A DNA stretch of 64,000 nucleotides from an uncultured Clostridia bacterium (lineage in GTDB: Bacteria > Bacillota > Clostridia > Christensenellales > Borkfalkiaceae): the NCBI GenBank assembly GCA_944367535.1, contig CALVWQ010000003.1, positions 31,474 through 95,473 of the forward strand. The letters run 5' to 3'. Shown one piece after another: positions 1 to 64,000 of the stretch. Numbering within the stretch: the first letter of the stretch is position 1; every line of letters begins with the position of its first letter. The translations under genes were made by a program, and so were the position numbers. The notes beneath the pieces were generated by a model. It was not told the origin of the DNA. It searched no databases and worked only from the letters and a program-made list of their open reading frames with translations.

Positions 1-50
1 GCAAGTATTTCGCCCAGAATATCCCAGATTTTTTCGGTACCTTTTAACAT
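1..50 (-). CDS. 5' end of an unidentified gene, cut by window edge
   Basis: Reading leftwards from an ATG at 50-48, the first 16 codons and part of a seventeenth are open (MLKGTEKIWDILGEIL...). A good GGAGG ribosome binding site lies 5 bases upstream (56-60). It points the same way as recF and follows it after about 370 non-coding bases. The fragment is too short to assign to a family. Confidence 0.5.
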   Translation of the reverse strand, partial: MLKGTEKIWDILGEIL

Positions 51-424
51 AAAAGCCTCCTTGAATTTATATAAAAGACATTTTAACTTAAAAATTCGGC
101 TTTGTCAATCGGGTTTCGACAAATTTTTATGGTTTTTTCGTGCGGGAAACGTGTTATGGCGTTGCGGAATTAAACAATCCAATCAAATTTCTTATAAAAG
201 ATTAAATATATCAATAATCGGACGATTTTTTAAGAACTATTATAAAATTTTCCGCAAACGTCAAATCGAGAAAGGGAGAAAAAATGTAAAATGTAAAAAA
301 ATCAGAAAAAAATTATAAATACAACATACATTATAATCCGAAAACAATAAAACCATGAAAAACAGAAGTTTTTGAACTGCGCCGAAATAAGGGTTTAATT
401 GTTTTTCGAAAAAGTTTGAAATGT
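51..424. other. AT-rich spacer, no gene seen
   Basis: About 370 A+T-rich bases lie between the unidentified leftmost gene and the end of recF. The only open frame (61-318, +) is Lys/Arg/Ile/Phe-rich, has no ribosome binding site and resembles translated AT-rich DNA. I looked for DnaA boxes (TTATNCACA) and saw none. No convincing terminator for recF was seen. Confidence 0.4.
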
Positions 425-1522
425 TTAAGACTGTGATTTTATAGCACCGTTTTCAATTACGGTCTTACGGTAACTTCTCGTCGCAAACACGCCGCGAGGG
501 ACTTCCGTGGAGGTGAAAATCGTCTGCAAATGGCCTACCGCGGAGAGCAGTTTTTTCTGTCTCGACTTGTCGAGTTCGGAAAGGACGTCGTCGAGGATAA
601 GTATCGGGTATTCGCCGAATCTGTTATAAAACAGTTCTGTTTCCGCGAGTTTTAATGCTAGCGCGACGGTGCGCTGCTGACCTTGCGACCCGAAGACGCG
701 AGCGTCTTCGCCGTTTAATATAAATTTTATGTCGTCCCTGTGCGGACCTATGGAAGTAAAGCCCAGCCGCATATCTCTTTCCGTTGCGGTTTTAAGGTCT
801 GAAAGTACCGCGAAAGTTATTTCTTCCGCGCTGCCGTAATATCCGCTTTCGGTTTTCATTTTCAAAGTTTCTTTCCCGCCCGACAAAAAAGCGTGTTTTT
901 CCTCCGCCGTCGGACCTATCGCCGCCAGAAAATCGTTTCTTGCCCCTATTATCACCGCCGCGTTTCGGGCGAGCTGTTCGTCCCATACGGGGAGCGTTTC
1001 CAATATAACAGACCTGTCGGCGTCTTTTAAGAGATTATTTCTCTGAGACAGGATTTTATTGTATCGTTGCAGCGCGTAAAAATAGTTTTTGGACATCTGC
1101 GAAAGGGATATGTTCATGAATCTGCGTCTGTCCTCGGGGCTTTCCTGCACAAGTTTAAGTTCCGAAGGATTAAAAAACACACTGTGAATATTCCCCAGAA
1201 GTTCGCCTATTTTAAGCACTTCCAGCCCGTTGACAAACACCCTCTTTTTATCGTTGCGGCTGAATATTATTTTCACCGATACTTCGCCATAAGAGGACAT
1301 TGCCGTGCCGGAAATTTCCGCATGCTCCTCGCCGTTTCTTACCACCAGCCTGTCGCGGCTGACGCGCGGAGAATAGCCCGTGCAGAGAAAAAATATCGCC
1401 TCTGCGGCGTTGGTTTTCCCCTGCGCGTTTCTGCCCGTGAGAAGATTTATTTTATCCGAAAATCCGAAGGTTTCTTCGCGATAGTTGCGGAAATTTTTAA
1501 GCAAAAGTTTCTCGATGTACAT
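425..1522 (-). CDS. recF: DNA replication and repair protein RecF
   Basis: RecF is an SMC-like ATPase. It loads RecA, with RecO and RecR, onto gapped single-stranded DNA at stalled forks. The 365-residue length is normal for the family. The N-terminus (MYIEKLLLKNFRNY) leads to a Walker A motif GRNAQGKT at residues 30-37. Near the C-terminus are an ABC-type signature (SQGQQR) and a Walker B/D-loop (ILILDDVLSELD). It is divergent from dnaA across a 118-base AT-rich spacer. In the classical origin order recF lies downstream of dnaA-dnaN on the same strand. Here it is inverted and dnaN is not between the two. Confidence 0.96.
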   Translation of the reverse strand: MYIEKLLLKNFRNYREETFGFSDKINLLTGRNAQGKTNAAEAIFFLCTGYSPRVSRDRLVVRNGEEHAEISGTAMSSYGEVSVKIIFSRNDKKRVFVNGLEVLKIGELLGNIHSVFFNPSELKLVQESPEDRRRFMNISLSQMSKNYFYALQRYNKILSQRNNLLKDADRSVILETLPVWDEQLARNAAVIIGARNDFLAAIGPTAEEKHAFLSGGKETLKMKTESGYYGSAEEITFAVLSDLKTATERDMRLGFTSIGPHRDDIKFILNGEDARVFGSQGQQRTVALALKLAETELFYNRFGEYPILILDDVLSELDKSRQKKLLSAVGHLQTIFTSTEVPRGVFATRSYRKTVIENGAIKSQS

Positions 1523-1640
1523 AAAATGAAAAAATTGTTTTTTAAAATTTTGTCGTAAAAACTTTATTTTATTTTAAAAATATTATATAATGTTTTTTAC
1601 TCAAATGCAAACGAAAAAGTCTTTATAAAGGAAATGACAG

Positions 1641-2966
1641 ATGGAAAGTTACGAGATTATGTGGAAGACGGCACTTCCCGAGCTTGAAAAAACGGTTAGT
1701 TCTATTTCGTTCGATACCTATATAACCATGCTTAAACCCGTGGATATCATAGGCGGCAAACTCGTATTACTCACCGGTAACAAACTTTTTGCGGATACCG
1801 TTTCCACGAAACTTGCGGAAAAGATTCAGGACGCTCTGAAAAAATGCAGTTCGGAGATTTCCGACTTCGAAGTGGTTGTGGGCGACGAATATAAAAGAGA
1901 AACGCTCACCGACGCGGAAAGCGTAACGGAAAATTACGGGATGCCGGTAAATCCAAACTTTACCTTCGAATCGTTTGTGGTCGGTTCTTCAAACGAGATG
2001 ATATACGCGGCGGCAAAGGCCGTCGCCGAGCACCCGGGCGACGCATATAATCCCCTGTTCATATACGGCGGCACGGGTCTCGGAAAGACTCATATCCTTA
2101 TGGCGATTGCAAATTATCTTAAAATCCATTCGCCGTCGGTAAACGTTTTATACGCTACTTGCGAACAGTTTACCAATCAGTTAATCGAGAGTATCGGAAA
2201 AGGCAAAGGCTCGCCTGCGGAGTTTCGCGAAAAGTACAGGAAAGTGGACGTGCTTCTTATAGACGACGTTCAGTTTCTCGCCAAGAAAACGGGTATACAG
2301 ACCGAATTTTTCCATACATTCAACGAACTTGTGATGCAGAATAAGCAGGTGGTACTCACATCCGACCGCCCGCCCAAGGAAATAGAGGTGTTGGAGGACA
2401 GGCTCAGAACGCGCTTTGAGGGCGGACTTCTCGCCGATGTTCAGGCGCCCGACCTCGAAACGAGAATAGCGATTTTAAGGAGAAAATCGGAGGAAAAAAA
2501 GTGCCTTATCGACATAAAAGTACTCTCCTATATCGCCGAACTCAACGACAGCGATATACGTTCTCTCATCGGGAAACTCACAAAAGTTATTTTTGCCAGC
2601 AAACTTCACGAATGTCCCATAACGATTGACCTCGTTAAAGAGGCTCTCAAAGAATCGGCGGGCGAACGCGAGGAAGAATTGCAGATGGACGACATCATAG
2701 ACTGCGTTTGCGGTTTTTACAAAGTCGCGCGCGCGGATATTTTCGGAAAGAAGAAAAACAAGGAATTTGTCGAGCCGCGACAGATTTGCGCCTATCTTAT
2801 TACGGATATGATGAACATTCCGCTTGCGAGCATAGGTGCTAAACTCGGCGGCAGAGACCACGCGACGATAATTTATGCGCGCGACAAGGTGGCGGAACTA
2901 ATAAAGACGGATGCAAAACTTCGCACCGAGATAAACGATATCAAAAAAATGCTTCTTAAAGAGTAG
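1641..2966 (+). CDS. dnaA: Chromosomal replication initiator protein DnaA
   Basis: DnaA is the AAA+ initiator that binds DnaA boxes, melts the origin and helps load the helicase. At 441 residues it has the usual four-part layout: an N-terminal interaction domain (1-80), a short linker, an AAA+ core with Walker A GGTGLGKT at 143-150 and Walker B VLLIDDVQF near 205-213, and a C-terminal DNA-binding domain ending in the family signature LGGRDHATIIYA. An AAAGGA ribosome site precedes the ATG. A TATAAT -10 element sits at 1586-1591 with a poor -35. mnmG starts 5 bases after the stop, so the two are probably co-transcribed. dnaN does not follow, which departs from the common dnaA-dnaN order. Confidence 0.97.
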   Translation: MESYEIMWKTALPELEKTVSSISFDTYITMLKPVDIIGGKLVLLTGNKLFADTVSTKLAEKIQDALKKCSSEISDFEVVVGDEYKRETLTDAESVTENYGMPVNPNFTFESFVVGSSNEMIYAAAKAVAEHPGDAYNPLFIYGGTGLGKTHILMAIANYLKIHSPSVNVLYATCEQFTNQLIESIGKGKGSPAEFREKYRKVDVLLIDDVQFLAKKTGIQTEFFHTFNELVMQNKQVVLTSDRPPKEIEVLEDRLRTRFEGGLLADVQAPDLETRIAILRRKSEEKKCLIDIKVLSYIAELNDSDIRSLIGKLTKVIFASKLHECPITIDLVKEALKESAGEREEELQMDDIIDCVCGFYKVARADIFGKKKNKEFVEPRQICAYLITDMMNIPLASIGAKLGGRDHATIIYARDKVAELIKTDAKLRTEINDIKKMLLKE

Positions 2967-2971
2967 AAAAT

Positions 2972-4831
2972 ATGGAATTTATCGAAGGACATTATCAGGC
3001 GGTAGTAATCGGCGCGGGTCATGCCGGTTGCGAAGCGGCGCTTGCTCTTGCGAGAACGGGCATAAAGACGGCTATGCTTACCCTTAATCTGGACAGCATA
3101 GCCTTTATGGCGTGTAATCCGTCTATCGGCGGGACGGCGAAAGGTCAGATTGTCCGAGAGATAGACGCCCTCGGCGGCGAAATGGGTATAAATGCGGACA
3201 AGGCGCTGTTGCAGATAAGAATCTTAAACCGCGGCAAGGGCGCCGCGGTGCAGAGCCTGCGCGGTCAGGAAGACAAAAACCTCTATCACCGGCTCATGAA
3301 AAAGACGCTCGAAGAAACGGAAAACCTGCGCATATTACAGGGCGAAGCCGCAGAGATACTGACCGACGGAAAGAAGGTTACGGGCGTTCGTACGGCGTTC
3401 GGAGGCGTACTTTATTGCAGTAAGGTCGTCGTCGCGACGGGAGTTTATTTAAACGGAAGAGTCATTGCGGGCGAATGGTCCGCTCCGTCTGGGCCGAGCG
3501 GATTTCAGCCCGCCACTTTGCTCACCGAAAACCTTATGAATTTGGGTTTTACGGTGAGAAGATTTAAGACGGGCACCCCCGCGAGAGTGGACGGCAGGAC
3601 GATAGATTTTTCCCGCCTCGAAGTACAGGAGGGCGAAAAGAACGTTTATCCTTTTTCATTTATGTCGGAAGGAGTGCCCGCAGTGCAAAAACCCTGTTAT
3701 CTCACCTATACGACCGAGGAAACGCATAGGATTATAAGGGAAAATCTGCACCGTTCCCCGCTCTTTTCGGGGACTATAAAGGGCACGGGACCGAGGTACT
3801 GTCCCTCTATCGAGGATAAGGTCGTAAGGTTTGCGGATAAAGACAGGCATCAGCTGTTTTTGGAGCCCGAGGGCGCGGATACGCACGAAGTTTATGTTCA
3901 GGGATTATCCACTTCCCTGCCTCACGACGTGCAGCGCGACATGTACAGGACGATTAAAGGACTCGAAAACTGCGAGATTATGAGGTATGCTTACGCCATT
4001 GAATACGACTGCATAGATTCTTTAGACCTCTATCCCTCGCTCGAATACAAAAAAATCGAGGGGCTTTATACGGCGGGTCAGATTAACGGTACGAGCGGCT
4101 ACGAAGAAGCGGCGGCGCAAGGGCTTATGGCGGGGCTTAACGCTTCTTTATCGCTGCGGGGTAAAGACCCCCTTATTCTCGGCAGAGACGAGGCGTATAT
4201 CGGTGTTCTTATAGACGACCTCGTTACGAAAGGGACGAACGAACCTTACAGAATGATGACCAGCCGCGCTGAACACAGGATTGTTTTAAGACAGGACGAC
4301 CCCGATTTCAGACTGACCGAAAAAGGGCGCGGAGCGGGGCTGGTTTCGGATGAAAGATACGAGAGGTTTTTAAAACGAAAAGAGGAATATCTATGCGCCA
4401 AAGCGCAGTCAGAAATTAAATACAAGCCGAAAGAAACGGAAAAGCTTTTAAAAAAACACGGCTTTAATACTGCCAACACCGCGCTTTCCGCAGCGGATTT
4501 GGTGAGAAGAGCAATTCCTTTTTCGGAAATTGCGGAATGTCTTGGCGGATATGAAGGCGTTTCGGCGCGGACTTTGGAAACGGTGGAAACGGACGCGCTG
4601 TACAGCGGGTATCTCGAAAAGGAAAGAGAACTTATAGAAAAACAGAGAAAGTACGAAGAAAAGCTTCTGCCTGACGATACGGATTATCTTTCCATAAAAG
4701 GGTTAAGACTGGAAGCGCGGCAGAAACTCGACAAAATCCGTCCGAAAAATCTCGGGCAGGCAGGCAGAATATCGGGCGTTTCCCCCGCAGATATAACCGT
4801 GCTCATGGTGTATTTGAGAACAAAAAAATAA
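2972..4831 (+). CDS. mnmG: tRNA uridine-5-carboxymethylaminomethyl modification enzyme MnmG (GidA)
   Basis: MnmG, with the GTPase MnmE, installs the cmnm5 group on U34 of tRNAs reading split codon boxes, using FAD, methylene-THF and glycine. At 619 residues it is close to the usual 620-630. The N-terminus carries a dinucleotide-binding motif (GAGHAGCEAA, from residue 14), followed by CNPSIGGTAKG, the GFQPATLL segment, and the C-terminal helical domain ending with KLDKIRP...SGVSPADITVLMVYL. It begins 5 bases after dnaA. In many Firmicutes mnmG sits with mnmE, rsmG and parAB near the origin; here only the dnaA link is kept. The stop is followed closely by the rnpB promoter. Confidence 0.97.
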   Translation: MEFIEGHYQAVVIGAGHAGCEAALALARTGIKTAMLTLNLDSIAFMACNPSIGGTAKGQIVREIDALGGEMGINADKALLQIRILNRGKGAAVQSLRGQEDKNLYHRLMKKTLEETENLRILQGEAAEILTDGKKVTGVRTAFGGVLYCSKVVVATGVYLNGRVIAGEWSAPSGPSGFQPATLLTENLMNLGFTVRRFKTGTPARVDGRTIDFSRLEVQEGEKNVYPFSFMSEGVPAVQKPCYLTYTTEETHRIIRENLHRSPLFSGTIKGTGPRYCPSIEDKVVRFADKDRHQLFLEPEGADTHEVYVQGLSTSLPHDVQRDMYRTIKGLENCEIMRYAYAIEYDCIDSLDLYPSLEYKKIEGLYTAGQINGTSGYEEAAAQGLMAGLNASLSLRGKDPLILGRDEAYIGVLIDDLVTKGTNEPYRMMTSRAEHRIVLRQDDPDFRLTEKGRGAGLVSDERYERFLKRKEEYLCAKAQSEIKYKPKETEKLLKKHGFNTANTALSAADLVRRAIPFSEIAECLGGYEGVSARTLETVETDALYSGYLEKERELIEKQRKYEEKLLPDDTDYLSIKGLRLEARQKLDKIRPKNLGQAGRISGVSPADITVLMVYLRTKK

Positions 4832-4865
4832 CGAACGCGAGTATGGCGGCGGAAAGACATTATAC

Positions 4866-4894
4866 TTGACATTTAGCCGCAAATATTATAAAAT
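4866..4894 (+). promoter_or_regulatory. Sigma-A type promoter of rnpB
   Basis: TTGACA at 4866-4871 and TAAAAT at 4889-4894 are separated by 17 bases. Transcription would start near 4901, a few bases before the first paired strand of the RNase P RNA. Confidence 0.75.
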
Positions 4895-4907
4895 AATTGT
4901 GCTTTTT

Positions 4908-5250
4908 AAGTCGGTTATACGGCCGCGGTGGCGGAGAGAAACCGCCAATGAGGAAAGTCCGAACTTCTTAGAAACAGGGTGCCGGAGAAATCCCGGTGAA
5001 GGCGACTTTAAGGAAAGTGCAACAGAAAATTACCGCCGCGCAAGCGGTAAGGTTGAAAAGGCGGGGTAAGAGCCCACCGCCCTCACGGTAACGCGAGGGG
5101 CAATGTAAACCCCACCCGAAGCAAGATTGACAAACCGTTTCATTAGGGAGTTTCACCGAGACGGTTTATAAAATATCGCTTGAGGGCGACGGAGACGTCG
5201 CTCCTAGATAAATGGCCGTACACGACAGAATTCGGCTTACAGACCGACTT
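4908..5250 (+). ncRNA. rnpB: RNase P RNA, bacterial type A
   Basis: This is the catalytic RNA that removes tRNA 5' leaders. The ends pair as helix P1: AAGTCGGT at 4908-4915 with ACCGACTT at 5243-5250. Recognisable conserved pieces are GAGGAAAGTCC near the 5' side, ACAGAAAATTA and GGGTAAGAGCCCACCG in the middle, AGCAAGATTGACAAACCG, and the 3' core GACAGAATTCGGCTTACAGA. The length (about 343 nt) fits the family. It has its own promoter and is followed directly by a strong hairpin terminator. Its place after mnmG is unusual. Confidence 0.93.
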
Positions 5251-5256
5251 AAAAAC

Positions 5257-5292
5257 CCGCCCCTCGGCAGTCGCCGAGGGGCGGAAAATTTT
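5257..5292 (+). terminator. Intrinsic terminator of rnpB
   Basis: A 12-bp perfect stem (CCGCCCCTCGGC at 5257-5268 with its complement at 5273-5284) has a 4-base loop and is followed by AAAATTTTA. It starts 7 bases after the RNase P RNA end. Confidence 0.8.
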
Positions 5293-5612
5293 AAAAAGGC
5301 ATAAATGAGTTAAAAAAAGCGTGCAATTATATAAAATCAAACATAAAAGTTCGGTTTATATACGAATGTATAAAGTTATATGAATAAAAGAAAATAAAAA
5401 AATAAAAAAGCAAAACAAGTTAAAGATAAAAAGCGGTTAAATGCTTGCCGCAGCGCGCATTATCCGCCGCTCCGGCGGCTTGCCCCGCAGCCCAAGGCCC
5501 GCCCCGTTTTCCTGCGGTTCCGGCAGACTACTCCCTTTATACGCGGCTTTGCCCCTTAAAAAGCCGCTCTTTTTAGCCCTCTCCATGCCTTGCCCGCGCG
5601 CGGATAGGGCGT
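5293..5612. other. Intergenic stretch, no gene supported
   Basis: The first half (5293-5440) is A+T-rich with long A runs. The second half (5441-5612) turns abruptly G+C-rich with CCGCC-type runs and small hairpins, for example CCGCCGCTCCGGCGG. The open frames over 5437-5764 on both strands are Arg/Pro/Ala-rich, lack ribosome binding sites and overlap the HTH gene, so I do not call them. The abrupt composition change suggests the left edge of an acquired segment (inference). Confidence 0.4.
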
Positions 5613-5822
5613 TCAGCGGAAATCGAACAGCTCGTCCGGCGAGATATCGAAACGCTTGCATAGATAAACTATCTTTTCATAGTCTAACTGCACCTTACCC
5701 GTCTCATAGTCGCTGTAATCGGACTGATATTTGTTTAATTCCGCCGCTATCTGTTTTTGGGTGATTCCCTTGGCTTTTCTTGCCGCTTTCAGGTTTTCTC
5801 CCACTGTTTTCGCTAAGTCCAT
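5613..5822 (-). CDS. Small Xre/Cro-type HTH transcriptional regulator
   Basis: This 69-residue protein is almost entirely one HTH_3 domain: GENLKAARKAKGITQKQIAAELN, then YSDYETGKVQLDYEKIVYLCKRFDISPDELFDF, the usual five-helix Cro/CI fold. The open frame extends upstream, but the ATG at 5822 is chosen because GGGAGG lies at normal spacing before it and the fold begins at once. It has no effector or dimerisation domain, as in compact phage or toxin-antitoxin style repressors. It is divergent from the LRR lipoprotein gene. Two matching inverted-repeat operators lie between them, so it probably represses that gene and perhaps itself (inference). Confidence 0.88.
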   Translation of the reverse strand: MDLAKTVGENLKAARKAKGITQKQIAAELNKYQSDYSDYETGKVQLDYEKIVYLCKRFDISPDELFDFR

Positions 5823-5845
5823 ATATGCCTCCCTGTGTAGTATAA

Positions 5846-5864
5846 TATAGGAAAAAATTCTATA
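5846..5864. promoter_or_regulatory. Operator-like inverted repeat O1
   Basis: A 19-bp near-palindrome, TATAG-N9-CTATA, lies 24 bases upstream of the regulator start. It is nearly identical to the one at 5877-5895, and the two begin exactly 31 bases apart, about three helical turns. It overlaps the expected promoter region of the minus-strand regulator gene. Confidence 0.6.
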
Positions 5865-5870
5865 AAATAC

Positions 5871-5899
5871 TTGACGTATAGGAAAAAATACTATATAAT
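5871..5899 (+). promoter_or_regulatory. Promoter of the LRR lipoprotein gene with operator O2 in its spacer
   Basis: TTGACG at 5871-5876 and a perfect TATAAT at 5894-5899 are 17 bases apart. The second copy of the 19-bp inverted repeat (5877-5895) fills the spacer and enters the -10 box. A protein bound there would exclude RNA polymerase. An AAGGAG ribosome site and ATG follow at 5916-5931. Confidence 0.7.
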
Positions 5900-5928
5900 A
5901 AATTCGATTAAAAAAAGGAGAAAAAGAG

Positions 5929-7425
5929 ATGAAAAAACCGGTTTTATTTATTCTTGCGCTTATATGCGCGTTTACCCCGGTGTTCTCTGCCTGCAACAAC
6001 GACTCCGACCCGAACAATTCGCAAGAGAACCCGCAGACGCAGACGTGCGAGCACGAACTTACTTATCACGCGGCCACGGTTACCTGCACGCGGGACGGGC
6101 AGACAGAATATTGGGAGTGCGACCTTTGCGGAAAGTATTTTGCGGACGAGAATGCGACCAAGACTTTAAGCGAAGCCGACCTTGCGGAAACCAAGTTAAA
6201 CCATAAGAACAAGATACACCACGCCGCCGTGGCGGGTACCTGCCGGGACTACGGCACCATAGAGTATTGGGAATGCCCGGACTGCGGCCTTAATTTTTCC
6301 GACGAGGCGTGCGAAAACTCCGTTTCAAGCCTTGGTACGTCAAAAGCGGCGCACTCTTGGGAGGACGGAGAGTGCTCGGTTTGCGGCACCTCTTACAACG
6401 ATTATTTTTTCACTTTCACGCTGAACAGCGACAGAGACGGCTATATTGTAAATTGGAAGAGAGGCGCCGATCTTATGGGGCAGACCGAAATAGTTGTGCC
6501 GGGAACGTATAACAACAGGCCCGTTACCGAAGTGGCGGCCTATACTCTTGCCAACAAACCCGGGCTTGAAAGCGTTGTGATATCCGAAGGGATTGAAAAG
6601 CTTAACGCCGGGTCTTTGGCGGGTGCGGATATAGTTTCCGTTTCCCTGCCCTCCACCCTGCTTTCGATAACGGGGGAAGTTTTTGTGGGAAATTCGGTAC
6701 TCGGAGTTTCTTATGTGATGAGGGCGGTGCCCGAAAACCTGACCCAAATAACCGTGGAGGAAGGAAACATTGCGGGGCTTATTGCACAAAACGGGGTAAT
6801 ATACGGCACGACGGGAGGAAATATCACATCTGTCGAGGCGGCTGCCCCGGGGATTACGGGCACCCTTACCCTGCCCGATACCGTAACCGCCATAGGAGAT
6901 TATGCCTTTTACGGCTCGAAGCTCACCTCGATAGTTTTACCGGACGGGCTTACCGCCGTCGGGGCGGCGGCCTTTAAGGGGGCGGCGGTTACTTCGCTCA
7001 CCCTCCCCGATACCGTTAATACCCTGGGAGCGGAAGCCCTTTCATACCTTGTGCTTGACACATTTACTCTGCCGAGCAGGATAAATGTTTTAAGCGAGGC
7101 CCTGTTCCGCAACAGTGAGATAGGCACCGTTATCCTGCCCGAGAGGGTAAGAACTATCGGTAACAACGCCTTTTATTCCTGCGAAATGGATATCATAGTG
7201 ATCCCCAAGAGCGTTACCAAAGTAGGGAACGACGCATTCCGTAACGCTACCATGAATGTGTATTACGGCGGGACAACAAGCACACAGTTTAACGCGATAG
7301 ACGGCGTTATGGATACCGGCAACCTACATTTAAGAGAGGCGTGGAGATGGTATTATTCCGAAACGGGTACAGGCGAAAACAGAAGATTATGGCATTATGT
7401 GAATGGGCTGCCCGCGGAGTGGTAA
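5929..7425 (+). CDS. BspA-type leucine-rich-repeat surface lipoprotein
   Basis: This 498-residue protein has a lipoprotein signal peptide (charged MKKP, hydrophobic core, Cys at 21-22 region in VFSACNN) and an acidic Asn/Gln/Thr linker. Two Cys-rich repeats follow (HAATVTCTRDGQTEYWECDLCGKYF... and HHAAVAGTCRDYGTIEYWECPDCGLNF...) and a third shortened one (HSWEDGECSVCGTSY), about residues 40-155. From about residue 280 there are five or six LRR_5 repeats (LTLPDTVTAIGDYAF-type, TLPD-TV--LG-AF). Such proteins sit on the cell surface and are usually adhesins or ligand binders; this ligand is unknown. It is transcribed from a promoter carrying an operator for the divergent HTH protein. Codon use looks more G+C-rich than the flanks, which suggests transfer (inference). 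Confidence 0.88.
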   Translation: MKKPVLFILALICAFTPVFSACNNDSDPNNSQENPQTQTCEHELTYHAATVTCTRDGQTEYWECDLCGKYFADENATKTLSEADLAETKLNHKNKIHHAAVAGTCRDYGTIEYWECPDCGLNFSDEACENSVSSLGTSKAAHSWEDGECSVCGTSYNDYFFTFTLNSDRDGYIVNWKRGADLMGQTEIVVPGTYNNRPVTEVAAYTLANKPGLESVVISEGIEKLNAGSLAGADIVSVSLPSTLLSITGEVFVGNSVLGVSYVMRAVPENLTQITVEEGNIAGLIAQNGVIYGTTGGNITSVEAAAPGITGTLTLPDTVTAIGDYAFYGSKLTSIVLPDGLTAVGAAAFKGAAVTSLTLPDTVNTLGAEALSYLVLDTFTLPSRINVLSEALFRNSEIGTVILPERVRTIGNNAFYSCEMDIIVIPKSVTKVGNDAFRNATMNVYYGGTTSTQFNAIDGVMDTGNLHLREAWRWYYSETGTGENRRLWHYVNGLPAEW

Positions 7426-7501
7426 CGCGGCGACCCGGTTTATAAACGGCGGTTAAAGGCGGTAACCGTTTTATAAAAACATTAAAATATAAACGAAAGT
7501 T

Positions 7502-7545
7502 TCCGTGGCGGGGGCGCTTTTGCACCCCCGCCACGGAGGTTTTGC
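7502..7545 (+). terminator. Hairpin terminator after the LRR lipoprotein gene
   Basis: A 13-bp perfect stem (7502-7514 with 7525-7537) and a 10-base loop are followed by a short T-run (GGTTTTGC). The run is weak, but the stem is very G+C-rich and it stands about 75 bases after the stop codon. Confidence 0.65.
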
Positions 7546-7621
7546 ATATAACGCGGATAAACTTTCATTTAAAAAAGAAAAAGAGCCGTAATAACGATAA
7601 ATTTTTGATTTCTTTCAATAT

Positions 7622-7699
7622 GATAACATTATCTTTTATTTTCAGAAATAATGAATTTCTTTAATTGCGATAACAATATCTTTTATTTTCAGAAATAAT
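7622..7699. repeat. Two 31-bp direct repeats in AT-rich spacer
   Basis: The segments 7622-7652 and 7669-7699 match at 30 of 31 positions and are 47 bases apart start to start; each contains ATCTTTTATTTTCAG. They lie in non-coding A+T-rich DNA between the LRR lipoprotein terminator and the small gene pair. No function is evident. Confidence 0.6.
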
Positions 7700-7808
7700 A
7701 GATTTATTTCGATTTATCGAAAACAATCCTTGCTTAATTTATCTTTTTTCAGCTCTTAATCTTTTAAGGATTACAGTTTAATCAATAATCTTTACAAGCC
7801 GTCAATTT

Positions 7809-7925
7809 TTACAAGTCGTCTGCGTCCTGCACGGGTATTTCATAACGGTTCTCCGCACTTATTCCCGTATAAGAACCTTGCGTGTCGTACTTGCTCAGAA
7901 GTTTTGCTTTGCACTTTTTACGCAT
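7809..7925 (-). CDS. Small 38-residue protein ending in a PVQDADDL-type tail
   Basis: The 38-residue frame has a basic start (MRKKCKAKLLSKYDTQGSYTG), a middle with alternating Gly, Tyr and Glu, and an acidic tail (IPVQDADDL). I recall similar short peptides with YDTQGSYTG and PVQDADDL segments in Clostridia, but no function. It starts 2 bases after the stop of the 23-residue frame upstream and has no clear Shine-Dalgarno of its own, which suggests translational coupling. The protein-like composition and the ordered pair argue against chance, but it is short. Confidence 0.55.
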   Translation of the reverse strand: MRKKCKAKLLSKYDTQGSYTGISAENRYEIPVQDADDL

Positions 7926-7927
7926 GA

Positions 7928-7999
7928 TTATTTGCAATCGTTGACGTTCTTGCTCTGTTTGCCGTTACAATTCTTCGCGGCTTTCTTTTTATCTCTCAT
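7928..7999 (-). CDS. Small 23-residue Lys/Asn-rich peptide
   Basis: The peptide MRDKKKAAKNCNGKQSKNVNDCK has an excellent ribosome site (GGGGGAAG 5 bases before ATG). Two Cys residues are set in a Lys/Asn background, reminiscent of short Asn/Lys-rich peptides of spore-formers, though this is only resemblance. Its stop is followed after 2 bases by the ATG of the 38-residue peptide, so the two look like one transcript. The mRNA would come from the region just downstream of the terminator palindrome at 8049-8074. Confidence 0.5.
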   Translation of the reverse strand: MRDKKKAAKNCNGKQSKNVNDCK

Positions 8000-8048
8000 A
8001 ACTTCCCCCTTGGTAGTATTATGTGCCGAATTTTTTTGTTTATGCAAA

Positions 8049-8086
8049 GAGGACGAAAAAATTTTTTCGTCCTCCGATTTTTTATT
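8049..8086. terminator. Perfect 26-bp palindromic terminator
   Basis: The palindrome at 8049-8074 (GAGGACGAAAAAA and its complement) is followed on the plus strand by CGATTTTTTATTTT. On the minus strand it lies about 50 bases after the stop of the kinase gene and before the small gene pair, so it separates those two units. Confidence 0.65.
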
Positions 8087-8124
8087 TTACCTTAAATATA
8101 ATTAATTTTTAACCATAAGAAAAA

Positions 8125-8949
8125 TTATCTTACGCCTATTACCGTACAGCGTACTTTTTCGGCTAAAATGTTTTTGATGGAATATTTGGCAGAAGCGATT
8201 ATGACTTTCGTTCCGATTCTGACCGCGTCTTTTACGTATTCGAGTTTTGCCTTTGCACCGTTAGCCCCCGCGCGGGAGGCGCCGTTGCAATAATTTTCGC
8301 ATTCTGTAATGTTGTCGAGAACTTCGTATATATCCTTTCCCCCGATTTCGGTTATCAAAGTCGACGGGTCGTTGCTCTCACGGTAAATGCCCTCCGTGCT
8401 GGTAAGTATGAGAAGGGTTTCGGCTTTAACAAGACAAGCTATCTGCGCCGCCGTTTCGTCGTTATCGACACACTCTACGACTTTGTTTTTCTTGCTTTTA
8501 AGCGACTGAATCTCAAAGCGTCGGCTTTCTTCGGTGCTTACGGCGTCGTTATAATTTATGATGGGGATGGCGTTTTGTTCTTTTGCGCGTATCAGAAGCC
8601 TGCGGAGATGTTCTTTCTTTTCTTCGTCGTTGAAATGCTGATGTTCGACGAGAACCTGCCGCAGCGAATATTTGGAGTCCACGTACTGGCGGTAAGTAGC
8701 CATTAAGATTGCCTGACCTTGCGCAGAGTAATCGGTTTTGACTTCTTCGGGCGAGCCTTTAAGTTCTTTGCCGTTTCTTTTTATATAGTCGAGTCTTCCC
8801 GTTTCAGCCGCGCCGCTGGTTACCCAGATATATCCGGGGCGCAGTTCTGCGGAGAGCCTTGCTATCAGCGTGTAATCGAGAATGCTGTCGGTACGGTCTA
8901 TCAGCGCCATCGAGCCGATTTTTCCCACCAGTTCGGTATCGAACGTCAT
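8125..8949 (-). CDS. Amino-acid kinase family protein, glutamate 5-kinase-like
   Basis: This 274-residue protein has the amino-acid kinase fold. It has an N-terminal GKIGSMAL loop (compare KIGSS in ProB), TSGAAETG (compare SSGAVAAG), DNDETAAQIACLVKAETLLILTSTEGIY (the nucleotide-binding segment seen in ProB as DND-LSA-VA...LLTD--GLY), and GANGAKAKL (compare GTGGMxTK). This supports phosphorylation of glutamate or a similar carboxylate. It has no C-terminal PUA domain, and several signature residues differ, so a non-proline role is possible. No proA or proC is adjacent. It is followed by the palindromic terminator at 8049. Confidence 0.75.
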   Translation of the reverse strand: MTFDTELVGKIGSMALIDRTDSILDYTLIARLSAELRPGYIWVTSGAAETGRLDYIKRNGKELKGSPEEVKTDYSAQGQAILMATYRQYVDSKYSLRQVLVEHQHFNDEEKKEHLRRLLIRAKEQNAIPIINYNDAVSTEESRRFEIQSLKSKKNKVVECVDNDETAAQIACLVKAETLLILTSTEGIYRESNDPSTLITEIGGKDIYEVLDNITECENYCNGASRAGANGAKAKLEYVKDAVRIGTKVIIASAKYSIKNILAEKVRCTVIGVR

Positions 8950-9110
8950 AATTTTACCTGTTTATAATTTCCGTTGAATTTTATTTTGCGTAATATGCGG
9001 TCTATCGCATTGATTTTCCGCTGCGCATACAATATTTTATCACAGCGATAAAAATATTTCAACAAAAAACGCGCAAAACGCTTCGAAAACGCCTTAAAAC
9101 CGCCGAATTT

Positions 9111-10379
9111 TTATTTTTCGGCGAGCGCGAATATCGCGCGTCTGTAAATTTCGTAACTTTTTTCGAGGTTATCTTCCGAAACGCGTTCGTTTGCGTCGTG
9201 AATGTGCGCATCAATGCCCGGGAATTCGCAACCGAACGCGCAGCCGTACTTAAACGCGCGCGCGAAAGTGCTTCCCCCCATGCTCTGCGGAACGCCGTTT
9301 TCGCCCGTTACCGAGTTATACGCGGAAAGGAGCGTCTCGACGAACCATCCTTCTTTTTCGACGAGTAAAGGCGGGTGTTTTTCAAAAGCGGTGTACGGAA
9401 TGCCGAATTTATCGGCTATTCTTTTTACGTCTTCAAGGGTAAAAGGAGCGGGAATACGACAGTCGCAGGTGATTTTTATTCCCTCTTTGTCTTCCGAGAG
9501 AAGGTCGGGCGAAAAAGTAACTTTGCCCTGTTCGTTTTCGAGTTTGGAAATACCGTATCTGTCCTCGAAAAGACACTCTATTACACTTCCGACGTTTTCG
9601 CCTTTTTCCGCAAAATACTTAAACAGCGGAAGCATGGCGTTTTTGCCGAGGTGCGGGCTGGACCCGTGCGCCGCCACGCCGAAACTTTCTATAAGTTCGC
9701 CGTCTATCCTCAAACCGTATTTTTCCGCGGTTTCGCGGTCCGCGCCCCCGTCTTCCGTGCATTTAGCATAGGCGCACACGGCGTTTACTGCCGAGCCGCC
9801 TGACAGAGAATGGAAGTTTTTGAGGTGCGGAATACGGAATTCGAATATCCCTATCCCCTTTTCCGCATATGAAAGAGGAAAATTTCCGTCCGGCGAAAAC
9901 CCGTATTCGGGAAGAACGGTCTTTGACTGAATATAGGATAAATCCTCCCAGCCCGTTTCTTCGTTGCACCCGACAAAGAGACGGAATTTACGTTTGGGGG
10001 CTATGCCCGAGTTTTTAAGTTCGTTTAAGGCGTAAAGGCATTGTAGCAGAGGCCCCTTGTCGTCCTGTACCCCGCGCCCGTAACAAATACCGTCTTTTAT
10101 CGTCAGCTCGAACGGGTCATGGTCCCAGCCTCCGCCCGCGGGTACTACGTCGAGATGCCCTATAATTCCGATTTCATCGCCCTCTCCGAAAATTATTTCC
10201 CCCGCATAATTATCGTAGTTGATTGTATTAAAGCCCATTCTTTCGGCGACTTCTAAAAAGTACGAGAGCGCGCCGTATACTTCTTTCCCGAACGGCATAT
10301 TGTCTTCTCTTTCGCCTCTTACGCTCCTGAAAGATATGAGAGCCGCGAGGTCTTTTTTAAACTGATTAAATTCCCGCAT
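9111..10379 (-). CDS. M20 family Mn2+/Zn2+ dipeptidase, PepV/Sapep-like
   Basis: This 422-residue cytosolic metallopeptidase probably removes N-terminal residues from dipeptides. Metal-binding motifs are visible: GHLDVVPAGGGWDHDPF (His and the following Asp), GRGVQDDKGPL (the bridging Asp), FVGCNEETGWEDL (the catalytic EE pair) and, near the C-terminus, GGSTFARAF and GIDAHIHDANERV. The inserted lid domain lies between about 190 and 310. These are hallmarks of the PepV/Sapep branch rather than ArgE or DapE. It stands alone on the minus strand, with about 160 bases to the kinase gene. Confidence 0.9.
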   Translation of the reverse strand: MREFNQFKKDLAALISFRSVRGEREDNMPFGKEVYGALSYFLEVAERMGFNTINYDNYAGEIIFGEGDEIGIIGHLDVVPAGGGWDHDPFELTIKDGICYGRGVQDDKGPLLQCLYALNELKNSGIAPKRKFRLFVGCNEETGWEDLSYIQSKTVLPEYGFSPDGNFPLSYAEKGIGIFEFRIPHLKNFHSLSGGSAVNAVCAYAKCTEDGGADRETAEKYGLRIDGELIESFGVAAHGSSPHLGKNAMLPLFKYFAEKGENVGSVIECLFEDRYGISKLENEQGKVTFSPDLLSEDKEGIKITCDCRIPAPFTLEDVKRIADKFGIPYTAFEKHPPLLVEKEGWFVETLLSAYNSVTGENGVPQSMGGSTFARAFKYGCAFGCEFPGIDAHIHDANERVSEDNLEKSYEIYRRAIFALAEK

Positions 10380-10739
10380 TATATTTTTTATTCCTTATTT
10401 TTTATTATGTTTTAAACTCTTCAATTTATTATACTATCAAGTAAAGAAAAATGCAACATTAAATATAAAAACAGTAGTTTATAAGGGCGAGTGTTTCATT
10501 AAGGCGCGGCGAGAGGACGGCGTACCCGAAGGCAGAATGCGGTCGGTGTAATAGTGTTCGCGGGCATTATTTATCGTGGCGGCAATCGGCAAGGATGACA
10601 GCGGGCGATGTGAAAATTAGCTTTATAATAAGGCGCAGATGCGGATTAAAGATAAGTGAAAATTAAATTAAAACCGAAACGTAAAGATTAAAAACCGATT
10701 TGCCGATATTTTTGACCTAAAAATGCAAAAAACATATAA
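10380..10739. other. Spacer between divergent pepV-like gene and radC
   Basis: The first 110 bases are A+T-rich and probably hold the minus-strand promoter. A G+C-richer block at 10490-10610 has no open frame and no clear RNA family signature. I see no gene. Confidence 0.3.
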
Positions 10740-10768
10740 TTGTATTTGATTTTTCAATAAAATATGAT
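10740..10768 (+). promoter_or_regulatory. Promoter of radC (possible leaderless start)
   Basis: TTGTAT at 10740-10745 and TATGAT at 10763-10768 are 17 bases apart. The expected start of transcription, about 7 bases past the -10, coincides with the radC ATG at 10775, and no Shine-Dalgarno is present. Confidence 0.5.
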
Positions 10769-10774
10769 AAAATT

Positions 10775-11518
10775 ATGAATATGGACGACAAAGATATTCA
10801 CAAAGGGCACCGTGAAAGAATTATAAATAAGTTTATAAACAACTTTGAAGGTTTTTCCGACCATGAACTTTTGGAAATCATGTTGTTTCCCGTCGTGCCG
10901 AGAAAGGATACGAACGCGCTTGCGCACAGGATACTTAGAATATTCGGAGATTTGCCGGGAGTTTTCAGGGCAACGCCGAAAGAACTGATGACGGTATCGG
11001 GTGTGGGCGAACGCGTCGCCTCGCATATTTCGGTTACGGGCAGAATTTTTGAAGCGATAAGACAAAAAGAGAAAAGGCAAGGCGTCGTAAAACGCTTTTA
11101 CAATTTCAGCGAAAGCAGGAAAAATCTCGCAGAGTACTTTGACGGACTTGCCGAAGAAAGGCTTATCATACTCTTGCTTGACGGAAAATACAAATGCCTT
11201 ACACAGCTTGTATATGACAACGGCGGTGCGGACGAGGTAAGCGGAGACGCTCCCGAAATAGCCAAGGCAGTGGCGCTGTATAAGCCGAGGTTTGCGCTCG
11301 TTGCGCACAACCACCCGAGCGGGTGCAGTATGCCGAGCAGTGCAGATGATTTTTCGACAAAAAAGTTAAACGCCATATTATCCATGCACGGCGTAACTCT
11401 TACAGACCATATTATCATAGGCAGGGATGAGGCGTTCAGTTATCATGTTTCGGGACGTATGCAGTATATTAAAGATTGTTCGGATTCGGAGAATCTTTTC
11501 AAAAATATTATAGACTAA
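10775..11518 (+). CDS. radC: RadC family JAB1/MPN-domain protein
   Basis: This 247-residue protein has an N-terminal helix-hairpin-helix region (ELLEIMLFPVVPRKDTNALAHRILRIFG...LMTVSGVGERVASHI) and a C-terminal MPN/JAB metalloprotease-like domain whose metal motif HNHPSGCSMPSSADD is intact. RadC was named for DNA repair, but its true role is unsettled. The ATG at 10775 or the one at 10781 could be the start. It is followed after 13 bases by gltX and probably shares its transcript. Confidence 0.9.
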   Translation: MNMDDKDIHKGHRERIINKFINNFEGFSDHELLEIMLFPVVPRKDTNALAHRILRIFGDLPGVFRATPKELMTVSGVGERVASHISVTGRIFEAIRQKEKRQGVVKRFYNFSESRKNLAEYFDGLAEERLIILLLDGKYKCLTQLVYDNGGADEVSGDAPEIAKAVALYKPRFALVAHNHPSGCSMPSSADDFSTKKLNAILSMHGVTLTDHIIIGRDEAFSYHVSGRMQYIKDCSDSENLFKNIID

Positions 11519-11531
11519 TCAGGGAGTAATT

Positions 11532-12977
11532 ATGAGTAAAGTAAGGACCAGGTTTGCGCCCAGCCCCACGGGCTATCTTCACATAGGCGGTTTAAGAACC
11601 GCTCTTTACGGGTATCTGTATGCAAAAAAATACGGCGGTGATTTTATTCTCCGCATTGAGGATACCGACTCGGCGAGATATGTCGACGGCGCGGTACAGA
11701 TTATATACGATACGTTGCGCGATACGGGGATAATGTACGACGAGGGGCCCGACGTGGGCGGCGATTACGGTCCGTACGTTCAGAGCGAAAGAAAAAGTAT
11801 TTATAAAGAATACGCCGAAAAACTCGTGGAACTCGGCGGAGCGTATTACTGTTTCTGCACTCCCGAGCGCATTGCGGGACTTAAAGACGCGGAAGGGAAT
11901 GTAAGATACGACAAGCATTGTCTTAATCTTTCACCCGAAGAGGTAAAAGAGCGCATTGCGCGCGGCGAACCTTATGTCATTAGACAGAATGTCCCATTAG
12001 AGGGAGAGGGCAGCTATCATGACCTCGTTTACGGCGATATAACCGTAGAATATAAGGATATAGAGGACGGGATTCTGATAAAGAGCGACGGCATGCCGAC
12101 ATATAACTTCGCGAACGTCGTAGACGACCACCTCATGGGCATAACGCATGTTATCCGCGGCACCGAATATCTTTCTTCCACTCCGAAATATAATCTTATG
12201 TACGACGCGTTCGGTTGGGAGCGGCCGACATATATTCACCTCCCCCCCATCATGAAAGACGCTCAGCATAAACTTTCCAAGAGAAACGGCGATGCGAGCT
12301 ATGAGGATTTTGTCAAAAAGGGCTTCGTTAAAGAGGCGATAGTAAATTATATCGCGCTCTTGGGGTGGAGTCCCAAAGACAATACCGAAAAAATGAGCTT
12401 AAAAGAGCTAATCGACAATTTTTCGCTTGACGGGATAGGAAAATCCCCCGCAATTTTCGACGAAGTCAAAATGCGCTGGCTTTCGGGCGAATATATAAAG
12501 GCGATGAGCGATGAGGAGTTCGTGGAAAGGGCGGACGAGTTCTTGAAAAAAAGCAAAGTTTACGGTAAATACGACCTTAAAAAAATAGCGGTGCTGCTTA
12601 AAACGCGCATAGAAACTTTTGAAGAGATACCCGCCAAGATAGATTTTCTCGAAGAATTCGGCGAATACGACGTAAGTCTTTACACGCATAAAAAGATGAA
12701 AACCGATACGGAAACGGCAAAGACCGTCCTCCCCCTTGCAAGGGACGCCATAGCCAATCTTAAAGAGTTTACTTTTGATTCCGTGCACGACGCTATGATG
12801 AAGATAGTAAAGGGCCTCGGCGTCAAGAACGGGCAGGTATTCTGGTGCGTCCGCGTTGCCATTTCCGGTAAAGAATCCACGCCGGGCGGAGTTATGGAGA
12901 TAGCCGAACTTCTCGGAAGAGAAGAAACGCTCCGTCGCCTCGATTATTCCATCTCGCTCTTGTCGGCCGAAAAATAG
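11532..12977 (+). CDS. gltX: Glutamyl-tRNA synthetase
   Basis: This class I synthetase charges tRNA-Glu (and tRNA-Gln where a Glu-tRNA amidotransferase is used) with glutamate. Its 481 residues match the family. The HIGH motif appears as HIGG at 17-20 in APSPTGYLHIGGLRTALYGYLYA. The KMSKS motif is KLSKRNGDASYEDF. IEDTD and the YNFANVVDDHLMGITHVIRG segment are also typical. The C-terminal anticodon-binding domain is complete. A GGGAG ribosome site precedes the ATG, and the gene follows radC closely. Confidence 0.97.
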   Translation: MSKVRTRFAPSPTGYLHIGGLRTALYGYLYAKKYGGDFILRIEDTDSARYVDGAVQIIYDTLRDTGIMYDEGPDVGGDYGPYVQSERKSIYKEYAEKLVELGGAYYCFCTPERIAGLKDAEGNVRYDKHCLNLSPEEVKERIARGEPYVIRQNVPLEGEGSYHDLVYGDITVEYKDIEDGILIKSDGMPTYNFANVVDDHLMGITHVIRGTEYLSSTPKYNLMYDAFGWERPTYIHLPPIMKDAQHKLSKRNGDASYEDFVKKGFVKEAIVNYIALLGWSPKDNTEKMSLKELIDNFSLDGIGKSPAIFDEVKMRWLSGEYIKAMSDEEFVERADEFLKKSKVYGKYDLKKIAVLLKTRIETFEEIPAKIDFLEEFGEYDVSLYTHKKMKTDTETAKTVLPLARDAIANLKEFTFDSVHDAMMKIVKGLGVKNGQVFWCVRVAISGKESTPGGVMEIAELLGREETLRRLDYSISLLSAEK

Positions 12978-13037
12978 ATTTGAAATTACTGATTTGGCAT
13001 ATAGTAAGGCTGATTAAAATATAAGGAAAAAAACGGC

Positions 13038-13358
13038 ATGAAAGAGTCTGAATTAAAAGAGTTGATAAATCTGTATTCCGTGAGAAAGATTAAAGCAGAA
13101 CTTATCAGACTCGGTTTTAAGGACGTATCTTATCTAAAAGAAATTAAAAATAAAACCGTTGCCGAACTGACAGCCGGCACGGACACTCTGTATGCGGATA
13201 ATAACGGATACAAAAACGGAAAGTACGGCAAATATTTTATTGTGGGCAGGGCTTTTGAACTCGGCGATATGGATTGGGTGATTATCGAAAAAACAAGGAT
13301 GAGGAAAAATCGGCCGTTCTTAAAACCCGATAAAATTTGGGTTTTTGCGAGAAGATAA
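13038..13358 (+). CDS. Uncharacterised 106-residue basic protein
   Basis: I do not recognise a family. The protein is soluble and Lys-rich, with a helical first half (SELKELINLYSVRKIKAELIRLGFKDVSYLKEIKNKTVAELTAG) and a beta-rich second half (YGKYFIVGRAFELGDMDWVIIEKTRM...DKIWVFARR). AAGGAAAA precedes the ATG. It lies 60 bases after gltX on the same strand and may be read from the same message. Composition resembles its neighbours. Confidence 0.65.
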   Translation: MKESELKELINLYSVRKIKAELIRLGFKDVSYLKEIKNKTVAELTAGTDTLYADNNGYKNGKYGKYFIVGRAFELGDMDWVIIEKTRMRKNRPFLKPDKIWVFARR

Positions 13359-13634
13359 ATTTTTTCGCTTTAAAAACGGCGTTGCCCTTTTCCCCTTTTC
13401 GGTTTTTACGGCAATCTTTTTCCGTTCGGAAAATATCCGAAAAAATCGTTTTTTCGAGTGAAGTCAACGCCGTTTGTAAAAAATTTGTTCATTAGAAGTT
13501 TCAGGTAAATAAATGGTTTATTTTATAAATGAGATTATTTTTAAAATACCCTTACTTTACTGAAACGCCTGTATATTATCGAGGATATAAAAATTTCCCG
13601 CGGTCTTTAAACTCTTTTTTAATAAAACTTACTT

Positions 13635-13716
13635 TGTTTATTTATAAACTTCTATTCATATTTTATTGATAAACTCCTATTCATATCATAGTTTATTTAT
13701 AAACTCATATTAATAA
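13635..13716. repeat. Three imperfect ~27-bp tandem repeats
   Basis: Units beginning near 13635, 13661 and 13690 share TTTATTTATAAACT followed by CTATTCATAT-like sequence. They sit in the 450-base A+T-rich spacer between the convergent 13038 gene and the DUF898 gene, next to a strong terminator. The rest of that spacer (13359-13634) shows no gene. Confidence 0.5.
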
Positions 13717-13755
13717 TCCCCCTGCGCCCGCGATTTAAGCGCGGGCGCAGGGGGA
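13717..13755. terminator. Strong bidirectional terminator hairpin
   Basis: A 16-bp perfect stem (TCCCCCTGCGCCCGCG at 13717-13732 with its complement at 13740-13755) has a 7-base loop and A+T-rich flanks on both sides. It lies between convergent genes and probably serves the minus-strand DUF898 gene. Confidence 0.75.
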
Positions 13756-13811
13756 TATCTTTAATATATTTGCGTTTTTATTTCATAGACCTGTTTTATT
13801 CTCTTATAAAA

Positions 13812-14531
13812 TCAGAAAGAAGCCGGTGCGGATTTTAACATGGCGGGGTCTTTTACGTGCGTATGCGAAATAAGCCATTTTTTAATCTTTACCGTAAGCC
13901 AGAAAGAATATATACCTATCGTTATGACCGTAAGAAGTATCCAAACAATACATTTTCCGAAAAACTGTATGCCTATGCCGGTAAAATAAAGAGGGTGACC
14001 GTCTATGATTTTATGTTTTGAGAACCAACGCTGTTTGTAACATTGCGCCCAGAACGAGCCGAGTCCGAGAGTAATTATCGTAACTAAAGTCGTAACGAAA
14101 TTGATTCCGAAAAGCCCCAGCCAAGTACCCGTGAATTTGCTTTCGCTCGGCTCGTCGGGCGCCCTTTCCCCTTCAAAATAAGTGTGCTTGGTCTGCCAGC
14201 GGACAAGATTTAAAGGCATTACGAATATCGCATATATTCCCAATGTAATTACGCATAGCACAAGCCAAAGAATATATTTGCCGAACAACTGTCCGCCTTT
14301 GCCGTCAAAAGCGAGGTTTCTGCCGTTTATGTATGTATTTTTGACTTCCCACCTCATGTACATACATTTAACGGCCGGATATGCAATACCGAGCGTTATA
14401 AGCGTAATAAAAAGCATAAACAGATTGATGAAAAAGTATGCGAACGCTCCCCCCGTGAATGTGGACGGATATTTGTCGTCGTCCTCGAATTTGTAACCGT
14501 TGTTGTTTTCCGCTTGATTTTTTTCGCTCAT
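13812..14531 (-). CDS. DUF898 family multi-pass membrane protein
   Basis: This 239-residue protein is made of about three repeated modules. Each has a hydrophobic segment ending in an LGIY/LGIA-type motif, followed by Trp/Tyr/Arg-rich loops (YMRWEVKNTYINGRNLAFDGKGGQLFGKYILW..., WQTKHTYFEGER..., CYKQRWFSKHKIIDGHPLYFTGIGIQFFGKCIVW...). That is the DUF898 (YjgN-like) pattern, of unknown function. The longer frame starts 16 codons earlier, but the ATG at 14531 has AAGGAG 8 bases upstream and is preferred. A short acidic N-terminus (YKFEDDDKYPS) precedes the first membrane segment. Confidence 0.83.
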   Translation of the reverse strand: MSEKNQAENNNGYKFEDDDKYPSTFTGGAFAYFFINLFMLFITLITLGIAYPAVKCMYMRWEVKNTYINGRNLAFDGKGGQLFGKYILWLVLCVITLGIYAIFVMPLNLVRWQTKHTYFEGERAPDEPSESKFTGTWLGLFGINFVTTLVTIITLGLGSFWAQCYKQRWFSKHKIIDGHPLYFTGIGIQFFGKCIVWILLTVITIGIYSFWLTVKIKKWLISHTHVKDPAMLKSAPASF

Positions 14532-14708
14532 TGAAACTTTCTCCTTTTCGATTTTTCGGGCGAGTAGTTTGTTTTTCACCCCTTCTTTACATCATTTTAT
14601 CATATATATAATGTATTGTAAATATAAAAATGTAATTTTTGATAAAATTTTGAAAAAAAGTAACAAATTTATTTTGTTATCGCTTCAAAAAAGCGGTTTT
14701 TACCGTAA

Positions 14709-15620
14709 TCATTCCTTCTCTATCGGTATTCGTATTTCGATATAGCGTTCTTTTGCCCATTCTCCTTTCGGCCGCCAGTGCATAGCGACTACTTCGGGCG
14801 CGGGGACAAGGACGTAAGGCGACATATTCAGCCAATCGCAGACGATTTTTCTGCGAAGGTCTATATATTCGCTTATGGGGCGTTTTGATTTTGCAGTTTT
14901 AAAGACGGCGTAAGTTCTCTTGGGTATTACAAGTGTTTCGAATCCTAACTTATCGATAAAGTCGACGCCCGTTATCTTTTTGTCATACATTGCGTTTCGG
15001 GTCCATTCGTCGAGTTCGTAAGCGATGTAAAAATCGTATCCGTCATCGTCGACGTTTGTAACAATCATGTAGTCGGTGGTGTAGTCGCAGGAGGCTCCGA
15101 TTAAAAGCCACTGTTTTGCTCGGGTGGCGGTATAAAAGGTTTCTTCCTGTTTTGTGCGTTCTTCGCCGTAAGGTACGCCGCGGAAACGTCTTTTAAATCC
15201 CACGAGCGTGAGTTCGGGTTTTTCTTCTATTGTATAATTTATATCATTCCCGCCTTTTTTGACTTCGCAAAGTTTTATCTCCGAAAATATTTTCAAGGCT
15301 TTTCCGTCCCTTATGCGGGACGGCAATATGCCGTGAAAGCGCCTGAACGCGCGGGAAAAACTTTCGGGAGTGTCGTAGCCGTATTTTAATGCGGCATCCG
15401 TAACCGTAAGTTTTCCCGCCGCAATATCTAATCCCGCAAGAGATAATCGCCGCCGTCTTACGTATTCAGCCAAGGTAATTCCACAAAGCATTGAGAATAC
15501 GCGCTGAAAGTGATAATAGGAGCAATAAAGCGATTTTGCGAGTTCTTCGTAGTCGATTTTTTCCGTAAGGTGTGCTTCGATATGGTTTATCGCGCGCTGT
15601 ATGTCCGACATTCTGTTCAT
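14709..15620 (-). CDS. AraC-family regulator with C-terminal GyrI-like ligand-binding domain
   Basis: This 303-residue protein has an N-terminal pair of AraC helix-turn-helix motifs (residues ~5-105: IDYEELAKSLYCSYYHFQRVFSMLCGITLAEYVRRRR and VTDAALKYGYDTPESFSRAFRRFHGILPS). A GyrI-like/AraC effector-binding domain follows (~130-300), with the usual KPELTLVGFKRRF entry and KRTYAVFKTA strand. Proteins of this layout (compare SoxS-Rob-like and BmrR-type effector domains) bind small hydrophobic molecules. GGGAGG precedes the ATG. The target is not evident; the neighbouring methyltransferase gene is a candidate (inference). Confidence 0.9.
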   Translation of the reverse strand: MNRMSDIQRAINHIEAHLTEKIDYEELAKSLYCSYYHFQRVFSMLCGITLAEYVRRRRLSLAGLDIAAGKLTVTDAALKYGYDTPESFSRAFRRFHGILPSRIRDGKALKIFSEIKLCEVKKGGNDINYTIEEKPELTLVGFKRRFRGVPYGEERTKQEETFYTATRAKQWLLIGASCDYTTDYMIVTNVDDDGYDFYIAYELDEWTRNAMYDKKITGVDFIDKLGFETLVIPKRTYAVFKTAKSKRPISEYIDLRRKIVCDWLNMSPYVLVPAPEVVAMHWRPKGEWAKERYIEIRIPIEKE

Positions 15621-15689
15621 AAATACGCCCTCCCGTTTTTTATAATTATAACCGTCGGGAGCGGTTTTGTCTTGACTTTTTATGCTTTT

Positions 15690-16286
15690 TTAAGGTTTAT
15701 AAGTTGCGAAAATAAATGCGTTTTCTGTTTCGATTATTTCCTTTACCTCAAACCCCGCTTGTTTAAGCCTGATTTCGGTTTTTTCTCTGTTGTCGGGGAA
15801 AATCTTTATTTTTCTGTCGCCGTAATCGAGGATTTTTCGCTGATTTTTGTCTGTCGAAAGTATAAAACGTCCGCTGTGCGCAAGCAGCCCGAAAACTTTT
15901 TTGAACGCCTTTATTTTATTTTTTATATGCATGAACGTGAGAGAAGAATATATGACGTCGTAAACCTTATCGGAAGAAAATTTCATAAAATCCGCACAGA
16001 TAATTTCCGTGTTTTCGTAAAAGCCGAGATGTTTTCTCGCAGTGTGCGCTGTTTTTTCGGAAAAATCTATTCCCGTGAATTTTTTGCATAACGGCGCGGT
16101 TTTCATTGCGATTCGCCCCGTCCCCACCCCTATTTCCAGAACCGAATCGGTTTTGTGTATGTCGGCTTTGTCTATAAAAATTTTTCCGTCCCATTTGTCC
16201 ATGAAACTTTTTAGCGGCTCGGTATCGAGCATGTTGTCGTTGTTTTCATCAATCAACATATTATAATGTTTTTTCGCACTTATCAT
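15690..16286 (-). CDS. Class I SAM-dependent methyltransferase
   Basis: This 198-residue protein has the Rossmann-type SAM site: motif I VLEIGVGTGRIA, the acidic end of strand 2 in FTGIDFSEKT, ICADFMKF and YDVIYSSLTFMHI (motif II region). The substrate is unknown, and the small size suggests a small molecule. It is upstream of the AraC/GyrI gene on the same strand with a 69-base gap, so the two may be linked. Confidence 0.85.
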   Translation of the reverse strand: MISAKKHYNMLIDENNDNMLDTEPLKSFMDKWDGKIFIDKADIHKTDSVLEIGVGTGRIAMKTAPLCKKFTGIDFSEKTAHTARKHLGFYENTEIICADFMKFSSDKVYDVIYSSLTFMHIKNKIKAFKKVFGLLAHSGRFILSTDKNQRKILDYGDRKIKIFPDNREKTEIRLKQAGFEVKEIIETENAFIFATYKP

Positions 16287-16400
16287 ATTATTCCTGTTTG
16301 ATTTTATATTAAGATTATTTTAGCATAAAAAAAGCATAAAAGTAAAATATATTGCAAAACCCTTAAAACGTATGATATAATTTATAAAACAGAGGACAAA

Positions 16401-16811
16401 ATGTGGTTAAAAAAGCTTTTTAAAACAATTAAAAATGGAATAACTCGTTTTTTCTATAAACCTTTACCGTTTGTTTCGGAAGAAAAGGTTTTTGGAAATT
16501 TCGGAGAAGACAATTTCGTATATCTTTTAAGCAAACATTTATCTTCGTGTGAAATTAAGCGTAACGTATTAGTCAATACCCCCGAAGGAAATGCAGAAAT
16601 AGACTGTCTGATATTTTACTGCGGGAGATTATTTGCCGTTGAAGTTAAAAGGTGGAAGGGGAAAATTGTTGAAGACGGCGAATTTATTTTACAGCTTAAA
16701 ACCGATAAGTGGACGGGAGAAGTGCATAGAAAAAAATATAAATCTCCCTTCAAACAGCTTAACAGGGCTGTTTATCTTTTAAAAAACAATTTAATTCGAA
16801 TTTATGGATAA
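16401..16811 (+). CDS. NERD-domain protein, N-terminal part before a -1 frameshift
   Basis: The frame opens with a basic amphipathic N-terminus (MWLKKLFKTIKNGITRFFYK) and a nuclease-related (NERD) domain: GNFGEDNFVYLLSKHL, AEIDCLIFYCGRLFAVEVKRWKGKI (the D...E-x-K nuclease-like triad) and SPFKQLNRAVYLL. It ends 8 codons after the run TTTTAAAAAAC. The rest of the usual NERD C-terminus is encoded in the -1 frame from 16787. The heptamer A AAA AAC lies in phase at 16781-16787, which fits either programmed -1 frameshifting or a simple indel. NERD proteins are associated with DNA or plasmid processing, and exact roles are unknown. Confidence 0.8.
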   Translation: MWLKKLFKTIKNGITRFFYKPLPFVSEEKVFGNFGEDNFVYLLSKHLSSCEIKRNVLVNTPEGNAEIDCLIFYCGRLFAVEVKRWKGKIVEDGEFILQLKTDKWTGEVHRKKYKSPFKQLNRAVYLLKNNLIRIYG

Positions 16812-17257
16812 ATTCTGCGGTTTTTTTTGACAACGCACAGAGCGTAGATATAGGAGAGGACAAACTGTATTTTACGGATATTAAAAAATTGGCAGAATAT
16901 ATTGCTAATTTTGACAATTATTATAATTTTTATATGGCAAAAGATATTTTTTATAAGTGTGTGTCGGCTGATTGCTTGGTTGCCTTACAGGGAGAAAGAG
17001 AATTAAAATGCTTAATAGACGATTCTTCTTTAATTTTTGATTTTGGAAAAAGTGTTATAACGAGAAAAGATATAAATTATATTTTGATAAATCATCATTT
17101 CGGTTACGATAAATTACAAATATATTTGAAAAACGGCACAATGGCAGAGATTTCAATTGACGACAGAAAAATCAAAGTTACGGAAAATCAGAATCAAAAA
17201 GAATATTCATTAAGCAAAATAAATGTAATTTATCTAGGCGACGTAATTAAATTGTAA
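16787..17257 (+). CDS. NERD-domain protein, C-terminal part in the -1 frame
   Basis: Read from the slippery site, this frame continues the NERD domain (QFNSNLWINSAVFFDNAQSVDIGEDKLYFTDIKKLAEYI), matching the usual final strand and helix of the family. About 110 residues follow with alternating short beta-like segments (ALQGERELKCLIDDSSLIFDFGKSVITRKDINYILINHHFGYDKLQIYLKNG). A separate start would be a TTG at 16889 without a ribosome site, so independent expression is unlikely. A single base change or -1 slippage would restore a protein of about 285 residues. The two parts together read as one gene. Confidence 0.65.
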   Translation, partial: QFNSNLWINSAVFFDNAQSVDIGEDKLYFTDIKKLAEYIANFDNYYNFYMAKDIFYKCVSADCLVALQGERELKCLIDDSSLIFDFGKSVITRKDINYILINHHFGYDKLQIYLKNGTMAEISIDDRKIKVTENQNQKEYSLSKINVIYLGDVIKL

Positions 17258-17270
17258 ATAAATATAAATA

Positions 17271-17840
17271 TCATGCTTGAGAAACGTCTTTATATGAAAT
17301 GTTTAAAGGATTTTTGTTTTCAAGGTATTTTTCTATTCCTTCGGCAATTTTTTCTGCCATTTTAAATACCAAATTCAGCCTTGTTAGATTAAATAGATTA
17401 TAATTGCCTGACGTTTTTTCTGCAACAATTCCGATAATGCTTGCATCCCCTATCACACCCAGGTTTTTATCCACACCCAGCCCGGGTTTTAATCCTTTAT
17501 TTATTACCCTTATCAATCCTACGTCATCGTTGTTTCCGACGGCGGCGTCGATTGCTATAACAATCGAATCAGGATGCATTTGTTTAATATATTTTTTGGC
17601 ATATTCCACTTCTTTTGCCGTGATGGGAAAATTAAGTGTTCCATAAATATACGAATTAATGTTTTTACGTTTTAAGAGAGTGCCGACCAAGGGTCCTAAA
17701 CTGTCGCCAAGAATCATATCGCTGCCCACACAAATAAGTATAGGAAGACGGTTTTTTGAATTGCATTTTGTGAGAGCCTGACTTATACCTTCAGAGGCGT
17801 AATTGTTGAACATACTGAACGTAAAGCTTAAAGTTTCCAT
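17271..17840 (-). CDS. yyaC: YyaC-type (DUF1256) sporulation protein, germination-protease-like fold
   Basis: This 189-residue protein has the DUF1256 signature: ILICVGSDMILGDSLGPLVGTLL, VYGTLNFPITAKEVEYA-like segment, IDAAVGNNDDVGLIRVINKGLKPGLGVDKNLGVIGDASIIGIV. The family resembles the Gpr germination protease and HybD-type peptidases and is limited to spore-formers. In Bacillus subtilis yyaC lies beside spo0J/soj (parB/parA); here parS sites and parAB follow within 8 kb, so part of that neighbourhood is kept. It overlaps nothing and ends 14 bases from the convergent NERD gene. Confidence 0.88.
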   Translation of the reverse strand: METLSFTFSMFNNYASEGISQALTKCNSKNRLPILICVGSDMILGDSLGPLVGTLLKRKNINSYIYGTLNFPITAKEVEYAKKYIKQMHPDSIVIAIDAAVGNNDDVGLIRVINKGLKPGLGVDKNLGVIGDASIIGIVAEKTSGNYNLFNLTRLNLVFKMAEKIAEGIEKYLENKNPLNISYKDVSQA

Positions 17841-18034
17841 AAAAAACTCCGTTTAATAATATTTTCGGTTGAATTATTGACAGAGTTTTTCTTATTTATT
17901 CTTTTTATTTATTATAATTGAAAAAAAGTCAAAAATATGTTATTATATAAATCAATAATGTGAATTATTTAAAGGCAATATAAAAATTTCTCGAATAGAG
18001 AAAAAAGTGTGACACAACACACATAAAAAAATAA

Positions 18035-18790
18035 ATGGAAAACCTGTTGCTCATATCAAAAACAGGCGCTATAATTGATGTGGTGGCGCTATTGATAATA
18101 ATTATCTCAATATTTTTCGGCGCAAAAAATGGTTTTGTAAAAACCTTTTTCTCTGTGTTCGGAGGGCTTTTGAGTTTGCTTTTTGCAGTTTTGCTCTGTT
18201 CATCTGTGGCAAAGTTTGCGGGAAGTGAATTTGGTGCCGTAACATCTGTTGCGGAATGGATAGAAGGAGGGTTAAGAAAAATATTCGGCGAAGCGCTCAT
18301 GGATACAACCCTTTCCGAGGCGAATGAAACAGGCCTTGCGGAAGCAGGAGTCGCAACCTGGCTCCTAAAAATAATCCTTTCCATGAAAGGCTCGTCTGAA
18401 ATCCCTGTCGACACTACGCTTAATCAAATTATTTCCCCTGTTTTTGCATACTACATAATTGCAATATTGTGTGTAATTATATTATATATAATATTCAGAC
18501 TTATATTTTTTCTTATCGGAGAAATAGTATTAAGACTTCATACAATTACAATGATTAGAATAACAGATGGTGCCTTAGGCGCCATTCTCGGAATAATAAG
18601 AGGCATCGTAATTATCGATATAATTTTAATGATTATATCAGTTTTGCCGATTGGCTTTTTTCAAAGCATAGCAGTTGAAGTTGACTCTACGATTCTGACA
18701 TCATTTTTAAGCAGTTGTAATATATTCGGCTATATAATCAATACCTTATTAACCGGAAATCTTAATGATATAATTAATTTACCTGCTTAA
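18035..18790 (+). CDS. CvpA-family membrane protein
   Basis: This 251-residue integral membrane protein has about four hydrophobic segments and the CvpA entry motif: DVVALLIIIISIFFGAKNGFVKTFFSVFGGLLSLLFAVLLCSSVAKF. A second pair of membrane segments near 145-215 includes RITDGALGAILGIIRGIVIIDIIL, the conserved G-x3-G-x2-G/R stretch. CvpA proteins were named for colicin V production, but in Firmicutes their role is unclear. Ribosome-site quality is poor, with no clear GGAGG. The gene is A+T-rich in codon use and borders the gene-free parS island. Confidence 0.8.
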   Translation: MENLLLISKTGAIIDVVALLIIIISIFFGAKNGFVKTFFSVFGGLLSLLFAVLLCSSVAKFAGSEFGAVTSVAEWIEGGLRKIFGEALMDTTLSEANETGLAEAGVATWLLKIILSMKGSSEIPVDTTLNQIISPVFAYYIIAILCVIILYIIFRLIFFLIGEIVLRLHTITMIRITDGALGAILGIIRGIVIIDIILMIISVLPIGFFQSIAVEVDSTILTSFLSSCNIFGYIINTLLTGNLNDIINLPA

Positions 18791-19324
18791 AAGCAGATAA
18801 AGGGTGTCTCGTCATTAAAATTCGAGTGCTCTACCCTATTTTAATTGGCCGTTTAAGCAATTTTAACTCATAATAATGATATAAAAAATCCCATTTTAAG
18901 CCTTTCATACAGAATGAATTATTTTATCCCGGAGATTTTAATGTGTATTATTGGCATAAAAAGCACGAAATTTATTCTTTTTTTAATCAAATTGGATCTT
19001 TTTATATAAATAGGCTTTAACTTCTATTATGCCTATAATAAATATTGTATATAATATATTTTTTATATAACAAATTAGTTTTTTATTATAGTAGCATTAC
19101 ATGTTATTTTTAATCTAGACTTATAAAAATCATGTATAAAATTTATATTATTTTACAGATATTTAATTTTGTTAAAGGTTTTCAGTATAAAATCAATAAA
19201 GTAATTATTTTATATTTAAAAATCTAGTTAAAATAAATAATTTCAATCATTATTTTAGATTTTATCAGATTTATTATATCTTTTTTTAATATAAGTATAA
19301 GAATAAATAAGTTTTACAATAAAG

Positions 19325-19372
19325 AAATTCGCCATTCCATATTCATTAAATTGAACATGGGATGGCGAATTT
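19325..19372. repeat. 16-bp inverted repeat, hairpin in the island
   Basis: AAATTCGCCATTCCAT (19325-19340) pairs with 19357-19372 with one G-T wobble across a 16-base loop. It is the most G+C-rich element in that part of the island. It overlaps a 64-codon minus-strand frame (19255-19449) that I do not accept as a gene. Confidence 0.55.
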
Positions 19373-19597
19373 ATAAATTTATATACATTATATTCCTCAA
19401 ATACTATATTTTGTATAAATTTCCCCTCCTTTAATATTTTATAAAGCATCTTGAGCCTCTAAAAAATTAATCTAGCTCATTTTTATATAATTTTAAGAAA
19501 TAAATTGTTTTAGAAAAGATAAATTTTTACACTTTATATGAGACATTATCAAAGTATTGTGTTAAAATTTATTATTTCAATTTATATTTGTTTTCAG

Positions 19598-19613
19598 TGT
19601 TTCACGTGAAACA
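19598..19613. promoter_or_regulatory. parS: parS site 1 (ParB binding)
   Basis: TGTTTCACGTGAAACA is an exact match to the consensus bacterial parS. ParB loads here as a CTP-dependent clamp. It lies about 6 kb left of parB in non-coding DNA. Confidence 0.95.
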
Positions 19614-19638
19614 TTGTCCCCAAAAAACAAAACCTTAA

Positions 19639-19654
19639 TGTTTCACGTGAAACA
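19639..19654. promoter_or_regulatory. parS: parS site 2 (ParB binding)
   Basis: This is a second perfect TGTTTCACGTGAAACA, 41 bases from the first. The flanks of the two sites are mirror images, giving perfect 24-bp inverted arms at 19592-19615 and 19637-19660. Confidence 0.95.
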
Positions 19655-20409
19655 CTGAAATTATTAAATTTTATATTTATAAAAAGTTTTTCGGTATATA
19701 TCCCGTTTATCATGAGTTTATTTTTCTCTTTGAAGGCGAGCCATTAATAAATAAAATCATATAATTATATTAAAATTTCTTGTTTGAACATTTTAGTTTT
19801 TTGGTAAAAGGTACAATTCTTTAATGTTGTTTTAGTCTGAATTCAAAATAGGAATAAAATATTAAATAAAAATCAAGTTTTTATAAATACGATTTGATAT
19901 AAAATAAAGTCTAATGTGGGCTTTGTCATAAAATAATTTGATTTTCCGGCATTAAATAATAAAATATTCGTCATATTAAAAATACATAAAAATTATATTC
20001 ACAAAAAAGAAAATATCCATTTATGATAATTTATTTGGCTATCTATCTATAAATTTTGAATAATTTACAGCCTTATAAATAACTTTATTTAATGTATAAC
20101 TGAAATGTCTGTGCTTTAATGTTTTTATAATGCAAAAAGCCCATTCCGGCTATAAATAGTCCAATATAATTATTTTTTTATATATAAAGAATTATATTTG
20201 CTTATTTTTGTAATGTATAGTTAAATAAAAAATAAACTAATAAACAACTTATTCATAGCGATTTATTGGTTTATGTTTATATTGTTGAGATTATAATTCC
20301 ACTAAAATTTATGAACATTACCATTAAAAATGCATTTTTATATTTATTTGCTTCATTTTTTTATAATTCAAATATAAAATTTTTATAAATTTCTTTTTTG
20401 CCTTATATA

Positions 20410-20425
20410 TGTTTCACGTGAAACA
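20410..20425. promoter_or_regulatory. parS: parS site 3 (ParB binding)
   Basis: This is a third perfect TGTTTCACGTGAAACA, about 770 bases right of site 2, in the same gene-free island. Confidence 0.95.
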
Positions 20426-21729
20426 TTTATATGAGGTTTTAAATTGATATAATATTAAGTTTATAAAAGATAAGGTGTATTTCAACATAAAATTAAATAT
20501 ATTATTATAAAAGAAAAAATTTTAACATAAAATGATAGTAAAATCAGCTAAAAACAGCCTATTTTTTAACCGGGAAAATACGGGCCTATTCTGTCTCAGA
20601 GGCTTAAAATGGCTTTTTTATTTGTGTTTTTTTTGGAGTTTTATTTATTCTTAAAGCCATGTAATTTAATTTTTATAGAATAAAACTATAAATATGATTC
20701 ATGAGGCCAATTTATATAAGGAGGTATTTAAATTTAGTAATGTTATTTGTTTGATTTTTTGATTCACGCAATAATTCAACGTCGGATTTGCAGTAATATT
20801 AATCTAAATGCTTAATTTAAAGCATTTTTTTCAAAAAAAGGTTTATTTTTCGAACTGATAGTTAAAACAAGTTATATTTTTTTTATTTTATTAAGGATTT
20901 TATTGATAATTTATCATAGTGCTATATATATAATTTAATTAGTAATATAATTTTTTGAAGTTTTATTTAATATACTAGGTTTTTAATAATATTTATTTGA
21001 TTTTTTCTAATAGTGGAGGTAAAAGGTAATATTTGTATAAATAATGTTTAATTGATTTGATGTCATAGTGCACTTGCTTAATTATTGATAAATATATAGT
21101 TATACTATTTTTTCTATTTTGCGTCTTATTTTAAGGAGTTCCTAGTTTACTATAAAATATGGCGCATTTTTAAAGTGAATTTTTTATTAATGGTTGCCGC
21201 GGTTTAATTTTAATTTTATGCGTTATAGTATTGGCTGGATAGATTATTGCTATATTCATTTAAGAATTGTCATATTTTAATCCTAAAATTATCAATATTT
21301 TATAGTTTAATATTATAGTGCACTTATTTGTAAACCAACAGAATATTATAAAATGCAAAAAATTTATTCCAGTATAACTAAAATGATTATTTTTTCTTAT
21401 ATAAAATATGATGAAAGTGCTTCTTTGGGTTTTTGTATATAATTTTTTGTTATTTCATTTTTGCGTTATCAGAGTTTTTAATTTTGTTATTATATTTTTA
21501 TAAATTAAGTTTTTATGAAATTATTCTATTATTTAATCTAAACGCTTTTAGCATTATTTTTTTATTTTAATGCACTTTTTTATATACATGCAATATATTG
21601 CTATATATTTGTTTTTTATTTTAGTTTGATTTTTTGTTTTTTCGTAAAAATATATGAATTATATTTGAATGTTTGTTTTGACGAATCTGCCAAGGAAAAA
21701 TTCTTATATTAACAAAGTTTTGATATTTT

Positions 21730-22090
21730 TTCAAATATTGTTTTTGTAAATTAAACAGTTTTTTAAAAATCAGAGGTATATAAACAAAAGAAATTAAGAA
21801 TTAAGACATATTTTGCTCGCGATGGAAAGATAGAAAGAGTTTTATTGTATAAAACTTGATGGGGTGGTAAAATTATATTTTATTGATTTTATTTATGTAA
21901 ATTGCTTTAATGTTAAAAATTTCTAAATTTATTTACAAATATTATTTTGCAAATTAAATTGTTCTTCAAAAATCAGGGGTGCATAAGCAAAAGTAATTGA
22001 TAATTAGACATATTTTACCAGTGATGGAAAATTGCAAACGGATTTTTATAATTAAATTTGAAGTGGTGACAAGATAGTTTTTTGGCGCTA
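21730..22090. repeat. Two degenerate ~150-base direct repeats
   Basis: Segments starting near 21734 and 21946 share an ordered series of matches: AAATATT(G/A)TTTT, then (G/C)AAATTAAA, AAAAATCAG(A/G)GGT, CAAAAG, AATTA(A)GACATATTTT, GATGGAAA and (T/A)GGGGTGG or AGTGGTGA. The spacing of matches is kept over about 150 bases, so these are old tandem copies, not chance AT similarity. Confidence 0.6.
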
Positions 22091-22366
22091 AGTTTTGATA
22101 TTTTAACAATTAAATCGTAAAAAGCGATACTATTTTAATTACAGGTTTTTAGGTATTAAACAGTTTGATAATTTATTGGTTTACATTCATTAAACCCTGA
22201 TTCAACAGATGAGCGGCGTATGGCCCGAAATGCGCTCGATTTTAATGTGTGCGGTTTCCGCGCCGCGAGCCTTTCGCACGCACGGTTTGACAAATTAATA
22301 TAAAGTTCCGCATAGGAATTAATTTTAATATATAAATGCTTATGGATAAAAAGTTTTGAAATAATA

Positions 22367-22395
22367 TTGTATTTTTCTTTATAATGTAGTATAAT
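22367..22395 (+). promoter_or_regulatory. Promoter of ftsH
   Basis: TTGTAT at 22367-22372 and TATAAT at 22390-22395 are 17 bases apart, leaving a leader of about 120 nt before the ftsH start at 22524. A TTGACA also occurs at 22288-22293, but without a well-placed -10. Confidence 0.6.
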
Positions 22396-22523
22396 AATTA
22401 AAGATATACCTTAAAATCTGTTGGACAGTAGATAATTATTTTATTACCTATCTGTTTCAAGGTTTTTTCAAACTTTTTTCCATATCATTTATTTATAGTT
22501 TTTACAAGGAGATTTTTTTCAAG

Positions 22524-24737
22524 TTGAGCAAACAGTCAAAAACAATATGGATAGTGATTGCGGTTATAGTTATAGCCATTGCGGCACTGTCCATCGGCAC
22601 GTGTATAAATACAAATACTTCGGTGGATTTGTCTGATTTCAAAGAAGTTCTGCTTACGATGCAGGGGACGGACGGGAGCGCCGAAAAAAACGGTGAATTT
22701 AATCTTGATTCCGTTTCGGACGATAATGCAATCGAAGTAAAACTCAAAAGCGTATTTTCGGGCGCGACGAAGTTTGTTATATCGGACGTAAAATTTGACG
22801 GGTATAACATTACATTCAAAGTGTCCGTAACGGACGGCAAACAGGGTTATGTCGGATTTTCTTCTGTTTACGGAAGAACGAACATGTCGGAATATGAGGC
22901 ATTGCTCGATAATGCGGGCATAAATTATTCCTATACGGACCCCAACGCCGGTTCTATCTGGTCGTCGTTGCTGCCGCTTGTGGGTATGGTGTTGGTCGCA
23001 GTTGTGTTCTTTATTATAATGATGCAGACTCAGGGCGGAACAAAAAGCGCCATGAATTTTGCGAAGACCAATGCGCGGCTCAATCATAACATTAAGGTAA
23101 GATTTTCCGATGTGGCGGGTGCAGAGGAGGAAAAAGCCGAACTTGCGGAAGTCGTGGATTTTCTTAAAAATCCGAGGAAATTTTCCGAACTCGGCGCGAG
23201 GATACCGAAAGGCGTTCTGCTTGTAGGGCCTCCCGGAACGGGCAAAACTTTGTTTGCAAAAGCGGTTGCCGGCGAGGCGGGTGTGCCGTTCTTTTCCATA
23301 AGCGGCTCCGATTTCGTAGAAATGTTTGTAGGCGTGGGCGCTTCCCGTGTCCGCGACTTGTTTGACGCGGCAAAAAAGAGTATGCCATGTATAGTGTTTA
23401 TCGACGAAATAGACGCGGTCGGTCGTCAGCGCGGCACGGGTATGGGCGGAGGACACGACGAAAGAGAGCAGACGCTCAATCAGTTGCTGGTTCAGATGGA
23501 CGGTTTCGAAACCAATGACGGCATAATCGTCATGGCGGCGACGAACCGTGCGGATATACTCGACCCGGCGCTTTTGCGTCCCGGAAGATTTGACCGTCAG
23601 ATTTTCGTCAATATTCCCGACGTTAAAGGCAGAGAGGCTATTCTCAAAGTTCACGCCAGAAATAAACCGCTCGCTCCCGACGTTAATTTTAAGACAGTTG
23701 CGAGAATGACAAGCGGATTTTCGGGTGCGGACCTCGAAAACCTTCTTAATGAAGCGGCGATTCTCGCAGCAAGAGCCAACAGACATTCTATAAACAACAA
23801 GGACTTGTATGAGGGAATAAACAAGGTTCTTCTCGGACCGCAGAAAAAGAGCCGGCTTGTTACCGAAACCGACAAGCGCATTACGGCATATCATGAATCG
23901 GGTCACGCCATACTTGCAAGGCTTCTTCCCAATTGCGACCCCGTTCACGAAGTTTCCATTATACCGCGCGGGCAGGCGGCCGGGTATACGATGACCCGTC
24001 CCGATAACGACGACAATCACCTTACCAAGGCTAAACTGTTGGACGATATAGTAATGACACTCGGCGGCCGGGTGGCTGAAGAACTTATAATCAAGGATAT
24101 TTCGGCGGGTGCGTCGGGAGACATACAGATGGTCAGTAAGCGCGCAAGGCTTATGGTTACCGAATGGGGTATGAGCGAAAAAGTAGGACCTATCTCGTAT
24201 GCTTCGGATAAGGAAATATTTATCGGGCGCGACATGGCTTCTCACGTTACTTACAGCGAAGAGACCGCGGCTATTATCGACGAGGAAGTAAGGAGTATTA
24301 TAGAAAATTCTCTTGCAAAAGCAAGAAAATTGCTTTCGACAAACAAAAAACTCCTCGACAACATGGCTAGGCTGCTTATAGAACGGGAAACAATTTTTAC
24401 CGAAGAAGTCGATATGCTTATGGAAGGAAAGAGCGTTGAGGAAATTATGCGGTTTATGGACGATAACGAGAGCAAACTTTCCGAAAATCCTTTCGAAAGA
24501 AGGTCTAATCCCGTAATTATTAAGGATAAGCCTGCGAATAAAGAGAATGAAAAAGAACAAGAAGAAAAATCAGTCGGAGAAGGAGCGGAGGTAGACAAAG
24601 GTGAAAAATCCGATTCCGCCGAAAGCGTAAAGAATAAAAAAGAGAAAAATAACGGCGACGGAAAAGACAAGAAAGACGGAGACGCCCTAAAAGATGAGAA
24701 AACCGAAGACAATACGCCGTCGGACTCCGAAAAATAA
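22524..24737 (+). CDS. ftsH: ATP-dependent zinc metalloprotease FtsH
   Basis: FtsH is a membrane-anchored AAA+ protease degrading misfolded membrane proteins and regulators. The first membrane segment is residues ~7-29, followed by an extracytoplasmic domain and a second segment (~153-173, [21 protein letters not shown]). The AAA module has Walker A GPPGTGKT at 235-242, Walker [16 protein letters not shown] and the SRH ([21 protein letters not shown]). The zinc site is HESGH at 457-461. The C-terminal ~85 residues form an unusually long Lys/Glu/Asp-rich tail, likely disordered. The start is a TTG at 22524, with AAGGAG 12 bases upstream. A GC-rich hairpin follows the stop. Confidence 0.97.
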
Positions 24738-24754
24738 ATAAAATATAAGCATAC

Positions 24755-24785
24755 TTTGCCGCGGCGGAATTTCCGCCGCGGCAAA
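24755..24785. terminator. Hairpin after ftsH
   Basis: TTTGCCGCGGCGGAA (24755-24769) and its exact complement (24771-24785) form a nearly perfect palindrome of 31 bases. There is no good T-run afterwards on the plus strand, so termination may be incomplete. Confidence 0.6.
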
Positions 24786-25172
24786 AGAGCGATAAGAGTT
24801 TCTTAGAAAAAGTTAAGATATTTGAGACAGGGTGAGAAGCAGAAAACGCATAAAGCGTGTTATGTGTCTGTTGCACCCGAGATTTTATGGGTCAGAACAT
24901 ATACGCGGGACGATATAATGTAATAATTTTTTCGGGAACTCATCGTGGTATTGTCGTAAAATTTTTTTAATGAGCGGCGTGAAATTTGCCGAATTAAAGA
25001 TTACTTAATGTAAATTAAAAATTGACCAGAAAAAGTTACGTTTAGGATAAACATATAGTATAAACGGTTAAAAGATTTAAGCGATATTACGGGCGTAAAG
25101 ATTAAAAAAGGAAAAAAAGCATATAATCGGGCAGGGCGTTTGAACCTCCCAAGGCTTGCGAGAGGAGATACA
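24786..25172 (+). other. Leader region of parA with a nested stem-loop
   Basis: No gene is supported here. At 24830-24878 a nested hairpin is possible: GGGTG/CACCC outside, CAGA/TCTG in the middle and ACGC-ATAAA-GCGT at the tip. The rest is A+T-rich up to the GAGGAG ribosome site of parA. The frame from 25140 adds 11 codons to ParA but lacks a ribosome site. Confidence 0.35.
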
Positions 25173-25958
25173 ATGGGGAAAATAATTGCTTTTTCCAATC
25201 AAAAAGGCGGTGTGGGTAAGACCACGACTTGCGTAAATCTTTCGGCATATCTTGCCGATAAGGGATATAAATGTCTGATTGTCGACCTTGATCCGCAGGG
25301 AAATGCCACGAGCGGTCTCGGTTTTTCGAAGAGCGAAGTAAAAAACTCGGTGTATAACGTTATGATAGACGATATGCCAGTTGCGGACGCGGTAGTTAAA
25401 ACCTGTGTAAAGAACCTTGACTTGTTGCCTTCGAATATAGATCTTGCGGGCGCGGAAGTCGAACTTGTATACATAAAAGATCGTGAACATGTTTTGAAAC
25501 GTATTCTTGAACGCGCGAGAGGCAGTTATGATTTTATCACCATTGACTGTCCGCCGTCGTTGGGGTTGCTGACTATAAACGCGCTTGCCGCGGCGGATAC
25601 CGTAATAATTCCCATTCAAAGCGAATATTATGCTCTTGAGGGACTGAGCCAACTGATGAATACCATAAGGCTTGTCGTGAAGCATCTGAATCCGTCGCTC
25701 AAAATAGAGGGCGTCGTACTTACCATGAATGATAATCGCGCAATAATCTCTAAACAAATTTCTGCCGAGATACGCAAATTTTTCGGGAAGCGAGTATATG
25801 ATACCGTTATACCCAGAAACATCAGACTTGCCGAGGCGCCAAGTCACGGCGTACCGATAATGTTGCATGATACGCGCTGTTCGGGCGCGAAAGCATATCT
25901 TGCGTTTACCGATGAATTCTTGTCAAAACAACCCGCTAAAACCAAAAGCAATAAATAG
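25173..25958 (+). CDS. parA: Chromosome partitioning ATPase ParA (Soj)
   Basis: This deviant Walker-type ATPase drives origin segregation with ParB and, in Bacillus, modulates DnaA. It is 261 residues from the ATG at 25173, which has GAGGAG upstream; a longer frame to 25140 is less likely. The deviant Walker A KGGVGKTT is at residues 11-18, followed by IVDLDPQGNATSGLG (Walker A'), YDFITIDCPPSLGLLTINAL (Walker B) and IPIQSEYYALEGLSQL. parB begins 32 bases downstream, and parS sites lie in the island upstream of ftsH. Confidence 0.96.
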   Translation: MGKIIAFSNQKGGVGKTTTCVNLSAYLADKGYKCLIVDLDPQGNATSGLGFSKSEVKNSVYNVMIDDMPVADAVVKTCVKNLDLLPSNIDLAGAEVELVYIKDREHVLKRILERARGSYDFITIDCPPSLGLLTINALAAADTVIIPIQSEYYALEGLSQLMNTIRLVVKHLNPSLKIEGVVLTMNDNRAIISKQISAEIRKFFGKRVYDTVIPRNIRLAEAPSHGVPIMLHDTRCSGAKAYLAFTDEFLSKQPAKTKSNK

Positions 25959-25990
25959 AGCGTAAAATAAAAACTGGAGCAAAGGAAAAA

Positions 25991-26902
25991 ATGAAAAATA
26001 ACAGAGGATTGGGGAAAGGACTGTCGGCTCTGTTCTCGGAGACCGAAGAAGATTACGGGAAAAGCTTGCTGTTCGATGAAACTGAACCGCAGAAAGACGG
26101 GAAGGGTGTCACCGAAATAGCGGTAGATTCGGTTTTTGCGAATCCTAATCAGCCGCGCAAAGCGTTTGACGAAACGGCGTTAAAAGAACTTGCCGATTCC
26201 ATAGAACGGCACGGGGTTATAATGCCTATAATCGTCAACGACAACGGCGACGGAAGATATATGATAATCGCCGGAGAACGAAGATTCCGCGCCAGCAAGA
26301 TTGCGGGACTTACAAAGATTCCCGTGATTGTAAAAAATTATTCCGAGCGTCAGATTAAAGAAATTTCGCTTATCGAGAACTTGCAAAGAGAGGACTTAAA
26401 TCCCATCGAGGCGGCTAATGCCATGAAGTCTTTGATGAATGATTACGGTCTTACGCAGGAAGACCTCGCGGACAGAATAGGCAAATCGCGGTCGGCGATA
26501 GCCAATACTTTGAGGCTTTTAAGTCTTTCGCCGGAAGTGACGAGACTGGTGGAGAGAGGAGACCTTTCGGCGGGGCATGCCCGTGCGCTTGTGTCTGTAC
26601 CCGATTATGACCAAAAAGTTCTTGCCGATACTGCCATAAAAGAAGGAATGTCGGTTCGTGATGTGGAAAAACTCGTCAAAGATTATTTCACTCCGCCCGA
26701 AGATCGCAAGAAAAAGAAAGAACGTCCCGAACTTTCCGCCGAACTTAAAGAACTTATCACAGATATGCAGCGTATTCTTGGGACAAAGGTTAACGCAATT
26801 GGTAACGATAACAAGGGGAGAATTTATATAGATTACTATACCCGCGATGACCTTGACAGATTAGGAGAACTGTTAGAATTTCTGAAAAACAGAAAACAGT
26901 GA
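25991..26902 (+). CDS. parB: Chromosome partitioning protein ParB (Spo0J)
   Basis: ParB is a parS-binding CTPase clamp that spreads from parS and recruits SMC. Its 303 residues are usual. The N-terminal ParA-interaction peptide (NRGLGKGLSALFSE) is present. The CTP-binding ParB/Srx domain has NPNQPRKAFDE, GRYMIIAGERRFRAS and EISLIENLQREDLNPIEAA. The HTH (LTQEDLADRIGKSRSAIANTLRLL) and a C-terminal dimerisation segment follow. It is downstream of parA in one unit, and the three perfect parS sites in this window are its expected targets. Confidence 0.97.
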   Translation: MKNNRGLGKGLSALFSETEEDYGKSLLFDETEPQKDGKGVTEIAVDSVFANPNQPRKAFDETALKELADSIERHGVIMPIIVNDNGDGRYMIIAGERRFRASKIAGLTKIPVIVKNYSERQIKEISLIENLQREDLNPIEAANAMKSLMNDYGLTQEDLADRIGKSRSAIANTLRLLSLSPEVTRLVERGDLSAGHARALVSVPDYDQKVLADTAIKEGMSVRDVEKLVKDYFTPPEDRKKKKERPELSAELKELITDMQRILGTKVNAIGNDNKGRIYIDYYTRDDLDRLGELLEFLKNRKQ

Positions 26903-27191
26903 TTTAAGTTAATATGTGTTTTGTGATTAGTGTTTTTCCGAAAAGTAAAAGTGCGTATTTTTAAGTGACTTCTACGTTTAATTGTTATAAAAACATATAT
27001 CATAAATCTTTAATGAATGATACTTTTTCAGTTAAAAAATTTTGTCAGGTTTTTAAAAACGAAATATTCTTCCGGAAAATTTACGAATAATAAATTAAAT
27101 CAAACTGTACTTTGGTTTTGGTTCGGACGGATAAAATCATTATGAATTCTCAAAGCGTGTAAAAACATTTAAAAGGGAAAAGGAGGGGAAA

Positions 27192-27632
27192 ATGACTTGG
27201 CTATATATTTGGCTGGGCGTAACGGCGTTTGCGCTCATATTGGAGTTTATTACCACGGATTTGGTGTCGATATGGTTTGCGGGCGGCGGACTGGTCGCCA
27301 TGTTACTTGCAGGACTTGGGGTCGAGCTATATATACATCTGCCTGTATTCATCGTCGTATCGTTTGCCATGATGTTGTGTTTCAGAAAAATGGTCATGAG
27401 GCGTTTTAATGTCGGCGGAACCGTGTCAAATACCGAAGCGGTTATAGGCAAGGAAGTAAAACTCATAACCGGTATTTCTTTCGGCGAGCCCGGCAGCATA
27501 AAGATTAACGACGTGGTCTGGACGGCGATTGCGGATTCGGATAAGGCGGAAATCGCGGCCGGAACCATTGTGAGGATAAAAGACATAAGGGGCAATAAAT
27601 ACATAGTTGAAGAGGCGAACGGGGAAAAGTAA
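27192..27632 (+). CDS. NfeD family membrane protein
   Basis: This 146-residue protein has three predicted membrane segments (about 3-25, 28-45, 50-68: WLYIWLGVTAFALILEFIT, SIWFAGGGLVAMLLAGLG, HLPVFIVVSFAMMLCFR) and a C-terminal OB-fold-like domain (~80-146: AVIGKEVKLITGISFGEPGSIKINDVVWTAIA). This is the short NfeD form. Such proteins are nearly always next to an SPFH/stomatin gene, as here, and are thought to stabilise the SPFH membrane complex. AGGAGGGG gives a strong start. Confidence 0.9.
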   Translation: MTWLYIWLGVTAFALILEFITTDLVSIWFAGGGLVAMLLAGLGVELYIHLPVFIVVSFAMMLCFRKMVMRRFNVGGTVSNTEAVIGKEVKLITGISFGEPGSIKINDVVWTAIADSDKAEIAAGTIVRIKDIRGNKYIVEEANGEK

Positions 27633-27713
27633 AAGCGTTCGCGGCAAACGGCGTATTTTCGTGCGCTTTCGTCCGCGGACTGAAAAATAAAAAATTCGGG
27701 AGGAAAAAGATTT

Positions 27714-28598
27714 ATGGACCCAATTCTGATAGTGTTGATAGTGTTGGCGGCGGTTATATTTTTAATCCTTATATGTTCGATAAGGGTTGTAAGACAGTCT
27801 ACCGCAATAGTCGTAGAGAGGCTCGGGAAATTTCATAAGGTTTTAAATACCGGTGTGCGCTTTATAGTTCCGTTTATCGACAGGCGCGTGGGAGGCCCCG
27901 TTTCTCTGAAAGAAAGAGTCGCGGATTTTGCGCCGCAGGCGGTTATTACGAAAGATAACGTAACAATGCAGATAGATACGGTCGTATATTATCAGGTTAC
28001 GGACGTCAAGTTGTTTACTTACGGTGTGGAAAATCCCGTGCTTGCGATAGAAAACCTTACGGCGACTACGCTCCGTAATCTTGTCGGCGAACTCGAACTC
28101 GACGGAACGCTCACTTCGCGCGATACGGTAAACAATAAAATGCGTACAATTCTCGATGAGGCGACCGACCCTTGGGGAATCAAGGTCAACCGCGTGGAAC
28201 TTAAAAACATACTTCCGCCCAAAGACATTCAGCAGGCGATGGAAAAGCAGATGCGCGCGGAACGCGAACGCCGCGAGAGCATATTGAAGGCTGAGGGCGA
28301 GAAGCGCAGCAATATTCTTGTTGCGGAGGGCGAAAAAGAGGCGATGATTCTCCGTGCGGAAGCAAAGAAAGCGGCGGTAATAGCAGAGGCGGAAGGCACC
28401 GCCACGGCTATCAGAATGATAAACGAGGCTAATCCGAACGCGGCATATCTGACCCTTAAAGGATACGAAGCGCTTAAAGTCATGGCTGACGGCAGTGCCA
28501 CCAAGATAATCGTTCCGAGCGAGATTCAGAACGTTACGGGTTTGCTTGCGAGTCTTAAAGCGGTAATTGAGAAAGAGGAACCGAAGAAGAAAGAATAA
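27714..28598 (+). CDS. SPFH/Band 7 (stomatin-like) membrane protein
   Basis: This 294-residue protein has an N-terminal membrane segment (~3-22) and a Band 7/SPFH domain (RVVRQSTAIVVERLGKFHKVLNTGVRFIVPFIDRR...). The long coiled-coil-prone, Ala/Glu/Arg-rich stretch EKQMRAERERRESILKAEGEK...EAKKAAVIAEAEG is typical of stomatin and QmcA homologues. It forms large oligomers in functional membrane microdomains. It pairs with the NfeD gene 81 bases upstream and ends at a strong terminator. Confidence 0.93.
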   Translation: MDPILIVLIVLAAVIFLILICSIRVVRQSTAIVVERLGKFHKVLNTGVRFIVPFIDRRVGGPVSLKERVADFAPQAVITKDNVTMQIDTVVYYQVTDVKLFTYGVENPVLAIENLTATTLRNLVGELELDGTLTSRDTVNNKMRTILDEATDPWGIKVNRVELKNILPPKDIQQAMEKQMRAERERRESILKAEGEKRSNILVAEGEKEAMILRAEAKKAAVIAEAEGTATAIRMINEANPNAAYLTLKGYEALKVMADGSATKIIVPSEIQNVTGLLASLKAVIEKEEPKKKE

Positions 28599-28636
28599 AT
28601 AAAAGCGGCGCTTATGGTGCGCCGCTTTTATCGAAT
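28599..28636. terminator. Intrinsic terminator of the NfeD-SPFH unit
   Basis: A 13-bp stem (ATAAAAGCGGCGC at 28599-28611 with 28619-28631) and a 7-base loop start right after the SPFH stop. The 3' arm contains the T-run (GCTTTTATC). Confidence 0.8.
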
Positions 28637-28686
28637 AACACCGTAACATCAGTTTTAACAGCAAATGATATTCAATTTACCTCATT

Positions 28687-30090
28687 ATGGACAATCTGAC
28701 ATTCAAAAGATTTAACGGCGATATTTCAGAGATTTCGGAATACTTTAAAAACCCTCAGATAGAATTCTGCGACATTTCCGTGGGGGCGAAGTATATCTGG
28801 CGGGATGAATTTCTTATAGATTACTGCATATCGGATGACACGCTTATAATCAAAGAGAGTTGTCCCGATTATAACGATTATTTTTATTATCCCATGGGCA
28901 AAAACGTCGAAAACGCGCTTTTTTTGATAGAGCGATATTGTATTGACCGAGGCTTGCCGCTTACTTTTTGTTGTATAGACAATAAAACGGCGGCGCTTCT
29001 GTCGGAAAGATACCCGTTTTCGCGCGTATACAACGACAGAAATTGGAGCGATTATATATACGACGCCGAGAAATTCAAGACTTATTCGGGCAAGAAATTA
29101 AGCGGGCAGAGAAACCACGTCAACAAATTCAGAAAAAACAATCCTGATTATAAATTCAAGGCGGTAGACGAGAGCGATTTTCCGCGCATACGCGAATTTT
29201 TAACGGAATTCGAACGCGGCGAAGATTTTTCGATGTGGTCGGCGCAGGAAGAAGAAAAAAAGGTTTATGACTATATTCTGAATTTCCGTAAACTCGGCAA
29301 CGTCGGAGGGCTGATAGAGACGGACGGCAAGGTGGTGGCGATTTCGTTCGGCGAAAGAGTCAACGATACCCTTATAGTGCATGTGGAAAAGGGGCTTAAA
29401 AGTTACGAGGGCGTATATCCTACGATGGCGAGCGAGTTTGCAAAAGCTTTTGCGACCGACGGCGTCAAATTCATAAACCGCGAGGAAGATTGCGGGGATA
29501 TGGGATTGCGCATTTCCAAACTTCAATATCATCCCGTAGAAGTTAAGGAAAAAAATTTTGTAAGGATATATACTCTTTTTGATAAAATCGTTCCGCCCGT
29601 GCATATTAAAACCGTGCGGCTTGTCGTGACCGACATAACCGAAAATTTCAAGAATGAATATTTCGCTCTTTACACCGACGCCGAGATAAATCGTTATTAC
29701 GGATACGATTACAGGGAAGATTTTAAGGGCGATGCGCCCGACCCCGACTATTTTATGGATTTCATGAAAAAACTGAAAGCCCGCCGCGAGGAATATTCTT
29801 TGGCAGTTACGTCGGACGGCAAAATGATAGGCGAAATAGTTTTTTATAACTTCGACTTTTACGGCGGTGCGGAAACGGGTTTCAGGTTTTTTAAAGAGCA
29901 AAGGGGAAAGGGGTATGCTTTTGAGAGCGTAAGCGCGGCGGCGGAGTATCTGTTTTCATTAAAGGCGCGAGTGATAAGGTGCAGGGCGTTCAAAGAAAAC
30001 GCACCTTCGATAAAACTGATAGAAAAACTCGGCTTTACAAAGACGGGGGAGAGCGAAACGCAGTATTTTTACGAAAAGCCGCGCGTGTAA
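28687..30090 (+). CDS. DUF2156 (aminoacyl/lysyl-transferase-like) fused to a GNAT acetyltransferase
   Basis: The 467-residue protein has two parts. Residues ~1-300 match the DUF2156 pattern of phosphatidylglycerol lysyltransferase C-terminal domains (FKRFNGDISEISEYF..., SGQRNHVNKFRKNNPDYKFKAVDESDFPRIREFL, the VEKGLKSYEGVYPTMASEFAKAF segment and FINREEDCGDMGLRISKLQYHP), usually a double GNAT-like fold. Residues ~305-467 form a RimJ/RimL-type GNAT domain with acetyl-CoA site RFFKEQRGKGYAFESVSAAAEYLF and AFKENAPSIKLIEKLGFTKTGE. The substrate is unknown and could be a peptide, tRNA-charged amino acid donor or lipid. It has no membrane segments, so a lipid flippase-type MprF role is unlikely. Confidence 0.85.
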   Translation: MDNLTFKRFNGDISEISEYFKNPQIEFCDISVGAKYIWRDEFLIDYCISDDTLIIKESCPDYNDYFYYPMGKNVENALFLIERYCIDRGLPLTFCCIDNKTAALLSERYPFSRVYNDRNWSDYIYDAEKFKTYSGKKLSGQRNHVNKFRKNNPDYKFKAVDESDFPRIREFLTEFERGEDFSMWSAQEEEKKVYDYILNFRKLGNVGGLIETDGKVVAISFGERVNDTLIVHVEKGLKSYEGVYPTMASEFAKAFATDGVKFINREEDCGDMGLRISKLQYHPVEVKEKNFVRIYTLFDKIVPPVHIKTVRLVVTDITENFKNEYFALYTDAEINRYYGYDYREDFKGDAPDPDYFMDFMKKLKARREEYSLAVTSDGKMIGEIVFYNFDFYGGAETGFRFFKEQRGKGYAFESVSAAAEYLFSLKARVIRCRAFKENAPSIKLIEKLGFTKTGESETQYFYEKPRV

Positions 30091-30220
30091 TATTTTTGCG
30101 TAGGCGTAAGAATATGTGGTATAGTCCCTGCTCGATTGTTCCGAAATTGCCGGTGCGATTGCGGTTTTGGTAAATAAATGAATAAAAATATTAAGTAAGT
30201 GTGGTTTAAGGAGGGTGTTT

Positions 30221-31153
30221 ATGTCGGTAGAGAAAGAGACTCCGCAGGGGAAAATAAAAATCGAGTATAGTGCGAAAGGCTGTGAACTTGCACTAAAATC
30301 TATCAACAAACTGATAAGCAGACTGGAACAGGAAATCAGGGAAGAAAAAGCCAATAAAAAATTATACACGCCTGAAGAGTTTAAAAAATCGGGATTCACA
30401 AAAGACGAGAAGGGTAAAATAAAGTTTCCGAAGTTTTTCGATATGTATAAGTGTTTTCATGAAGAAGTTAAAGGAATGCTTAAAATGTATGAAGACCCGA
30501 AAGAAACAAGACTTACCTGCGATTTCGGAATTTACAAAATCCTCGTTTATATAGAAGAAAAATATAAAAGAGATTCCGATTCGTATTCAGAGGGTCTTTA
30601 TTATCTCAGTAAATACTTTTTGTTAAGAAGTTATATGCTTGTTTCGCCAACATACAGTGTGAAAAAATATAATGAATACCGGGGCCTTCTTGAAAAGAGC
30701 GGAAAATTCGGAGTAAAACTCACCAAATACCTTGACCGTATCGAGGAAACTTATAAAAACATAAAAAATAACGACGAGAAGTGGAAGATATCCAAACTCA
30801 TAAGAAGAGCGATGAAAGATAAATATGTAGAGGATTTGGGTAAAAAAGATTACGACCCGAGCGACTATGATTATGACTATGACTATGATTATAGTTCGTC
30901 GTACAGTTCTTCATCTTCTGAAAGCAGTTATTCTTCGTCAGACGGCGATTATTCTTCCTCGGACAGCGAGTCCAAGGGTACGGTGTTCACCGATATAATC
31001 GGCAGAGAAATCGCCCATACCGACAGCGACGGGTACAGGGTGTATGACGATTGCAATCGCCACATAGGTTTTAAGAGCGGTAATAAAATTTACGATGAGA
31101 ATTTTGACCCCGTCGGCTTTATAAGCGATAACGGTCAGTTCCATAAATACTGA
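30221..31153 (+). CDS. Uncharacterised protein with Asp-Tyr and Ser-rich low-complexity segment
   Basis: I do not recognise this 310-residue protein. The ATG at 30221 has AAGGAGGG upstream, so it is preferred over the GTG at 30215. Residues ~1-205 are helical and Lys/Glu-rich (KGCELALKSINKLISRLEQEIREEKANKK). An alternating Asp-Tyr tract (SDYDYDYDYDYSSSYSS) and a Ser-rich run follow, about 214-250. A C-terminal module (~255-310) has short repeats resembling GREIAHTDSDGYRVYD and GNKIYDENFDPVGFI, perhaps a small beta domain. There is no signal peptide or membrane segment. It stands alone between terminators. Confidence 0.75.
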   Translation: MSVEKETPQGKIKIEYSAKGCELALKSINKLISRLEQEIREEKANKKLYTPEEFKKSGFTKDEKGKIKFPKFFDMYKCFHEEVKGMLKMYEDPKETRLTCDFGIYKILVYIEEKYKRDSDSYSEGLYYLSKYFLLRSYMLVSPTYSVKKYNEYRGLLEKSGKFGVKLTKYLDRIEETYKNIKNNDEKWKISKLIRRAMKDKYVEDLGKKDYDPSDYDYDYDYDYSSSYSSSSSESSYSSSDGDYSSSDSESKGTVFTDIIGREIAHTDSDGYRVYDDCNRHIGFKSGNKIYDENFDPVGFISDNGQFHKY

Positions 31154-31293
31154 TTGGTTTTTGATTTGCACTTAATATTTGCAGAAATTCTGCGAACATT
31201 TTTTACATTCGTATTACTGATTATAAATATTAAATTCTATTTACCATATTTAAATATTTTATGCGTAAATACAAACTATCTTAAATAGAAATA

Positions 31294-31330
31294 TTGCCGC
31301 TGAACCCTTATCGGGTTCGGCGGCAATTAT
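31294..31330. terminator. Terminator between convergent genes
   Basis: A 14-bp stem (TTGCCGCTGAACCC at 31294-31307 with 31313-31326, one G-T wobble) has a 5-base loop and A+T-rich flanks. It lies 140 bases after the Asp-Tyr protein gene. Confidence 0.7.
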
Positions 31331-31403
31331 GTTTATTTAAAAATTAAAATTTGACTTAATTATCGTCCGTTATTTTTAAATTGTTTTGAAGGGAAAGAAG
31401 AAA

Positions 31404-32567
31404 TTATTTACCTTCCCGTTTGTCTTTTAAGTGAATGCATTCGCCCGTCACCGCAGACTGAAACATCATCCAGTAACCGTCCCCGTTCATGTCGAATACC
31501 GATACGGGTATGAAAGAGCAGTAAGGCGCGAGTTCTGTCGGCGCGTTGCGCGAATAGGGCGAAGGTATTCCGTAACAGATATACTTCTCTTTGTTTTCTT
31601 CCTTTATAAGCCCGACGACATAATATTTATCCGACGAGTATGTAATCCTTGCCCAACGGCTGTCGGGAAAGAGCTTTATAAGCGACTTTTCTTCGGGAAA
31701 TTTTTCAAAAATATCTTCGAGTTCGCCCTTTACCGTGAGATAGTAGGGGCTTTCGTCCGAATATTTTTCGCCGCCGCCTGCAAATGTTTCATTTTCAAAG
31801 CGGTAAGGGAAGCTTTCGCCCTCGCGCGTTTCCTTTTCGTTTCCCTTATAAGACAACTCATCTTTAATCCGTACATGTTCATTGTCGTAATCCTTTATCA
31901 TGTTGAGTTTGTTTTCGATTTTTTCTTCTATGGCGAAATAGTTTTCGGTGGCGACGGCTTCGTCGTCGTAAAGGACATTTTCCGAATTTTTTCCGTAGGA
32001 AAAAGTTTCGGCGCCGCCCTCTGCGCTGTTTTCCGTCACGTTAAAATCAGTGCTTTCCGTGTCAAATCCTGTCGGGCGTTTGTTTGCCGATGCGCCTTTA
32101 ATGTCGTTAAAATCAGTATTTTCTGCGCGTAAGGGTTTTTCCTGTATCAGTTCTCTCGCGCGGTTTTTTCTGTCCGAAAGACACTTTTCCGCGACCGCAC
32201 GCTTAAAGTCCGAAATTTCTTTTACGGAATCTTCGCTGCGCTGGAAGGCGACGAGTACGGGTATATCATCAGAGACGTAACATATACCTGCCGCAAAGTC
32301 GTGAGATATGTCGGGCAAAAGCTCGGGCGTTTTATGAGTAGAAGAGGGGCGGGTGCCGAGGTCGTAGCAGAAAATCCTGTCCTGTCCGTCCATAAAATAA
32401 AAACGATAACTGCCTCCGCTCATTGCGCGGAAATTCAGGAATGAAAGGTAAAAATTCCCCACACCGTTTTCCGTCTCCGTCCGCACTATTGCGCTGACCG
32501 GTTTTGTCGATACCGAATACCCTTCGGTAATCTGCCTTAGAACGAGTATTTTTTTGATAAACTGCAT
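31404..32567 (-). CDS. Uncharacterised conserved protein with disordered middle
   Basis: This 387-residue protein has no signal peptide or membrane segment. The ends look folded: residues 1-110 (MQFIKKILVLRQITEGYS...NGVGNFYLSFLNFRAMSGGSYRFYFMDG, beta-rich) and 275-387 (PYYLTVKGELEDIFEKFPEEKSLIKLFPDSRWARITYSSDKYYVVGLIKEE...FDMNGDGYWMMFQS). The middle (~140-270) is acidic, Asn/Glu/Ser-rich and likely disordered. I believe similar proteins occur in other Clostridia but know no function. It is single, with no operon partner. Confidence 0.75.
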   Translation of the reverse strand: MQFIKKILVLRQITEGYSVSTKPVSAIVRTETENGVGNFYLSFLNFRAMSGGSYRFYFMDGQDRIFCYDLGTRPSSTHKTPELLPDISHDFAAGICYVSDDIPVLVAFQRSEDSVKEISDFKRAVAEKCLSDRKNRARELIQEKPLRAENTDFNDIKGASANKRPTGFDTESTDFNVTENSAEGGAETFSYGKNSENVLYDDEAVATENYFAIEEKIENKLNMIKDYDNEHVRIKDELSYKGNEKETREGESFPYRFENETFAGGGEKYSDESPYYLTVKGELEDIFEKFPEEKSLIKLFPDSRWARITYSSDKYYVVGLIKEENKEKYICYGIPSPYSRNAPTELAPYCSFIPVSVFDMNGDGYWMMFQSAVTGECIHLKDKREGK

Positions 32568-32755
32568 AAAAACCTGCTTTTTGGTTATAATTTTAAGATA
32601 AATTTAGAACTATGCTTTTTAAATATATATTCTCTGCGCAAGTGAAAAAGAACTTATTTTGACGAATATATGCTCATTGCGTCGAAACTGCGGGGAAAAG
32701 GGAAAAAATCTCGTTAAGAAAAAATTATATAACGTACTGTTAAAAAAGTTTACAA

Positions 32756-32784
32756 TTGACAAAAATAGTGCTATTATATATAAT
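32756..32784 (+). promoter_or_regulatory. Consensus promoter upstream of pckG
   Basis: Perfect TTGACA (32756-32761) and perfect TATAAT (32779-32784) are 17 bases apart. The resulting mRNA would have a leader of about 290 nt before pckG, which holds a possible 58-codon frame. Confidence 0.8.
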
Positions 32785-32826
32785 AGCGAAGAATAAGGGT
32801 TTTTAGGACGGATTAGGGCGTGCAGG

Positions 32827-33003
32827 GTGAGTCAAGATAACGCCGTTTTTCTGAAAAACAAAACGGAAACGCAGCGTAAACGCCTCGAAATCCCGATTTA
32901 TGTCCCGAAACAACACTTTTTCGATGTTTATAAAATGATTTCGTTAGCGAATGAAATCAAGAATCAAGGTGCATCTAAAATGTTTGTAAAGCGGGAAGTA
33001 TAA
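32827..33003 (+). CDS. Possible 58-residue leader protein upstream of pckG
   Basis: A GTG-started frame of 58 codons encodes a protein-like sequence (KTETQRKRLEIPIYVPKQHF then FDVYKMISLANEIKNQGASK). It lies wholly in the transcribed leader of pckG and ends 78 bases before it. The ribosome site is weak (AGGG 8-10 bases upstream). The composition is more protein-like than chance AT-rich frames, but I cannot confirm expression. Confidence 0.35.
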   Translation: MSQDNAVFLKNKTETQRKRLEIPIYVPKQHFFDVYKMISLANEIKNQGASKMFVKREV

Positions 33004-33080
33004 CGTTTAATTATGGTAAAAAGCGCGGCGGAGCGGCGTAAAAGCCTGCGGCGCAAATCTATAAAAAAAGGAGAGCAAAA

Positions 33081-34859
33081 ATGACCAAGAACAAGAAACT
33101 GTTGGATTTCATCAAAGAAACTCAGGAACTTTGTAATCCCGAAAACATCGTCTGGATTGACGGAAGCGAAGAGCAACTCGAAGCACTCAGAGCACAGGCG
33201 GTAGACGAAAAGATTTTAATAAAACTCAATCAGGAGAAACTTCCCGGCTGCTATCTTCACCGCACGACCGTAAACGACGTCGCAAGGGTGGAGGACAGGA
33301 CTTTTATCTGCTCTAAAAACAAGGATGACTCCGCGCCCGTAAACAACTGGATGGAAACGGGCGAAGCCATGAAGATGATGAAAGACCTCTTCAAAGGCGT
33401 AATGAAAGGCAGAACCATGTACGTTATACCTTATTCTATGGGTGCCGTCGGAAGTAAATTCTCGAAGATTGGCATCGAACTGACCGACTCAATTTACGTC
33501 GTTCTCAATATGGCGATAATGACCAGGGTGGGAAATAAAGTGCTCGAAGCGCTGGGAGACGGCGATTTCGTAAAGGGGCTTCATTCGTATGCCGAACTTT
33601 CCGAAGAAAAGAGATATATCTGCCATTTCCCCGAAGAAAATACGATTATGTCAATCAACTCAAACTACGGCGGAAACGTGCTTCTCGGCAAGAAATGCTT
33701 TGCACTCCGTATCGCGTCTTACCTCGGTAAGACCGAAGGCTGGATGGCTGAGCACATGCTTATTCTCGGAATCGAGAATCCCAAGGGCGAAATTAAATAT
33801 GTGGCGGCGGCGTTCCCCTCTGCTTGCGGTAAGACCAATCTCGCAATGCTCATACCGCCTGAAATTTATAAGAACAAAGGTTACAAGTGCTGGTGCGTCG
33901 GCGACGATATAGCTTGGATAAGGGTTGGCGAGGACGGAAGACTCTGGGCGGTAAACCCCGAGAACGGATTCTTCGGCGTCGCGCCCGGAACCAACATGAA
34001 ATCCAATCCCAACGCGCTTCTGTCCACAAGAAAGAACACCATTTTTACAAACGTCGTGGAAAATCTGGACGACGAAACGGTGTGGTGGGAAGGTCTCGAT
34101 AAAAATCCCCCGAAAAATGCGCTTGACTGGAAGGGAAATCCCTGGAACGGCGACATGAAAGATGCCAACGGCAAACCCGTAAAAGGTGCACATCCCAACA
34201 GCAGATTCACCGCCCCGACGGTAAATTGTCCTTGTCTATCCGATCAGTTCGAGGCACCCGACGGAGTTCCGCTTTCGGCGATTATTTTCGGCGGCAGACG
34301 CGCAAAGACCGCTCCGCTCGTTTATCAGTCAACCGACTGGAACAACGGTGTGTTCGTAGGTTCCATCATGGCAAGCGAAACCACGGCTGCGGCTACCGGT
34401 GCGGTAGGCGTTGTAAGACGTGACCCGATGGCGATGAGACCGTTTGTCGGATACAATATGGGCGATTATTTCAAACATTGGATTGATATGGGCAAGAAGA
34501 TTAAAAATCAGCCCAAGATTTTCAACGTCAACTGGTTCAGAACGGACGACGAAGGCAACTTCATATGGCCGGGCTTCGGCGACAACCTGCGCGTTCTCGA
34601 CTGGATTCTTTCCCGTTGCGAAGATAAGGTCGACGCTAAAAAGACGGCTATCGGATATGTTCCTTACGCCAAAGACATCAATATCGAAGGACTTGACGGC
34701 GTAACGACCGAAACGATCGAAGAACTCACGACGGTCGACGCGGAAACGTGGAAGAAAGAAGCGGACGGCATCGAAAACTTCTATAAGGAACTCGGAGACA
34801 GAGTACCGAAAGAACTCTATGACGAGCTCGATAAACTCAAAGCGAATCTCGATAAATAA
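33081..34859 (+). CDS. pckG: Phosphoenolpyruvate carboxykinase, GTP-dependent
   Basis: This enzyme interconverts oxaloacetate + GTP with PEP + CO2 + GDP. In fermenting Clostridia it often works towards oxaloacetate as well. At 592 residues it matches the GTP class (about 600) rather than the ATP class. Class motifs seen are the nucleotide loop AAAFPSACGKTNLAML (about residues 241-256), Mn-binding segments around CWCVGDDIAWI, SRFTAPTVNCPCLSDQFEAPDGVPLSAIIFGGRRAKTAPLVYQ and RPFVGYNMGDYFKHW. AGGAGAGC precedes the ATG, and the gene has its own strong promoter and terminator. Confidence 0.97.
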   Translation: MTKNKKLLDFIKETQELCNPENIVWIDGSEEQLEALRAQAVDEKILIKLNQEKLPGCYLHRTTVNDVARVEDRTFICSKNKDDSAPVNNWMETGEAMKMMKDLFKGVMKGRTMYVIPYSMGAVGSKFSKIGIELTDSIYVVLNMAIMTRVGNKVLEALGDGDFVKGLHSYAELSEEKRYICHFPEENTIMSINSNYGGNVLLGKKCFALRIASYLGKTEGWMAEHMLILGIENPKGEIKYVAAAFPSACGKTNLAMLIPPEIYKNKGYKCWCVGDDIAWIRVGEDGRLWAVNPENGFFGVAPGTNMKSNPNALLSTRKNTIFTNVVENLDDETVWWEGLDKNPPKNALDWKGNPWNGDMKDANGKPVKGAHPNSRFTAPTVNCPCLSDQFEAPDGVPLSAIIFGGRRAKTAPLVYQSTDWNNGVFVGSIMASETTAAATGAVGVVRRDPMAMRPFVGYNMGDYFKHWIDMGKKIKNQPKIFNVNWFRTDDEGNFIWPGFGDNLRVLDWILSRCEDKVDAKKTAIGYVPYAKDINIEGLDGVTTETIEELTTVDAETWKKEADGIENFYKELGDRVPKELYDELDKLKANLDK

Positions 34860-34898
34860 ATCGACAGATTATATTTCGGCTGATTAAATAAAAATTTG

Positions 34899-34935
34899 CG
34901 GCGGGGCGCACATAAATGCGCCCCGCCGTTATTTT
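34899..34935 (+). terminator. Intrinsic terminator of pckG
   Basis: A 12-bp stem (CGGCGGGGCGCA at 34899-34910 with 34917-34928) has a 6-base loop and is followed by TTATTTT. Confidence 0.8.
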
Positions 34936-35156
34936 AAGTTGCTTTGATTTTTCAAGACTATTATAATTGGTAAATAAGTTGGCGGCTGAATTCTTTTCCC
35001 GACGATAAGCATATCTTTCCGATTGTTTTAATGGTTTTCGGAAGCTTCGCCTGCGGATGCGGATGTTTAAGACTGAGGATGTTTAAGAGTAGGGCTTGAA
35101 ATCGCCGGCGCCGTATTTTATTAAGCTTATAAACCGCCGTGAATGGTTATTTATAA

Positions 35157-38100
35157 CTATAACTCTCTTATGCTTTCGACGGGCGGTTTTTTCGCCGCAA
35201 AATATACCGGAATGGCAGTCGCAATCAGAGACACCGTAAATGATATTATAAATACCGCCGCAATCTGCAATATTCCGTAATTCAAAAGTTCCAGCGCGAG
35301 CGAAGATTGCAGCGCGCGTTCGTTAAGAACCCCGCACATTATGAAACTTGCTACGGAGGAGAGTATAAAGCAGATAAGAGCGATAAATCCGCCCTCCGCG
35401 AAGAAAATTTTAAATACGTCGAGCCCTCTTGCACCGACCGCCCGCAGTATTCCTATTTCTTTTTTCCTGTACGACATGGAAACGGTTATGAAATTAAAGA
35501 GCATGAGTGCGGCGAGTACGCCTATCGTGCCGCCGAACGCCAGAAATATGACTTCGAGTTCTTCTATAAGTTGTATTACGAAGCGCGAATCATCGTAAAC
35601 CTTGTTTTCCATAATGTACGAAGCGCCGTAAAACTTTTCTTCTCCGAGCATAAATTTTGCCTGTTCGAGATTTTTGTCGAAAACCGTCATCACGCTTTCG
35701 TACCTTGCGTCCGTCTGCGGCACGTAGTCGGATGAGACTTCCAGCGCTAACTGCAACGGTTTTTCTTCGACGGACAGTTCGCTGACCGCGGAGAGCGGGA
35801 GTAAGGTAGAATGACCGCCCGAACCGTATGTCGGGTCAATCAGGAAAAATCCCGCGAGGCGGAATTCTTTTTTCAGACCGCGTTCGTTTATTGCGAAAGC
35901 CCTGCTGAACGCGTTTTGAAAATACGGGCTGTAATATCCCTGTTCGCCTTTAAATATAAGACCGTAAACGGCTTTCCAGACGAGCTTCATTTCCTCTTCG
36001 GACGGGCTCACGCGATAATAAGGATTCTTTATCATGCTGCCATCTGCGGGATTCTCTATCATTTCTCTGTTGTAATTTGCGATGTGAAACAGCGCGGCGA
36101 GAGTTTCGGGCGAAAACTCGTATGAATTTATGATTTTTTCGCCGAAATCTAAAATATTTACCGACGAAAGAGAGAGATAAAACTCGTCATCTGCCATGGA
36201 AAAATCGGAACTGTTTATTTTCCCGATGTTTGCGCCGTCGGTTTTATATATCGTAAACCCGTCGGGATAAGCTTTTACCGCCATGTCCGAGAAAGAGTAT
36301 ATACTGTTAACGGAGGACGAAAGCGATAGTTTAAGCGGCTCGCCCGTAGACGTGTCGAACGCGCCCGTGAAATCGAAAAATTTTGCCCCGTCCGCTTTTA
36401 CGTTTTGAATATAAGGGGTATAATCAAAAGAAGATTGATATTCTGTATTTGCCTCTTTCGCAATATCGAAAAATTTTGGCGAAACAAAGCCTATCGTGTG
36501 AAAACTGTTTTCGATATAATTTGAAAACCACTCGACGAGTTCGGTGTATTTCATGGCGTTGCCTATGAGGTCTGTTGAATCGCCCAAAATAGGGTCTTGT
36601 ACTCTCGCGAACTGTTCGAGACTTCCCGTGTTGACAATCCCCGATATTATGAAAGTTGCGCTTTTATTATCGTCCCATGAAAGCTTTAATTCTTCGTTTA
36701 AAAGGTCTTGCGGCGAAGTTATCTCTTTTTTCTGCGTTAAAAAATTATTTTCGTCCGCCACTTTAAGTCCTGACGTTTTAATACATTCGTAAATATATTC
36801 GGACAGCATTATTTCGTTTTCGGTTTCGGGATAGTGCCCTGCCACGATATTGAATCCGTTGCGAGATAGATATTCTTCTCCGCAGTCCGAAAAGCCGTAA
36901 AGCGCGGTGCGGTAATATTCGTTGTGTACGGAGGAATAAATCGAGTTGTAAAAGGAAAATCCCTGTTTTGCGTTGTTGGACATCAGACGGTTACCTTTAC
37001 CGAATGCGGAAACGCCCGCAAAATCGAGTCCGAGGGAGGCGGAGCGCGCGTTAAGTTCATTAAGTTCGTTTACGCCGTATTCCGCAGAATATTCCTGACT
37101 GAAATTTTTGTCGAATTCCTTCTTGCCGTCAGCGCCGATATAATACTGGTCAAATTTCAAAGAGTAGTTTTTATTTAACTTTACGTTGTCGAAGACGGAG
37201 TTAGTCAGCGCGACGCCCACCGAATGAACGGGGTCGAACGCAACGAGGGTGGCTCCGACTCCGAACATTCCGAAAGCGATTACTAAAAGCAGAACGGTCA
37301 ATATAAGCCTGAACGGCTTGACTTTCATGCTTCCTAGTCCCAGTTTAAGAGCGTGTCTTAAAGGCAGATGAGATTTAATAAATACCGCGCCGTCGGTTTT
37401 CTTTTCCGCGTTTTTTGCGGCGGCCGCGATATCGGTATCCTTAAAACTTTCCTTTGTTCCGTCGTCAGTAATCCTGCACGCTTTTTTTACGGCGGGAAGA
37501 TTCTTTTCTCCCACCGCGATTAAACTTTCGCCCGAGGACGAGCGTAGTTTTTGTATTATGAGTTTGGCGTCCTCGTCAGACAGGGAAGAAGGATTTTTTA
37601 CGGATATGACGTCATCTCCGATAAAGTTAAGGTTGTCGCTTGCCCGTACGGGTGAAAGTTTGGTTTTTGAGTAATCGTGTATTATTTTTCCGTCTTTAAG
37701 CTCTATAATTCTGTCGCCGAACTTTTCCGCGAAGTCGCGGTCGTGAGAAACGACGATAACGAGTTTATTTTCTGAAAGTTTTTTAAGAGTCTCAAAAACC
37801 TGATTCCCCGTCTTGCTGTCAAGAGCTCCCGTAGGTTCGTCAGCCATTATAATCTGGGGATTTTTTATTAGTGCTCGCGCGATTGCAATACGCTGTTTCT
37901 GCCCGCCCGAAAGGGTGGAGGGTTTCCTTTTTCCCATGTCCGACAAATCGACCTGCGCAAGAATATCTTCGATAGCCTGTTTGTCACTCGGTTTGTTTTG
38001 AAGCTGCAAAGCGAGCGCGAGATTTTGCTCGATGTTAAATTCGTTGAGTATATTGTATTCCTGAAATATGAAACCTATATAAGTGTTGCGGTAACTGTCG

Positions 38101-38333
38101 AAATCGGTCTGCTTAAAGTTTTTGCTCGAAGTACCGTTCAATATTATTTCGCCTTCGTCCGGAATGTCGAGCCCGCCCGCAACGTTTAGTAGCGTGGATT
38201 TTCCCGAACCGCTTTTTCCGAGCAGGAAAACCATGCCTTTTTCGGGGAAATCTATGCTTATGCCGTCCAATGCGCGTACTTCTTCTCCGCCTTTGGTCTT
38301 ATATGTCTTAACGAGATTTTTGAGTGTCAGCAT
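35157..38333 (-). CDS. ABC exporter with fused ATPase and FtsX-type permease
   Basis: The 1058-residue protein starts with a MacB/LolD-type ATPase (~1-225): Walker A GKSGSGKST, Q-loop FIFQEYNILNEFN, signature LSGGQKQR, Walker B IIMADEPTGALDSKTG and H-loop VSHDRDFAE. A linker leads to a first membrane segment (~345-370, LILTVLLLVIAFGMFGVGATL). A large extracytoplasmic domain (~370-930) and three C-terminal membrane segments with the FtsX core (ALMLFNFITVSMSYRKKEIGILRAVGARG) follow. Such proteins export peptides or lantibiotics, or act mechanically on the envelope. No two-component system or peptide gene is beside it. GGAGG precedes the ATG. Confidence 0.92.
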   Translation of the reverse strand: MLTLKNLVKTYKTKGGEEVRALDGISIDFPEKGMVFLLGKSGSGKSTLLNVAGGLDIPDEGEIILNGTSSKNFKQTDFDSYRNTYIGFIFQEYNILNEFNIEQNLALALQLQNKPSDKQAIEDILAQVDLSDMGKRKPSTLSGGQKQRIAIARALIKNPQIIMADEPTGALDSKTGNQVFETLKKLSENKLVIVVSHDRDFAEKFGDRIIELKDGKIIHDYSKTKLSPVRASDNLNFIGDDVISVKNPSSLSDEDAKLIIQKLRSSSGESLIAVGEKNLPAVKKACRITDDGTKESFKDTDIAAAAKNAEKKTDGAVFIKSHLPLRHALKLGLGSMKVKPFRLILTVLLLVIAFGMFGVGATLVAFDPVHSVGVALTNSVFDNVKLNKNYSLKFDQYYIGADGKKEFDKNFSQEYSAEYGVNELNELNARSASLGLDFAGVSAFGKGNRLMSNNAKQGFSFYNSIYSSVHNEYYRTALYGFSDCGEEYLSRNGFNIVAGHYPETENEIMLSEYIYECIKTSGLKVADENNFLTQKKEITSPQDLLNEELKLSWDDNKSATFIISGIVNTGSLEQFARVQDPILGDSTDLIGNAMKYTELVEWFSNYIENSFHTIGFVSPKFFDIAKEANTEYQSSFDYTPYIQNVKADGAKFFDFTGAFDTSTGEPLKLSLSSSVNSIYSFSDMAVKAYPDGFTIYKTDGANIGKINSSDFSMADDEFYLSLSSVNILDFGEKIINSYEFSPETLAALFHIANYNREMIENPADGSMIKNPYYRVSPSEEEMKLVWKAVYGLIFKGEQGYYSPYFQNAFSRAFAINERGLKKEFRLAGFFLIDPTYGSGGHSTLLPLSAVSELSVEEKPLQLALEVSSDYVPQTDARYESVMTVFDKNLEQAKFMLGEEKFYGASYIMENKVYDDSRFVIQLIEELEVIFLAFGGTIGVLAALMLFNFITVSMSYRKKEIGILRAVGARGLDVFKIFFAEGGFIALICFILSSVASFIMCGVLNERALQSSLALELLNYGILQIAAVFIISFTVSLIATAIPVYFAAKKPPVESIREL

Positions 38334-38474
38334 GTTTTTCCTCCGAGAATATCTTGCCGTTTATTGATTTATCATAGCATATATATGACTCTACTTCAAG
38401 TCTTTTTCGGAAAAAGGTATAAAAAACGGGAAAAAAAGAAAAAATTTAAGAAAAAAATAATTAGGAGAAAAATT

Positions 38475-38660
38475 ATGGCAAACATGCTTACCACAAAAGA
38501 ATGCACCCTTATAGGTGATCTTCTTACGCTCGAAGAAAACGCCTGTAAAAAGGCAAGGCTTTATTCGAGAATCATGACCGACCCCGCTCTTGCGGAAAAA
38601 ATGGGCAAAATAGCAGACAATCACGAAAAGAGATTTAATGCGCTTCTCGAAATGCTGTAA
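38475..38660 (+). CDS. Small spore-coat-associated protein (CotF-like, short form)
   Basis: The 61-residue protein MANMLTTKECTLIGDLLTLEE... forms a two-helix unit (LLTLEENACKKARLYSRIMTDPALAEKMGKIADNHEKRFNALLEML). It resembles short ferritin-like/CotF partner proteins (LTTKELMLIEDLL--E type) found in clostridial spore coats. The start at 38475 has AGGAG upstream; the longer frame from 38364 is Lys-rich nonsense. The second cotF-like gene starts 18 bases after its stop, so they form one unit, probably under sporulation control. Confidence 0.8.
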   Translation: MANMLTTKECTLIGDLLTLEENACKKARLYSRIMTDPALAEKMGKIADNHEKRFNALLEML

Positions 38661-38678
38661 ATATAAGGAGAATAAGAA

Positions 38679-38963
38679 ATGGACTATAAAGCGGAAATAA
38701 CATTAAATGAAAAAGATTCACTCACCGATATGCTTACCGCCGAAAAAAATCTCGTCAAGATTTATGCGACGGTCATGACCGAAAGTTGCAGCAAGGGATT
38801 CCGTACTCTCGTCAAAAATCATTTGAGCGGGACGGTTGCGGACCAGACCGACGTGTTTTTCATGCTGACGGACAAGGACTATTACAGGGTAGAGTCCGCA
38901 CCCGAGGACGCGCTCGCCGCGGTCAAAAAGAAATTCGCGCCCGTAAAAAAACAACTGAACTGA
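38679..38963 (+). CDS. CotF family spore coat protein
   Basis: The 94-residue protein has the CotF pattern: LNEKDSLTDMLTAEKNLVKIYATVMTESCSKGFRTLVKNHLSGTVADQTDVFFMLTDKDYYRVESAPEDALAAVKKKFAPV. This is a four-helix ferritin-like fold lacking obvious metal ligands. In Bacillus and Clostridium such proteins are deposited in the spore coat. AAGGAG precedes the ATG, and the gene is the second of a two-gene unit. It supports an endospore-forming host. Confidence 0.85.
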   Translation: MDYKAEITLNEKDSLTDMLTAEKNLVKIYATVMTESCSKGFRTLVKNHLSGTVADQTDVFFMLTDKDYYRVESAPEDALAAVKKKFAPVKKQLN

Positions 38964-39089
38964 CAAGGCGCCGCCTGACCGATAAATAATTCGGTGCGGT
39001 ATAAAGATGCCGTGGCTACGAATGTCGGGTCGTGAAAAGATTCGTAGGCAAAAAAGAACTCCGTAGAGCGTTTTGCACTGTTATCGAAA

Positions 39090-39125
39090 GTGCGCCGCCC
39101 GCAAATTTTTTTCGGGGCGGCGCAC
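39090..39125. terminator. GC-rich hairpin between cotF-like gene and queT
   Basis: An 11-bp perfect stem (GTGCGCCGCCC at 39090-39100 with 39115-39125) has a loop containing seven T. An outer inverted repeat (CGTTTTGC / GCAAAACG) flanks it. No T-run follows, so it may instead be a structural element; termination of the coat genes is the simplest role. Confidence 0.5.
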
Positions 39126-39166
39126 AATCGTTTGCAAAACGAGTTAAATTGTGATAATATATTTTC

Positions 39167-39206
39167 GGAAGGTTTTCGGTCAACACTTCCATATAAAAAA
39201 ACCGAC
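39167..39206 (+). promoter_or_regulatory. preQ1 class I riboswitch aptamer
   Basis: The compact H-type pseudoknot is visible. P1 is GGAAG (39167-39171) with CTTCC (39186-39190). The loop holds CGGT (39177-39180), which pairs with ACCG (39201-39204) after the A-rich tail ATATAAAAAA. This is the layout of the Bacillus queC preQ1-I switch, and the next gene is queT. Downstream, TCCTTTGCG (39229-39237) can pair with CGCGGAGGA (39249-39257), hiding the ribosome site, so control is probably translational. Confidence 0.85.
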
Positions 39207-39264
39207 AAAAGACGAATATTAGTAAAAGTCCTTTGCGGTTTATCGTTTCGCGGAGGATTTTTTT

Positions 39265-39777
39265 ATGCAGAACACGATAACCAGAAAACTTGCGCGCGCA
39301 GGCGTAATAGCGGCTTTATACGTTTCGCTTTCGCTTCTTGTGCTGCCCGTGGCGAGCGGAGCCGTGCAGTTCCGCGTTTCGGAGGCGCTTTGCGTATTGC
39401 CGCTTATCTACGCGGAGGCAATACCCGCACTGGCGGTGGGGTGTATTATTTCCAATCTCATAACGGGCTGCGCCGCTTATGACGTAATTTTCGGAAGTAT
39501 CATAACGCTCGCCGCTGCGGCGGCGACTTACGGCATAGGAAAAACGCCGTTCGGAAAATTTTTCAAAATTTCAGTCGGCGGCCTGTTTCCCGTATTTTTA
39601 AACGCATTTCTTTTGCCTGTAATATGGTATTTTTGTTACGGCGAACTCGAATACGTATATATGCTGCAAGTGCTCTTTCTGATAATAAGTCAAAGTGCGG
39701 CGGTGTATTTTATCGGAAGTTTATGCTATCTCAGTCTTTTTAAAATGCGGCAAAAAGGCGTGCTGTTTTTACAATAA
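39265..39777 (+). CDS. queT: QueT family queuosine-precursor transporter
   Basis: This 170-residue membrane protein has about five or six hydrophobic segments. Its N-terminal region RAGVIAALYVSLSLLVLPVASGAVQFRVSEALCVLPL carries the QueT hallmark (Q-FR-SEAL). Other conserved pieces are AIPALAVGCIISNLITGCAAYDVIFGSIITLAAA. It is thought to import preQ1 or preQ0 as the S component of an energy-coupling factor transporter. The preQ1-I riboswitch in its leader supports the assignment. No other que genes are adjacent, suggesting precursor salvage rather than synthesis here (inference). Confidence 0.92.
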   Translation: MQNTITRKLARAGVIAALYVSLSLLVLPVASGAVQFRVSEALCVLPLIYAEAIPALAVGCIISNLITGCAAYDVIFGSIITLAAAAATYGIGKTPFGKFFKISVGGLFPVFLNAFLLPVIWYFCYGELEYVYMLQVLFLIISQSAAVYFIGSLCYLSLFKMRQKGVLFLQ

Positions 39778-39839
39778 ACGCTTTATAGAAGAGCGGTTAG
39801 CCGGGGAAAAGCGTTAAATGTTCTTATAAAAATTATTTA

Positions 39840-39999
39840 TGCCCGACAAACTGTCATCATGCTTTATAAAATATGTCGGCAAAATTATCGGAAAAAGATA
39901 AAAAAGTTTTCATGCCGTAAAAGCGGCGGATATTTCTGAGGCTTATCGGTAAGGAAAATTTAAATCAGACAAAATAATTAAATGGCAGTTTGTCGGGCA
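39840..39999. repeat. 160-base element with 18-bp terminal inverted repeats
   Basis: TGCCCGACAAACTGTCAT at 39840-39857 is mirrored at 39982-39999 with one mismatch (17 of 18). The inside has no reading frame. It fits a small MITE-like element or a long-range RNA helix. No clear target duplication is seen at the edges. Confidence 0.5.
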
Positions 40000-40045
40000 G
40001 TTCAAAGGTTTATGAGCGGCGATTTTATAAGACAGCAAAAAAGCA

Positions 40046-40085
40046 GGCGGGCGCATACAAAAATCGTATGCGCCCGCCGTTTTTA
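40046..40085. terminator. Bidirectional terminator
   Basis: A 13-bp stem (GGCGGGCGCATAC at 40046-40058 with 40066-40078) has T-runs on both sides (GTTTTT on plus, GCTTTTTTGC on minus). It serves the minus-strand DUF378 gene and blocks read-through from queT. Confidence 0.8.
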
Positions 40086-40104
40086 GCGATTAACGTTTTT
40101 ATTT

Positions 40105-40320
40105 TCAGTCAATACGCTTGAAGGGATTGTAGATAATCCAATAGAATATGAGCCACAGCGCCGAAATTCCGACGAGCGAATAAATTATTCTGGACGCTAC
40201 CGCGTTCGCTCCGCCGCCGAAGATGGCTGCGACGAGATTGAAATCGAATACACCTACGAGACCCCACACTATCGCCCCGATAATAACGAGGCAAAAGGCT
40301 ATAATACTCGTAATTCTCAT
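40105..40320 (-). CDS. DUF378 family small membrane protein
   Basis: The 71-residue protein MRITSIIAFCLVIIGAIVWGLVGVFDFNLVAAIFGGG...SRIIYSLVGISALWLIFYWI has two membrane helices and the DUF378 signature (IGA--WGLVG-F-FNLVA-IFG and the IYSLVGISALW stretch). The function is unknown. The ATG at 40320 has GGGGGTAG upstream; four extra codons in the longer frame are not needed. It ends just before a strong bidirectional terminator. Confidence 0.88.
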   Translation of the reverse strand: MRITSIIAFCLVIIGAIVWGLVGVFDFNLVAAIFGGGANAVASRIIYSLVGISALWLIFYWIIYNPFKRID

Positions 40321-40405
40321 AACTACCCCCAAAGTGATTATGCGTAAATCTCGCCGCTTTATGCGGATTAACGAAAATTATTAAAAAAATATAAAAGACG
40401 AAGAA

Positions 40406-40666
40406 TCACAACAGCGCGTTTTCGAGGACCAGTTTGTCGAAGTTTATTTTTTCCACGAAGTCCGCCTCGGTGAACTTTACCGTATTGTATTTGGCGTAGT
40501 TGAATAAGTGTGTTTTTATTATGACGGGGGTGGGAATATCGAGTTTTTCGCAGATTTCTCTTACATAATCGAAAAAAAGAGAATAGTCTGTCTGACCTTC
40601 CCGTTCGTATACCGTCTGCGCGGTTATTCTGCCGTCTTTAATTGTCTTTGCCCAAATTCTTACCAT
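40406..40666 (-). CDS. Uncharacterised 86-residue protein
   Basis: MVRIWAKTIKDGRITAQTVYE... has a beta-strand start, a helix (SLFFDYVREICEKLDIPTPVIIKTHLFNYAKYNTVKF) and an acidic tail (EADFVEKINFDKLVLENALL). I recall similar short clostridial proteins with the KTH--NF---N--KF segment, but no function. A ribosome site (GGAGAAAT) precedes the ATG. It is divergent from the Lrp-type gene. Confidence 0.75.
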   Translation of the reverse strand: MVRIWAKTIKDGRITAQTVYEREGQTDYSLFFDYVREICEKLDIPTPVIIKTHLFNYAKYNTVKFTEADFVEKINFDKLVLENALL

Positions 40667-40728
40667 GATTTTATTTCTCCGGTCAAAACCATTCTAACAC
40701 AAAGAAAAAATAAAAGCAAGTTTTGTAA

Positions 40729-40758
40729 TTGACAAACGGTGTACAATAAATGTATAAT
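40729..40758 (+). promoter_or_regulatory. Promoter of the Lrp-aminotransferase operon
   Basis: Perfect TTGACA (40729-40734) and perfect TATAAT (40753-40758) are 18 bases apart. The leader is about 55 nt before the ATG at 40818. Confidence 0.75.
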
Positions 40759-40817
40759 ATTATATACTGAAAATTATGCGCCGTTCGGGACGGGGCGAAA
40801 AAGAGGCGGGTAATTCA

Positions 40818-41309
40818 ATGGAAAAACTCAAAAAGGAAATAATCGGTCTGCTCGTTGAGAACGCTAGATACACATACAGTCAGCTGGCGGATATACTGGG
40901 CGTCGAGGAATCGCGTGCTGAGCAGGCGGTCAAAGAACTTGAAAATTCGGGCGTCATAGTTAAGTACGCGGCGATAGTCAATAATGAGGCGCTTGCCGAA
41001 AAGAGCGTAGAGGCGCTCATCGAAGTGAAAGTCGCGCCGCAGAAATTAAAGGGATTCGATTCTTACGCCGAAGAAATTTACAGTTTTAAGGAAGTGCAGA
41101 GTCTATTTTTGATGAGCGGCGGTTTCGACCTCGCGGTTTTCGTAAAAGGCAGGGACTTATCGGATATTGCGCGGTTTATAGCCGAAAAGTTGTCGGTTAT
41201 CGACGGTATAACGAGCGTTCAGACGCATTTTATCCTCAAAAAATATAAAATCGAAGGCCAGATAGCGAGCCCGTCGGAAGAACATAAAAGGCAGATAGTT
41301 CAGGCGTGA
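40818..41309 (+). CDS. Lrp/AsnC family transcriptional regulator
   Basis: The 163-residue protein has an N-terminal winged HTH (KLKKEIIGLLVENARYTYSQLADILGVEESRAEQAVKELENSGVIVKYAAIVN) and a C-terminal RAM ligand/oligomerisation domain (VEALIEVKVAPQKLKGFDSYAEEIYSFKEVQSLFLMSGGFDLAVFVKGRDL). The ATG at 40818 with GAGGCGGG upstream is preferred over the frame start at 40776. It overlaps the aminotransferase start by 4 bases (GTGA). The pair matches Bacillus yugG-yugH in order, so the regulator probably senses an amino acid and controls this unit. Confidence 0.93.
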   Translation: MEKLKKEIIGLLVENARYTYSQLADILGVEESRAEQAVKELENSGVIVKYAAIVNNEALAEKSVEALIEVKVAPQKLKGFDSYAEEIYSFKEVQSLFLMSGGFDLAVFVKGRDLSDIARFIAEKLSVIDGITSVQTHFILKKYKIEGQIASPSEEHKRQIVQA

Positions 41310-42478
41310 GAAATTTTGTTAGCCGCAGAGCGGCGGATATAAAACCATCGGGAATACGCAAATTTTTCGATTTCGCGTCCGAAAGAAAGGACGTGATATC
41401 GTTAGGCGTGGGCGAACCCGATTTCATAACTCCGTGGGCGATACGCGAGGCAGGCATAAAAACAATACAGAAGGGTTATACGCAGTATACGTCAAATAAA
41501 GGACTTCTCAGCCTCAGAGAGGAGATATCCTCGTATCTGGCGGCGCGTTTTGGCGTTTTTTTCAATGCGGAAAATATTGTCATTACGCTCGGCGCGAGCG
41601 AGGCGATAGATATCACGCTCCGCGCGGTGGTCGACGACGGGGACGAAGTGCTGGTTCCCGACCCGAGTTACGTTTCGTACGGGCCGTGTGTCGCGCTTGC
41701 GGGGGGTGTGCCGGTATCCGTGCCCTGTGACGGGGATAACGGTTTTAAACTTACGCCCGAAAATCTCGAAAAGGTCATTACGCCTAAAACAAAGGCGCTC
41801 ATTTTCCCGTATCCGAATAATCCCACGGGCGGAATAATGGAAAAGGAATATATTGAAAAAATCATTCCGGTGGTACTAAAACACGACCTTCTTTTGATTA
41901 CCGACGAAATTTACGCCGAACTGACGTACGGAAACGAAAAATACTGTTCGGCTGCGTCGTTTGCGCAACTCAAAGACAGGGTGGTGCTTATAAGCGGATT
42001 TTCCAAGTCTTTCGCGATGACGGGCTGGCGCGTCGGGTATGTTTGCGCGCCCGAAGAAATAATGCACGCGCTGTTGAAAATTCATCAGTATACTGCAATA
42101 TGCGCGCCGATATTTTCGCAGTATGCCGCGCTTTCGGGGCTTTTAAACGGCAAGGAGGACGGGTTTTCCGCCGTCAACGAAATGCGCGAGGAATACGACA
42201 GAAGAAGAAAATTTATGTTTAAGACGCTCACGGGCGCAGGTCTTTCCTGTTTTGAGCCGAAAGGTGCGTTTTATATATTTCCCTGCGTTAAGTGCACGGG
42301 AATGACGGGCGAAGAATTTGCCATGCGGCTTTTGGAAGAGGAAAAAGTCGCGGTTGTTCCCGGCAACGCTTTCGGCGCGTTCGGGGAATATTATGTCAGA
42401 GTGTCGTATGCCTATTCCATGAAAAATCTCGTCGAAGCGACCGAGAAAATCGCGGAGTTTATAAAGAGATATCGCTGA
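41306..42478 (+). CDS. PLP-dependent class I/II aminotransferase
   Basis: The 390-residue fold-type I enzyme has the nucleotide-like glycine loop ITLGASEAIDITLRAV, the cofactor Asn/Tyr segment PYPNNPTGGIM, the Asp-Tyr pair ITDEIYAEL and the PLP lysine in LISGFSKSFAMTGWRVGYV. These are typical of the aspartate/alanine/aromatic subgroup. Substrate choice cannot be read from sequence. It starts with GTG overlapping the Lrp stop, so it is translationally coupled. Confidence 0.93.
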   Translation: MRNFVSRRAADIKPSGIRKFFDFASERKDVISLGVGEPDFITPWAIREAGIKTIQKGYTQYTSNKGLLSLREEISSYLAARFGVFFNAENIVITLGASEAIDITLRAVVDDGDEVLVPDPSYVSYGPCVALAGGVPVSVPCDGDNGFKLTPENLEKVITPKTKALIFPYPNNPTGGIMEKEYIEKIIPVVLKHDLLLITDEIYAELTYGNEKYCSAASFAQLKDRVVLISGFSKSFAMTGWRVGYVCAPEEIMHALLKIHQYTAICAPIFSQYAALSGLLNGKEDGFSAVNEMREEYDRRRKFMFKTLTGAGLSCFEPKGAFYIFPCVKCTGMTGEEFAMRLLEEEKVAVVPGNAFGAFGEYYVRVSYAYSMKNLVEATEKIAEFIKRYR

Positions 42479-42548
42479 ATAGAGCCCGTGCGGCGGGCAA
42501 CACGTATTTAGGAACAGTACCGTCCGTTTTAGGACGGAGGAGATGTAT

Positions 42549-43682
42549 ATGGAAAAATTTATAGTTGTGGGAGCGGGCCTTTCGGGTGCGACCATAGCGC
42601 GGCTTCTGGCGGAAGACGGCAACGACGTTACTGTGTTCGACAAACGCGCCACGCTCGGCGGCAACGCTTACGATTATGTTGACAAAAACGGCATAACGGT
42701 GCAGCCTTACGGGCCGCATATATTTCACACCGAATATAAGGATGTTTTTGAGTTTTTGTCGCGTTTCACCGAATGGAGGGACTATGAGCATAGAGTGCTC
42801 GCCAACGTGAAAGGCAGGCTCGTACCGGTGCCGTTCAATCTGACGTCGCTCGAAAAATGTTTTCCCGCCGCTCGTGCAGACAGGATAAGAAAAATACTTG
42901 AACAGGAAGTGGGTGAGGGAAAAAGCGCTTCCATTCTTACTTTGACGGACCATGAGAATCCCGAAATAAGAAGTTTCGCGGAATTTGTCTATAAAAATAT
43001 TTATTATAAATACACGAAAAAACAGTGGGGGTTGTCTCCCGAATCGCTGGGCGGAACGGTAATGGAAAGAGTTCCCGTATCCGTATCGTACGACGACAGA
43101 TATTTTACTGACGCATATCAGTGCATGCCGTCGGAAGGGTTTTCGGCGATGGTAAACAATATTTTAAGACACCCGCGCATAAAACTCCGGCTCAAAGCCG
43201 ACGCCAAAAAACTTCTCTCGCTTTCTGACGGCGTGATTTTCTATAAAAACAAACCGTTCAGGGGTACGCTCATATATACAGGAAGAATTGAAGAGCTTTT
43301 CGATTATAAGTTCGGACAGCTCCCGTACAGGACGTTGAAGTTTAAAATAAAGACTAAAAATACGGCGTCATATCAGCCCGCCGCAGTTGTCAATTATACA
43401 GCTTCAAAACCTTATACGCGTGTTTCGGAGTTTACTAAATTTGCTTGCGAACAGAAAGATAAGACCGTAATTATGCGGGAATACCCCAAAAAATGCGGCA
43501 CGAAGGACATGCCCTATTATCCTATACCCACGGAAGAAAATCTCGCGCTTTACGGGAAATACGCGGACGAGGCGAAAAATTATAAAAATCTTTATCTGCT
43601 CGGACGTCTCGCCAAATACGAGTATATAAATATGGACGTCGCCGTCAGGCGCGCATTTGAATTATACGAAAATATAGAGTAA
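42549..43682 (+). CDS. glf: UDP-galactopyranose mutase
   Basis: This FAD enzyme converts UDP-galactopyranose to UDP-galactofuranose for surface glycans. It is 377 residues from the ATG at 42549, which sits 8 bases after GGAGG; the ATG at 42543 is too close to the site. Visible motifs are FAD loop VVGAGLSGATIARLLAE, the family segment GGNAYDYVD, YGPHIFHTEYKDVFEFLSRFTEW, YTKKQWG and the C-terminal LYLLGRLAKYEYINMDVAVRRAFEL. The following two genes are membrane polymerases, so a galactofuranose-containing polysaccharide is likely (inference). Confidence 0.95.
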   Translation: MEKFIVVGAGLSGATIARLLAEDGNDVTVFDKRATLGGNAYDYVDKNGITVQPYGPHIFHTEYKDVFEFLSRFTEWRDYEHRVLANVKGRLVPVPFNLTSLEKCFPAARADRIRKILEQEVGEGKSASILTLTDHENPEIRSFAEFVYKNIYYKYTKKQWGLSPESLGGTVMERVPVSVSYDDRYFTDAYQCMPSEGFSAMVNNILRHPRIKLRLKADAKKLLSLSDGVIFYKNKPFRGTLIYTGRIEELFDYKFGQLPYRTLKFKIKTKNTASYQPAAVVNYTASKPYTRVSEFTKFACEQKDKTVIMREYPKKCGTKDMPYYPIPTEENLALYGKYADEAKNYKNLYLLGRLAKYEYINMDVAVRRAFELYENIE

Positions 43683-43725
43683 AAAGGGAGCGTCGCCGCG
43701 GAGGCGTGCGACGGATTGTGCCTAT

Positions 43726-45105
43726 ATGGTTGTTGCCGATGAAAATTTAAATAAATCGGGAATAAGAAAAGTTCTGGAATCGGTGCGGCTGGTGCCGTTC
43801 GCGTTCCTTTACTCTTTCTTCTGCTGGTTTTTCGAATTGTCTTTTGCGACAGTGGTCGGTTTTACCGTCCTGTGTGTACTTATACTTTTGTTCTGTGAAA
43901 ACATAAACAATCTTTTCGCGCTTGTTTTTTTTATTGCGTTTTTCATTCGCGACATTTCGGGTATAAATTGGACGGGGTATGTAGTGTGTATCGTCGTTGC
44001 GTGCGCCTCGATGATTTTTTACACGGTCAAGACGGCGGTTAAGAGAGGCGGCTTGCGGAAAGGGAAAATGTTTTACGCGCTGCTCGTTGCGGACGTCGCG
44101 TTTCTGCTCGGCGGGGCAATAGGCAGGTTCAGTCTTTTGCAGTTCGGAATCGTTTTGGGTTTCGAAGCCGCGGTCATGCTTTTATACATCTTGGCGATAA
44201 ATTGTACGGAAAATCTCACCGAATATCTTGCGTCTCTGTTTATAGTAGGTGCTCTTTTCATTTCCGCGGAAATCATCTGCGTCAAAATCATGGACGGCGA
44301 CATTTTCAACGGCAGCCCGATGGGACTGGTATTCTTTTTTTCTGCACATACCATGAATACCGCTGCAATTTTTATTCTTTTGGGAATGACCGGGTGTTAC
44401 GCTATGGGAGTGAAAAAAAAATACGACCTTTTTTTCCTGTTGCTTGCACTCTTTTTCTTCTTCGCGATATTTTTGAGTTGCTGTCGTACCGTGCTTGCAA
44501 TTTCGGGCATCGTCCTCGCAATAATATATGTCGTGATGTTTGTAAAAACTCCCGATAAGATAGCATACCTTTGTATGAGTCTTGTAATACTCGGAGCAGC
44601 CATAATTTTCGCTATTATCTTTAAGGATTATATTCTCGAGTTTATTCAGATGATTATTGTAAAGCTTAACCGGGGGCTTAACGGCAGAGAGAGCTTGTGG
44701 CCGTGGTGCTGGCAAAAATTTACCGAATATCCCGTGCTTGGTTATGGTTTTATATCGAGTGAAGCGGTCCCCACGGTGCGCGTAAATCTCGTCCTCGCGC
44801 ATAATACTTTGTTGCAGTGGCTCACTTCGCTCGGTGTGCTAGGTGCCGCGATGATGTCTTTATTCTATATATGTAAATATAAAACTCTGTTTAAGGGACA
44901 CTACACTCAGAAATTATTTGCGGTGCTTTCCGTGCTCGGAATAGAGTTGAGCGGTATGCTGGACCAGGCGGCGGCAATGGATGTGTTTGTATTTTTGCTT
45001 CCGCTTGTCATATTGTCGGGAGTGGAACGGGAAACCGCGGCCGAAGTACCGCTCGAAGAATTTGTTTCGATAGGAACCGAACGTAACTTCGCGGAATTGT
45101 GTTGA
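43726..45105 (+). CDS. O-antigen ligase/Wzy-type polysaccharide polymerase, copy 1
   Basis: The 459-residue integral membrane protein has about ten to twelve hydrophobic segments and the O-antigen-ligase-like signature loop NGRESLWPWCWQKFTEYPVLGYGFISSE ... LAHNTLLQWLTSLGVLGAAMMSLFY. Such proteins polymerise or transfer lipid-linked sugar repeats outside the membrane. It is a close paralogue of the next gene, aligning end to end, including the ALVFFIAFFIRDISG/ALVLYISFFITDIGA loop and ELSGMLDQAAAMDVFVFLLPLVIL/ALSGMMDQAASMDFFVFLTPLILL. The ribosome site is poor (GGAGG is more than 15 bases from the ATG). Confidence 0.88.
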   Translation: MVVADENLNKSGIRKVLESVRLVPFAFLYSFFCWFFELSFATVVGFTVLCVLILLFCENINNLFALVFFIAFFIRDISGINWTGYVVCIVVACASMIFYTVKTAVKRGGLRKGKMFYALLVADVAFLLGGAIGRFSLLQFGIVLGFEAAVMLLYILAINCTENLTEYLASLFIVGALFISAEIICVKIMDGDIFNGSPMGLVFFFSAHTMNTAAIFILLGMTGCYAMGVKKKYDLFFLLLALFFFFAIFLSCCRTVLAISGIVLAIIYVVMFVKTPDKIAYLCMSLVILGAAIIFAIIFKDYILEFIQMIIVKLNRGLNGRESLWPWCWQKFTEYPVLGYGFISSEAVPTVRVNLVLAHNTLLQWLTSLGVLGAAMMSLFYICKYKTLFKGHYTQKLFAVLSVLGIELSGMLDQAAAMDVFVFLLPLVILSGVERETAAEVPLEEFVSIGTERNFAELC

Positions 45106-45130
45106 CGGGGGGGATTGCGGAGAATAAAAC

Positions 45131-46495
45131 ATGTCGGCAAAACTTTTCTTTGAAAAATCGGTATCGGTATTGAAAAAAGCGCTGGAATCGTATTATCCGG
45201 TTCCCGTACTTTTTTTGTTTGCCTTTATATGCTGGTTTTTCAAATGGACGCTCCTCGTCGTATATGTTTTTCTTGCCGTGTTTGTTCTGATTCTGCTCAT
45301 TTGTAAGGATGTTAAAAACATATTTGCGCTAGTTCTATATATATCCTTTTTCATAACCGATATAGGCGCCGAACCGCACTGGGCGGGGTACTTTGTCGCC
45401 ATCTTCTGCGCAGTCGCGGCGATGATATACTTTGCCGTCCGAAATTTTTTAGCCGACCGTAAAACATTGAAAAAAGGGAAAATGTTCTATCCGCTCGTCG
45501 TGGCTTCGGTCGCGTTCTTGCTCGGCGGCGTCGGAAGATTCGACGCACTGTCTTTTTTCATCACGCTCGGCTTTTGCATCGTCAATTATTACCTTTATTT
45601 TCTTGCAGTTAATTATACCGTTGATTTAAACAGGTATCTTGCATATCTTTTCATTATAGGCGCGGCTGTGTTGTCGGTGCAGATAATGTTCGTCAACACG
45701 TTTATAAAAGATATAAGGCCGTTTGAAACTCCGGTGTTTTTTTCCGCACAGACGGTAAATACCGCTGCCGTGTTTATTTTTCTGGGGTCGGCGGGTTGTT
45801 TCGGTATAGGGCACAGGACGAAAGCCGACGCTCTGTATATGCTTTTAAGCGTGTTTTTCACCTTCGCTGTTTTCATCACTTGTTGTCGTACCATGATTTT
45901 AATAGCGGTTGCGGCGGAAGTGGCGTTTTATGTCATGTTTATAGGCTACTCTAAGAATCCGTACAGATTTGTGTGGGCAAATCTCGCTCTCTGCGTGGCT
46001 ATAATATTGCTCGGCGCATTTTACGACGTGCTTTTAAAACCCATCGTCGCGCAGATTATGAGCAAAGATTTACTTAATCTCAACGGAAGAAATGCAATCT
46101 GGAACTTCTGTATGGAAAAACTGCGAGAATACCCGCTGTTCGGTTACGGATGGCTGGTGGACGGCGATTATTCTTTTTTAAGGGAAGGCTATCCCGTATT
46201 GCTCGCGCATAACACTTTATTGCAGTGGGTCGCTTCGCTCGGCATAGTCGGCGCCGCGCTGATTTCGTATTTTTATATAGTCAAATATAAGATTGTTTTT
46301 TCAGAAATGTCCCATAATAAAATCTTCACGCTTTTCGCCGTGCTCGGTATAGCTCTCAGCGGCATGATGGACCAGGCGGCTTCAATGGACTTTTTTGTCT
46401 TTCTTACTCCGCTGATTTTACTCGCGGACGCGGAAAAGGAGTTGCGCGGCAGGCGCAGAATAAACAAGTTCCGATTTCTTAAAGGTTCTGAATAA
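45131..46495 (+). CDS. O-antigen ligase/Wzy-type polysaccharide polymerase, copy 2
   Basis: The 454-residue membrane protein is a paralogue of the gene 25 bases upstream. It has the same topology and the same core loop (NGRNAIWNFCMEKLREYPLFGYGWLVDGD...LAHNTLLQWVASLGIVGAALISYFYIVKYK). Divergence is spread over the length, so the duplication is old rather than a recent copy. Tandem polymerases could act on different repeat units or linkages. No glycosyltransferase gene is beside them, so the sugars must come from elsewhere in the genome (inference). Confidence 0.88.
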   Translation: MSAKLFFEKSVSVLKKALESYYPVPVLFLFAFICWFFKWTLLVVYVFLAVFVLILLICKDVKNIFALVLYISFFITDIGAEPHWAGYFVAIFCAVAAMIYFAVRNFLADRKTLKKGKMFYPLVVASVAFLLGGVGRFDALSFFITLGFCIVNYYLYFLAVNYTVDLNRYLAYLFIIGAAVLSVQIMFVNTFIKDIRPFETPVFFSAQTVNTAAVFIFLGSAGCFGIGHRTKADALYMLLSVFFTFAVFITCCRTMILIAVAAEVAFYVMFIGYSKNPYRFVWANLALCVAIILLGAFYDVLLKPIVAQIMSKDLLNLNGRNAIWNFCMEKLREYPLFGYGWLVDGDYSFLREGYPVLLAHNTLLQWVASLGIVGAALISYFYIVKYKIVFSEMSHNKIFTLFAVLGIALSGMMDQAASMDFFVFLTPLILLADAEKELRGRRRINKFRFLKGSE

Positions 46496-46640
46496 CCGAA
46501 GGTTTTTTGTTAAACGCTTAAATTGTTTACGCATATTCGGGCTTTATAAACGGCGATTAGCCCGATGTTCATTTATAAGTCATATAATTTTTATAAATTT
46601 TCTCAAATTAAAATACGGATTTGTAAAAAACAAATTTAAA

Positions 46641-46682
46641 TACCCCCTTTGCCTTAAACGGTAGCCCGAGGCGAAGGGGGTA
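46641..46682. terminator. Terminator between convergent genes
   Basis: A 14-bp stem (TACCCCCTTTGCCT at 46641-46654 with 46669-46682, one wobble) has a 14-base loop. It lies between the end of polymerase copy 2 and the convergent flippase-like gene. Confidence 0.65.
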
Positions 46683-46788
46683 ATATGTTTATATTGATAT
46701 TATTAAAAAATGAAGCAAATATTGATTACCGAAAGCACTTTTTATTCGGGTTATATTTCGTCGGACGCCCGGATTTACAATAAGATTT

Positions 46789-48138
46789 TCAGTCGATTTT
46801 TTCCGGCAATTGCAGTTGCGTTTTCTTTTTTCTGTCCGATTTGCGCTTTATGGTCGTAAAGATAAAGCCTATTATAATAAAACTGTAAAAGCTTAACAGT
46901 CTCCAAACAATCATCGCCGAGAATCCTCCGCCCGCATAGGTTACGCCCGCCGAGAACAGCACGTAGAAAGACAGGTCTGCGGCGCCCGAATTGCCGGGGG
47001 TGGGGATAAATGAAATAGCAGCGTAGAGTATAAGACATAACTGCACTATCTGCAACCATTCCACGAACCCGTTTACGTTAACTATGTCAAACCCGAAAAA
47101 TCTGAGCGTAAAATAAGCGATTGAGCAAAGGGAAAGTTGTTCGCCGAAACTAATTAAAACGGACAGAGTGAACACCAGCGGTGCGGAAGCAAGTCTTTTA
47201 AGACATAGTGCGTTGTGCTGAACGTTTTTTATGGTCTTTTCGGTCGTTGCCTCGGGGTTTCTTACAATGCGCAGTTTTCCGCCGAGTTTTATTACGGCTG
47301 TTACCATTTTGGTTCCGATTTTCGGGAGCATGGAAAAAATAAGCACGAGCGACGGCATAAGAAGACAGCACACGAGGCCTATAATCGCGAGTACCGTGAA
47401 AGTCGTGGGAAATACGTTAAGAAGAGTTTCCGACGTGCCGAACAGGTTTACGTTATAAGCTACGAGCGCGAATATGCCGAGTATGACGAAGGCAAACTGA
47501 TTGAGTGAAAATGTCGCAATAGGCAAGGACGCCGCCACCCCTCCCGAAACACCGTGTTTTGCGAGGTGATATATCTCGAACGGCTGACCTCCGACGGCAA
47601 GCGGAGTTACATAGTTGTAATAGTGGCCTATGACTGCCGTTTCCATACACGTTTTAAAATGCCATTTTTTTATGGTGGAATAGCACATTAAAGAGAGTTT
47701 CAGCCCTTTTAAAAAATAGCATAAGAAAAGCGACAGAAGCGCGAACAATATGTAAAACCAGCATTTGCCGAAAACATCTGCAAGACTGCTCAGCGGCGGC
47801 ATGCTGTTCGCTCCCTGTATGAAATCGTGGTAGAAAGTAAACGCTAGCACTCCTGCCACCAGAACGATAAATACCGTTGTAAATATTTTTTTGAAAATTT
47901 TCTGACGTTTGTTTACCGCTTCGCCGTCGTTTATCCCGAAAATTTTGGTCATTACGAGTTGTTTGCCTTCATTTTTTACGGCATCGTAATTGCTGTCGTA
48001 GGCAATTTCTGATTCGGCGGCGGTTACGTCCTTTTCGGATATTTCGTTCTCCGCGCTGACCTCGACGATTTTCGGTTCCAAGGTTTTATCGTCTATCTCT
48101 ATTTTATTAAGTTTTATTTTTTCTTTGCTTTTACGCAT
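46789..48138 (-). CDS. Flippase-like membrane protein (LPG synthase TM / YbhN-type)
   Basis: The 449-residue protein has a ~85-residue acidic cytoplasmic N-terminus and then about eight membrane segments of the lysylphosphatidylglycerol-synthase transmembrane family. Typical pieces are LKGLKLSLMCYSTIKKWHFKTCMETAVIGHYYNYVTPLAVGGQPFEIYHLAKHG and the hallmark FIPTPGNSGAADLSFYVLFS. There is no C-terminal DUF2156 catalytic part, so it is a membrane-only form, probably moving a lipid or lipid-linked sugar. Its position beside the polysaccharide genes fits that, but it faces them on the opposite strand. Confidence 0.87.
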   Translation of the reverse strand: MRKSKEKIKLNKIEIDDKTLEPKIVEVSAENEISEKDVTAAESEIAYDSNYDAVKNEGKQLVMTKIFGINDGEAVNKRQKIFKKIFTTVFIVLVAGVLAFTFYHDFIQGANSMPPLSSLADVFGKCWFYILFALLSLFLCYFLKGLKLSLMCYSTIKKWHFKTCMETAVIGHYYNYVTPLAVGGQPFEIYHLAKHGVSGGVAASLPIATFSLNQFAFVILGIFALVAYNVNLFGTSETLLNVFPTTFTVLAIIGLVCCLLMPSLVLIFSMLPKIGTKMVTAVIKLGGKLRIVRNPEATTEKTIKNVQHNALCLKRLASAPLVFTLSVLISFGEQLSLCSIAYFTLRFFGFDIVNVNGFVEWLQIVQLCLILYAAISFIPTPGNSGAADLSFYVLFSAGVTYAGGGFSAMIVWRLLSFYSFIIIGFIFTTIKRKSDRKKKTQLQLPEKID

Positions 48139-48261
48139 AACAGTGGTATTATACTTAATAAATGCTAAAAAGTCAAATAAAATGCCTGAAAAGTGTGTTT
48201 CTGTAAGTTTATGCGGTAAAAATTGCGAAAATTTTGTCGTAAAGTCCTATTTGTCAGGATA

Positions 48262-48290
48262 TTGATTTTTGCGTAAAGGCATGTTATAAT
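48262..48290 (+). promoter_or_regulatory. Promoter of the 48.3-kb methyltransferase gene
   Basis: TTGATT at 48262-48267 and perfect TATAAT at 48285-48290 are 17 bases apart, about 13 bases before the likely transcript start and 21 before the ATG. Confidence 0.6.
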
Positions 48291-48310
48291 TTTTACAAAA
48301 GAGAAATGAT

Positions 48311-49000
48311 ATGACTGAGCAGAAGAATCAAAAAAACATTGCCGGCGCCGAACAGGCATGTTCTTGCGGCTATGAAGAAACCGTCGGGAAGGTCAGGTCA
48401 GCCTATAACGCTGTGTGTAACGAGTGGGACTCGTTCAGGAAAAACTGCGTTATAAACACTTGCATTGCGCAGTTTGAATCGCTTTTAGACCGCGGTTGCC
48501 GCGTGCTCGATATAGGCTGCGGCACGGGTTTTCCCGTCGCGAAATATTTTAGCGAAAGAGGTTTTCGCGTAACGGGTATGGACGTGTCGGAAAAAATGAT
48601 TGAAAAGGCGAATGCGCAGCGCCTTGAAAACGCGGAATTTTTTGTATGCGATTTTATGAAGTTCGACACCTCATGTAAATACGGCGCGGCGATAGCGTTC
48701 GACTCCCTTTGGCATATTCCATTTGTTGCACAGGAAAAAATTTACCAAAAGGTTTCAAAACTTTTGGAATGCGGCGGATATTTTCTGTTCACGCACGGCA
48801 GACGTGAAAGCGAGATGTGGGGAGAGATGTTCGGGGAAAAGTTTTATTATTCGGCGCTCGGCGGCGAAAAACTGCGTCGGCTGTTGATTGACGGCGGGTT
48901 TGATATTATAAGGTATGAAGAAGATTATAAAGAAAAGACGACGGGAAGCAGGGACCTTCTCGTCGTCGTGAGGAAAATCCGAGATAAAACGCCTCTTTAA
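48311..49000 (+). CDS. Class I SAM-dependent methyltransferase
   Basis: The 229-residue protein carries SAM motif I CRVLDIGCGTGFPVAKYF, the acidic strand-2 end in RVTGMDVSEKMIEKA, and FVCDFMKF/AAIAFDSLWHIPF. A Cys-containing N-terminus (EQACSCGYEETVGKVRSAYNAVCNEWDSF) precedes the fold. The target is unknown. It is monocistronic between a promoter and the shared terminator with rplI. Confidence 0.86.
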   Translation: MTEQKNQKNIAGAEQACSCGYEETVGKVRSAYNAVCNEWDSFRKNCVINTCIAQFESLLDRGCRVLDIGCGTGFPVAKYFSERGFRVTGMDVSEKMIEKANAQRLENAEFFVCDFMKFDTSCKYGAAIAFDSLWHIPFVAQEKIYQKVSKLLECGGYFLFTHGRRESEMWGEMFGEKFYYSALGGEKLRRLLIDGGFDIIRYEEDYKEKTTGSRDLLVVVRKIRDKTPL

Positions 49001-49169
49001 ACGACTCCGACTGCGGCTAAATATCCGAAACGCCGTAGGTGCGTGCGGCAAAAAGAAGCCGTCTGGCGCGGCGGAAAGAAATTGTCGGACCCGCGCCGAG
49101 AATTTTACGAAAAAGCAGCCGAAAAACTTTAAGCAAGAGTAACCGGAAGATTTTCTGTAAGAATAACGA

Positions 49170-49223
49170 AAAAGCCGTCCGCGCCGACGTTCCCGACAGG
49201 AAAAGGTGCGCGGACGGCTTTTT
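49170..49223. terminator. Bidirectional terminator between methyltransferase gene and rplI
   Basis: A 15-bp stem (AAAAGCCGTCCGCGC at 49170-49184 approx. with 49208-49222) ends in T-runs on both strands, placed between convergent genes. Confidence 0.78.
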
Positions 49224-49271
49224 AATATCGCATGCGACGCTTAAATGCCGCAGTCCGTATTATACTATGTT

Positions 49272-49712
49272 TCAGTTTATTATGTTTACGGTGATTTTAG
49301 CCGTTTCTTCGGGAGATATCTTTACTGTAACGGGATAGACTCCCGCCGTCTTGATGTTGGATTGCAGGATAATTTTCTTTTTGTCTATATCGTAGCCCAT
49401 TTCCGAAAGTTTATCGGCGATTTCCTTATTTGTAACGCTGCCGAAGAACTTTCCGCTCGCGCCGCTTTTGACCTGTACGGTGATTTCCGCGCCGTCGATT
49501 TTCTCGCGCAGTTCGCGGTTTGCTTTAAGCTGTTCTTTTCTGTGAAATTCCGCCGCGGCTTTTTTAGCCTTGTTTTCGTTGAGGGCGGCGGCGTCGGCAA
49601 CCTTTGCCAATCCGTTTTTTATGAGAAAATTCTGTGCGAAACCGTCTTTTGCTTCGATTATGTCTCCCGCCTTTCCCGAACCTTTGACGTCTTTTAACAA
49701 AATAACTTTCAT
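49272..49712 (-). CDS. rplI: 50S ribosomal protein L9
   Basis: The 146-residue protein has the L9 N-terminal domain [36 protein letters not shown], a long connecting helix ([32 protein letters not shown]) and the C-terminal domain ([19 protein letters not shown]...). L9 sits at the base of the L1 stalk and limits frameshifting. It is usually in an rpsF-ssb-rpsR-rplI or yybT-rplI-dnaB setting; here it stands alone, with a GGAGCG-type site before the ATG. Confidence 0.97.
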
Positions 49713-49824
49713 AGTGGGTCGCTCCTTGTTTTTTAACTATTTTAACAGAAAAACGCGCAAAAAGTCAATTGAACGCGTATAATTTTTGCGCGCCGAGGAA
49801 ATAATAGAGGTAAAGGAGCGAATT

Positions 49825-49971
49825 ATGAACAGAAACGATTCAATCAGATGCGACGTAAAAAAGTGCAAGCACAATGCCAACGGCTGCAACTGCTGCCTTG
49901 ACAGCATAAAAGTTACCTGCGGCTGCGGCGACAACTGCACTTGCTGCGGCGATTACTGCGAGAAGGAGTAA
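49825..49971 (+). CDS. DUF1540 family Cys-rich small protein
   Basis: The 48-residue protein MNRNDSIRCDVKKCKHNANGCNCCLDSIKVTC... has ten Cys with the DUF1540 pattern (C-V--CKHN--G-CCL--I-V) and a second Cys-rich half (GCGDNCTCCGDYC). It is probably metal-binding. AAGGAG lies 7 bases before the ATG at 49825; the longer frame is not supported. It is followed by a good terminator. Confidence 0.85.
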   Translation: MNRNDSIRCDVKKCKHNANGCNCCLDSIKVTCGCGDNCTCCGDYCEKE

Positions 49972-50002
49972 TCCGCATCTTGTTACGAAAGCAAAAACAA
50001 AA

Positions 50003-50034
50003 GAAGGTTGCCGATATGCAACCTTCTTTTTTCA
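50003..50034 (+). terminator. Intrinsic terminator of the DUF1540 gene
   Basis: A 10-bp stem (AGAAGGTTGC at 50003-50012 with 50019-50028) and 6-base loop are followed by six T. Confidence 0.88.
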
Positions 50035-50132
50035 TATATTATTCCGGAAATTCCACGGTGCGCTTATTCACACCAATTTCTGCTCTTTTTTCTTTTACGT
50101 TTATATTTTATCACAAAAATTTTATTTGTCAA

Positions 50133-50183
50133 GCGGTTTTTGAAAAAAAATTTCAAAATTTATTATTTTTTTTCAAAAACCGC
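50133..50183. repeat. 18-bp perfect inverted repeat upstream of greA
   Basis: GCGGTTTTTGAAAAAAAA at 50133-50150 is exactly complementary to 50166-50183 across a 15-base AT loop. It lies about 55 bases upstream of the greA promoter and is not a standard terminator for either neighbour. Confidence 0.6.
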
Positions 50184-50238
50184 CAAAACGGCGTGTCGCA
50201 AAGGTAAGTTTCGGGCAAGACCTTTTGATACCATAATG

Positions 50239-50267
50239 TTGACAAAAATATTTATATATATTATAAT
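50239..50267 (+). promoter_or_regulatory. Consensus promoter of greA-lysS
   Basis: Perfect TTGACA (50239-50244) and TATAAT (50262-50267) are 17 bases apart. The leader is about 70 nt. Confidence 0.82.
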
Positions 50268-50342
50268 ATTACAATGCGGGCAGAATGTCCCAAAAAAACA
50301 AAAAAACGGCGGAATACGCCTTATAATAACGGAGGACCAATA

Positions 50343-50813
50343 ATGGCGGAAGAAGTATTGCTCACAAAAGAGGGCAAAGAAGAACTTGAAAAAAGACTCG
50401 AATACCTCAAAGTTACCAAGCGTGCGGAGATTACCGAACGCATAAAGACGGCGCGTGAATTCGGAGACCTTTCCGAAAATGCCGAATATGACGCCGCGAA
50501 AAACGAACAGGCGATGATTGAGGGCGAGATACTTGAAATAGAAAATAAACTCAAATATGCCGTAATAATCAAGGACGGCGCAGTGAAAAAGGGCACGGTG
50601 TCGCTCGGAAGCAAAGTGGATTTTACGGACGAAGACACCGGTGAAGCGTTTTCATACGAGATTGTCGGAACGACTGAGGCGGACGTCGAGATGGGAAGAA
50701 TTTCAAACGAATCCCCGATTGGCAACGCGTTATTGGGACACAAGGCGGGCGATAAGGTCAGAATACCCGTTCCCGCGGGCTACATGAATATAATCGTTAA
50801 GAAAGTTTATTAA
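50343..50813 (+). CDS. greA: Transcription elongation factor GreA
   Basis: GreA enters the secondary channel of RNA polymerase and stimulates cleavage of backtracked transcripts. It is 156 residues from the ATG at 50343 with GGAGG upstream; the longer frame from 50274 is not coding. The coiled coil tip EFGDLSENAEYDAAKNEQ carries the two acidic residues (D, E) needed for activity. The C-terminal FKBP-like domain ends YMNIIVKKVY. lysS follows after 70 bases, a common pairing in Firmicutes. Confidence 0.97.
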   Translation: MAEEVLLTKEGKEELEKRLEYLKVTKRAEITERIKTAREFGDLSENAEYDAAKNEQAMIEGEILEIENKLKYAVIIKDGAVKKGTVSLGSKVDFTDEDTGEAFSYEIVGTTEADVEMGRISNESPIGNALLGHKAGDKVRIPVPAGYMNIIVKKVY

Positions 50814-50883
50814 TATAACACTATACTAAAACAGCGGGCGAATTTGTCCGCACCTAATAAAAACACTTTGTCAGGATTTTAAA

Positions 50884-52389
50884 ATGGACGAAAAAAACAT
50901 AACCGCCGCGGCGGAAGAACAGGATTTAAGCGAAATACTGCAAATACGAAGAAACAAACTCGAAGCATTGAAAGCGGCGGGCAAAAATCCCTTTGAAAAG
51001 GTTAAATATGCGCGCACGGCTTTTTCCGCGGACATCAAAGCCGATTACGATAATTACGAAAACAAGGTCGTGGGCATAGCCGGTCGGCTTGTGAGCAAAA
51101 GGATAATGGGCAAGGCGTCTTTTGCCGTGATACTCGACGGCAAGGGCACGATTCAGTCGTATCTTTCAGTCAATGATTTAGGCGAGGATTACTCGGCGTT
51201 TAAGGAATACGATATTGGCGACATAATCGGAATAACGGGATTTGTGTTCAAGACGAGGACGGGCGAAATTTCCGTGCATGCGCAATCTGTGGAACTGCTC
51301 TCAAAATCACTTCTGCCGCTCCCCGAGAAGTTTCACGGCCTTAAAGACGAGGACATGCGTTACCGTCAGAGGGAAGTGGACCTCATAGCTAACCCCGAAG
51401 TGAAAAAGACATTTGTCAAACGTTCGGAAATACTTTCCGCGATAAGGGAATATTTAAACGGGATAGCGTATCTCGAAGTGGATACGCCCGTGTTGCAGCC
51501 CCTCGAAATCGGCGCGGCGGCAAGACCTTTTAAGACTCACCACAACGCGCTCGATATCGACATGTATTTAAGGATAGAGACCGAACTTTATTTAAAACGG
51601 CTCATAATAGGCGGTTTTGACAGAGTATACGAGGTGGGTAGAATTTTCCGTAACGAAGGAATGGACAGGTCGCATAATCCCGAATTCACTACGGTAGAGA
51701 TGTATCAGGCATACAGCGATTATTTCGAGATGATGGACCTTATCGAGGACATGTACCGCACGATAACGAAAAAGGTATGCGGCACGGACAATATAACCTA
51801 TCAGGGCGTTGAAATAGACATGGGCGCGAAATGGGAACGTCTCACCATGAAAGAGGCGGTCGAAAAATACGCAGGCGTCAGATACGACGATTGGGCAACC
51901 GACGAGGAGGCTCGCGCCGTCGCCGCGAAGAAAGGCGTTGCGGTGGAAGAGGGAGACGCCGCAACCAAAGGGCACGTGCTAATCGCGTTCTTCGACGCGT
52001 TTGTGGAAGATAAACTCATTCAGCCCACTATAATCTACGATTATCCCGTGGAAAATTCGCCGCTCGCCAAGAGAAAACCGACCGACCCCGCATTTACCGA
52101 GCGGTTCGAATATTTCATGTATGCTCGGGAGATGGGCAATGCTTTTTCCGAACTCAACGACCCGATTGACCAAAGAGAGAGGTTTGTGAAACAAGTCGCT
52201 GAGAAACGTGCGAAGGGCGGGAACGACGCGCAGGTGGACGAGGATTTTGTAACCGCCATGGAATACGGCATGCCCCCGACGGGCGGGCTCGGGTTCGGCG
52301 TGGACAGGCTCGTCATGCTCTTAACAGACAGCGCGTCCATAAGGGACGTTATACTTTTCCCGACGATGAAACCTTTAAAGAAGGCTTGA
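50884..52389 (+). CDS. lysS: Lysyl-tRNA synthetase, class II
   Basis: The 501-residue class II synthetase charges tRNA-Lys. The N-terminal OB-fold anticodon-binding domain (~60-150, GIAGRLVSKRIMGKASFAVI) is followed by the catalytic domain: motif 1 around FVKRSEILSAIREYL...EVDTPVLQP, motif 2 FDRVYEVGRIFRNEGMDRSHNPEFTTVEMYQAY and motif 3 GLGFGVDRLVMLLTDSASIRDVILFP. It follows greA in the same transcript. Confidence 0.97.
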   Translation: MDEKNITAAAEEQDLSEILQIRRNKLEALKAAGKNPFEKVKYARTAFSADIKADYDNYENKVVGIAGRLVSKRIMGKASFAVILDGKGTIQSYLSVNDLGEDYSAFKEYDIGDIIGITGFVFKTRTGEISVHAQSVELLSKSLLPLPEKFHGLKDEDMRYRQREVDLIANPEVKKTFVKRSEILSAIREYLNGIAYLEVDTPVLQPLEIGAAARPFKTHHNALDIDMYLRIETELYLKRLIIGGFDRVYEVGRIFRNEGMDRSHNPEFTTVEMYQAYSDYFEMMDLIEDMYRTITKKVCGTDNITYQGVEIDMGAKWERLTMKEAVEKYAGVRYDDWATDEEARAVAAKKGVAVEEGDAATKGHVLIAFFDAFVEDKLIQPTIIYDYPVENSPLAKRKPTDPAFTERFEYFMYAREMGNAFSELNDPIDQRERFVKQVAEKRAKGGNDAQVDEDFVTAMEYGMPPTGGLGFGVDRLVMLLTDSASIRDVILFPTMKPLKKA

Positions 52390-52435
52390 TTATATAATTA
52401 TACTCGTTTCGGCGCATGCCGACGAGAGGAAGCGT

Positions 52436-53449
52436 ATGGATAACAGACTTACAAAAAGAAGACTGTCCGATTTTCTGTCCTATGAATGGATAATGATAAT
52501 AGTGGTTATAATCGCGGCGATAATACTTTGGGAACTCGTCTATACTATGACCGCCGTGAAACTCACTTCCGGACAACAGTTTAAATATTATTACGATCAG
52601 AATATGTCGTCGTTAAACGATTCGGAGTTTTATTCAATCATAACGGATAATGACGACCCCACTTTCAGTTACGACGTTTTGAGCGTCGGTTCGGAGGCGC
52701 TCACTTCCGAGTATAATGTTCTTAACGTGCGTCTTTCGGTGTATGAGGGCGACGTCATATTCACCGATTCGGTCGAAGAAGAAAACGGTGCGAGCCGCGC
52801 AAAGTCCATAATAGACAGTGAGAGGGTATACGTGATGGGCGACCTGCTTACCGACGGCGTTAATTACCTTGCTAAATTTTTAAAAGACGAATTTAAAGAC
52901 GTTTCCGACGTAAAGAGCGCGGTATTCGATTACGGCAATTTAGACGAAAACAAGATAAGAGCAAACTTTTTAGAAAGAATGAAGAAAGACAACCGTTTCC
53001 GTTCGGATGCGCAGAAAGAAGAAGGATTTTCCCTCGAATGCGAGAGAATAAAGAAAGTATGCGCGGAACTTGAAAAATTCGACTATCTTATGTCCGTGGG
53101 TGAAGAAAAAGGGCTGTTTTACAGATATACAAAGTATTCGCAGTCGTTTAAAGAATCTCAGGACAACGCGGATTTGCAGGCGGCACTCGACCATGAAATT
53201 TCCGAGGGCAGAGAGAACGCCGTATACGGCATAAATCTCGAAAAACTTACGGGCGGAAAACATTCCGTAGCCGAGTATTTCCGACGCGCGGACAAAACCG
53301 ACGCGGTTGGTGCGGTGTTGCTTGCGTTTGATTTTTATGACGTGGCGGATGCAAAACTTACCGATTTGCAGTTTGAAACGGTGTCTTTCATAAATAAAAT
53401 AGTCGACGAATTTAGCGATATTTATTCTTCGCGTCAGGGTGAGGCATGA
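52436..53449 (+). CDS. Uncharacterised single-pass membrane protein in the tmk operon
   Basis: The 337-residue protein has a basic cytoplasmic N-terminus (DNRLTKRRLSDFLSYEW), one membrane helix (IMIIVVIIAAIILWELVYTM, ~19-38) and a large extracytoplasmic domain rich in Asp, Glu and Tyr. I do not recognise a family. GAGGAAG precedes the ATG. Its stop overlaps the tmk start (ATGATG), so it is coupled to tmk-holB-ricT. In Bacillus the genes between are the small yaaQ and yaaR, which are unrelated in size. Confidence 0.8.
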   Translation: MDNRLTKRRLSDFLSYEWIMIIVVIIAAIILWELVYTMTAVKLTSGQQFKYYYDQNMSSLNDSEFYSIITDNDDPTFSYDVLSVGSEALTSEYNVLNVRLSVYEGDVIFTDSVEEENGASRAKSIIDSERVYVMGDLLTDGVNYLAKFLKDEFKDVSDVKSAVFDYGNLDENKIRANFLERMKKDNRFRSDAQKEEGFSLECERIKKVCAELEKFDYLMSVGEEKGLFYRYTKYSQSFKESQDNADLQAALDHEISEGRENAVYGINLEKLTGGKHSVAEYFRRADKTDAVGAVLLAFDFYDVADAKLTDLQFETVSFINKIVDEFSDIYSSRQGEA

Positions 53450-54072
53450 TGAGAGGCAAGTTTATTACTTTCGAGGGGTGTGAGGGCGTCGGTAAGTCCA
53501 GACAGATAAAGCTTCTCGAAGAATACCTCGTTAAAGAGGGTATAAAATATTATCTGACGCGCGAACCCGGCGGTACGACTATTTCCGAAAAGATAAGGAA
53601 CATAATACTTGACGGCGCGAACGTGGCGATGAGCGACGAATGCGAGGCGCTTCTTTATGCCGCGGCGCGCGTTCAGCTCTTAAAAGAAACGCTGAAAGGA
53701 AGACTTGACGCGGGAGAACTCGTGATTTGCGACAGGTTTGTCGATTCTTCTTTTGCTTATCAGGGTAAAGCCCGCGGGCTCGGCTATGCGTTCATAGAAA
53801 AAATAAACGATTACGCCATCAGAAATTTTACCCCCGATTGTACGCTGTTTCTCGACCTTTCGCCCGAACAGGCGTTTATGAGAAAGGGAGGTGCGGACAA
53901 GACGGACAGGCTGGAACTTTCGGGCCTGGAATTTCACAAGCGCGTATACGAAGGATATAAGGAACTCGCGGAAAAATATAAAGACCGCATCGTGGCGATA
54001 GATTCGTCGGGCACCAAAGAGCAGACTCACGCGAAAATCATTGCCGCGCTTAAAGAGAGAGGAATAATATGA
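53446..54072 (+). CDS. tmk: Thymidylate kinase
   Basis: This enzyme phosphorylates dTMP to dTDP. The 208-residue protein has the P-loop FEGCEGVGKSRQIKLLEEYL, the DRY/DRF-type motif CDRFVDSSFAYQGKARGLG (lid and substrate contacts) and TREPGGTTISEKIR. It overlaps the upstream gene by 4 bases and holB by 4 bases (ATGA), so translation is coupled. The order tmk-holB-ricT is conserved in Firmicutes. Confidence 0.96.
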   Translation: MMRGKFITFEGCEGVGKSRQIKLLEEYLVKEGIKYYLTREPGGTTISEKIRNIILDGANVAMSDECEALLYAAARVQLLKETLKGRLDAGELVICDRFVDSSFAYQGKARGLGYAFIEKINDYAIRNFTPDCTLFLDLSPEQAFMRKGGADKTDRLELSGLEFHKRVYEGYKELAEKYKDRIVAIDSSGTKEQTHAKIIAALKERGII

Positions 54073-55037
54073 CCGACTATGCGTCGCTCGTCGGCGATAC
54101 GGCAGCTTTTAAAACAATAGAGGGCGACAAAAGAAGCGGAAGGCTTTCGCATGCGTATCTCGTTATTTCCGCGGACGGCAAAATTAAAGAGTACCTTAAA
54201 ATCTTCGCAAAACTCATGGCCTGCGAGAATCCCGAACCGTGCGGACAATGCCGCGTGTGCAGGCTCATTGACTCGGAGAACTGTCCGGATGTCTGTTTTT
54301 ATCCCAAAAACGGCACTTCGGTACTGACGGAAGACGTCAACGATATAATCGAAAAGTGTTATCTTAAACCCGTCGAAGGCGATAAAAAAATATTTATAAT
54401 CTGTCGCGGAGAAACGATGAACGCCTCGGCACAGAATAAACTGTTAAAGACGCTGGAAGAGCCGCCGCGCGGCGTTCATATAATAATCGGCAGCGCGAGC
54501 GAATTTCCCTTGCTTCCGACCGTCAGGTCGAGAACGGAGAAACTCGAAATACCGCCTTTTTCTTCGGACAGGCTCTTTGCGGCGCTCTCTGGGGAGTGTC
54601 CCGACGCGGAGCGGCTTAAAACCGCGATAGCGTGCGGGGACGGCACCGCGGGAAAGACGCTCGAACTTTACGGCGACGAGAATTTCGCAAGAATTTCCGA
54701 ACTTGCGGGACGTGTGCTTGCGGAAATGAAGTCGAGCAGACAGGTTTTGAAATTTTCGTCGGAGATAGCCGCCGAAAAAGCCGACCCCGAGGATTTTTTC
54801 TCGGCGCTCGAAGTAAGGATAAGGGACTTGCTCGTGGAAAATGAAGGAAGACCCGAACTCGCTTCCGAACGGGAGACCGTCGCGGCGGAAGGGTTTAATA
54901 CGGCTTCTCTTATATGCGCTCTTGAAAAGATAAACGAGGCGAGAAAGAGAAAAAAATTCAACGGCAACGGGGCAATGCTCACCGAATGGCTGTTGTTCGC
55001 GATATTGGAGGGTAAACATAAGTGGCAAAAATCATAG
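54069..55037 (+). CDS. holB: DNA polymerase III delta' subunit
   Basis: This 322-residue clamp-loader subunit has the AAA+ fold with a zinc-binding loop (CENPEPCGQCRVCRLIDSENCPD, four Cys) and the delta'-type segments KIFIICRGETMNASAQNKLLKTLEEPPRGVHIIIGSASEFPLLPTVRSR. The Walker A lysine is absent, as usual for delta'. The C-terminus is divergent. ricT starts 16 bases before its end on the same strand. Confidence 0.93.
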   Translation: MTDYASLVGDTAAFKTIEGDKRSGRLSHAYLVISADGKIKEYLKIFAKLMACENPEPCGQCRVCRLIDSENCPDVCFYPKNGTSVLTEDVNDIIEKCYLKPVEGDKKIFIICRGETMNASAQNKLLKTLEEPPRGVHIIIGSASEFPLLPTVRSRTEKLEIPPFSSDRLFAALSGECPDAERLKTAIACGDGTAGKTLELYGDENFARISELAGRVLAEMKSSRQVLKFSSEIAAEKADPEDFFSALEVRIRDLLVENEGRPELASERETVAAEGFNTASLICALEKINEARKRKKFNGNGAMLTEWLLFAILEGKHKWQKS

Positions 55038-55897
55038 GCGTGAAATTTAAAAACACTGCCAAAATTTATTATTTTTCGCCCGAAGAAGGCGTTGACGATT
55101 ATAAAGAGGGGGACGGGGTTATTGTCGAAACCGCAAAAGGTCTCGAATATGCGTCCGTCGTTTTCGGCGTAAAAGACCTTCCCGACGAGGAAATAACGCA
55201 TCCCCTTAAACCCATCGTAAGAAAAGCAACGGAAAAGGATGAGCGCAGGATAAAGGAAAACTCCGAGAAGATTCCCGAGGCGATGAGCTTTGCCGAGGAA
55301 AAAATCCGCGAACTCGGTCTCGAAATGAAACTTATCGGCTGCGAATACTCTTTTGACGGCAAAAAACTCAGTTTCTTTTTCTCCGCGGATTCAAGAATAG
55401 ATTTCCGCGAACTCGTTAAACTACTCGCGGGCAGATTTCATCTCCGCATCGAGTTAAGACAGGTCGGAATCAGGGACGAAACGAAGATTTTAGGCGGCAT
55501 CGCACCCTGCGGGAGGACTTGTTGCTGCGCGAGCTGTCTTTCGGATTTCGGTAAAGTTACAATAAAAATGGCTAAAAATCAGGGATTGCATCTTAATCCC
55601 TCCAAAATAAGCGGGCTTTGCGGCAGACTGATGTGCTGTTTAGAATATGAAAACGATTACTATGCCGAGGCATGTAAAAAAGTGCCGAAGGTGGGGTCGT
55701 CGGTCGGAACGCCCGAAGGCGAAGGCACGGTCGTATCCAACGACATGCTGAAAATGATAACTAAGGTGAAAATAGGCAAGGACGGCGGAGAAGTTTATAA
55801 GGACTTTCCCGTCGACAGGCTGAAATTCAAGCGCGGCGCTCAAAAAGAGGAAAAAGAAGAAGAAACTCCCGAAGAACTCGGGGAAATTTCCGATTAA
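55022..55897 (+). CDS. ricT: PSP1-domain protein RicT (YaaT)
   Basis: The 291-residue protein has the PSP1 C-terminal domain with its conserved Cys set: GGIAPCGRTCCCASCLSDFGKVTIKMAKNQGLHLNPSKISGLCGRLMCCLEYE. RicT with RicA and RicF forms the Y-complex that carries Fe-S clusters, assists RNase Y and affects sporulation in Bacillus. It starts with GTG inside holB, so it is coupled to it. The C-terminal tail is Glu-rich. The ferredoxin gene follows after 64 bases. Confidence 0.93.
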   Translation: MAKIIGVKFKNTAKIYYFSPEEGVDDYKEGDGVIVETAKGLEYASVVFGVKDLPDEEITHPLKPIVRKATEKDERRIKENSEKIPEAMSFAEEKIRELGLEMKLIGCEYSFDGKKLSFFFSADSRIDFRELVKLLAGRFHLRIELRQVGIRDETKILGGIAPCGRTCCCASCLSDFGKVTIKMAKNQGLHLNPSKISGLCGRLMCCLEYENDYYAEACKKVPKVGSSVGTPEGEGTVVSNDMLKMITKVKIGKDGGEVYKDFPVDRLKFKRGAQKEEKEEETPEELGEISD

Positions 55898-55900
55898 ATA

Positions 55901-55929
55901 TTTACAAAACCGAAATATTGTGATACAAT
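55901..55929 (+). promoter_or_regulatory. Promoter of the ferredoxin gene
   Basis: TTTACA (55901-55906) and TACAAT (55924-55929) are 17 bases apart, directly after the ricT stop. The ferredoxin can thus be expressed apart from the tmk operon. Confidence 0.65.
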
Positions 55930-55961
55930 ATATATAGAATATAACAGGGAGGTAAACGAAC

Positions 55962-56132
55962 ATGGCATATAAAATCAGCGATCAGTGTATTTCCTGCGGA
56001 GCGTGTGCGGACACTTGTCCTTGCGGAGCTATCAGCCAGGGCGAGACGCAGTACAATATAGACCCTGAAACCTGTATGAGTTGCGGTGCTTGCGCGGCAG
56101 GTTGCCCCGTAGAGGCTATATCCGAGGAGTAA
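55962..56132 (+). CDS. 2[4Fe-4S] clostridial-type ferredoxin
   Basis: The 56-residue protein MAYKISDQCISCGACADTCP... has two complete cluster motifs: CxxCxxCxxxCP at 9-20 and again at 38-49. This is the classic small low-potential electron carrier of anaerobes, used with pyruvate:ferredoxin oxidoreductase and hydrogenase. GGGAGG precedes the ATG. It has its own promoter and terminator and interrupts the ricT-yabB neighbourhood. Confidence 0.95.
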   Translation: MAYKISDQCISCGACADTCPCGAISQGETQYNIDPETCMSCGACAAGCPVEAISEE

Positions 56133-56150
56133 AAACCGAAAAAACCGTTT

Positions 56151-56184
56151 AAGGCGCGAAAAGTTTTCGCGCCTTAAATTTTAT
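56151..56184 (+). terminator. Terminator of the ferredoxin gene
   Basis: A palindrome with 12-bp arms (AAGGCGCGAAAA at 56151-56162 and 56164-56175) is followed by AAATTTTAT. Its 3' end merges with the first tandem repeat unit. Confidence 0.7.
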
Positions 56185-56269
56185 GTGTCTGTAAATTTAT
56201 GCGCCTTAAATTTTATTAGTCTGTAAATTTATGCGCCTTAAATTTTATGTGTCTGTAAATTTATGCGCC
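56169..56269. repeat. Three tandem 32-bp repeats
   Basis: Units at 56169-56200, 56201-56232 and 56233-56264, plus a short partial, share GCGCCTTAAATTTTATGTGT followed by CTGTAAATTTAT. Units 1 and 3 are identical and unit 2 differs by two or three bases. They lie in non-coding DNA between the ferredoxin gene and the yabB-like gene. The rest of that gap (56270-56488) is A+T-rich without a gene. Confidence 0.85.
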
Positions 56270-56488
56270 GGCGCAGACTTTTCCGCTCGCTCTCGCGGGC
56301 GGGCGAAAAATGTAAAGATATTAAATTTTGCAATAAAGAACAGAAATTACGGTAAACGACATAAATTACGGTTAAATAGATCTTTGCACAAAACAAAGTT
56401 TTTACGGAAATAAAAACCCGAAAAAAATTTTGCGCAGAAGAAAAAATATTATTTGCCGACGGCACAGGCTGTCGGGAGGCGGTAGAAA

Positions 56489-57154
56489 GTGCTTACGCTC
56501 GAAGATTTGGGAATAGGCGGATTGAAAATATATCAGGACGACAAACTTTACAGGTTCACCTCAGACGCGGTGCGCCTTTCGGAGTTTGCCAAAGTCAAGC
56601 GTGGCGATGAGGTGGCGGACTTGTGCTCGGGCAGCGGCATAGTGGGATTGCACCTTTACGCTCTGAATAAAGAGGCGATAAAAAGCGTAACGTTTTTCGA
56701 AATGCAGACTCCGCTATACGAACTTTCCTTAAAGACGATAGAATATAACGGGCTCGAAAAAAAATTTTCCGCCGTAAACAAGCGATTGCAGGATATAGAC
56801 AAGAATTTTTACGGTAAATTTTCGCTCGTCGTCTGCAATCCGCCGTATATGCGCGCCGATTCTGGCGAACACGATGCCGACCCGTCGGTAGCCGCATGTA
56901 AGAGGGAGATATATCTTTCGCTCGAAGAACTTGTGTTCGCTGCCTCGCGAGTCCTCAAATTCGGCGGCAGAGCCTGCATCGTCCACCGCGCGGACAGGCT
57001 CGTAGACCTTTTTTGCGCCATGCGCCGATATAATCTCGAACCAAAACGCCTGCAACTCGTATGCGCCGCCGAAAAAGAGCCTTATCTTTTTATGACGGAG
57101 GGAGTAAAAGGCGGAAAAAGCGGATTGAAAATATTAAAAAATATAAATAATTGA
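56489..57154 (+). CDS. YabB/TrmN6-type tRNA adenine-N6 methyltransferase
   Basis: The 221-residue SAM enzyme has motif I VADLCSGSGIVGLHLYAL and the N6-adenine catalytic motif CNPPYMRADSG. These are features of the family including TrmN6 (tRNA1-Val A37) and Bacillus YabB. The start is GTG with GGGAGG upstream. It precedes rsmI by 10 bases, as in Bacillus (yabB-yazA-yabC), so the assignment is supported by context. Confidence 0.88.
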   Translation: MLTLEDLGIGGLKIYQDDKLYRFTSDAVRLSEFAKVKRGDEVADLCSGSGIVGLHLYALNKEAIKSVTFFEMQTPLYELSLKTIEYNGLEKKFSAVNKRLQDIDKNFYGKFSLVVCNPPYMRADSGEHDADPSVAACKREIYLSLEELVFAASRVLKFGGRACIVHRADRLVDLFCAMRRYNLEPKRLQLVCAAEKEPYLFMTEGVKGGKSGLKILKNINN

Positions 57155-57164
57155 GAGGACTGTT

Positions 57165-57965
57165 ATGCTGTATCTCGTTGCGACGCCGATAGGTAATTTA
57201 AAAGATATAAGCCTGCGCGCGCTCGAAGTGCTCAAAGCCGCGGATGAAATTGCGTGTGAGGATACGCGTCATTCTGCGACCCTTTTAAATCATTACGGTA
57301 TAAAAAAACCGCTTGTCAGTTATCATAAGTTTAACGAGCGCGCATCGGGCGAAAAAATAGTGGAAAAACTTAAAGCGGGAAAAAATATCGCACTCATAAC
57401 CGACGCTGGTATGCCGGTAATTTCCGATCCGGGCGCTACGCTCGTGCGTATGCTCATGGACGAGGGGCTCGAATACACTGTGATTCCGGGCGCGTGCGCG
57501 TTTGTTTCCGCTCTCGCCCTGAGCGGGTTGGAGGGGACGAAATTCTGTTTTCTCGGTTTTCTGCCCGATAAGATAGGCGAAAAAAAAGCACTGCTTCAAA
57601 AGTACGCGTCGCTCGATATGACGATTGTGTTTTATTCCGCGCCGCACGACGCGGATAAGGATATAGCCTGCTGTTATTCGGTTTTCGGTGAAAGGAACGC
57701 CGTTGCCGTAAAGGAAATAACCAAACTGCATGAAAGCGCGGTCCGTTTTAAATTGAGCGAGGGGATAGAGGGCGAAAAACGGGGAGAATACGTCATACTG
57801 ATAGATAAGCCCGAGAAAGTATCGGAATTGAATTCACTTACAGAAAAAGAACATATAAAATATTATTTGGATATGGGCTACGATAAAAAAGAGGCGCTTA
57901 AAGCAGCGGCGAAAGACCGCGGTGTTTCGAAATCCGACCTCTATAAATTTGCTATTGATCTTTAA
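57165..57965 (+). CDS. rsmI: 16S rRNA (cytidine-1402-2'-O)-methyltransferase RsmI
   Basis: The 266-residue tetrapyrrole-methylase-fold enzyme has the hallmark start LYLVATPIGNLKDISLRALEVLKAADEIACEDTRHSATLL, followed by ALITDAGMPVISDPGATLVRMLMDEG, VIPGACAFVSALALSGLEGTKFCFLGFLP and a short helical C-terminus (MGYDKKEALKAAAKDRGVSKSDLYKFAI). It modifies C1402 in the decoding centre. It is the last gene of the cluster. Confidence 0.96.
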   Translation: MLYLVATPIGNLKDISLRALEVLKAADEIACEDTRHSATLLNHYGIKKPLVSYHKFNERASGEKIVEKLKAGKNIALITDAGMPVISDPGATLVRMLMDEGLEYTVIPGACAFVSALALSGLEGTKFCFLGFLPDKIGEKKALLQKYASLDMTIVFYSAPHDADKDIACCYSVFGERNAVAVKEITKLHESAVRFKLSEGIEGEKRGEYVILIDKPEKVSELNSLTEKEHIKYYLDMGYDKKEALKAAAKDRGVSKSDLYKFAIDL

Positions 57966-58210
57966 ATGGGAAATTTTGTAAGCAAAGAATATTGTCGAAT
58001 ATTGTCGCCGTAAAATTTAACTAAAATATGAAATTCCCTGACAAGCGATTCGGCGGAAATAAAAGTTTATACTCGCAATAAAATTTAAGTTATCCGGTTT
58101 TAACACTTAATCCTTTTATAATGTCAATAACATTTAAATTTAAAAAATTTTAATTGTAATATAAATTTTACAAGGGTTTTTGTAAAGTTTTTTGATTTGA
58201 TAATAAATTT
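57966..58210. other. AT-rich spacer after rsmI, no gene seen
   Basis: About 245 A+T-rich bases run up to the terminator hairpin. A short direct repeat (GAATATTGTC twice near 57990) is present. No reading frame or RNA family signature was found. Confidence 0.35.
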
Positions 58211-58254
58211 AAAAAGCCTTGCGCGCGGGAAAATTTCCGCGCGCAAGGCTTTTT
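58211..58254. terminator. Bidirectional terminator between rsmI and dut
   Basis: An 18-bp stem (AAAAAGCCTTGCGCGCGG at 58211-58228 with 58237-58254) has A/T ends on both sides. It lies between convergent genes. Confidence 0.85.
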
Positions 58255-58409
58255 AAGCTGAAATATTTATATTTTAAATATTAGAATCATGCTGTTAAAA
58301 GTTTTATTATTGAAATTTGAGGTATAAATATCATGCTGTTAAGCGTATCAAGATAGAACTTTGGATAATTTATGTTTATATATGTGTGAATATCTAGTGG
58401 TTGCCGTAA

Positions 58410-58910
58410 TTATTCTACGTTTTGTTTTTTATCCGTGCTGCCGAGCCCGCCAGTGCGCGCGCTAACGCAGTCATCGTCGTAAGTTATGCCGTATTCTACG
58501 AATACGCCCTGCGCGAAAGCTTTTCCCTTTTCCACTTCGAGGGGCTTGTCGCCGCAGTTGGTCATTTTAATGAAGATGTGTCCCTGGTTATCCGCGTTAT
58601 AATAGTCGGAATCTATTATGCCGACCGTATTGTCCAGTGTAAGACGGTATTTAAATCCGAGGCTCGACCGCGGGTAGATTTTAAGAACCCAGCCCTCGTC
58701 GATTTTTACGCGTACCCCCGTGGGAATTTTCACCGTTTCGCCCGAAGCAACGCGAAATGCGTAAGGCGCGAAAAAATCGTATCCCGCGCTTCCCGCCGTC
58801 GCCCTGCGGGGCAGAATAATGTCGGCGTAAGTTTCTTCGCAAGTTCCCGCCGCAGCGGATTTCGCGTATTCGTCTATGGTAACTTTTTCAAATTTCGCTA
58901 TTCTTTTCAT
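58410..58910 (-). CDS. dut: dUTP diphosphatase
   Basis: This enzyme hydrolyses dUTP to dUMP and keeps uracil out of DNA. It is 166 residues from the ATG at 58910, which has GAGGT upstream; the 327-codon frame to 59393 overlaps the MFS gene and is not used. The trimeric dUTPase motifs are AGSAGYDFFAP, YPRSSLGFK, DNTVGIIDSDYYN, GKAFAQGVF and the glycine-rich C-terminal arm RTGGLGSTDKK. Confidence 0.93.
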   Translation of the reverse strand: MKRIAKFEKVTIDEYAKSAAAGTCEETYADIILPRRATAGSAGYDFFAPYAFRVASGETVKIPTGVRVKIDEGWVLKIYPRSSLGFKYRLTLDNTVGIIDSDYYNADNQGHIFIKMTNCGDKPLEVEKGKAFAQGVFVEYGITYDDDCVSARTGGLGSTDKKQNVE

Positions 58911-59029
58911 GTTTTGACCTCGGCAGAGATATTTAAGATTTTTTTGCGCAAAATTATTGTCGCGGCATATGCCGCCATTAAAATTTTGAATATAAACCTT
59001 TATAAGTATATAACAAAACGGCGCGATAA

Positions 59030-60214
59030 TCAACCTAAAAGTGAATTTTCCGACAATTTTTTCGCTCTCTTGAAATAGACGGCGGTTGCGCATGCCATTA
59101 AGGCAAACATTGCCGCGGCAAAGAAGGGGAAAGCGGAGAGGGAAATGCCCTGTGCGAGAAACCCGAACACGGGCGGCATTATAAGTATGCCTATATTGCA
59201 GGCAAGCATGTTGGAACTTATAAGCGATTGAGACACCTCTTTGCCGAAGTAGACGGGTGTCAGGAATATAAGATTTGGGAAAGTGGGGCCGTTGCCGAGT
59301 CCTATTATGATAAAGGCTATGCCCTTTACTGTTACCGGCACGGGCAGAAAGAGAAGGAGTATACCTATAAACACAGCCGAGTATCCCGCGCATATAATGG
59401 TTTTATTGGAGAGTTTTGAAGCGAGAAGTCCCGACAGGAATCTTCCCGACGTCATACCGACGTAATAAAAAGTCAGAAATCTCGCGGCGACGTCCGCCGT
59501 CGCGCCTTCCGCTCCGACGAGATAAGTGCAGCACCAGTGGTCGCAAGTGAATTCCAAAGCACAAGTTGCAAAGAAAGCAAGCCAACCTGCCCTCACTGCG
59601 GGCATCTTAATCATCTCGCGATAAGAAAGCGTTCGCGGCGTGAAATTGTCCTCTTTCGGCTGTAAAACCGCCGCTTTTTTCCATAAAGGCAATGCGGCGA
59701 GCGTAACCGCCGCGATAAACAGCTGAACGTAAAATACGATGCGGTATCCGAGGCGCCAGTCGCCGTTTTTAAGCGCAAAAGAGAAAATGAAAGGGCTTAT
59801 CGCGACGCCTATACCGTAAGCGCAGTGCAGAAAACTCATGTGCCGCGACTTAAAATGCACTGCCACATAATTGTTTAGCGCGGCGTCAATCGCGCCCGCG
59901 CCGAAGCCCGTGGGCACGGCGAATACGCAAAGCCAAATAAAAGAATCGGCCAGGGCGAAGCCTATGAGTGCGCCTGCGGTCATAAACGTACTTACCGCGG
60001 TAACGACGCCCGTGCCGAATCGGTTTATTAGCCTTGCGGAAAAGAAACTGGCGAGCGAAGTAAAAAGAGATATGAGCGCGGTAACGAATCCCGAATATCC
60101 TACGGGTATGCCGAGGTCGGGGTATATCGCCGGCCAGGCGGAACCTATCGCGGAATCGGGTGTTCCGAGCCCGATGAAAGTTATGTAGATAATTATAAGA
60201 AGCAAAGTAATCAA
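59030..60214 (-). CDS. Major facilitator superfamily transporter
   Basis: The 394-residue protein has twelve predicted membrane segments. The TM1 GLGTPDSAIGSAWPAIY motif and FHC-GxG-type loop HCAYGIGVAISPFIF recall the FucP/sugar-like MFS branch. ARLINRFGTGVV fits the intracellular loop 2 signature loosely. The substrate is unknown. The start is TTG at 60214 with GGGGTGT upstream. It is next to dut on the same strand with a 119-base gap. Confidence 0.87.
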   Translation of the reverse strand: MITLLLIIIYITFIGLGTPDSAIGSAWPAIYPDLGIPVGYSGFVTALISLFTSLASFFSARLINRFGTGVVTAVSTFMTAGALIGFALADSFIWLCVFAVPTGFGAGAIDAALNNYVAVHFKSRHMSFLHCAYGIGVAISPFIFSFALKNGDWRLGYRIVFYVQLFIAAVTLAALPLWKKAAVLQPKEDNFTPRTLSYREMIKMPAVRAGWLAFFATCALEFTCDHWCCTYLVGAEGATADVAARFLTFYYVGMTSGRFLSGLLASKLSNKTIICAGYSAVFIGILLLFLPVPVTVKGIAFIIIGLGNGPTFPNLIFLTPVYFGKEVSQSLISSNMLACNIGILIMPPVFGFLAQGISLSAFPFFAAAMFALMACATAVYFKRAKKLSENSLLG

Positions 60215-60312
60215 GATACACCCCGCAGACAGGGCGTGCGCCCCGTCAGCATAATATTGTAACAGATAAAAAGGTCAAAAGCAAACAAGTTGTCCGCGGG
60301 AATTATAAAATG

Positions 60313-60341
60313 TTGACAAAGCGGGTAAAATTATTTAAAAT
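60313..60341 (+). promoter_or_regulatory. Promoter of the LOG-family gene
   Basis: Perfect TTGACA (60313-60318) and TAAAAT (60336-60341) are 17 bases apart. Confidence 0.7.
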
Positions 60342-60407
60342 ATATAAAAAACAAAATATATAAAAACCGTTAATAGATTTAAGCGCGACGGAAAAGGAGG
60401 CGGTAAC

Positions 60408-60989
60408 ATGAAAGTTTGTATTTACGGCGCGGCGAGCGCCAAAATCGATAAAAAATATACGGAAGATTGTGAGATACTCGGCAGAATGCTGGGCGAAAGG
60501 GGACATTCGATGGTATTCGGCGCGGGTTCTACGGGACTTATGGGCGCTGCGGCACGCGGATTTAAATCGGCAGGCGCGCATGTGTTCGGTGTTATCCCCA
60601 AATTTTTTGAGGAAAACGGTTACGAGGCAATTTTTTACGAGGCGGACGAACTGCGCTTTACCGAAACGATGGCTGAGCGTAAGACTATAATGGAGGACAC
60701 CTGCGACGCGTTCGTTATCGTGCCGGGAGGAATCGGGACGTTCGAGGAGTTTTTTCAGATACTTACATTAAAACAGCTCGGCAGACATAAAAAGGCGATT
60801 GCGGTTTATAACTGCAACGGCTATTATGACGGGCTTGACAAAATGATGAAAGGCATTATCGAAAAGGGATTCGTGAACGAGGAGTGTCTTAAACTTTACC
60901 GCGTGCTTGACACGAAAGAGGAAGTCATAGATTATATAGAGAATTATTCCCCCGACGACATCGAGTGGAGCATGCTGAAAAAAACCTGA
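60408..60989 (+). CDS. LOG family protein (cytokinin riboside 5'-monophosphate phosphoribohydrolase-like)
   Basis: The 193-residue Rossmann-like protein has the LOG signature PGGIGTFEE at residues 106-114 and the earlier RKTIMEDTCDAFVIVPGG stretch, plus GAGSTGLMGAAARG. LOG enzymes split nucleoside 5'-monophosphates into base and ribose 5-phosphate; the bacterial role may be nucleotide salvage. GGAGGCGG precedes the ATG. The purine salvage block starts just downstream. Confidence 0.92.
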   Translation: MKVCIYGAASAKIDKKYTEDCEILGRMLGERGHSMVFGAGSTGLMGAAARGFKSAGAHVFGVIPKFFEENGYEAIFYEADELRFTETMAERKTIMEDTCDAFVIVPGGIGTFEEFFQILTLKQLGRHKKAIAVYNCNGYYDGLDKMMKGIIEKGFVNEECLKLYRVLDTKEEVIDYIENYSPDDIEWSMLKKT

Positions 60990-61122
60990 AATACATTCGG
61001 CGCGTAAAATGAAAAACGCCTGCGGACAAATTCTTCGGGGCGACGGAATATTCCGCCGCCCCGAGGGCTTTTAAAAACGCGGAAAGCGTGTCGAAAAATG
61101 TATTTATTGCGAGTAAAAACAA

Positions 61123-61151
61123 TTGACATATATGCGGGTTTTTGTTAAAAT
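61123..61151 (+). promoter_or_regulatory. Promoter of the xpt transcript
   Basis: Perfect TTGACA (61123-61128) and TAAAAT (61146-61151) are 17 bases apart, about 20 bases before the riboswitch P1 helix. Confidence 0.75.
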
Positions 61152-61170
61152 ATAACCGTAATTTAGATTC

Positions 61171-61236
61171 ACCGATATAAGTTCGTATAAATGGCACGAA
61201 CGTTTCTACCGCATCGCCACAGACGCGACTATTGGT
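61171..61236 (+). promoter_or_regulatory. Purine (guanine-type) riboswitch aptamer
   Basis: The three-way junction is visible. P1 is ACCGATA (61171-61177) with TATTGGT (61230-61236), P2 is GTTCGT with ACGAAC, and the core is GTTTCTACC. The P3 loop contains GCCA, which can kiss TGGC in the P2 loop. The specificity base aligning with position 74 in GACTAT is C, as in guanine/hypoxanthine switches rather than U as in adenine switches. It precedes xpt. Confidence 0.9.
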
Positions 61237-61283
61237 AATAAGGATAAGACGGGGAAAATTTTCCGTCGATATTCGGACAGCGG

Positions 61284-61321
61284 GAACGGGTTTGATTAGT
61301 CAGCCTGTTCTTTGATTTTTT
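61284..61321 (+). terminator. Riboswitch expression-platform terminator
   Basis: GAACGGG (61284-61290) pairs with CCTGTTC (61304-61310, one wobble), followed by TTTGATTTTTTC. It sits between the aptamer and xpt and should form when guanine is bound. Confidence 0.7.
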
Positions 61322-61336
61322 CGGGAAAGGTTTTGA

Positions 61337-61912
61337 ATGGAACTTCTTGAACAGGCAATTTTAGAAAAAGGAAAAGTTCTTGCCGGCGACGTGCTGAAAG
61401 TCGGCTCAATCATAAATAACCAGATAGACGTAAAACTTCTCGCCGCTCTTGCCGAAGATATCTGCGCGCATTTCAAGGGCAGAGGCATAACCAAGGTGCT
61501 GACGGTGGAGGCATCGGGAATAGCGGTCGCGGTTCTCGTCGCGGAAAGACTTGGCGTCAACGCCGTTTTCGCAAAGAAGAGCAAGACAAGCAATGTAGAC
61601 GGGGAAGTTTATTGCGCCGGTTGTTATTCTTATACCCATCAGAAAAAAAATACTCTCATTGTTCCCAAAGAATACATAGAAAATACGGATAAAATACTTA
61701 TTGCGGACGATTTTCTCGCCAACGGCGAAGCGGTAACCGCGCTTTCGGAAATTATTCGACAGGCTGGCGCAGAAGCAGTTGGCGCGGCGATAGCGATAGA
61801 GAAAGGCTTTCAGGGCGGAGGAGACAGGCTCCGTGCCGCAGGACTCGATGTCTATTCTTGTGCGATAATAGACTCCATGAGCGAAGGAAAGATAGTGTTC
61901 AGAAAACTTTGA
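61337..61912 (+). CDS. xpt: Xanthine phosphoribosyltransferase
   Basis: The 191-residue enzyme makes XMP from xanthine and PRPP. It has the Xpt N-terminus (MELLEQAILEKGKVLAGDVLKVGSIINNQIDVKLL), VEASGIAVAVLVAERLGV and the PRPP-binding motif ILIADDFLANGEA. Guanine repression through the upstream riboswitch is the same arrangement as Bacillus xpt-pbuX. Here the next genes are a BMP-family binding protein and an ABC ATPase instead of PbuX. Confidence 0.96.
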   Translation: MELLEQAILEKGKVLAGDVLKVGSIINNQIDVKLLAALAEDICAHFKGRGITKVLTVEASGIAVAVLVAERLGVNAVFAKKSKTSNVDGEVYCAGCYSYTHQKKNTLIVPKEYIENTDKILIADDFLANGEAVTALSEIIRQAGAEAVGAAIAIEKGFQGGGDRLRAAGLDVYSCAIIDSMSEGKIVFRKL

Positions 61913-61994
61913 CAGGTCTGTCGGGTCGAAAATGCCTGCAAGAGAGCTGTTAATTGAAATTTAATATAAGTCGTGTTAAAACAAAAAACGGCAA

Positions 61995-62108
61995 TCGGAA
62001 ACTAAATTCCGAGTTTTATCTGAGGATGTCCTAAAAAGGCGTCTGTGCGTCTGGCGATTAAGGTTAAACGTCAGTATATTCAAGGACAAGCCGTTATAAA
62101 AACGGGCT
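61995..62108 (+). promoter_or_regulatory. Structured leader upstream of the BMP lipoprotein gene, family not recognised
   Basis: A weak promoter (TTGAAA 61954-61959, TAAAAC 61977-61982, spacing 17) would start a leader of about 200 nt. Helices seen: TCGGAA/TTCCGA near 61995-62012; TGTCCT (62027-62032) with AGGACA (62083-62088) enclosing CTGGCG/CGTCAG (62051-62056, 62069-62074); and AGCCGTT/AACGGGCT (62089-62095, 62101-62108). No known riboswitch core was identified. Confidence 0.4.
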
Positions 62109-62195
62109 GAATGCGGTGTTCTCTTTTACAGGTTATTGTGCAAACACCCGCTTATTAAATTGGAACAAAACCCGAAAGGGTCAGGAGGTTTTATA

Positions 62196-63557
62196 ATGAA
62201 GAAACTGTTAACAATTTTACTCACCGTCGCCATGGCGGCGGCGTGCTGTTTCGGAATGGTCGGCTGTAACGACGAAGAGGAAACCGCTTCGGACGTAAAG
62301 GTCGGTCTTATCTGTCTGCACGGAGACAATTCGACTTATGACAAGAACTTTATCGACGCCATGAAAAAGGCTTGCGAGAACATGAACGCCGACCTTGTCA
62401 TCAAGACGGATATACCCGAGGGTCAGGAATGCTACGAAGCGGCGGTCGACCTCGTCGATCAGGGCTGCGACGTGATATTTGCGGATTCTTTCGGCCATGA
62501 AAGTTTTATGCTCAATGCGGCGAAGGAATATCCCGACGTCGAATTCTGCCACGCTACGGGCACGATGGCTCATACCGCTAATCAGGCAAATTTCCACAAC
62601 GCGTTCGCGGACATTTACGAAGGCAGATATCTCGCGGGTGTTGCCGGCGGATATAAACTTGCAGACATGGAATATAACGGAACAGACCATAAATTGCCGG
62701 CTAAAAACTATGATGACGACGGCAACATCAAAATAGGTTATGTCGGAGCGTTTACCTATGCGGAAGTTATTTCTGGATATACTTCTTGGTATCTCGGGGT
62801 TAAAGCGGGCTACGATGCTTATTACGGACTCAACAACATAGACGATACCGTTGCCGCCGGCGCGGACAAAATCGTGATGCAGGTTCAGTTCACTGGTTCG
62901 TGGTATGACGAAGCGGGCGAAAAGAGCGCCGCGGAGACTCTTATCACTAACGGATGCGCCATAATCTCGCAGCATGCCGACTCGATGGGTGCGCCTAACG
63001 CTTGCGAAACGGCTAAGGTCCCCAATGTTTCTTATAACGGAAGCACGGAGGCTTCCTGCCCCGATACGTTCATAATTTCATCGAGAATCAACTGGGTTCC
63101 CTATTTCGAATATATGATTGACTGCACGAGAAACGATAAGACCATCGCTGCCGACTGGACCGGCGGACTCGGCGAAATTTACGCGGGCGAGCAGGGCCCC
63201 GTTGCTCTTACCACTCTCGGTTCGGCTGCCGTTCAGGCCTCGGATGAAGTTATCGGAACTTCGGAAATTCTTAATTACTGCTTGGGCGTTCTTGAAGTAG
63301 GTTTGTTGAAAGTATTCGATTGCGACACATTTACGGTAACCAAGACTGCCGACAAGAACGTCAACGCAACCGTTGACGACAACGGAAAGCTTACCGGATA
63401 TATGGCTGACGTGAATACCGACGCGGCTTATACTCCCGACACGGAAGTTGTTAAAACCGAAAACGGCGTTACTTATTTTGCAGAATCTGTATTCCGTTCG
63501 GCTCCTTATTTCGACATTCAGATAGACGGAATCACGCTTCTTAACACCAAGTTCTGA
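62196..63557 (+). CDS. BMP family (PnrA-like) nucleoside-binding lipoprotein
   Basis: The 453-residue substrate-binding lipoprotein has a signal peptide MKKLLTILLTVAMAAACCFGMVGCN with the lipobox Cys at 24, then the BMP domain: KVGLICLHGDNSTYDKNFIDAMKKACENM, GCDVIFADSFGHE, YLAGVAGGYKLAD and KIGYVGAFTYAEVISGYTSWYLGVKAGY. PnrA/BmpA proteins bind purine nucleosides. The ATG at 62196 has AGGAGG upstream; the frame to 62136 is longer but lacks a site. It is followed by a hairpin and an ABC ATPase gene, so it is part of a nucleoside/purine importer. Confidence 0.93.
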   Translation: MKKLLTILLTVAMAAACCFGMVGCNDEEETASDVKVGLICLHGDNSTYDKNFIDAMKKACENMNADLVIKTDIPEGQECYEAAVDLVDQGCDVIFADSFGHESFMLNAAKEYPDVEFCHATGTMAHTANQANFHNAFADIYEGRYLAGVAGGYKLADMEYNGTDHKLPAKNYDDDGNIKIGYVGAFTYAEVISGYTSWYLGVKAGYDAYYGLNNIDDTVAAGADKIVMQVQFTGSWYDEAGEKSAAETLITNGCAIISQHADSMGAPNACETAKVPNVSYNGSTEASCPDTFIISSRINWVPYFEYMIDCTRNDKTIAADWTGGLGEIYAGEQGPVALTTLGSAAVQASDEVIGTSEILNYCLGVLEVGLLKVFDCDTFTVTKTADKNVNATVDDNGKLTGYMADVNTDAAYTPDTEVVKTENGVTYFAESVFRSAPYFDIQIDGITLLNTKF

Positions 63558-63583
63558 TAACACCGAACTTAAAAGGCTTATAC

Positions 63584-63625
63584 CCAAGGGGAGAACGCTC
63601 TCCCCTTGGATATATTTTTTATAGG
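63584..63625 (+). terminator. Hairpin between the lipoprotein and ABC ATPase genes
   Basis: An 11-bp stem (CCAAGGGGAGA at 63584-63594 with 63599-63609) is followed by ATATATTTTTT. As an internal hairpin it probably lets the binding protein be made in excess of the ATPase. Confidence 0.7.
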
Positions 63626-63636
63626 GATAAAATATT

Positions 63637-64000
63637 ATGACATTATCGACAGCGACTGACTGCGGCAACTGCCGCGAAGTGGCCGTAAAATTCGAAAATA
63701 TCGTAAAAAGATTCGGAAGCGTCGAGGCAAACCGCGGCGTCAACTTCGAAGTATATAAGGGCGAAATACTTTCCCTTCTCGGCGAGAACGGGAGCGGAAA
63801 AACCACACTTATGAACATGCTTTCGGGTATATATTTCCCCGACGAAGGCAAGATTTATATAGACGGGAAAGAGGCGGTCATAGCTTCTCCGAAAGATGCT
63901 TTCCGTTACAGAATAGGCATGATTCACCAGCACTTTAAGCTTGTGGACGTTTTTACTGCCGCAGAAAACATTGTTCTCGGCATAAAGGACGGGAAAAGGT
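63637..64000 (+). CDS. ABC transporter ATPase of the nucleoside importer, 5' part only
   Basis: The frame is open to the window end (121 codons). It shows an ABC ATPase N-terminus: KFENIVKRFGSVEANRGVNFEVYKGEILSLLGENGSGKTTLMNMLSGIYFPDEGKIYIDGKEAVI, with Walker A GENGSGKT, and a Q-loop region GMIHQHFKLVDVFTAAENIVLG. This is the sugar/nucleoside (double-domain, RbsA/YufO-like) type, in keeping with the BMP-family lipoprotein upstream. The permease genes are expected beyond the window. Confidence 0.93.
   Translation, partial: MTLSTATDCGNCREVAVKFENIVKRFGSVEANRGVNFEVYKGEILSLLGENGSGKTTLMNMLSGIYFPDEGKIYIDGKEAVIASPKDAFRYRIGMIHQHFKLVDVFTAAENIVLGIKDGKR

Follow-up and report, generated by a model that had tools for sequence, protein, structure and literature searches.

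Chromosomal ParABS segregation systems, such as those of Bacillus subtilis and Caulobacter, comprise canonical parS sites located tens of kilobases from the origin, a ParA and a Spo0J/ParB protein, and the locus described here, in a 64,000-nucleotide stretch of clostridial DNA (the window), shares these features. Descriptions of bacterial chromosome centromeres usually name parS sites and nothing else. One account of Caulobacter has parS clustering at a distance of about 8 kb from the origin, with about 10 kb covered by ParB (PMC5815017), a review mentions that ParB spreading may be restricted by roadblocks of nucleoid-associated proteins (PMC7022226), and RacA of B. subtilis is described as a DNA-membrane anchor (PMC6593407). 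The present locus departs from the known chromosomal systems in two ways: a single large spacer that contains no gene and lies upstream of ftsH gathers all of its parS sites, and these are accompanied by a conserved dyad.

The spacer (the island, 18,791-22,501) lies between cvpA of the Colicin V production family (18,035-18,790, plus strand) and ftsH (22,524-24,737, plus strand), with a yyaC-like gene (DUF1256; 17,271-17,840, minus strand) as a left neighbour. It is the longest tract without any ORF of at least 100 aa in the 95-kb contig (3,711 bp; the runner-up is 1,039 bp), and its longest ORF is 64 aa, versus a median of 62.5 aa over 100 Markov shuffles. The G+C content per 1-kb step is 0.19-0.24 in the island and 0.30-0.55 in the remaining steps, and that of the spacer overall is 0.214 (21%). 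The original prediction, that 3.7 kb carry no credible gene and are far richer in A+T than either side, is borne out on both points. A hidden protein gene was considered and rejected after comparing 45 stop-free stretches of at least 30 aa with the spacers of relatives (E 0.01): apart from one weak match of low complexity (E 0.008), all matching stretches coincide with the parS sites, the dyad or the DNA next to ftsH. In the island, a tRNA scan found none and an Rfam search returned no family reaching the gathering score; three sub-threshold microRNA-family matches appearing at lax settings are read as chance. A terminator scan of 18,600-22,700 gives two sites, versus 1.1 in shuffles, neither of which falls at the dyad. 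The sequence TTGTAT-N17-TATAAT 5' of ftsH (22,367-22,395, plus strand) is promoter-like and, judging from its letters, may act as a promoter; some relatives have a similar sequence 5' of their ftsH. Two diverged 90-nt direct repeats (21,714-22,006; 72% identical, 203 bp apart) are possibly a trace of growth by duplication.

The parS sequence TGTTTCACGTGAAACA is present in three exact copies on the plus strand (19,598-19,613, 19,639-19,654 and 20,410-20,425), a number reached in none of 100 shuffles, and the first two copies make a perfect 24-nt inverted repeat, 21 nt apart. No further parS is found in the window at up to three mismatches. Throughout the 1.9-Mb assembly these three are the only parS sites at up to one mismatch, as the original prediction of an island holding all of them would have it, and allowing two mismatches adds a single site, with two mismatches, on contig C11. 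The genes parA (25,140-25,958, plus strand; the likelier start is a downstream ATG at about 25,173) and parB (25,991-26,902, plus strand; Spo0J/ParB family, with a GERRFRA box) follow 2.6 kb downstream of the island. Their products match AAA_31 (2.3e-72, ParA) and ParB_N and HTH_ParB (4e-32 and 4.9e-37, ParB) in Pfam, and ParB matches the Spo0J structure 1vz0 with an E-value of 1.8e-54. The skew minimum, which is what places the origin here, is on the contig that holds parS, at a distance of about 30 kb from these sites. The canonical parS palindromes, the proximity of parA and parB and a position kept throughout the genus support the earlier suggestion of a centromere-like loading zone, and the island is probably the chromosomal centromere of an ordinary ParABS system, carrying the dyad as a second conserved element.

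Across the genus, in which all genomes compared are fragmented assemblies and E-values are rough, the gene order yyaC-cvpA-[parS]-ftsH-parA-parB is conserved. parS is present in 40 of 44 genomes, and the left neighbour is cvpA or yyaC in 31 of the 33 delimited spacers. The presence of the same locus in other assemblies makes misassembly, which had been named as a possible refutation, unlikely. The spacers of the 33 genomes are A+T-rich and 0.5-3.7 kb long, apart from one of 6.4 kb with extra ORFs (genome G043), and given this range the spacer of the window is an enlarged version. The expectation that relatives would carry the same island thus holds for its position, A+T richness and parS sites and fails for its 3.7-kb length; growth and drift explain the extra length more plausibly than does a function requiring 3.7 kb. 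One genome with 5% contamination (G027) has two contigs bearing parS and dyad.

The second conserved element, about 95 bp long, consists of the arm ATTCTGTCTCAGAGCGTTAAAATGACAATTTTT (R arm) and a divergent partner (L arm), usually 46 bp apart, as in all eight genomes where both arms matched closely. The main copy in the window (20,530-20,634, plus strand) scores 53.7 bits (E 8.6e-16) against model R1, which includes this very sequence among its 35; its R arm is at 20,588-20,620 and its L arm is degenerate in this genome. A second, inverted copy (18,871-18,962, minus strand; 31.8 bits, E 5.9e-9) lies on the opposite side of the parS cluster, so that two copies bracket all three parS sites, an arrangement also seen in the closest relative, G043. 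The earlier reader of the sequence did not see the dyad, and in searches of open-licence full text no title or abstract start that came up concerns such an element, and its letters matched no paper. A structured RNA was considered and rejected for dyad and island, in view of the Rfam result and since no consensus fold of the dyad was found and three candidate stems are no better than column shuffles and lack covariation.

The dyad is conserved while the surrounding DNA is not. Of the 44 genomes, 35 carry it within the parS spacer or on the contig that holds parS, four of these 35 on contig fragments, and it is missing from the spacers of G023 and G038. At least 23 of the 33 R-arm positions are matched in 31 of the 33 delimited spacers, and in all 31 the best match is on the strand reading toward ftsH. 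In held-out tests over five splits, scores of 26-36 out of 36 were reached by 15-17 of the 17 spacers, and none of 850 shuffles exceeded 26. The 13-base core (up to one mismatch) has 19 copies in 50 kb of spacer and one in 577 kb of flanks. An initial k-mer screen was not decisive alone (the dyad word occurs in 16 genomes, and low-complexity words in shuffles reach 18-20). A genus-wide search with a strict pattern, which the main copy of the window misses, places 23 of 26 matches at parS and the other three at a padR locus; 22 of the 24 genomes with a match have a single one. In G037 the dyad keeps with parS beside an ORF other than the usual neighbours, which is presumably transposase-like. 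Of 31 main copies of the dyad, 29 have every parS site on a single side, and a two-sided boundary is therefore not general.

Genome-wide model searches of other genera, blind to parS, gave matches in 61 genomes, 29 of which were read. The dyad is within 0.9 kb of a parS site (up to one mismatch) in 13 of these and 152 bp from a two-mismatch parS in one; in the others it is upstream of a xer-type recombinase gene (six genomes), downstream of parB (three), inside a U32 peptidase gene (one) or at unassigned places (five). The dyad is not exclusive to parS. At all eight loci of genera g10 and g16 with ftsH in view, its direction is away from that gene, and it accompanies parS in three g6 stretches in which the search found no query gene. 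Some copies are inside genes or beside mobile-looking genes.

These distributions bear on what the dyad is. An operator of a transcription regulator for ftsH-parA-parB or cvpA, unrelated to segregation, would suit its place in this genus upstream of ftsH with the R arm uniformly toward that gene, as well as the copies upstream of xer-type genes or downstream of parB. However, in the window 1.7 kb separate the main copy from the promoter-like sequence 5' of ftsH, the element stays with parS despite differing neighbours (G037 and the g6 stretches), and its orientation is reversed in g10 and g16; an operator is thus unlikely. The few copies elsewhere, within genes and next to mobile-looking ones, could also point to a mobile element or repeat that came to lie near parS, but this is improbable for an element that is syntenic, mostly single in a genome, constant in arm spacing and conserved unlike its surroundings. 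Decaying or horizontally acquired DNA that merely happens to hold parS might explain the diverged direct repeats, the great variation in length and the extra ORFs in G043, yet the parS sites, the dyad and their position are kept over the genus and the stop-free stretches match relatives over parS, dyad and ftsH-proximal DNA with the one weak exception, which makes such an account very hard to sustain.

The original prediction had also allowed that the island is an origin, which fails the skew check set beforehand: in all four contigs analyzed the cumulative GC skew reaches its minimum 79-167 bp upstream of dnaN, about 30 kb from the island in this genome, which rules the island out as the main origin. 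Neither dnaN nor dnaA (1,641-2,966, plus strand, inside the window and 16 kb away) adjoins the island. The predicted absence of perfect DnaA boxes from the island is confirmed, the only two in the window being at 17,467 and 50,064. The origin of this lineage is likely upstream of dnaN, outside the window (contig C3:20,527-20,953), with dnaA displaced, which corrects the origin reading. A weaker version, in which the island holds an origin or auxiliary initiation site and the dyad is an initiator-binding element, would mean that the interval from dnaN to the island is copied in both directions. It would fit the non-coding GC skew, which, pooled over 31 spacers, goes from -0.03 before the dyad, toward dnaN, to +0.19 after it, toward ftsH, and the intergenic skew, which between dnaN and the dyad is near zero in three contigs (0.024, -0.017 and -0.014) and 0.097 in the fourth, and which past the dyad is positive in all four (0.07-0.15). 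Boxes with one mismatch are also in excess in the spacer of this genome (14 versus 7.6 expected, p 0.01) and of G005 (5 versus 1.6, p 0.01). Against this, the other four of six spacers tested singly show no excess, and boxes with up to one mismatch number 112 versus 92 expected over 33 parS spacers, compared with 14 versus 4.8 in six stretches upstream of dnaN. The main skew change of fourfold sites, like the cumulative minimum, is at dnaN with no clear second step, and near-origin palindromes and inversions can flatten skew too. An initiation site in the island is accordingly a very remote prospect.

The centromere reading leaves the protein that would bind the dyad to be considered. A PadR-type membrane protein was examined because all three off-parS matches in the genus are at its locus. 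Seven of 27 padR loci score at least 8.8 and 20 score below this value (G005 scores 6.3), with a null maximum of 5.4 in 71 pieces; read by eye, however, the match in G011 falls in rluB and that in G005 in the xer-type gene. In the 11 dyad-bearing genomes without a match, PadR is above the cut-off in one and below it in two. G034, which is 98% complete and matches 32 of 33 R-arm positions, has the dyad and no PadR match, and together with the 20 low-scoring loci this shows that PadR is not required as a general binder. A xer-type gene is the common neighbour of the second, off-parS site, and no padR was seen at four g7 loci with such a gene; a xer-type partner leaves the presence of the dyad at parS unexplained. 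A dif-like pattern has no match in the window.

Known site-binding proteins offer partial likenesses. The dyad, which resembles a protein site and is conserved beside or around parS, would fit a nucleoid-protein roadblock, although most relatives differ in having all parS sites on one side of it. RacA offers a further likeness in being a protein devoted to tethering DNA at a site that it binds; the RacA site is not known to be related in sequence to the dyad, and the PadR-type candidate failed as a general partner. The dyad centre (about AAATTTTTCC-N-GGAAAAATTT) is reminiscent of the Noc site ATTTCCCGGGAAAT, whereas the arms are unrelated to it, and no site of this type is found in the island at up to three mismatches.

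Based on known ParABS systems, ParB clamps would load at the three parS sites and then slide into the gene-free flanks, where the absence of genes may spare conflict between ParB and transcription, and ParA would move the ParB complex and thereby part the origin regions once they have been copied. Less certainly, the dyad may be the site of a putative protein that binds DNA and acts together with the complex of ParB and parS. Its simplest role would be that of a roadblock bounding ParB sliding, since two copies bracket all parS sites here and in the closest relative; alternatively, it may be a tether or an architectural site. A broader proposal, which we hold tentatively and at somewhat below even chances, is that the centromeres of the family are bipartite, with parS and a companion dyad bound by a putative host protein which gives the ParB complex its shape or its anchorage, and that this protein also marks the xer-type recombinase locus and is itself exploited by dyad-carrying mobile elements. 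That several genera keep a second element next to parS hints at a ParB partner yet to be found; the dyad gives exact sites for finding it and would serve as a natural test of how far ParB spreads and what stops it.

The region between cvpA and ftsH (window 18,791-22,501) contains no credible gene, as the original prediction held; the longest ORF within it, of 64 aa, matches what is found in shuffled sequence. This island is the longest stretch without an ORF of at least 100 aa on the 95-kb contig that contains the window (3,711 bp, versus 1,039 bp for the runner-up). The predicted A+T-richness is borne out by a G+C content of 0.21, and the three exact parS sites are confirmed; outside the island, a single parS-type site, with two mismatches, is found in the 1,898,491-base assembly (55 contigs, 94% complete). 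Together, parS sites 1 and 2 make up a perfect inverted repeat of 24 nt (window 19592-19660). Additionally, diverged 90-nt direct repeats separated by 203 bp suggest, at the level of sequence, that the island may have been enlarged through duplication. A long hairpin, with 28-nt arms (82% complementary) and a 6-nt loop, is present at window 19318-19379. Judged by ParB, the nearest named relatives are uncultured bins of Clostridia type; many of these carry sample names that refer to animal gut, and one is filed as Christensenella sp. UBA1259. Oscillospiraceae and Dialister are among the matches at greater distance (39-45% identity).

Across the genus, parS (at most one mismatch) is present in 40 of the 44 genomes, with 1-4 sites per genome. 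In stretches of the relatives taken around parS or ftsH, the spacer upstream of ftsH was delimited in 33 of 34 loci, the window included, the remaining one being a parS contig without ftsH in genome G037. The left neighbour of these 33 spacers is cvpA in 18 and yyaC in 13, the exceptions being gltX (genome G001) and an unnamed ORF adjoining cvpA (G026); parA and parB usually lie downstream of ftsH. The spacer length is 514-3,733 bp (median of the 33, 1,036 bp) and reaches 6,378 bp in G043, the closest relative, whose spacer contains ORFs in its ftsH-proximal part. The G+C content is 0.18-0.32 (0.37 for the G043 spacer as a whole) and is lower than that of its own locus in 33/33 cases. This comparison indicates that position, parS and A+T-richness are conserved, whereas length is not; the island is a larger example of an already known kind. 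Neighbouring parS sites are often 28-44 bp apart across the genus, a spacing that may reflect helical phasing.

A screen for 16-mers of the window's spacer that are common to other spacers ranked parS first (33/33), followed by a site near ftsH (19) and a site at 20,586 (16); since low-complexity words reached 18-20 in shuffles, the screen serves as a lead only. The 20,586 site corresponds to one arm of a conserved dyad of approximately 95 bp, the main copy of which lies at window 20,530-20,634 (+). The R arm, ATTCTGTCTCAGAGCGTTAAAATGACAATTTTT, is oriented toward ftsH, and a divergent L arm, degenerate in the window, has its start 46 bp from that of the R arm in all 8 genomes in which both arms are closely matched, with a weaker palindrome between the arms. 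The R arm (at least 23/33 positions) occurs in 31 of the 33 delimited spacers, its best match always on the ftsH-reading strand, and was not found in those of G023 and G038; with contig fragments of G022, G028, G030 and G037, 35 genomes were aligned. The remaining seven of the 44 genomes are fragmentary or unresolved at the parS locus, and G042, within the genus, matches the dyad model strongly. In a held-out test (consensus from half of the genomes, five splits), 15-17 of 17 spacers score 26-36 of 36, against a maximum of 26 in 850 shuffled spacers. A 13-base core (at most one mismatch) has 19 copies in 50,243 bp of spacer versus 1 in 577,428 bp of flanks. The dyad lies 103-665 bp from the nearest parS (median 159, 31 genomes). 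A second, inverted copy at window 18,871-18,962 and the main copy together flank all three parS sites, and two copies likewise flank the four parS sites of G043.

A stricter pattern, searched over the 44 genomes, gives 26 matches distributed over 24 genomes; parS accounts for 23 of them and the padR-xer locus for the other 3. The pattern misses the window's own main copy, which was found with another one. A parS-blind test, in which a sequence-only dyad model was run on 301 family genomes (E ≤0.01), matches 98, of which 37 are within the genus and 61 outside. The context was inspected for 29 of these 61, mostly by way of the strongest match (for G232, its second-best). A parS site (at most one mismatch) lies within 0.9 kb of the dyad in 13 of the 29 (genera g6, g10 and g16), 8 of which show both yyaC and ftsH, and a two-mismatch parS lies 152 bp from the dyad of G154. 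In the 8 loci showing ftsH, the dyads are oriented away from it, opposite to the genus. Three dyads follow parB at a distance of at most 0.15 kb (g2, g7). Six precede a xer-type tyrosine recombinase gene by approximately 0.35-1.1 kb (g6, g7), a small ORF intervening in one case, and one is within a U32 peptidase gene. The remaining five are unassigned, two of them adjoining apparently mobile genes. An order-level search (297 genomes, E 1e-5) returned one match beyond the family, in G445; parS-like sites and a match to parB lie at a distance of 1.1-1.3 kb from it. The parS-blind and genus pattern searches indicate a strong but not exclusive association of the dyad with parS.

Several further placements were observed. 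The position upstream of the xer-type gene recurs in g1, g6 and g7 (stretches L175, L176, L227, L232, L235, L238, L244, L245, L294 and L295), adjoined by a padR-type gene in some cases and not in others. Dyad-like sequence lies within the U32 peptidase coding region in five g6 genomes (L229, L233, L236, L239, L292), and the g10 contigs L243, L291 and L303 carry the dyad with genes that look mobile by eye (methylase-like and others). R-arm-like sequence also occurs within the gene for a small, RepL-like helix-turn-helix protein, at 5402-5452 of the window's whole contig (L002) and in G022 (L306, 3148-3231).

With regard to the nature of the dyad, the tests made do not support a structured RNA: no consensus fold was found, and neither of two candidate stems outperforms column shuffles. 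The symmetry between the arms is real (pairing in 73% of cells, versus 31-46% on sliding), but the pairing is not above the column-shuffle level, as expected of independently conserved protein half-sites. A Noc-type site has no match within the island. The genus's only off-parS pattern matches are at loci encoding a winged-helix protein of the PadR type whose C-terminus is hydrophobic. Among 27 padR loci, 7 reach a score of 8.8 or more, against a null maximum of 5.4; in one of the 7 the match is inside rluB. The PadR-type protein is ruled out as a general partner, because G034 (98% complete, near-consensus dyad) has no PadR match. At the second dyad site the shared neighbour is the xer-type recombinase gene, which gives no mechanism that accounts for parS.

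The original prediction also allowed that the island is a replication origin. As the main origin it fails, since the cumulative GC-skew minimum of the contig lies to the left of parS by approximately 30 kb, at contig position 20,869, 85 bp upstream of dnaN (20,954). The minimum is likewise 79 bp upstream of dnaN in G007 (whole contig), 167 bp in G005 (177 of 217 kb covered) and 93 bp in G004 (149 of 209 kb covered). In the 450 bp upstream of dnaN, 2 of six genomes have an exact DnaA box and another has tandem near-boxes; the six stretches together hold 14 one-mismatch sites versus 4.8 expected, and that of the source genome 3 versus 0.85. The gene dnaA (window 1641-2966) is detached from dnaN (contig 20954-22054, outside the window) by approximately 11 kb; its neighbours are recF (-) and mnmG, just downstream of which lies a class A RNase P RNA gene (window 4907-5255), and dnaN stands after rsmG. 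In several relatives (L048, L058, L060, L160), the orientation of the recF-dnaA-mnmG block with respect to ftsH is reversed. Elsewhere in the window, a purine riboswitch is present at 61153-61251.

Auxiliary initiation at the island is very improbable. One-mismatch DnaA-box sites are in excess in the window's spacer (14 versus 7.6 expected) and in that of G005 (5 versus 1.6), but four other spacers checked singly have no excess, and the 33 parS spacers together hold 112 sites (5 exact) versus 92 expected. The non-coding GC skew, pooled over 31 spacers, changes at the dyad from -0.03 on the dnaN side to +0.19 on the ftsH side, and 3 of 4 contigs have a weak intergenic skew from dnaN to the dyad; fourfold sites, however, locate the main skew change at dnaN.

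The analysis establishes a conserved parS spacer, the ParA and ParB families and a conserved dyad. As far as our searches can tell, the dyad is new, with no earlier description of such an element in the literature searched. In established ParABS systems, ParB loads on parS and then spreads. One passage on Caulobacter describes approximately 10 kb covered by ParB (PMC5815017), and a passage of a review states that nucleoid proteins may act as roadblocks (PMC7022226). The gene-free DNA would provide an inner zone for ParB loading and sliding, and a putative dyad-binding protein may bound, shape or anchor the ParB complex.
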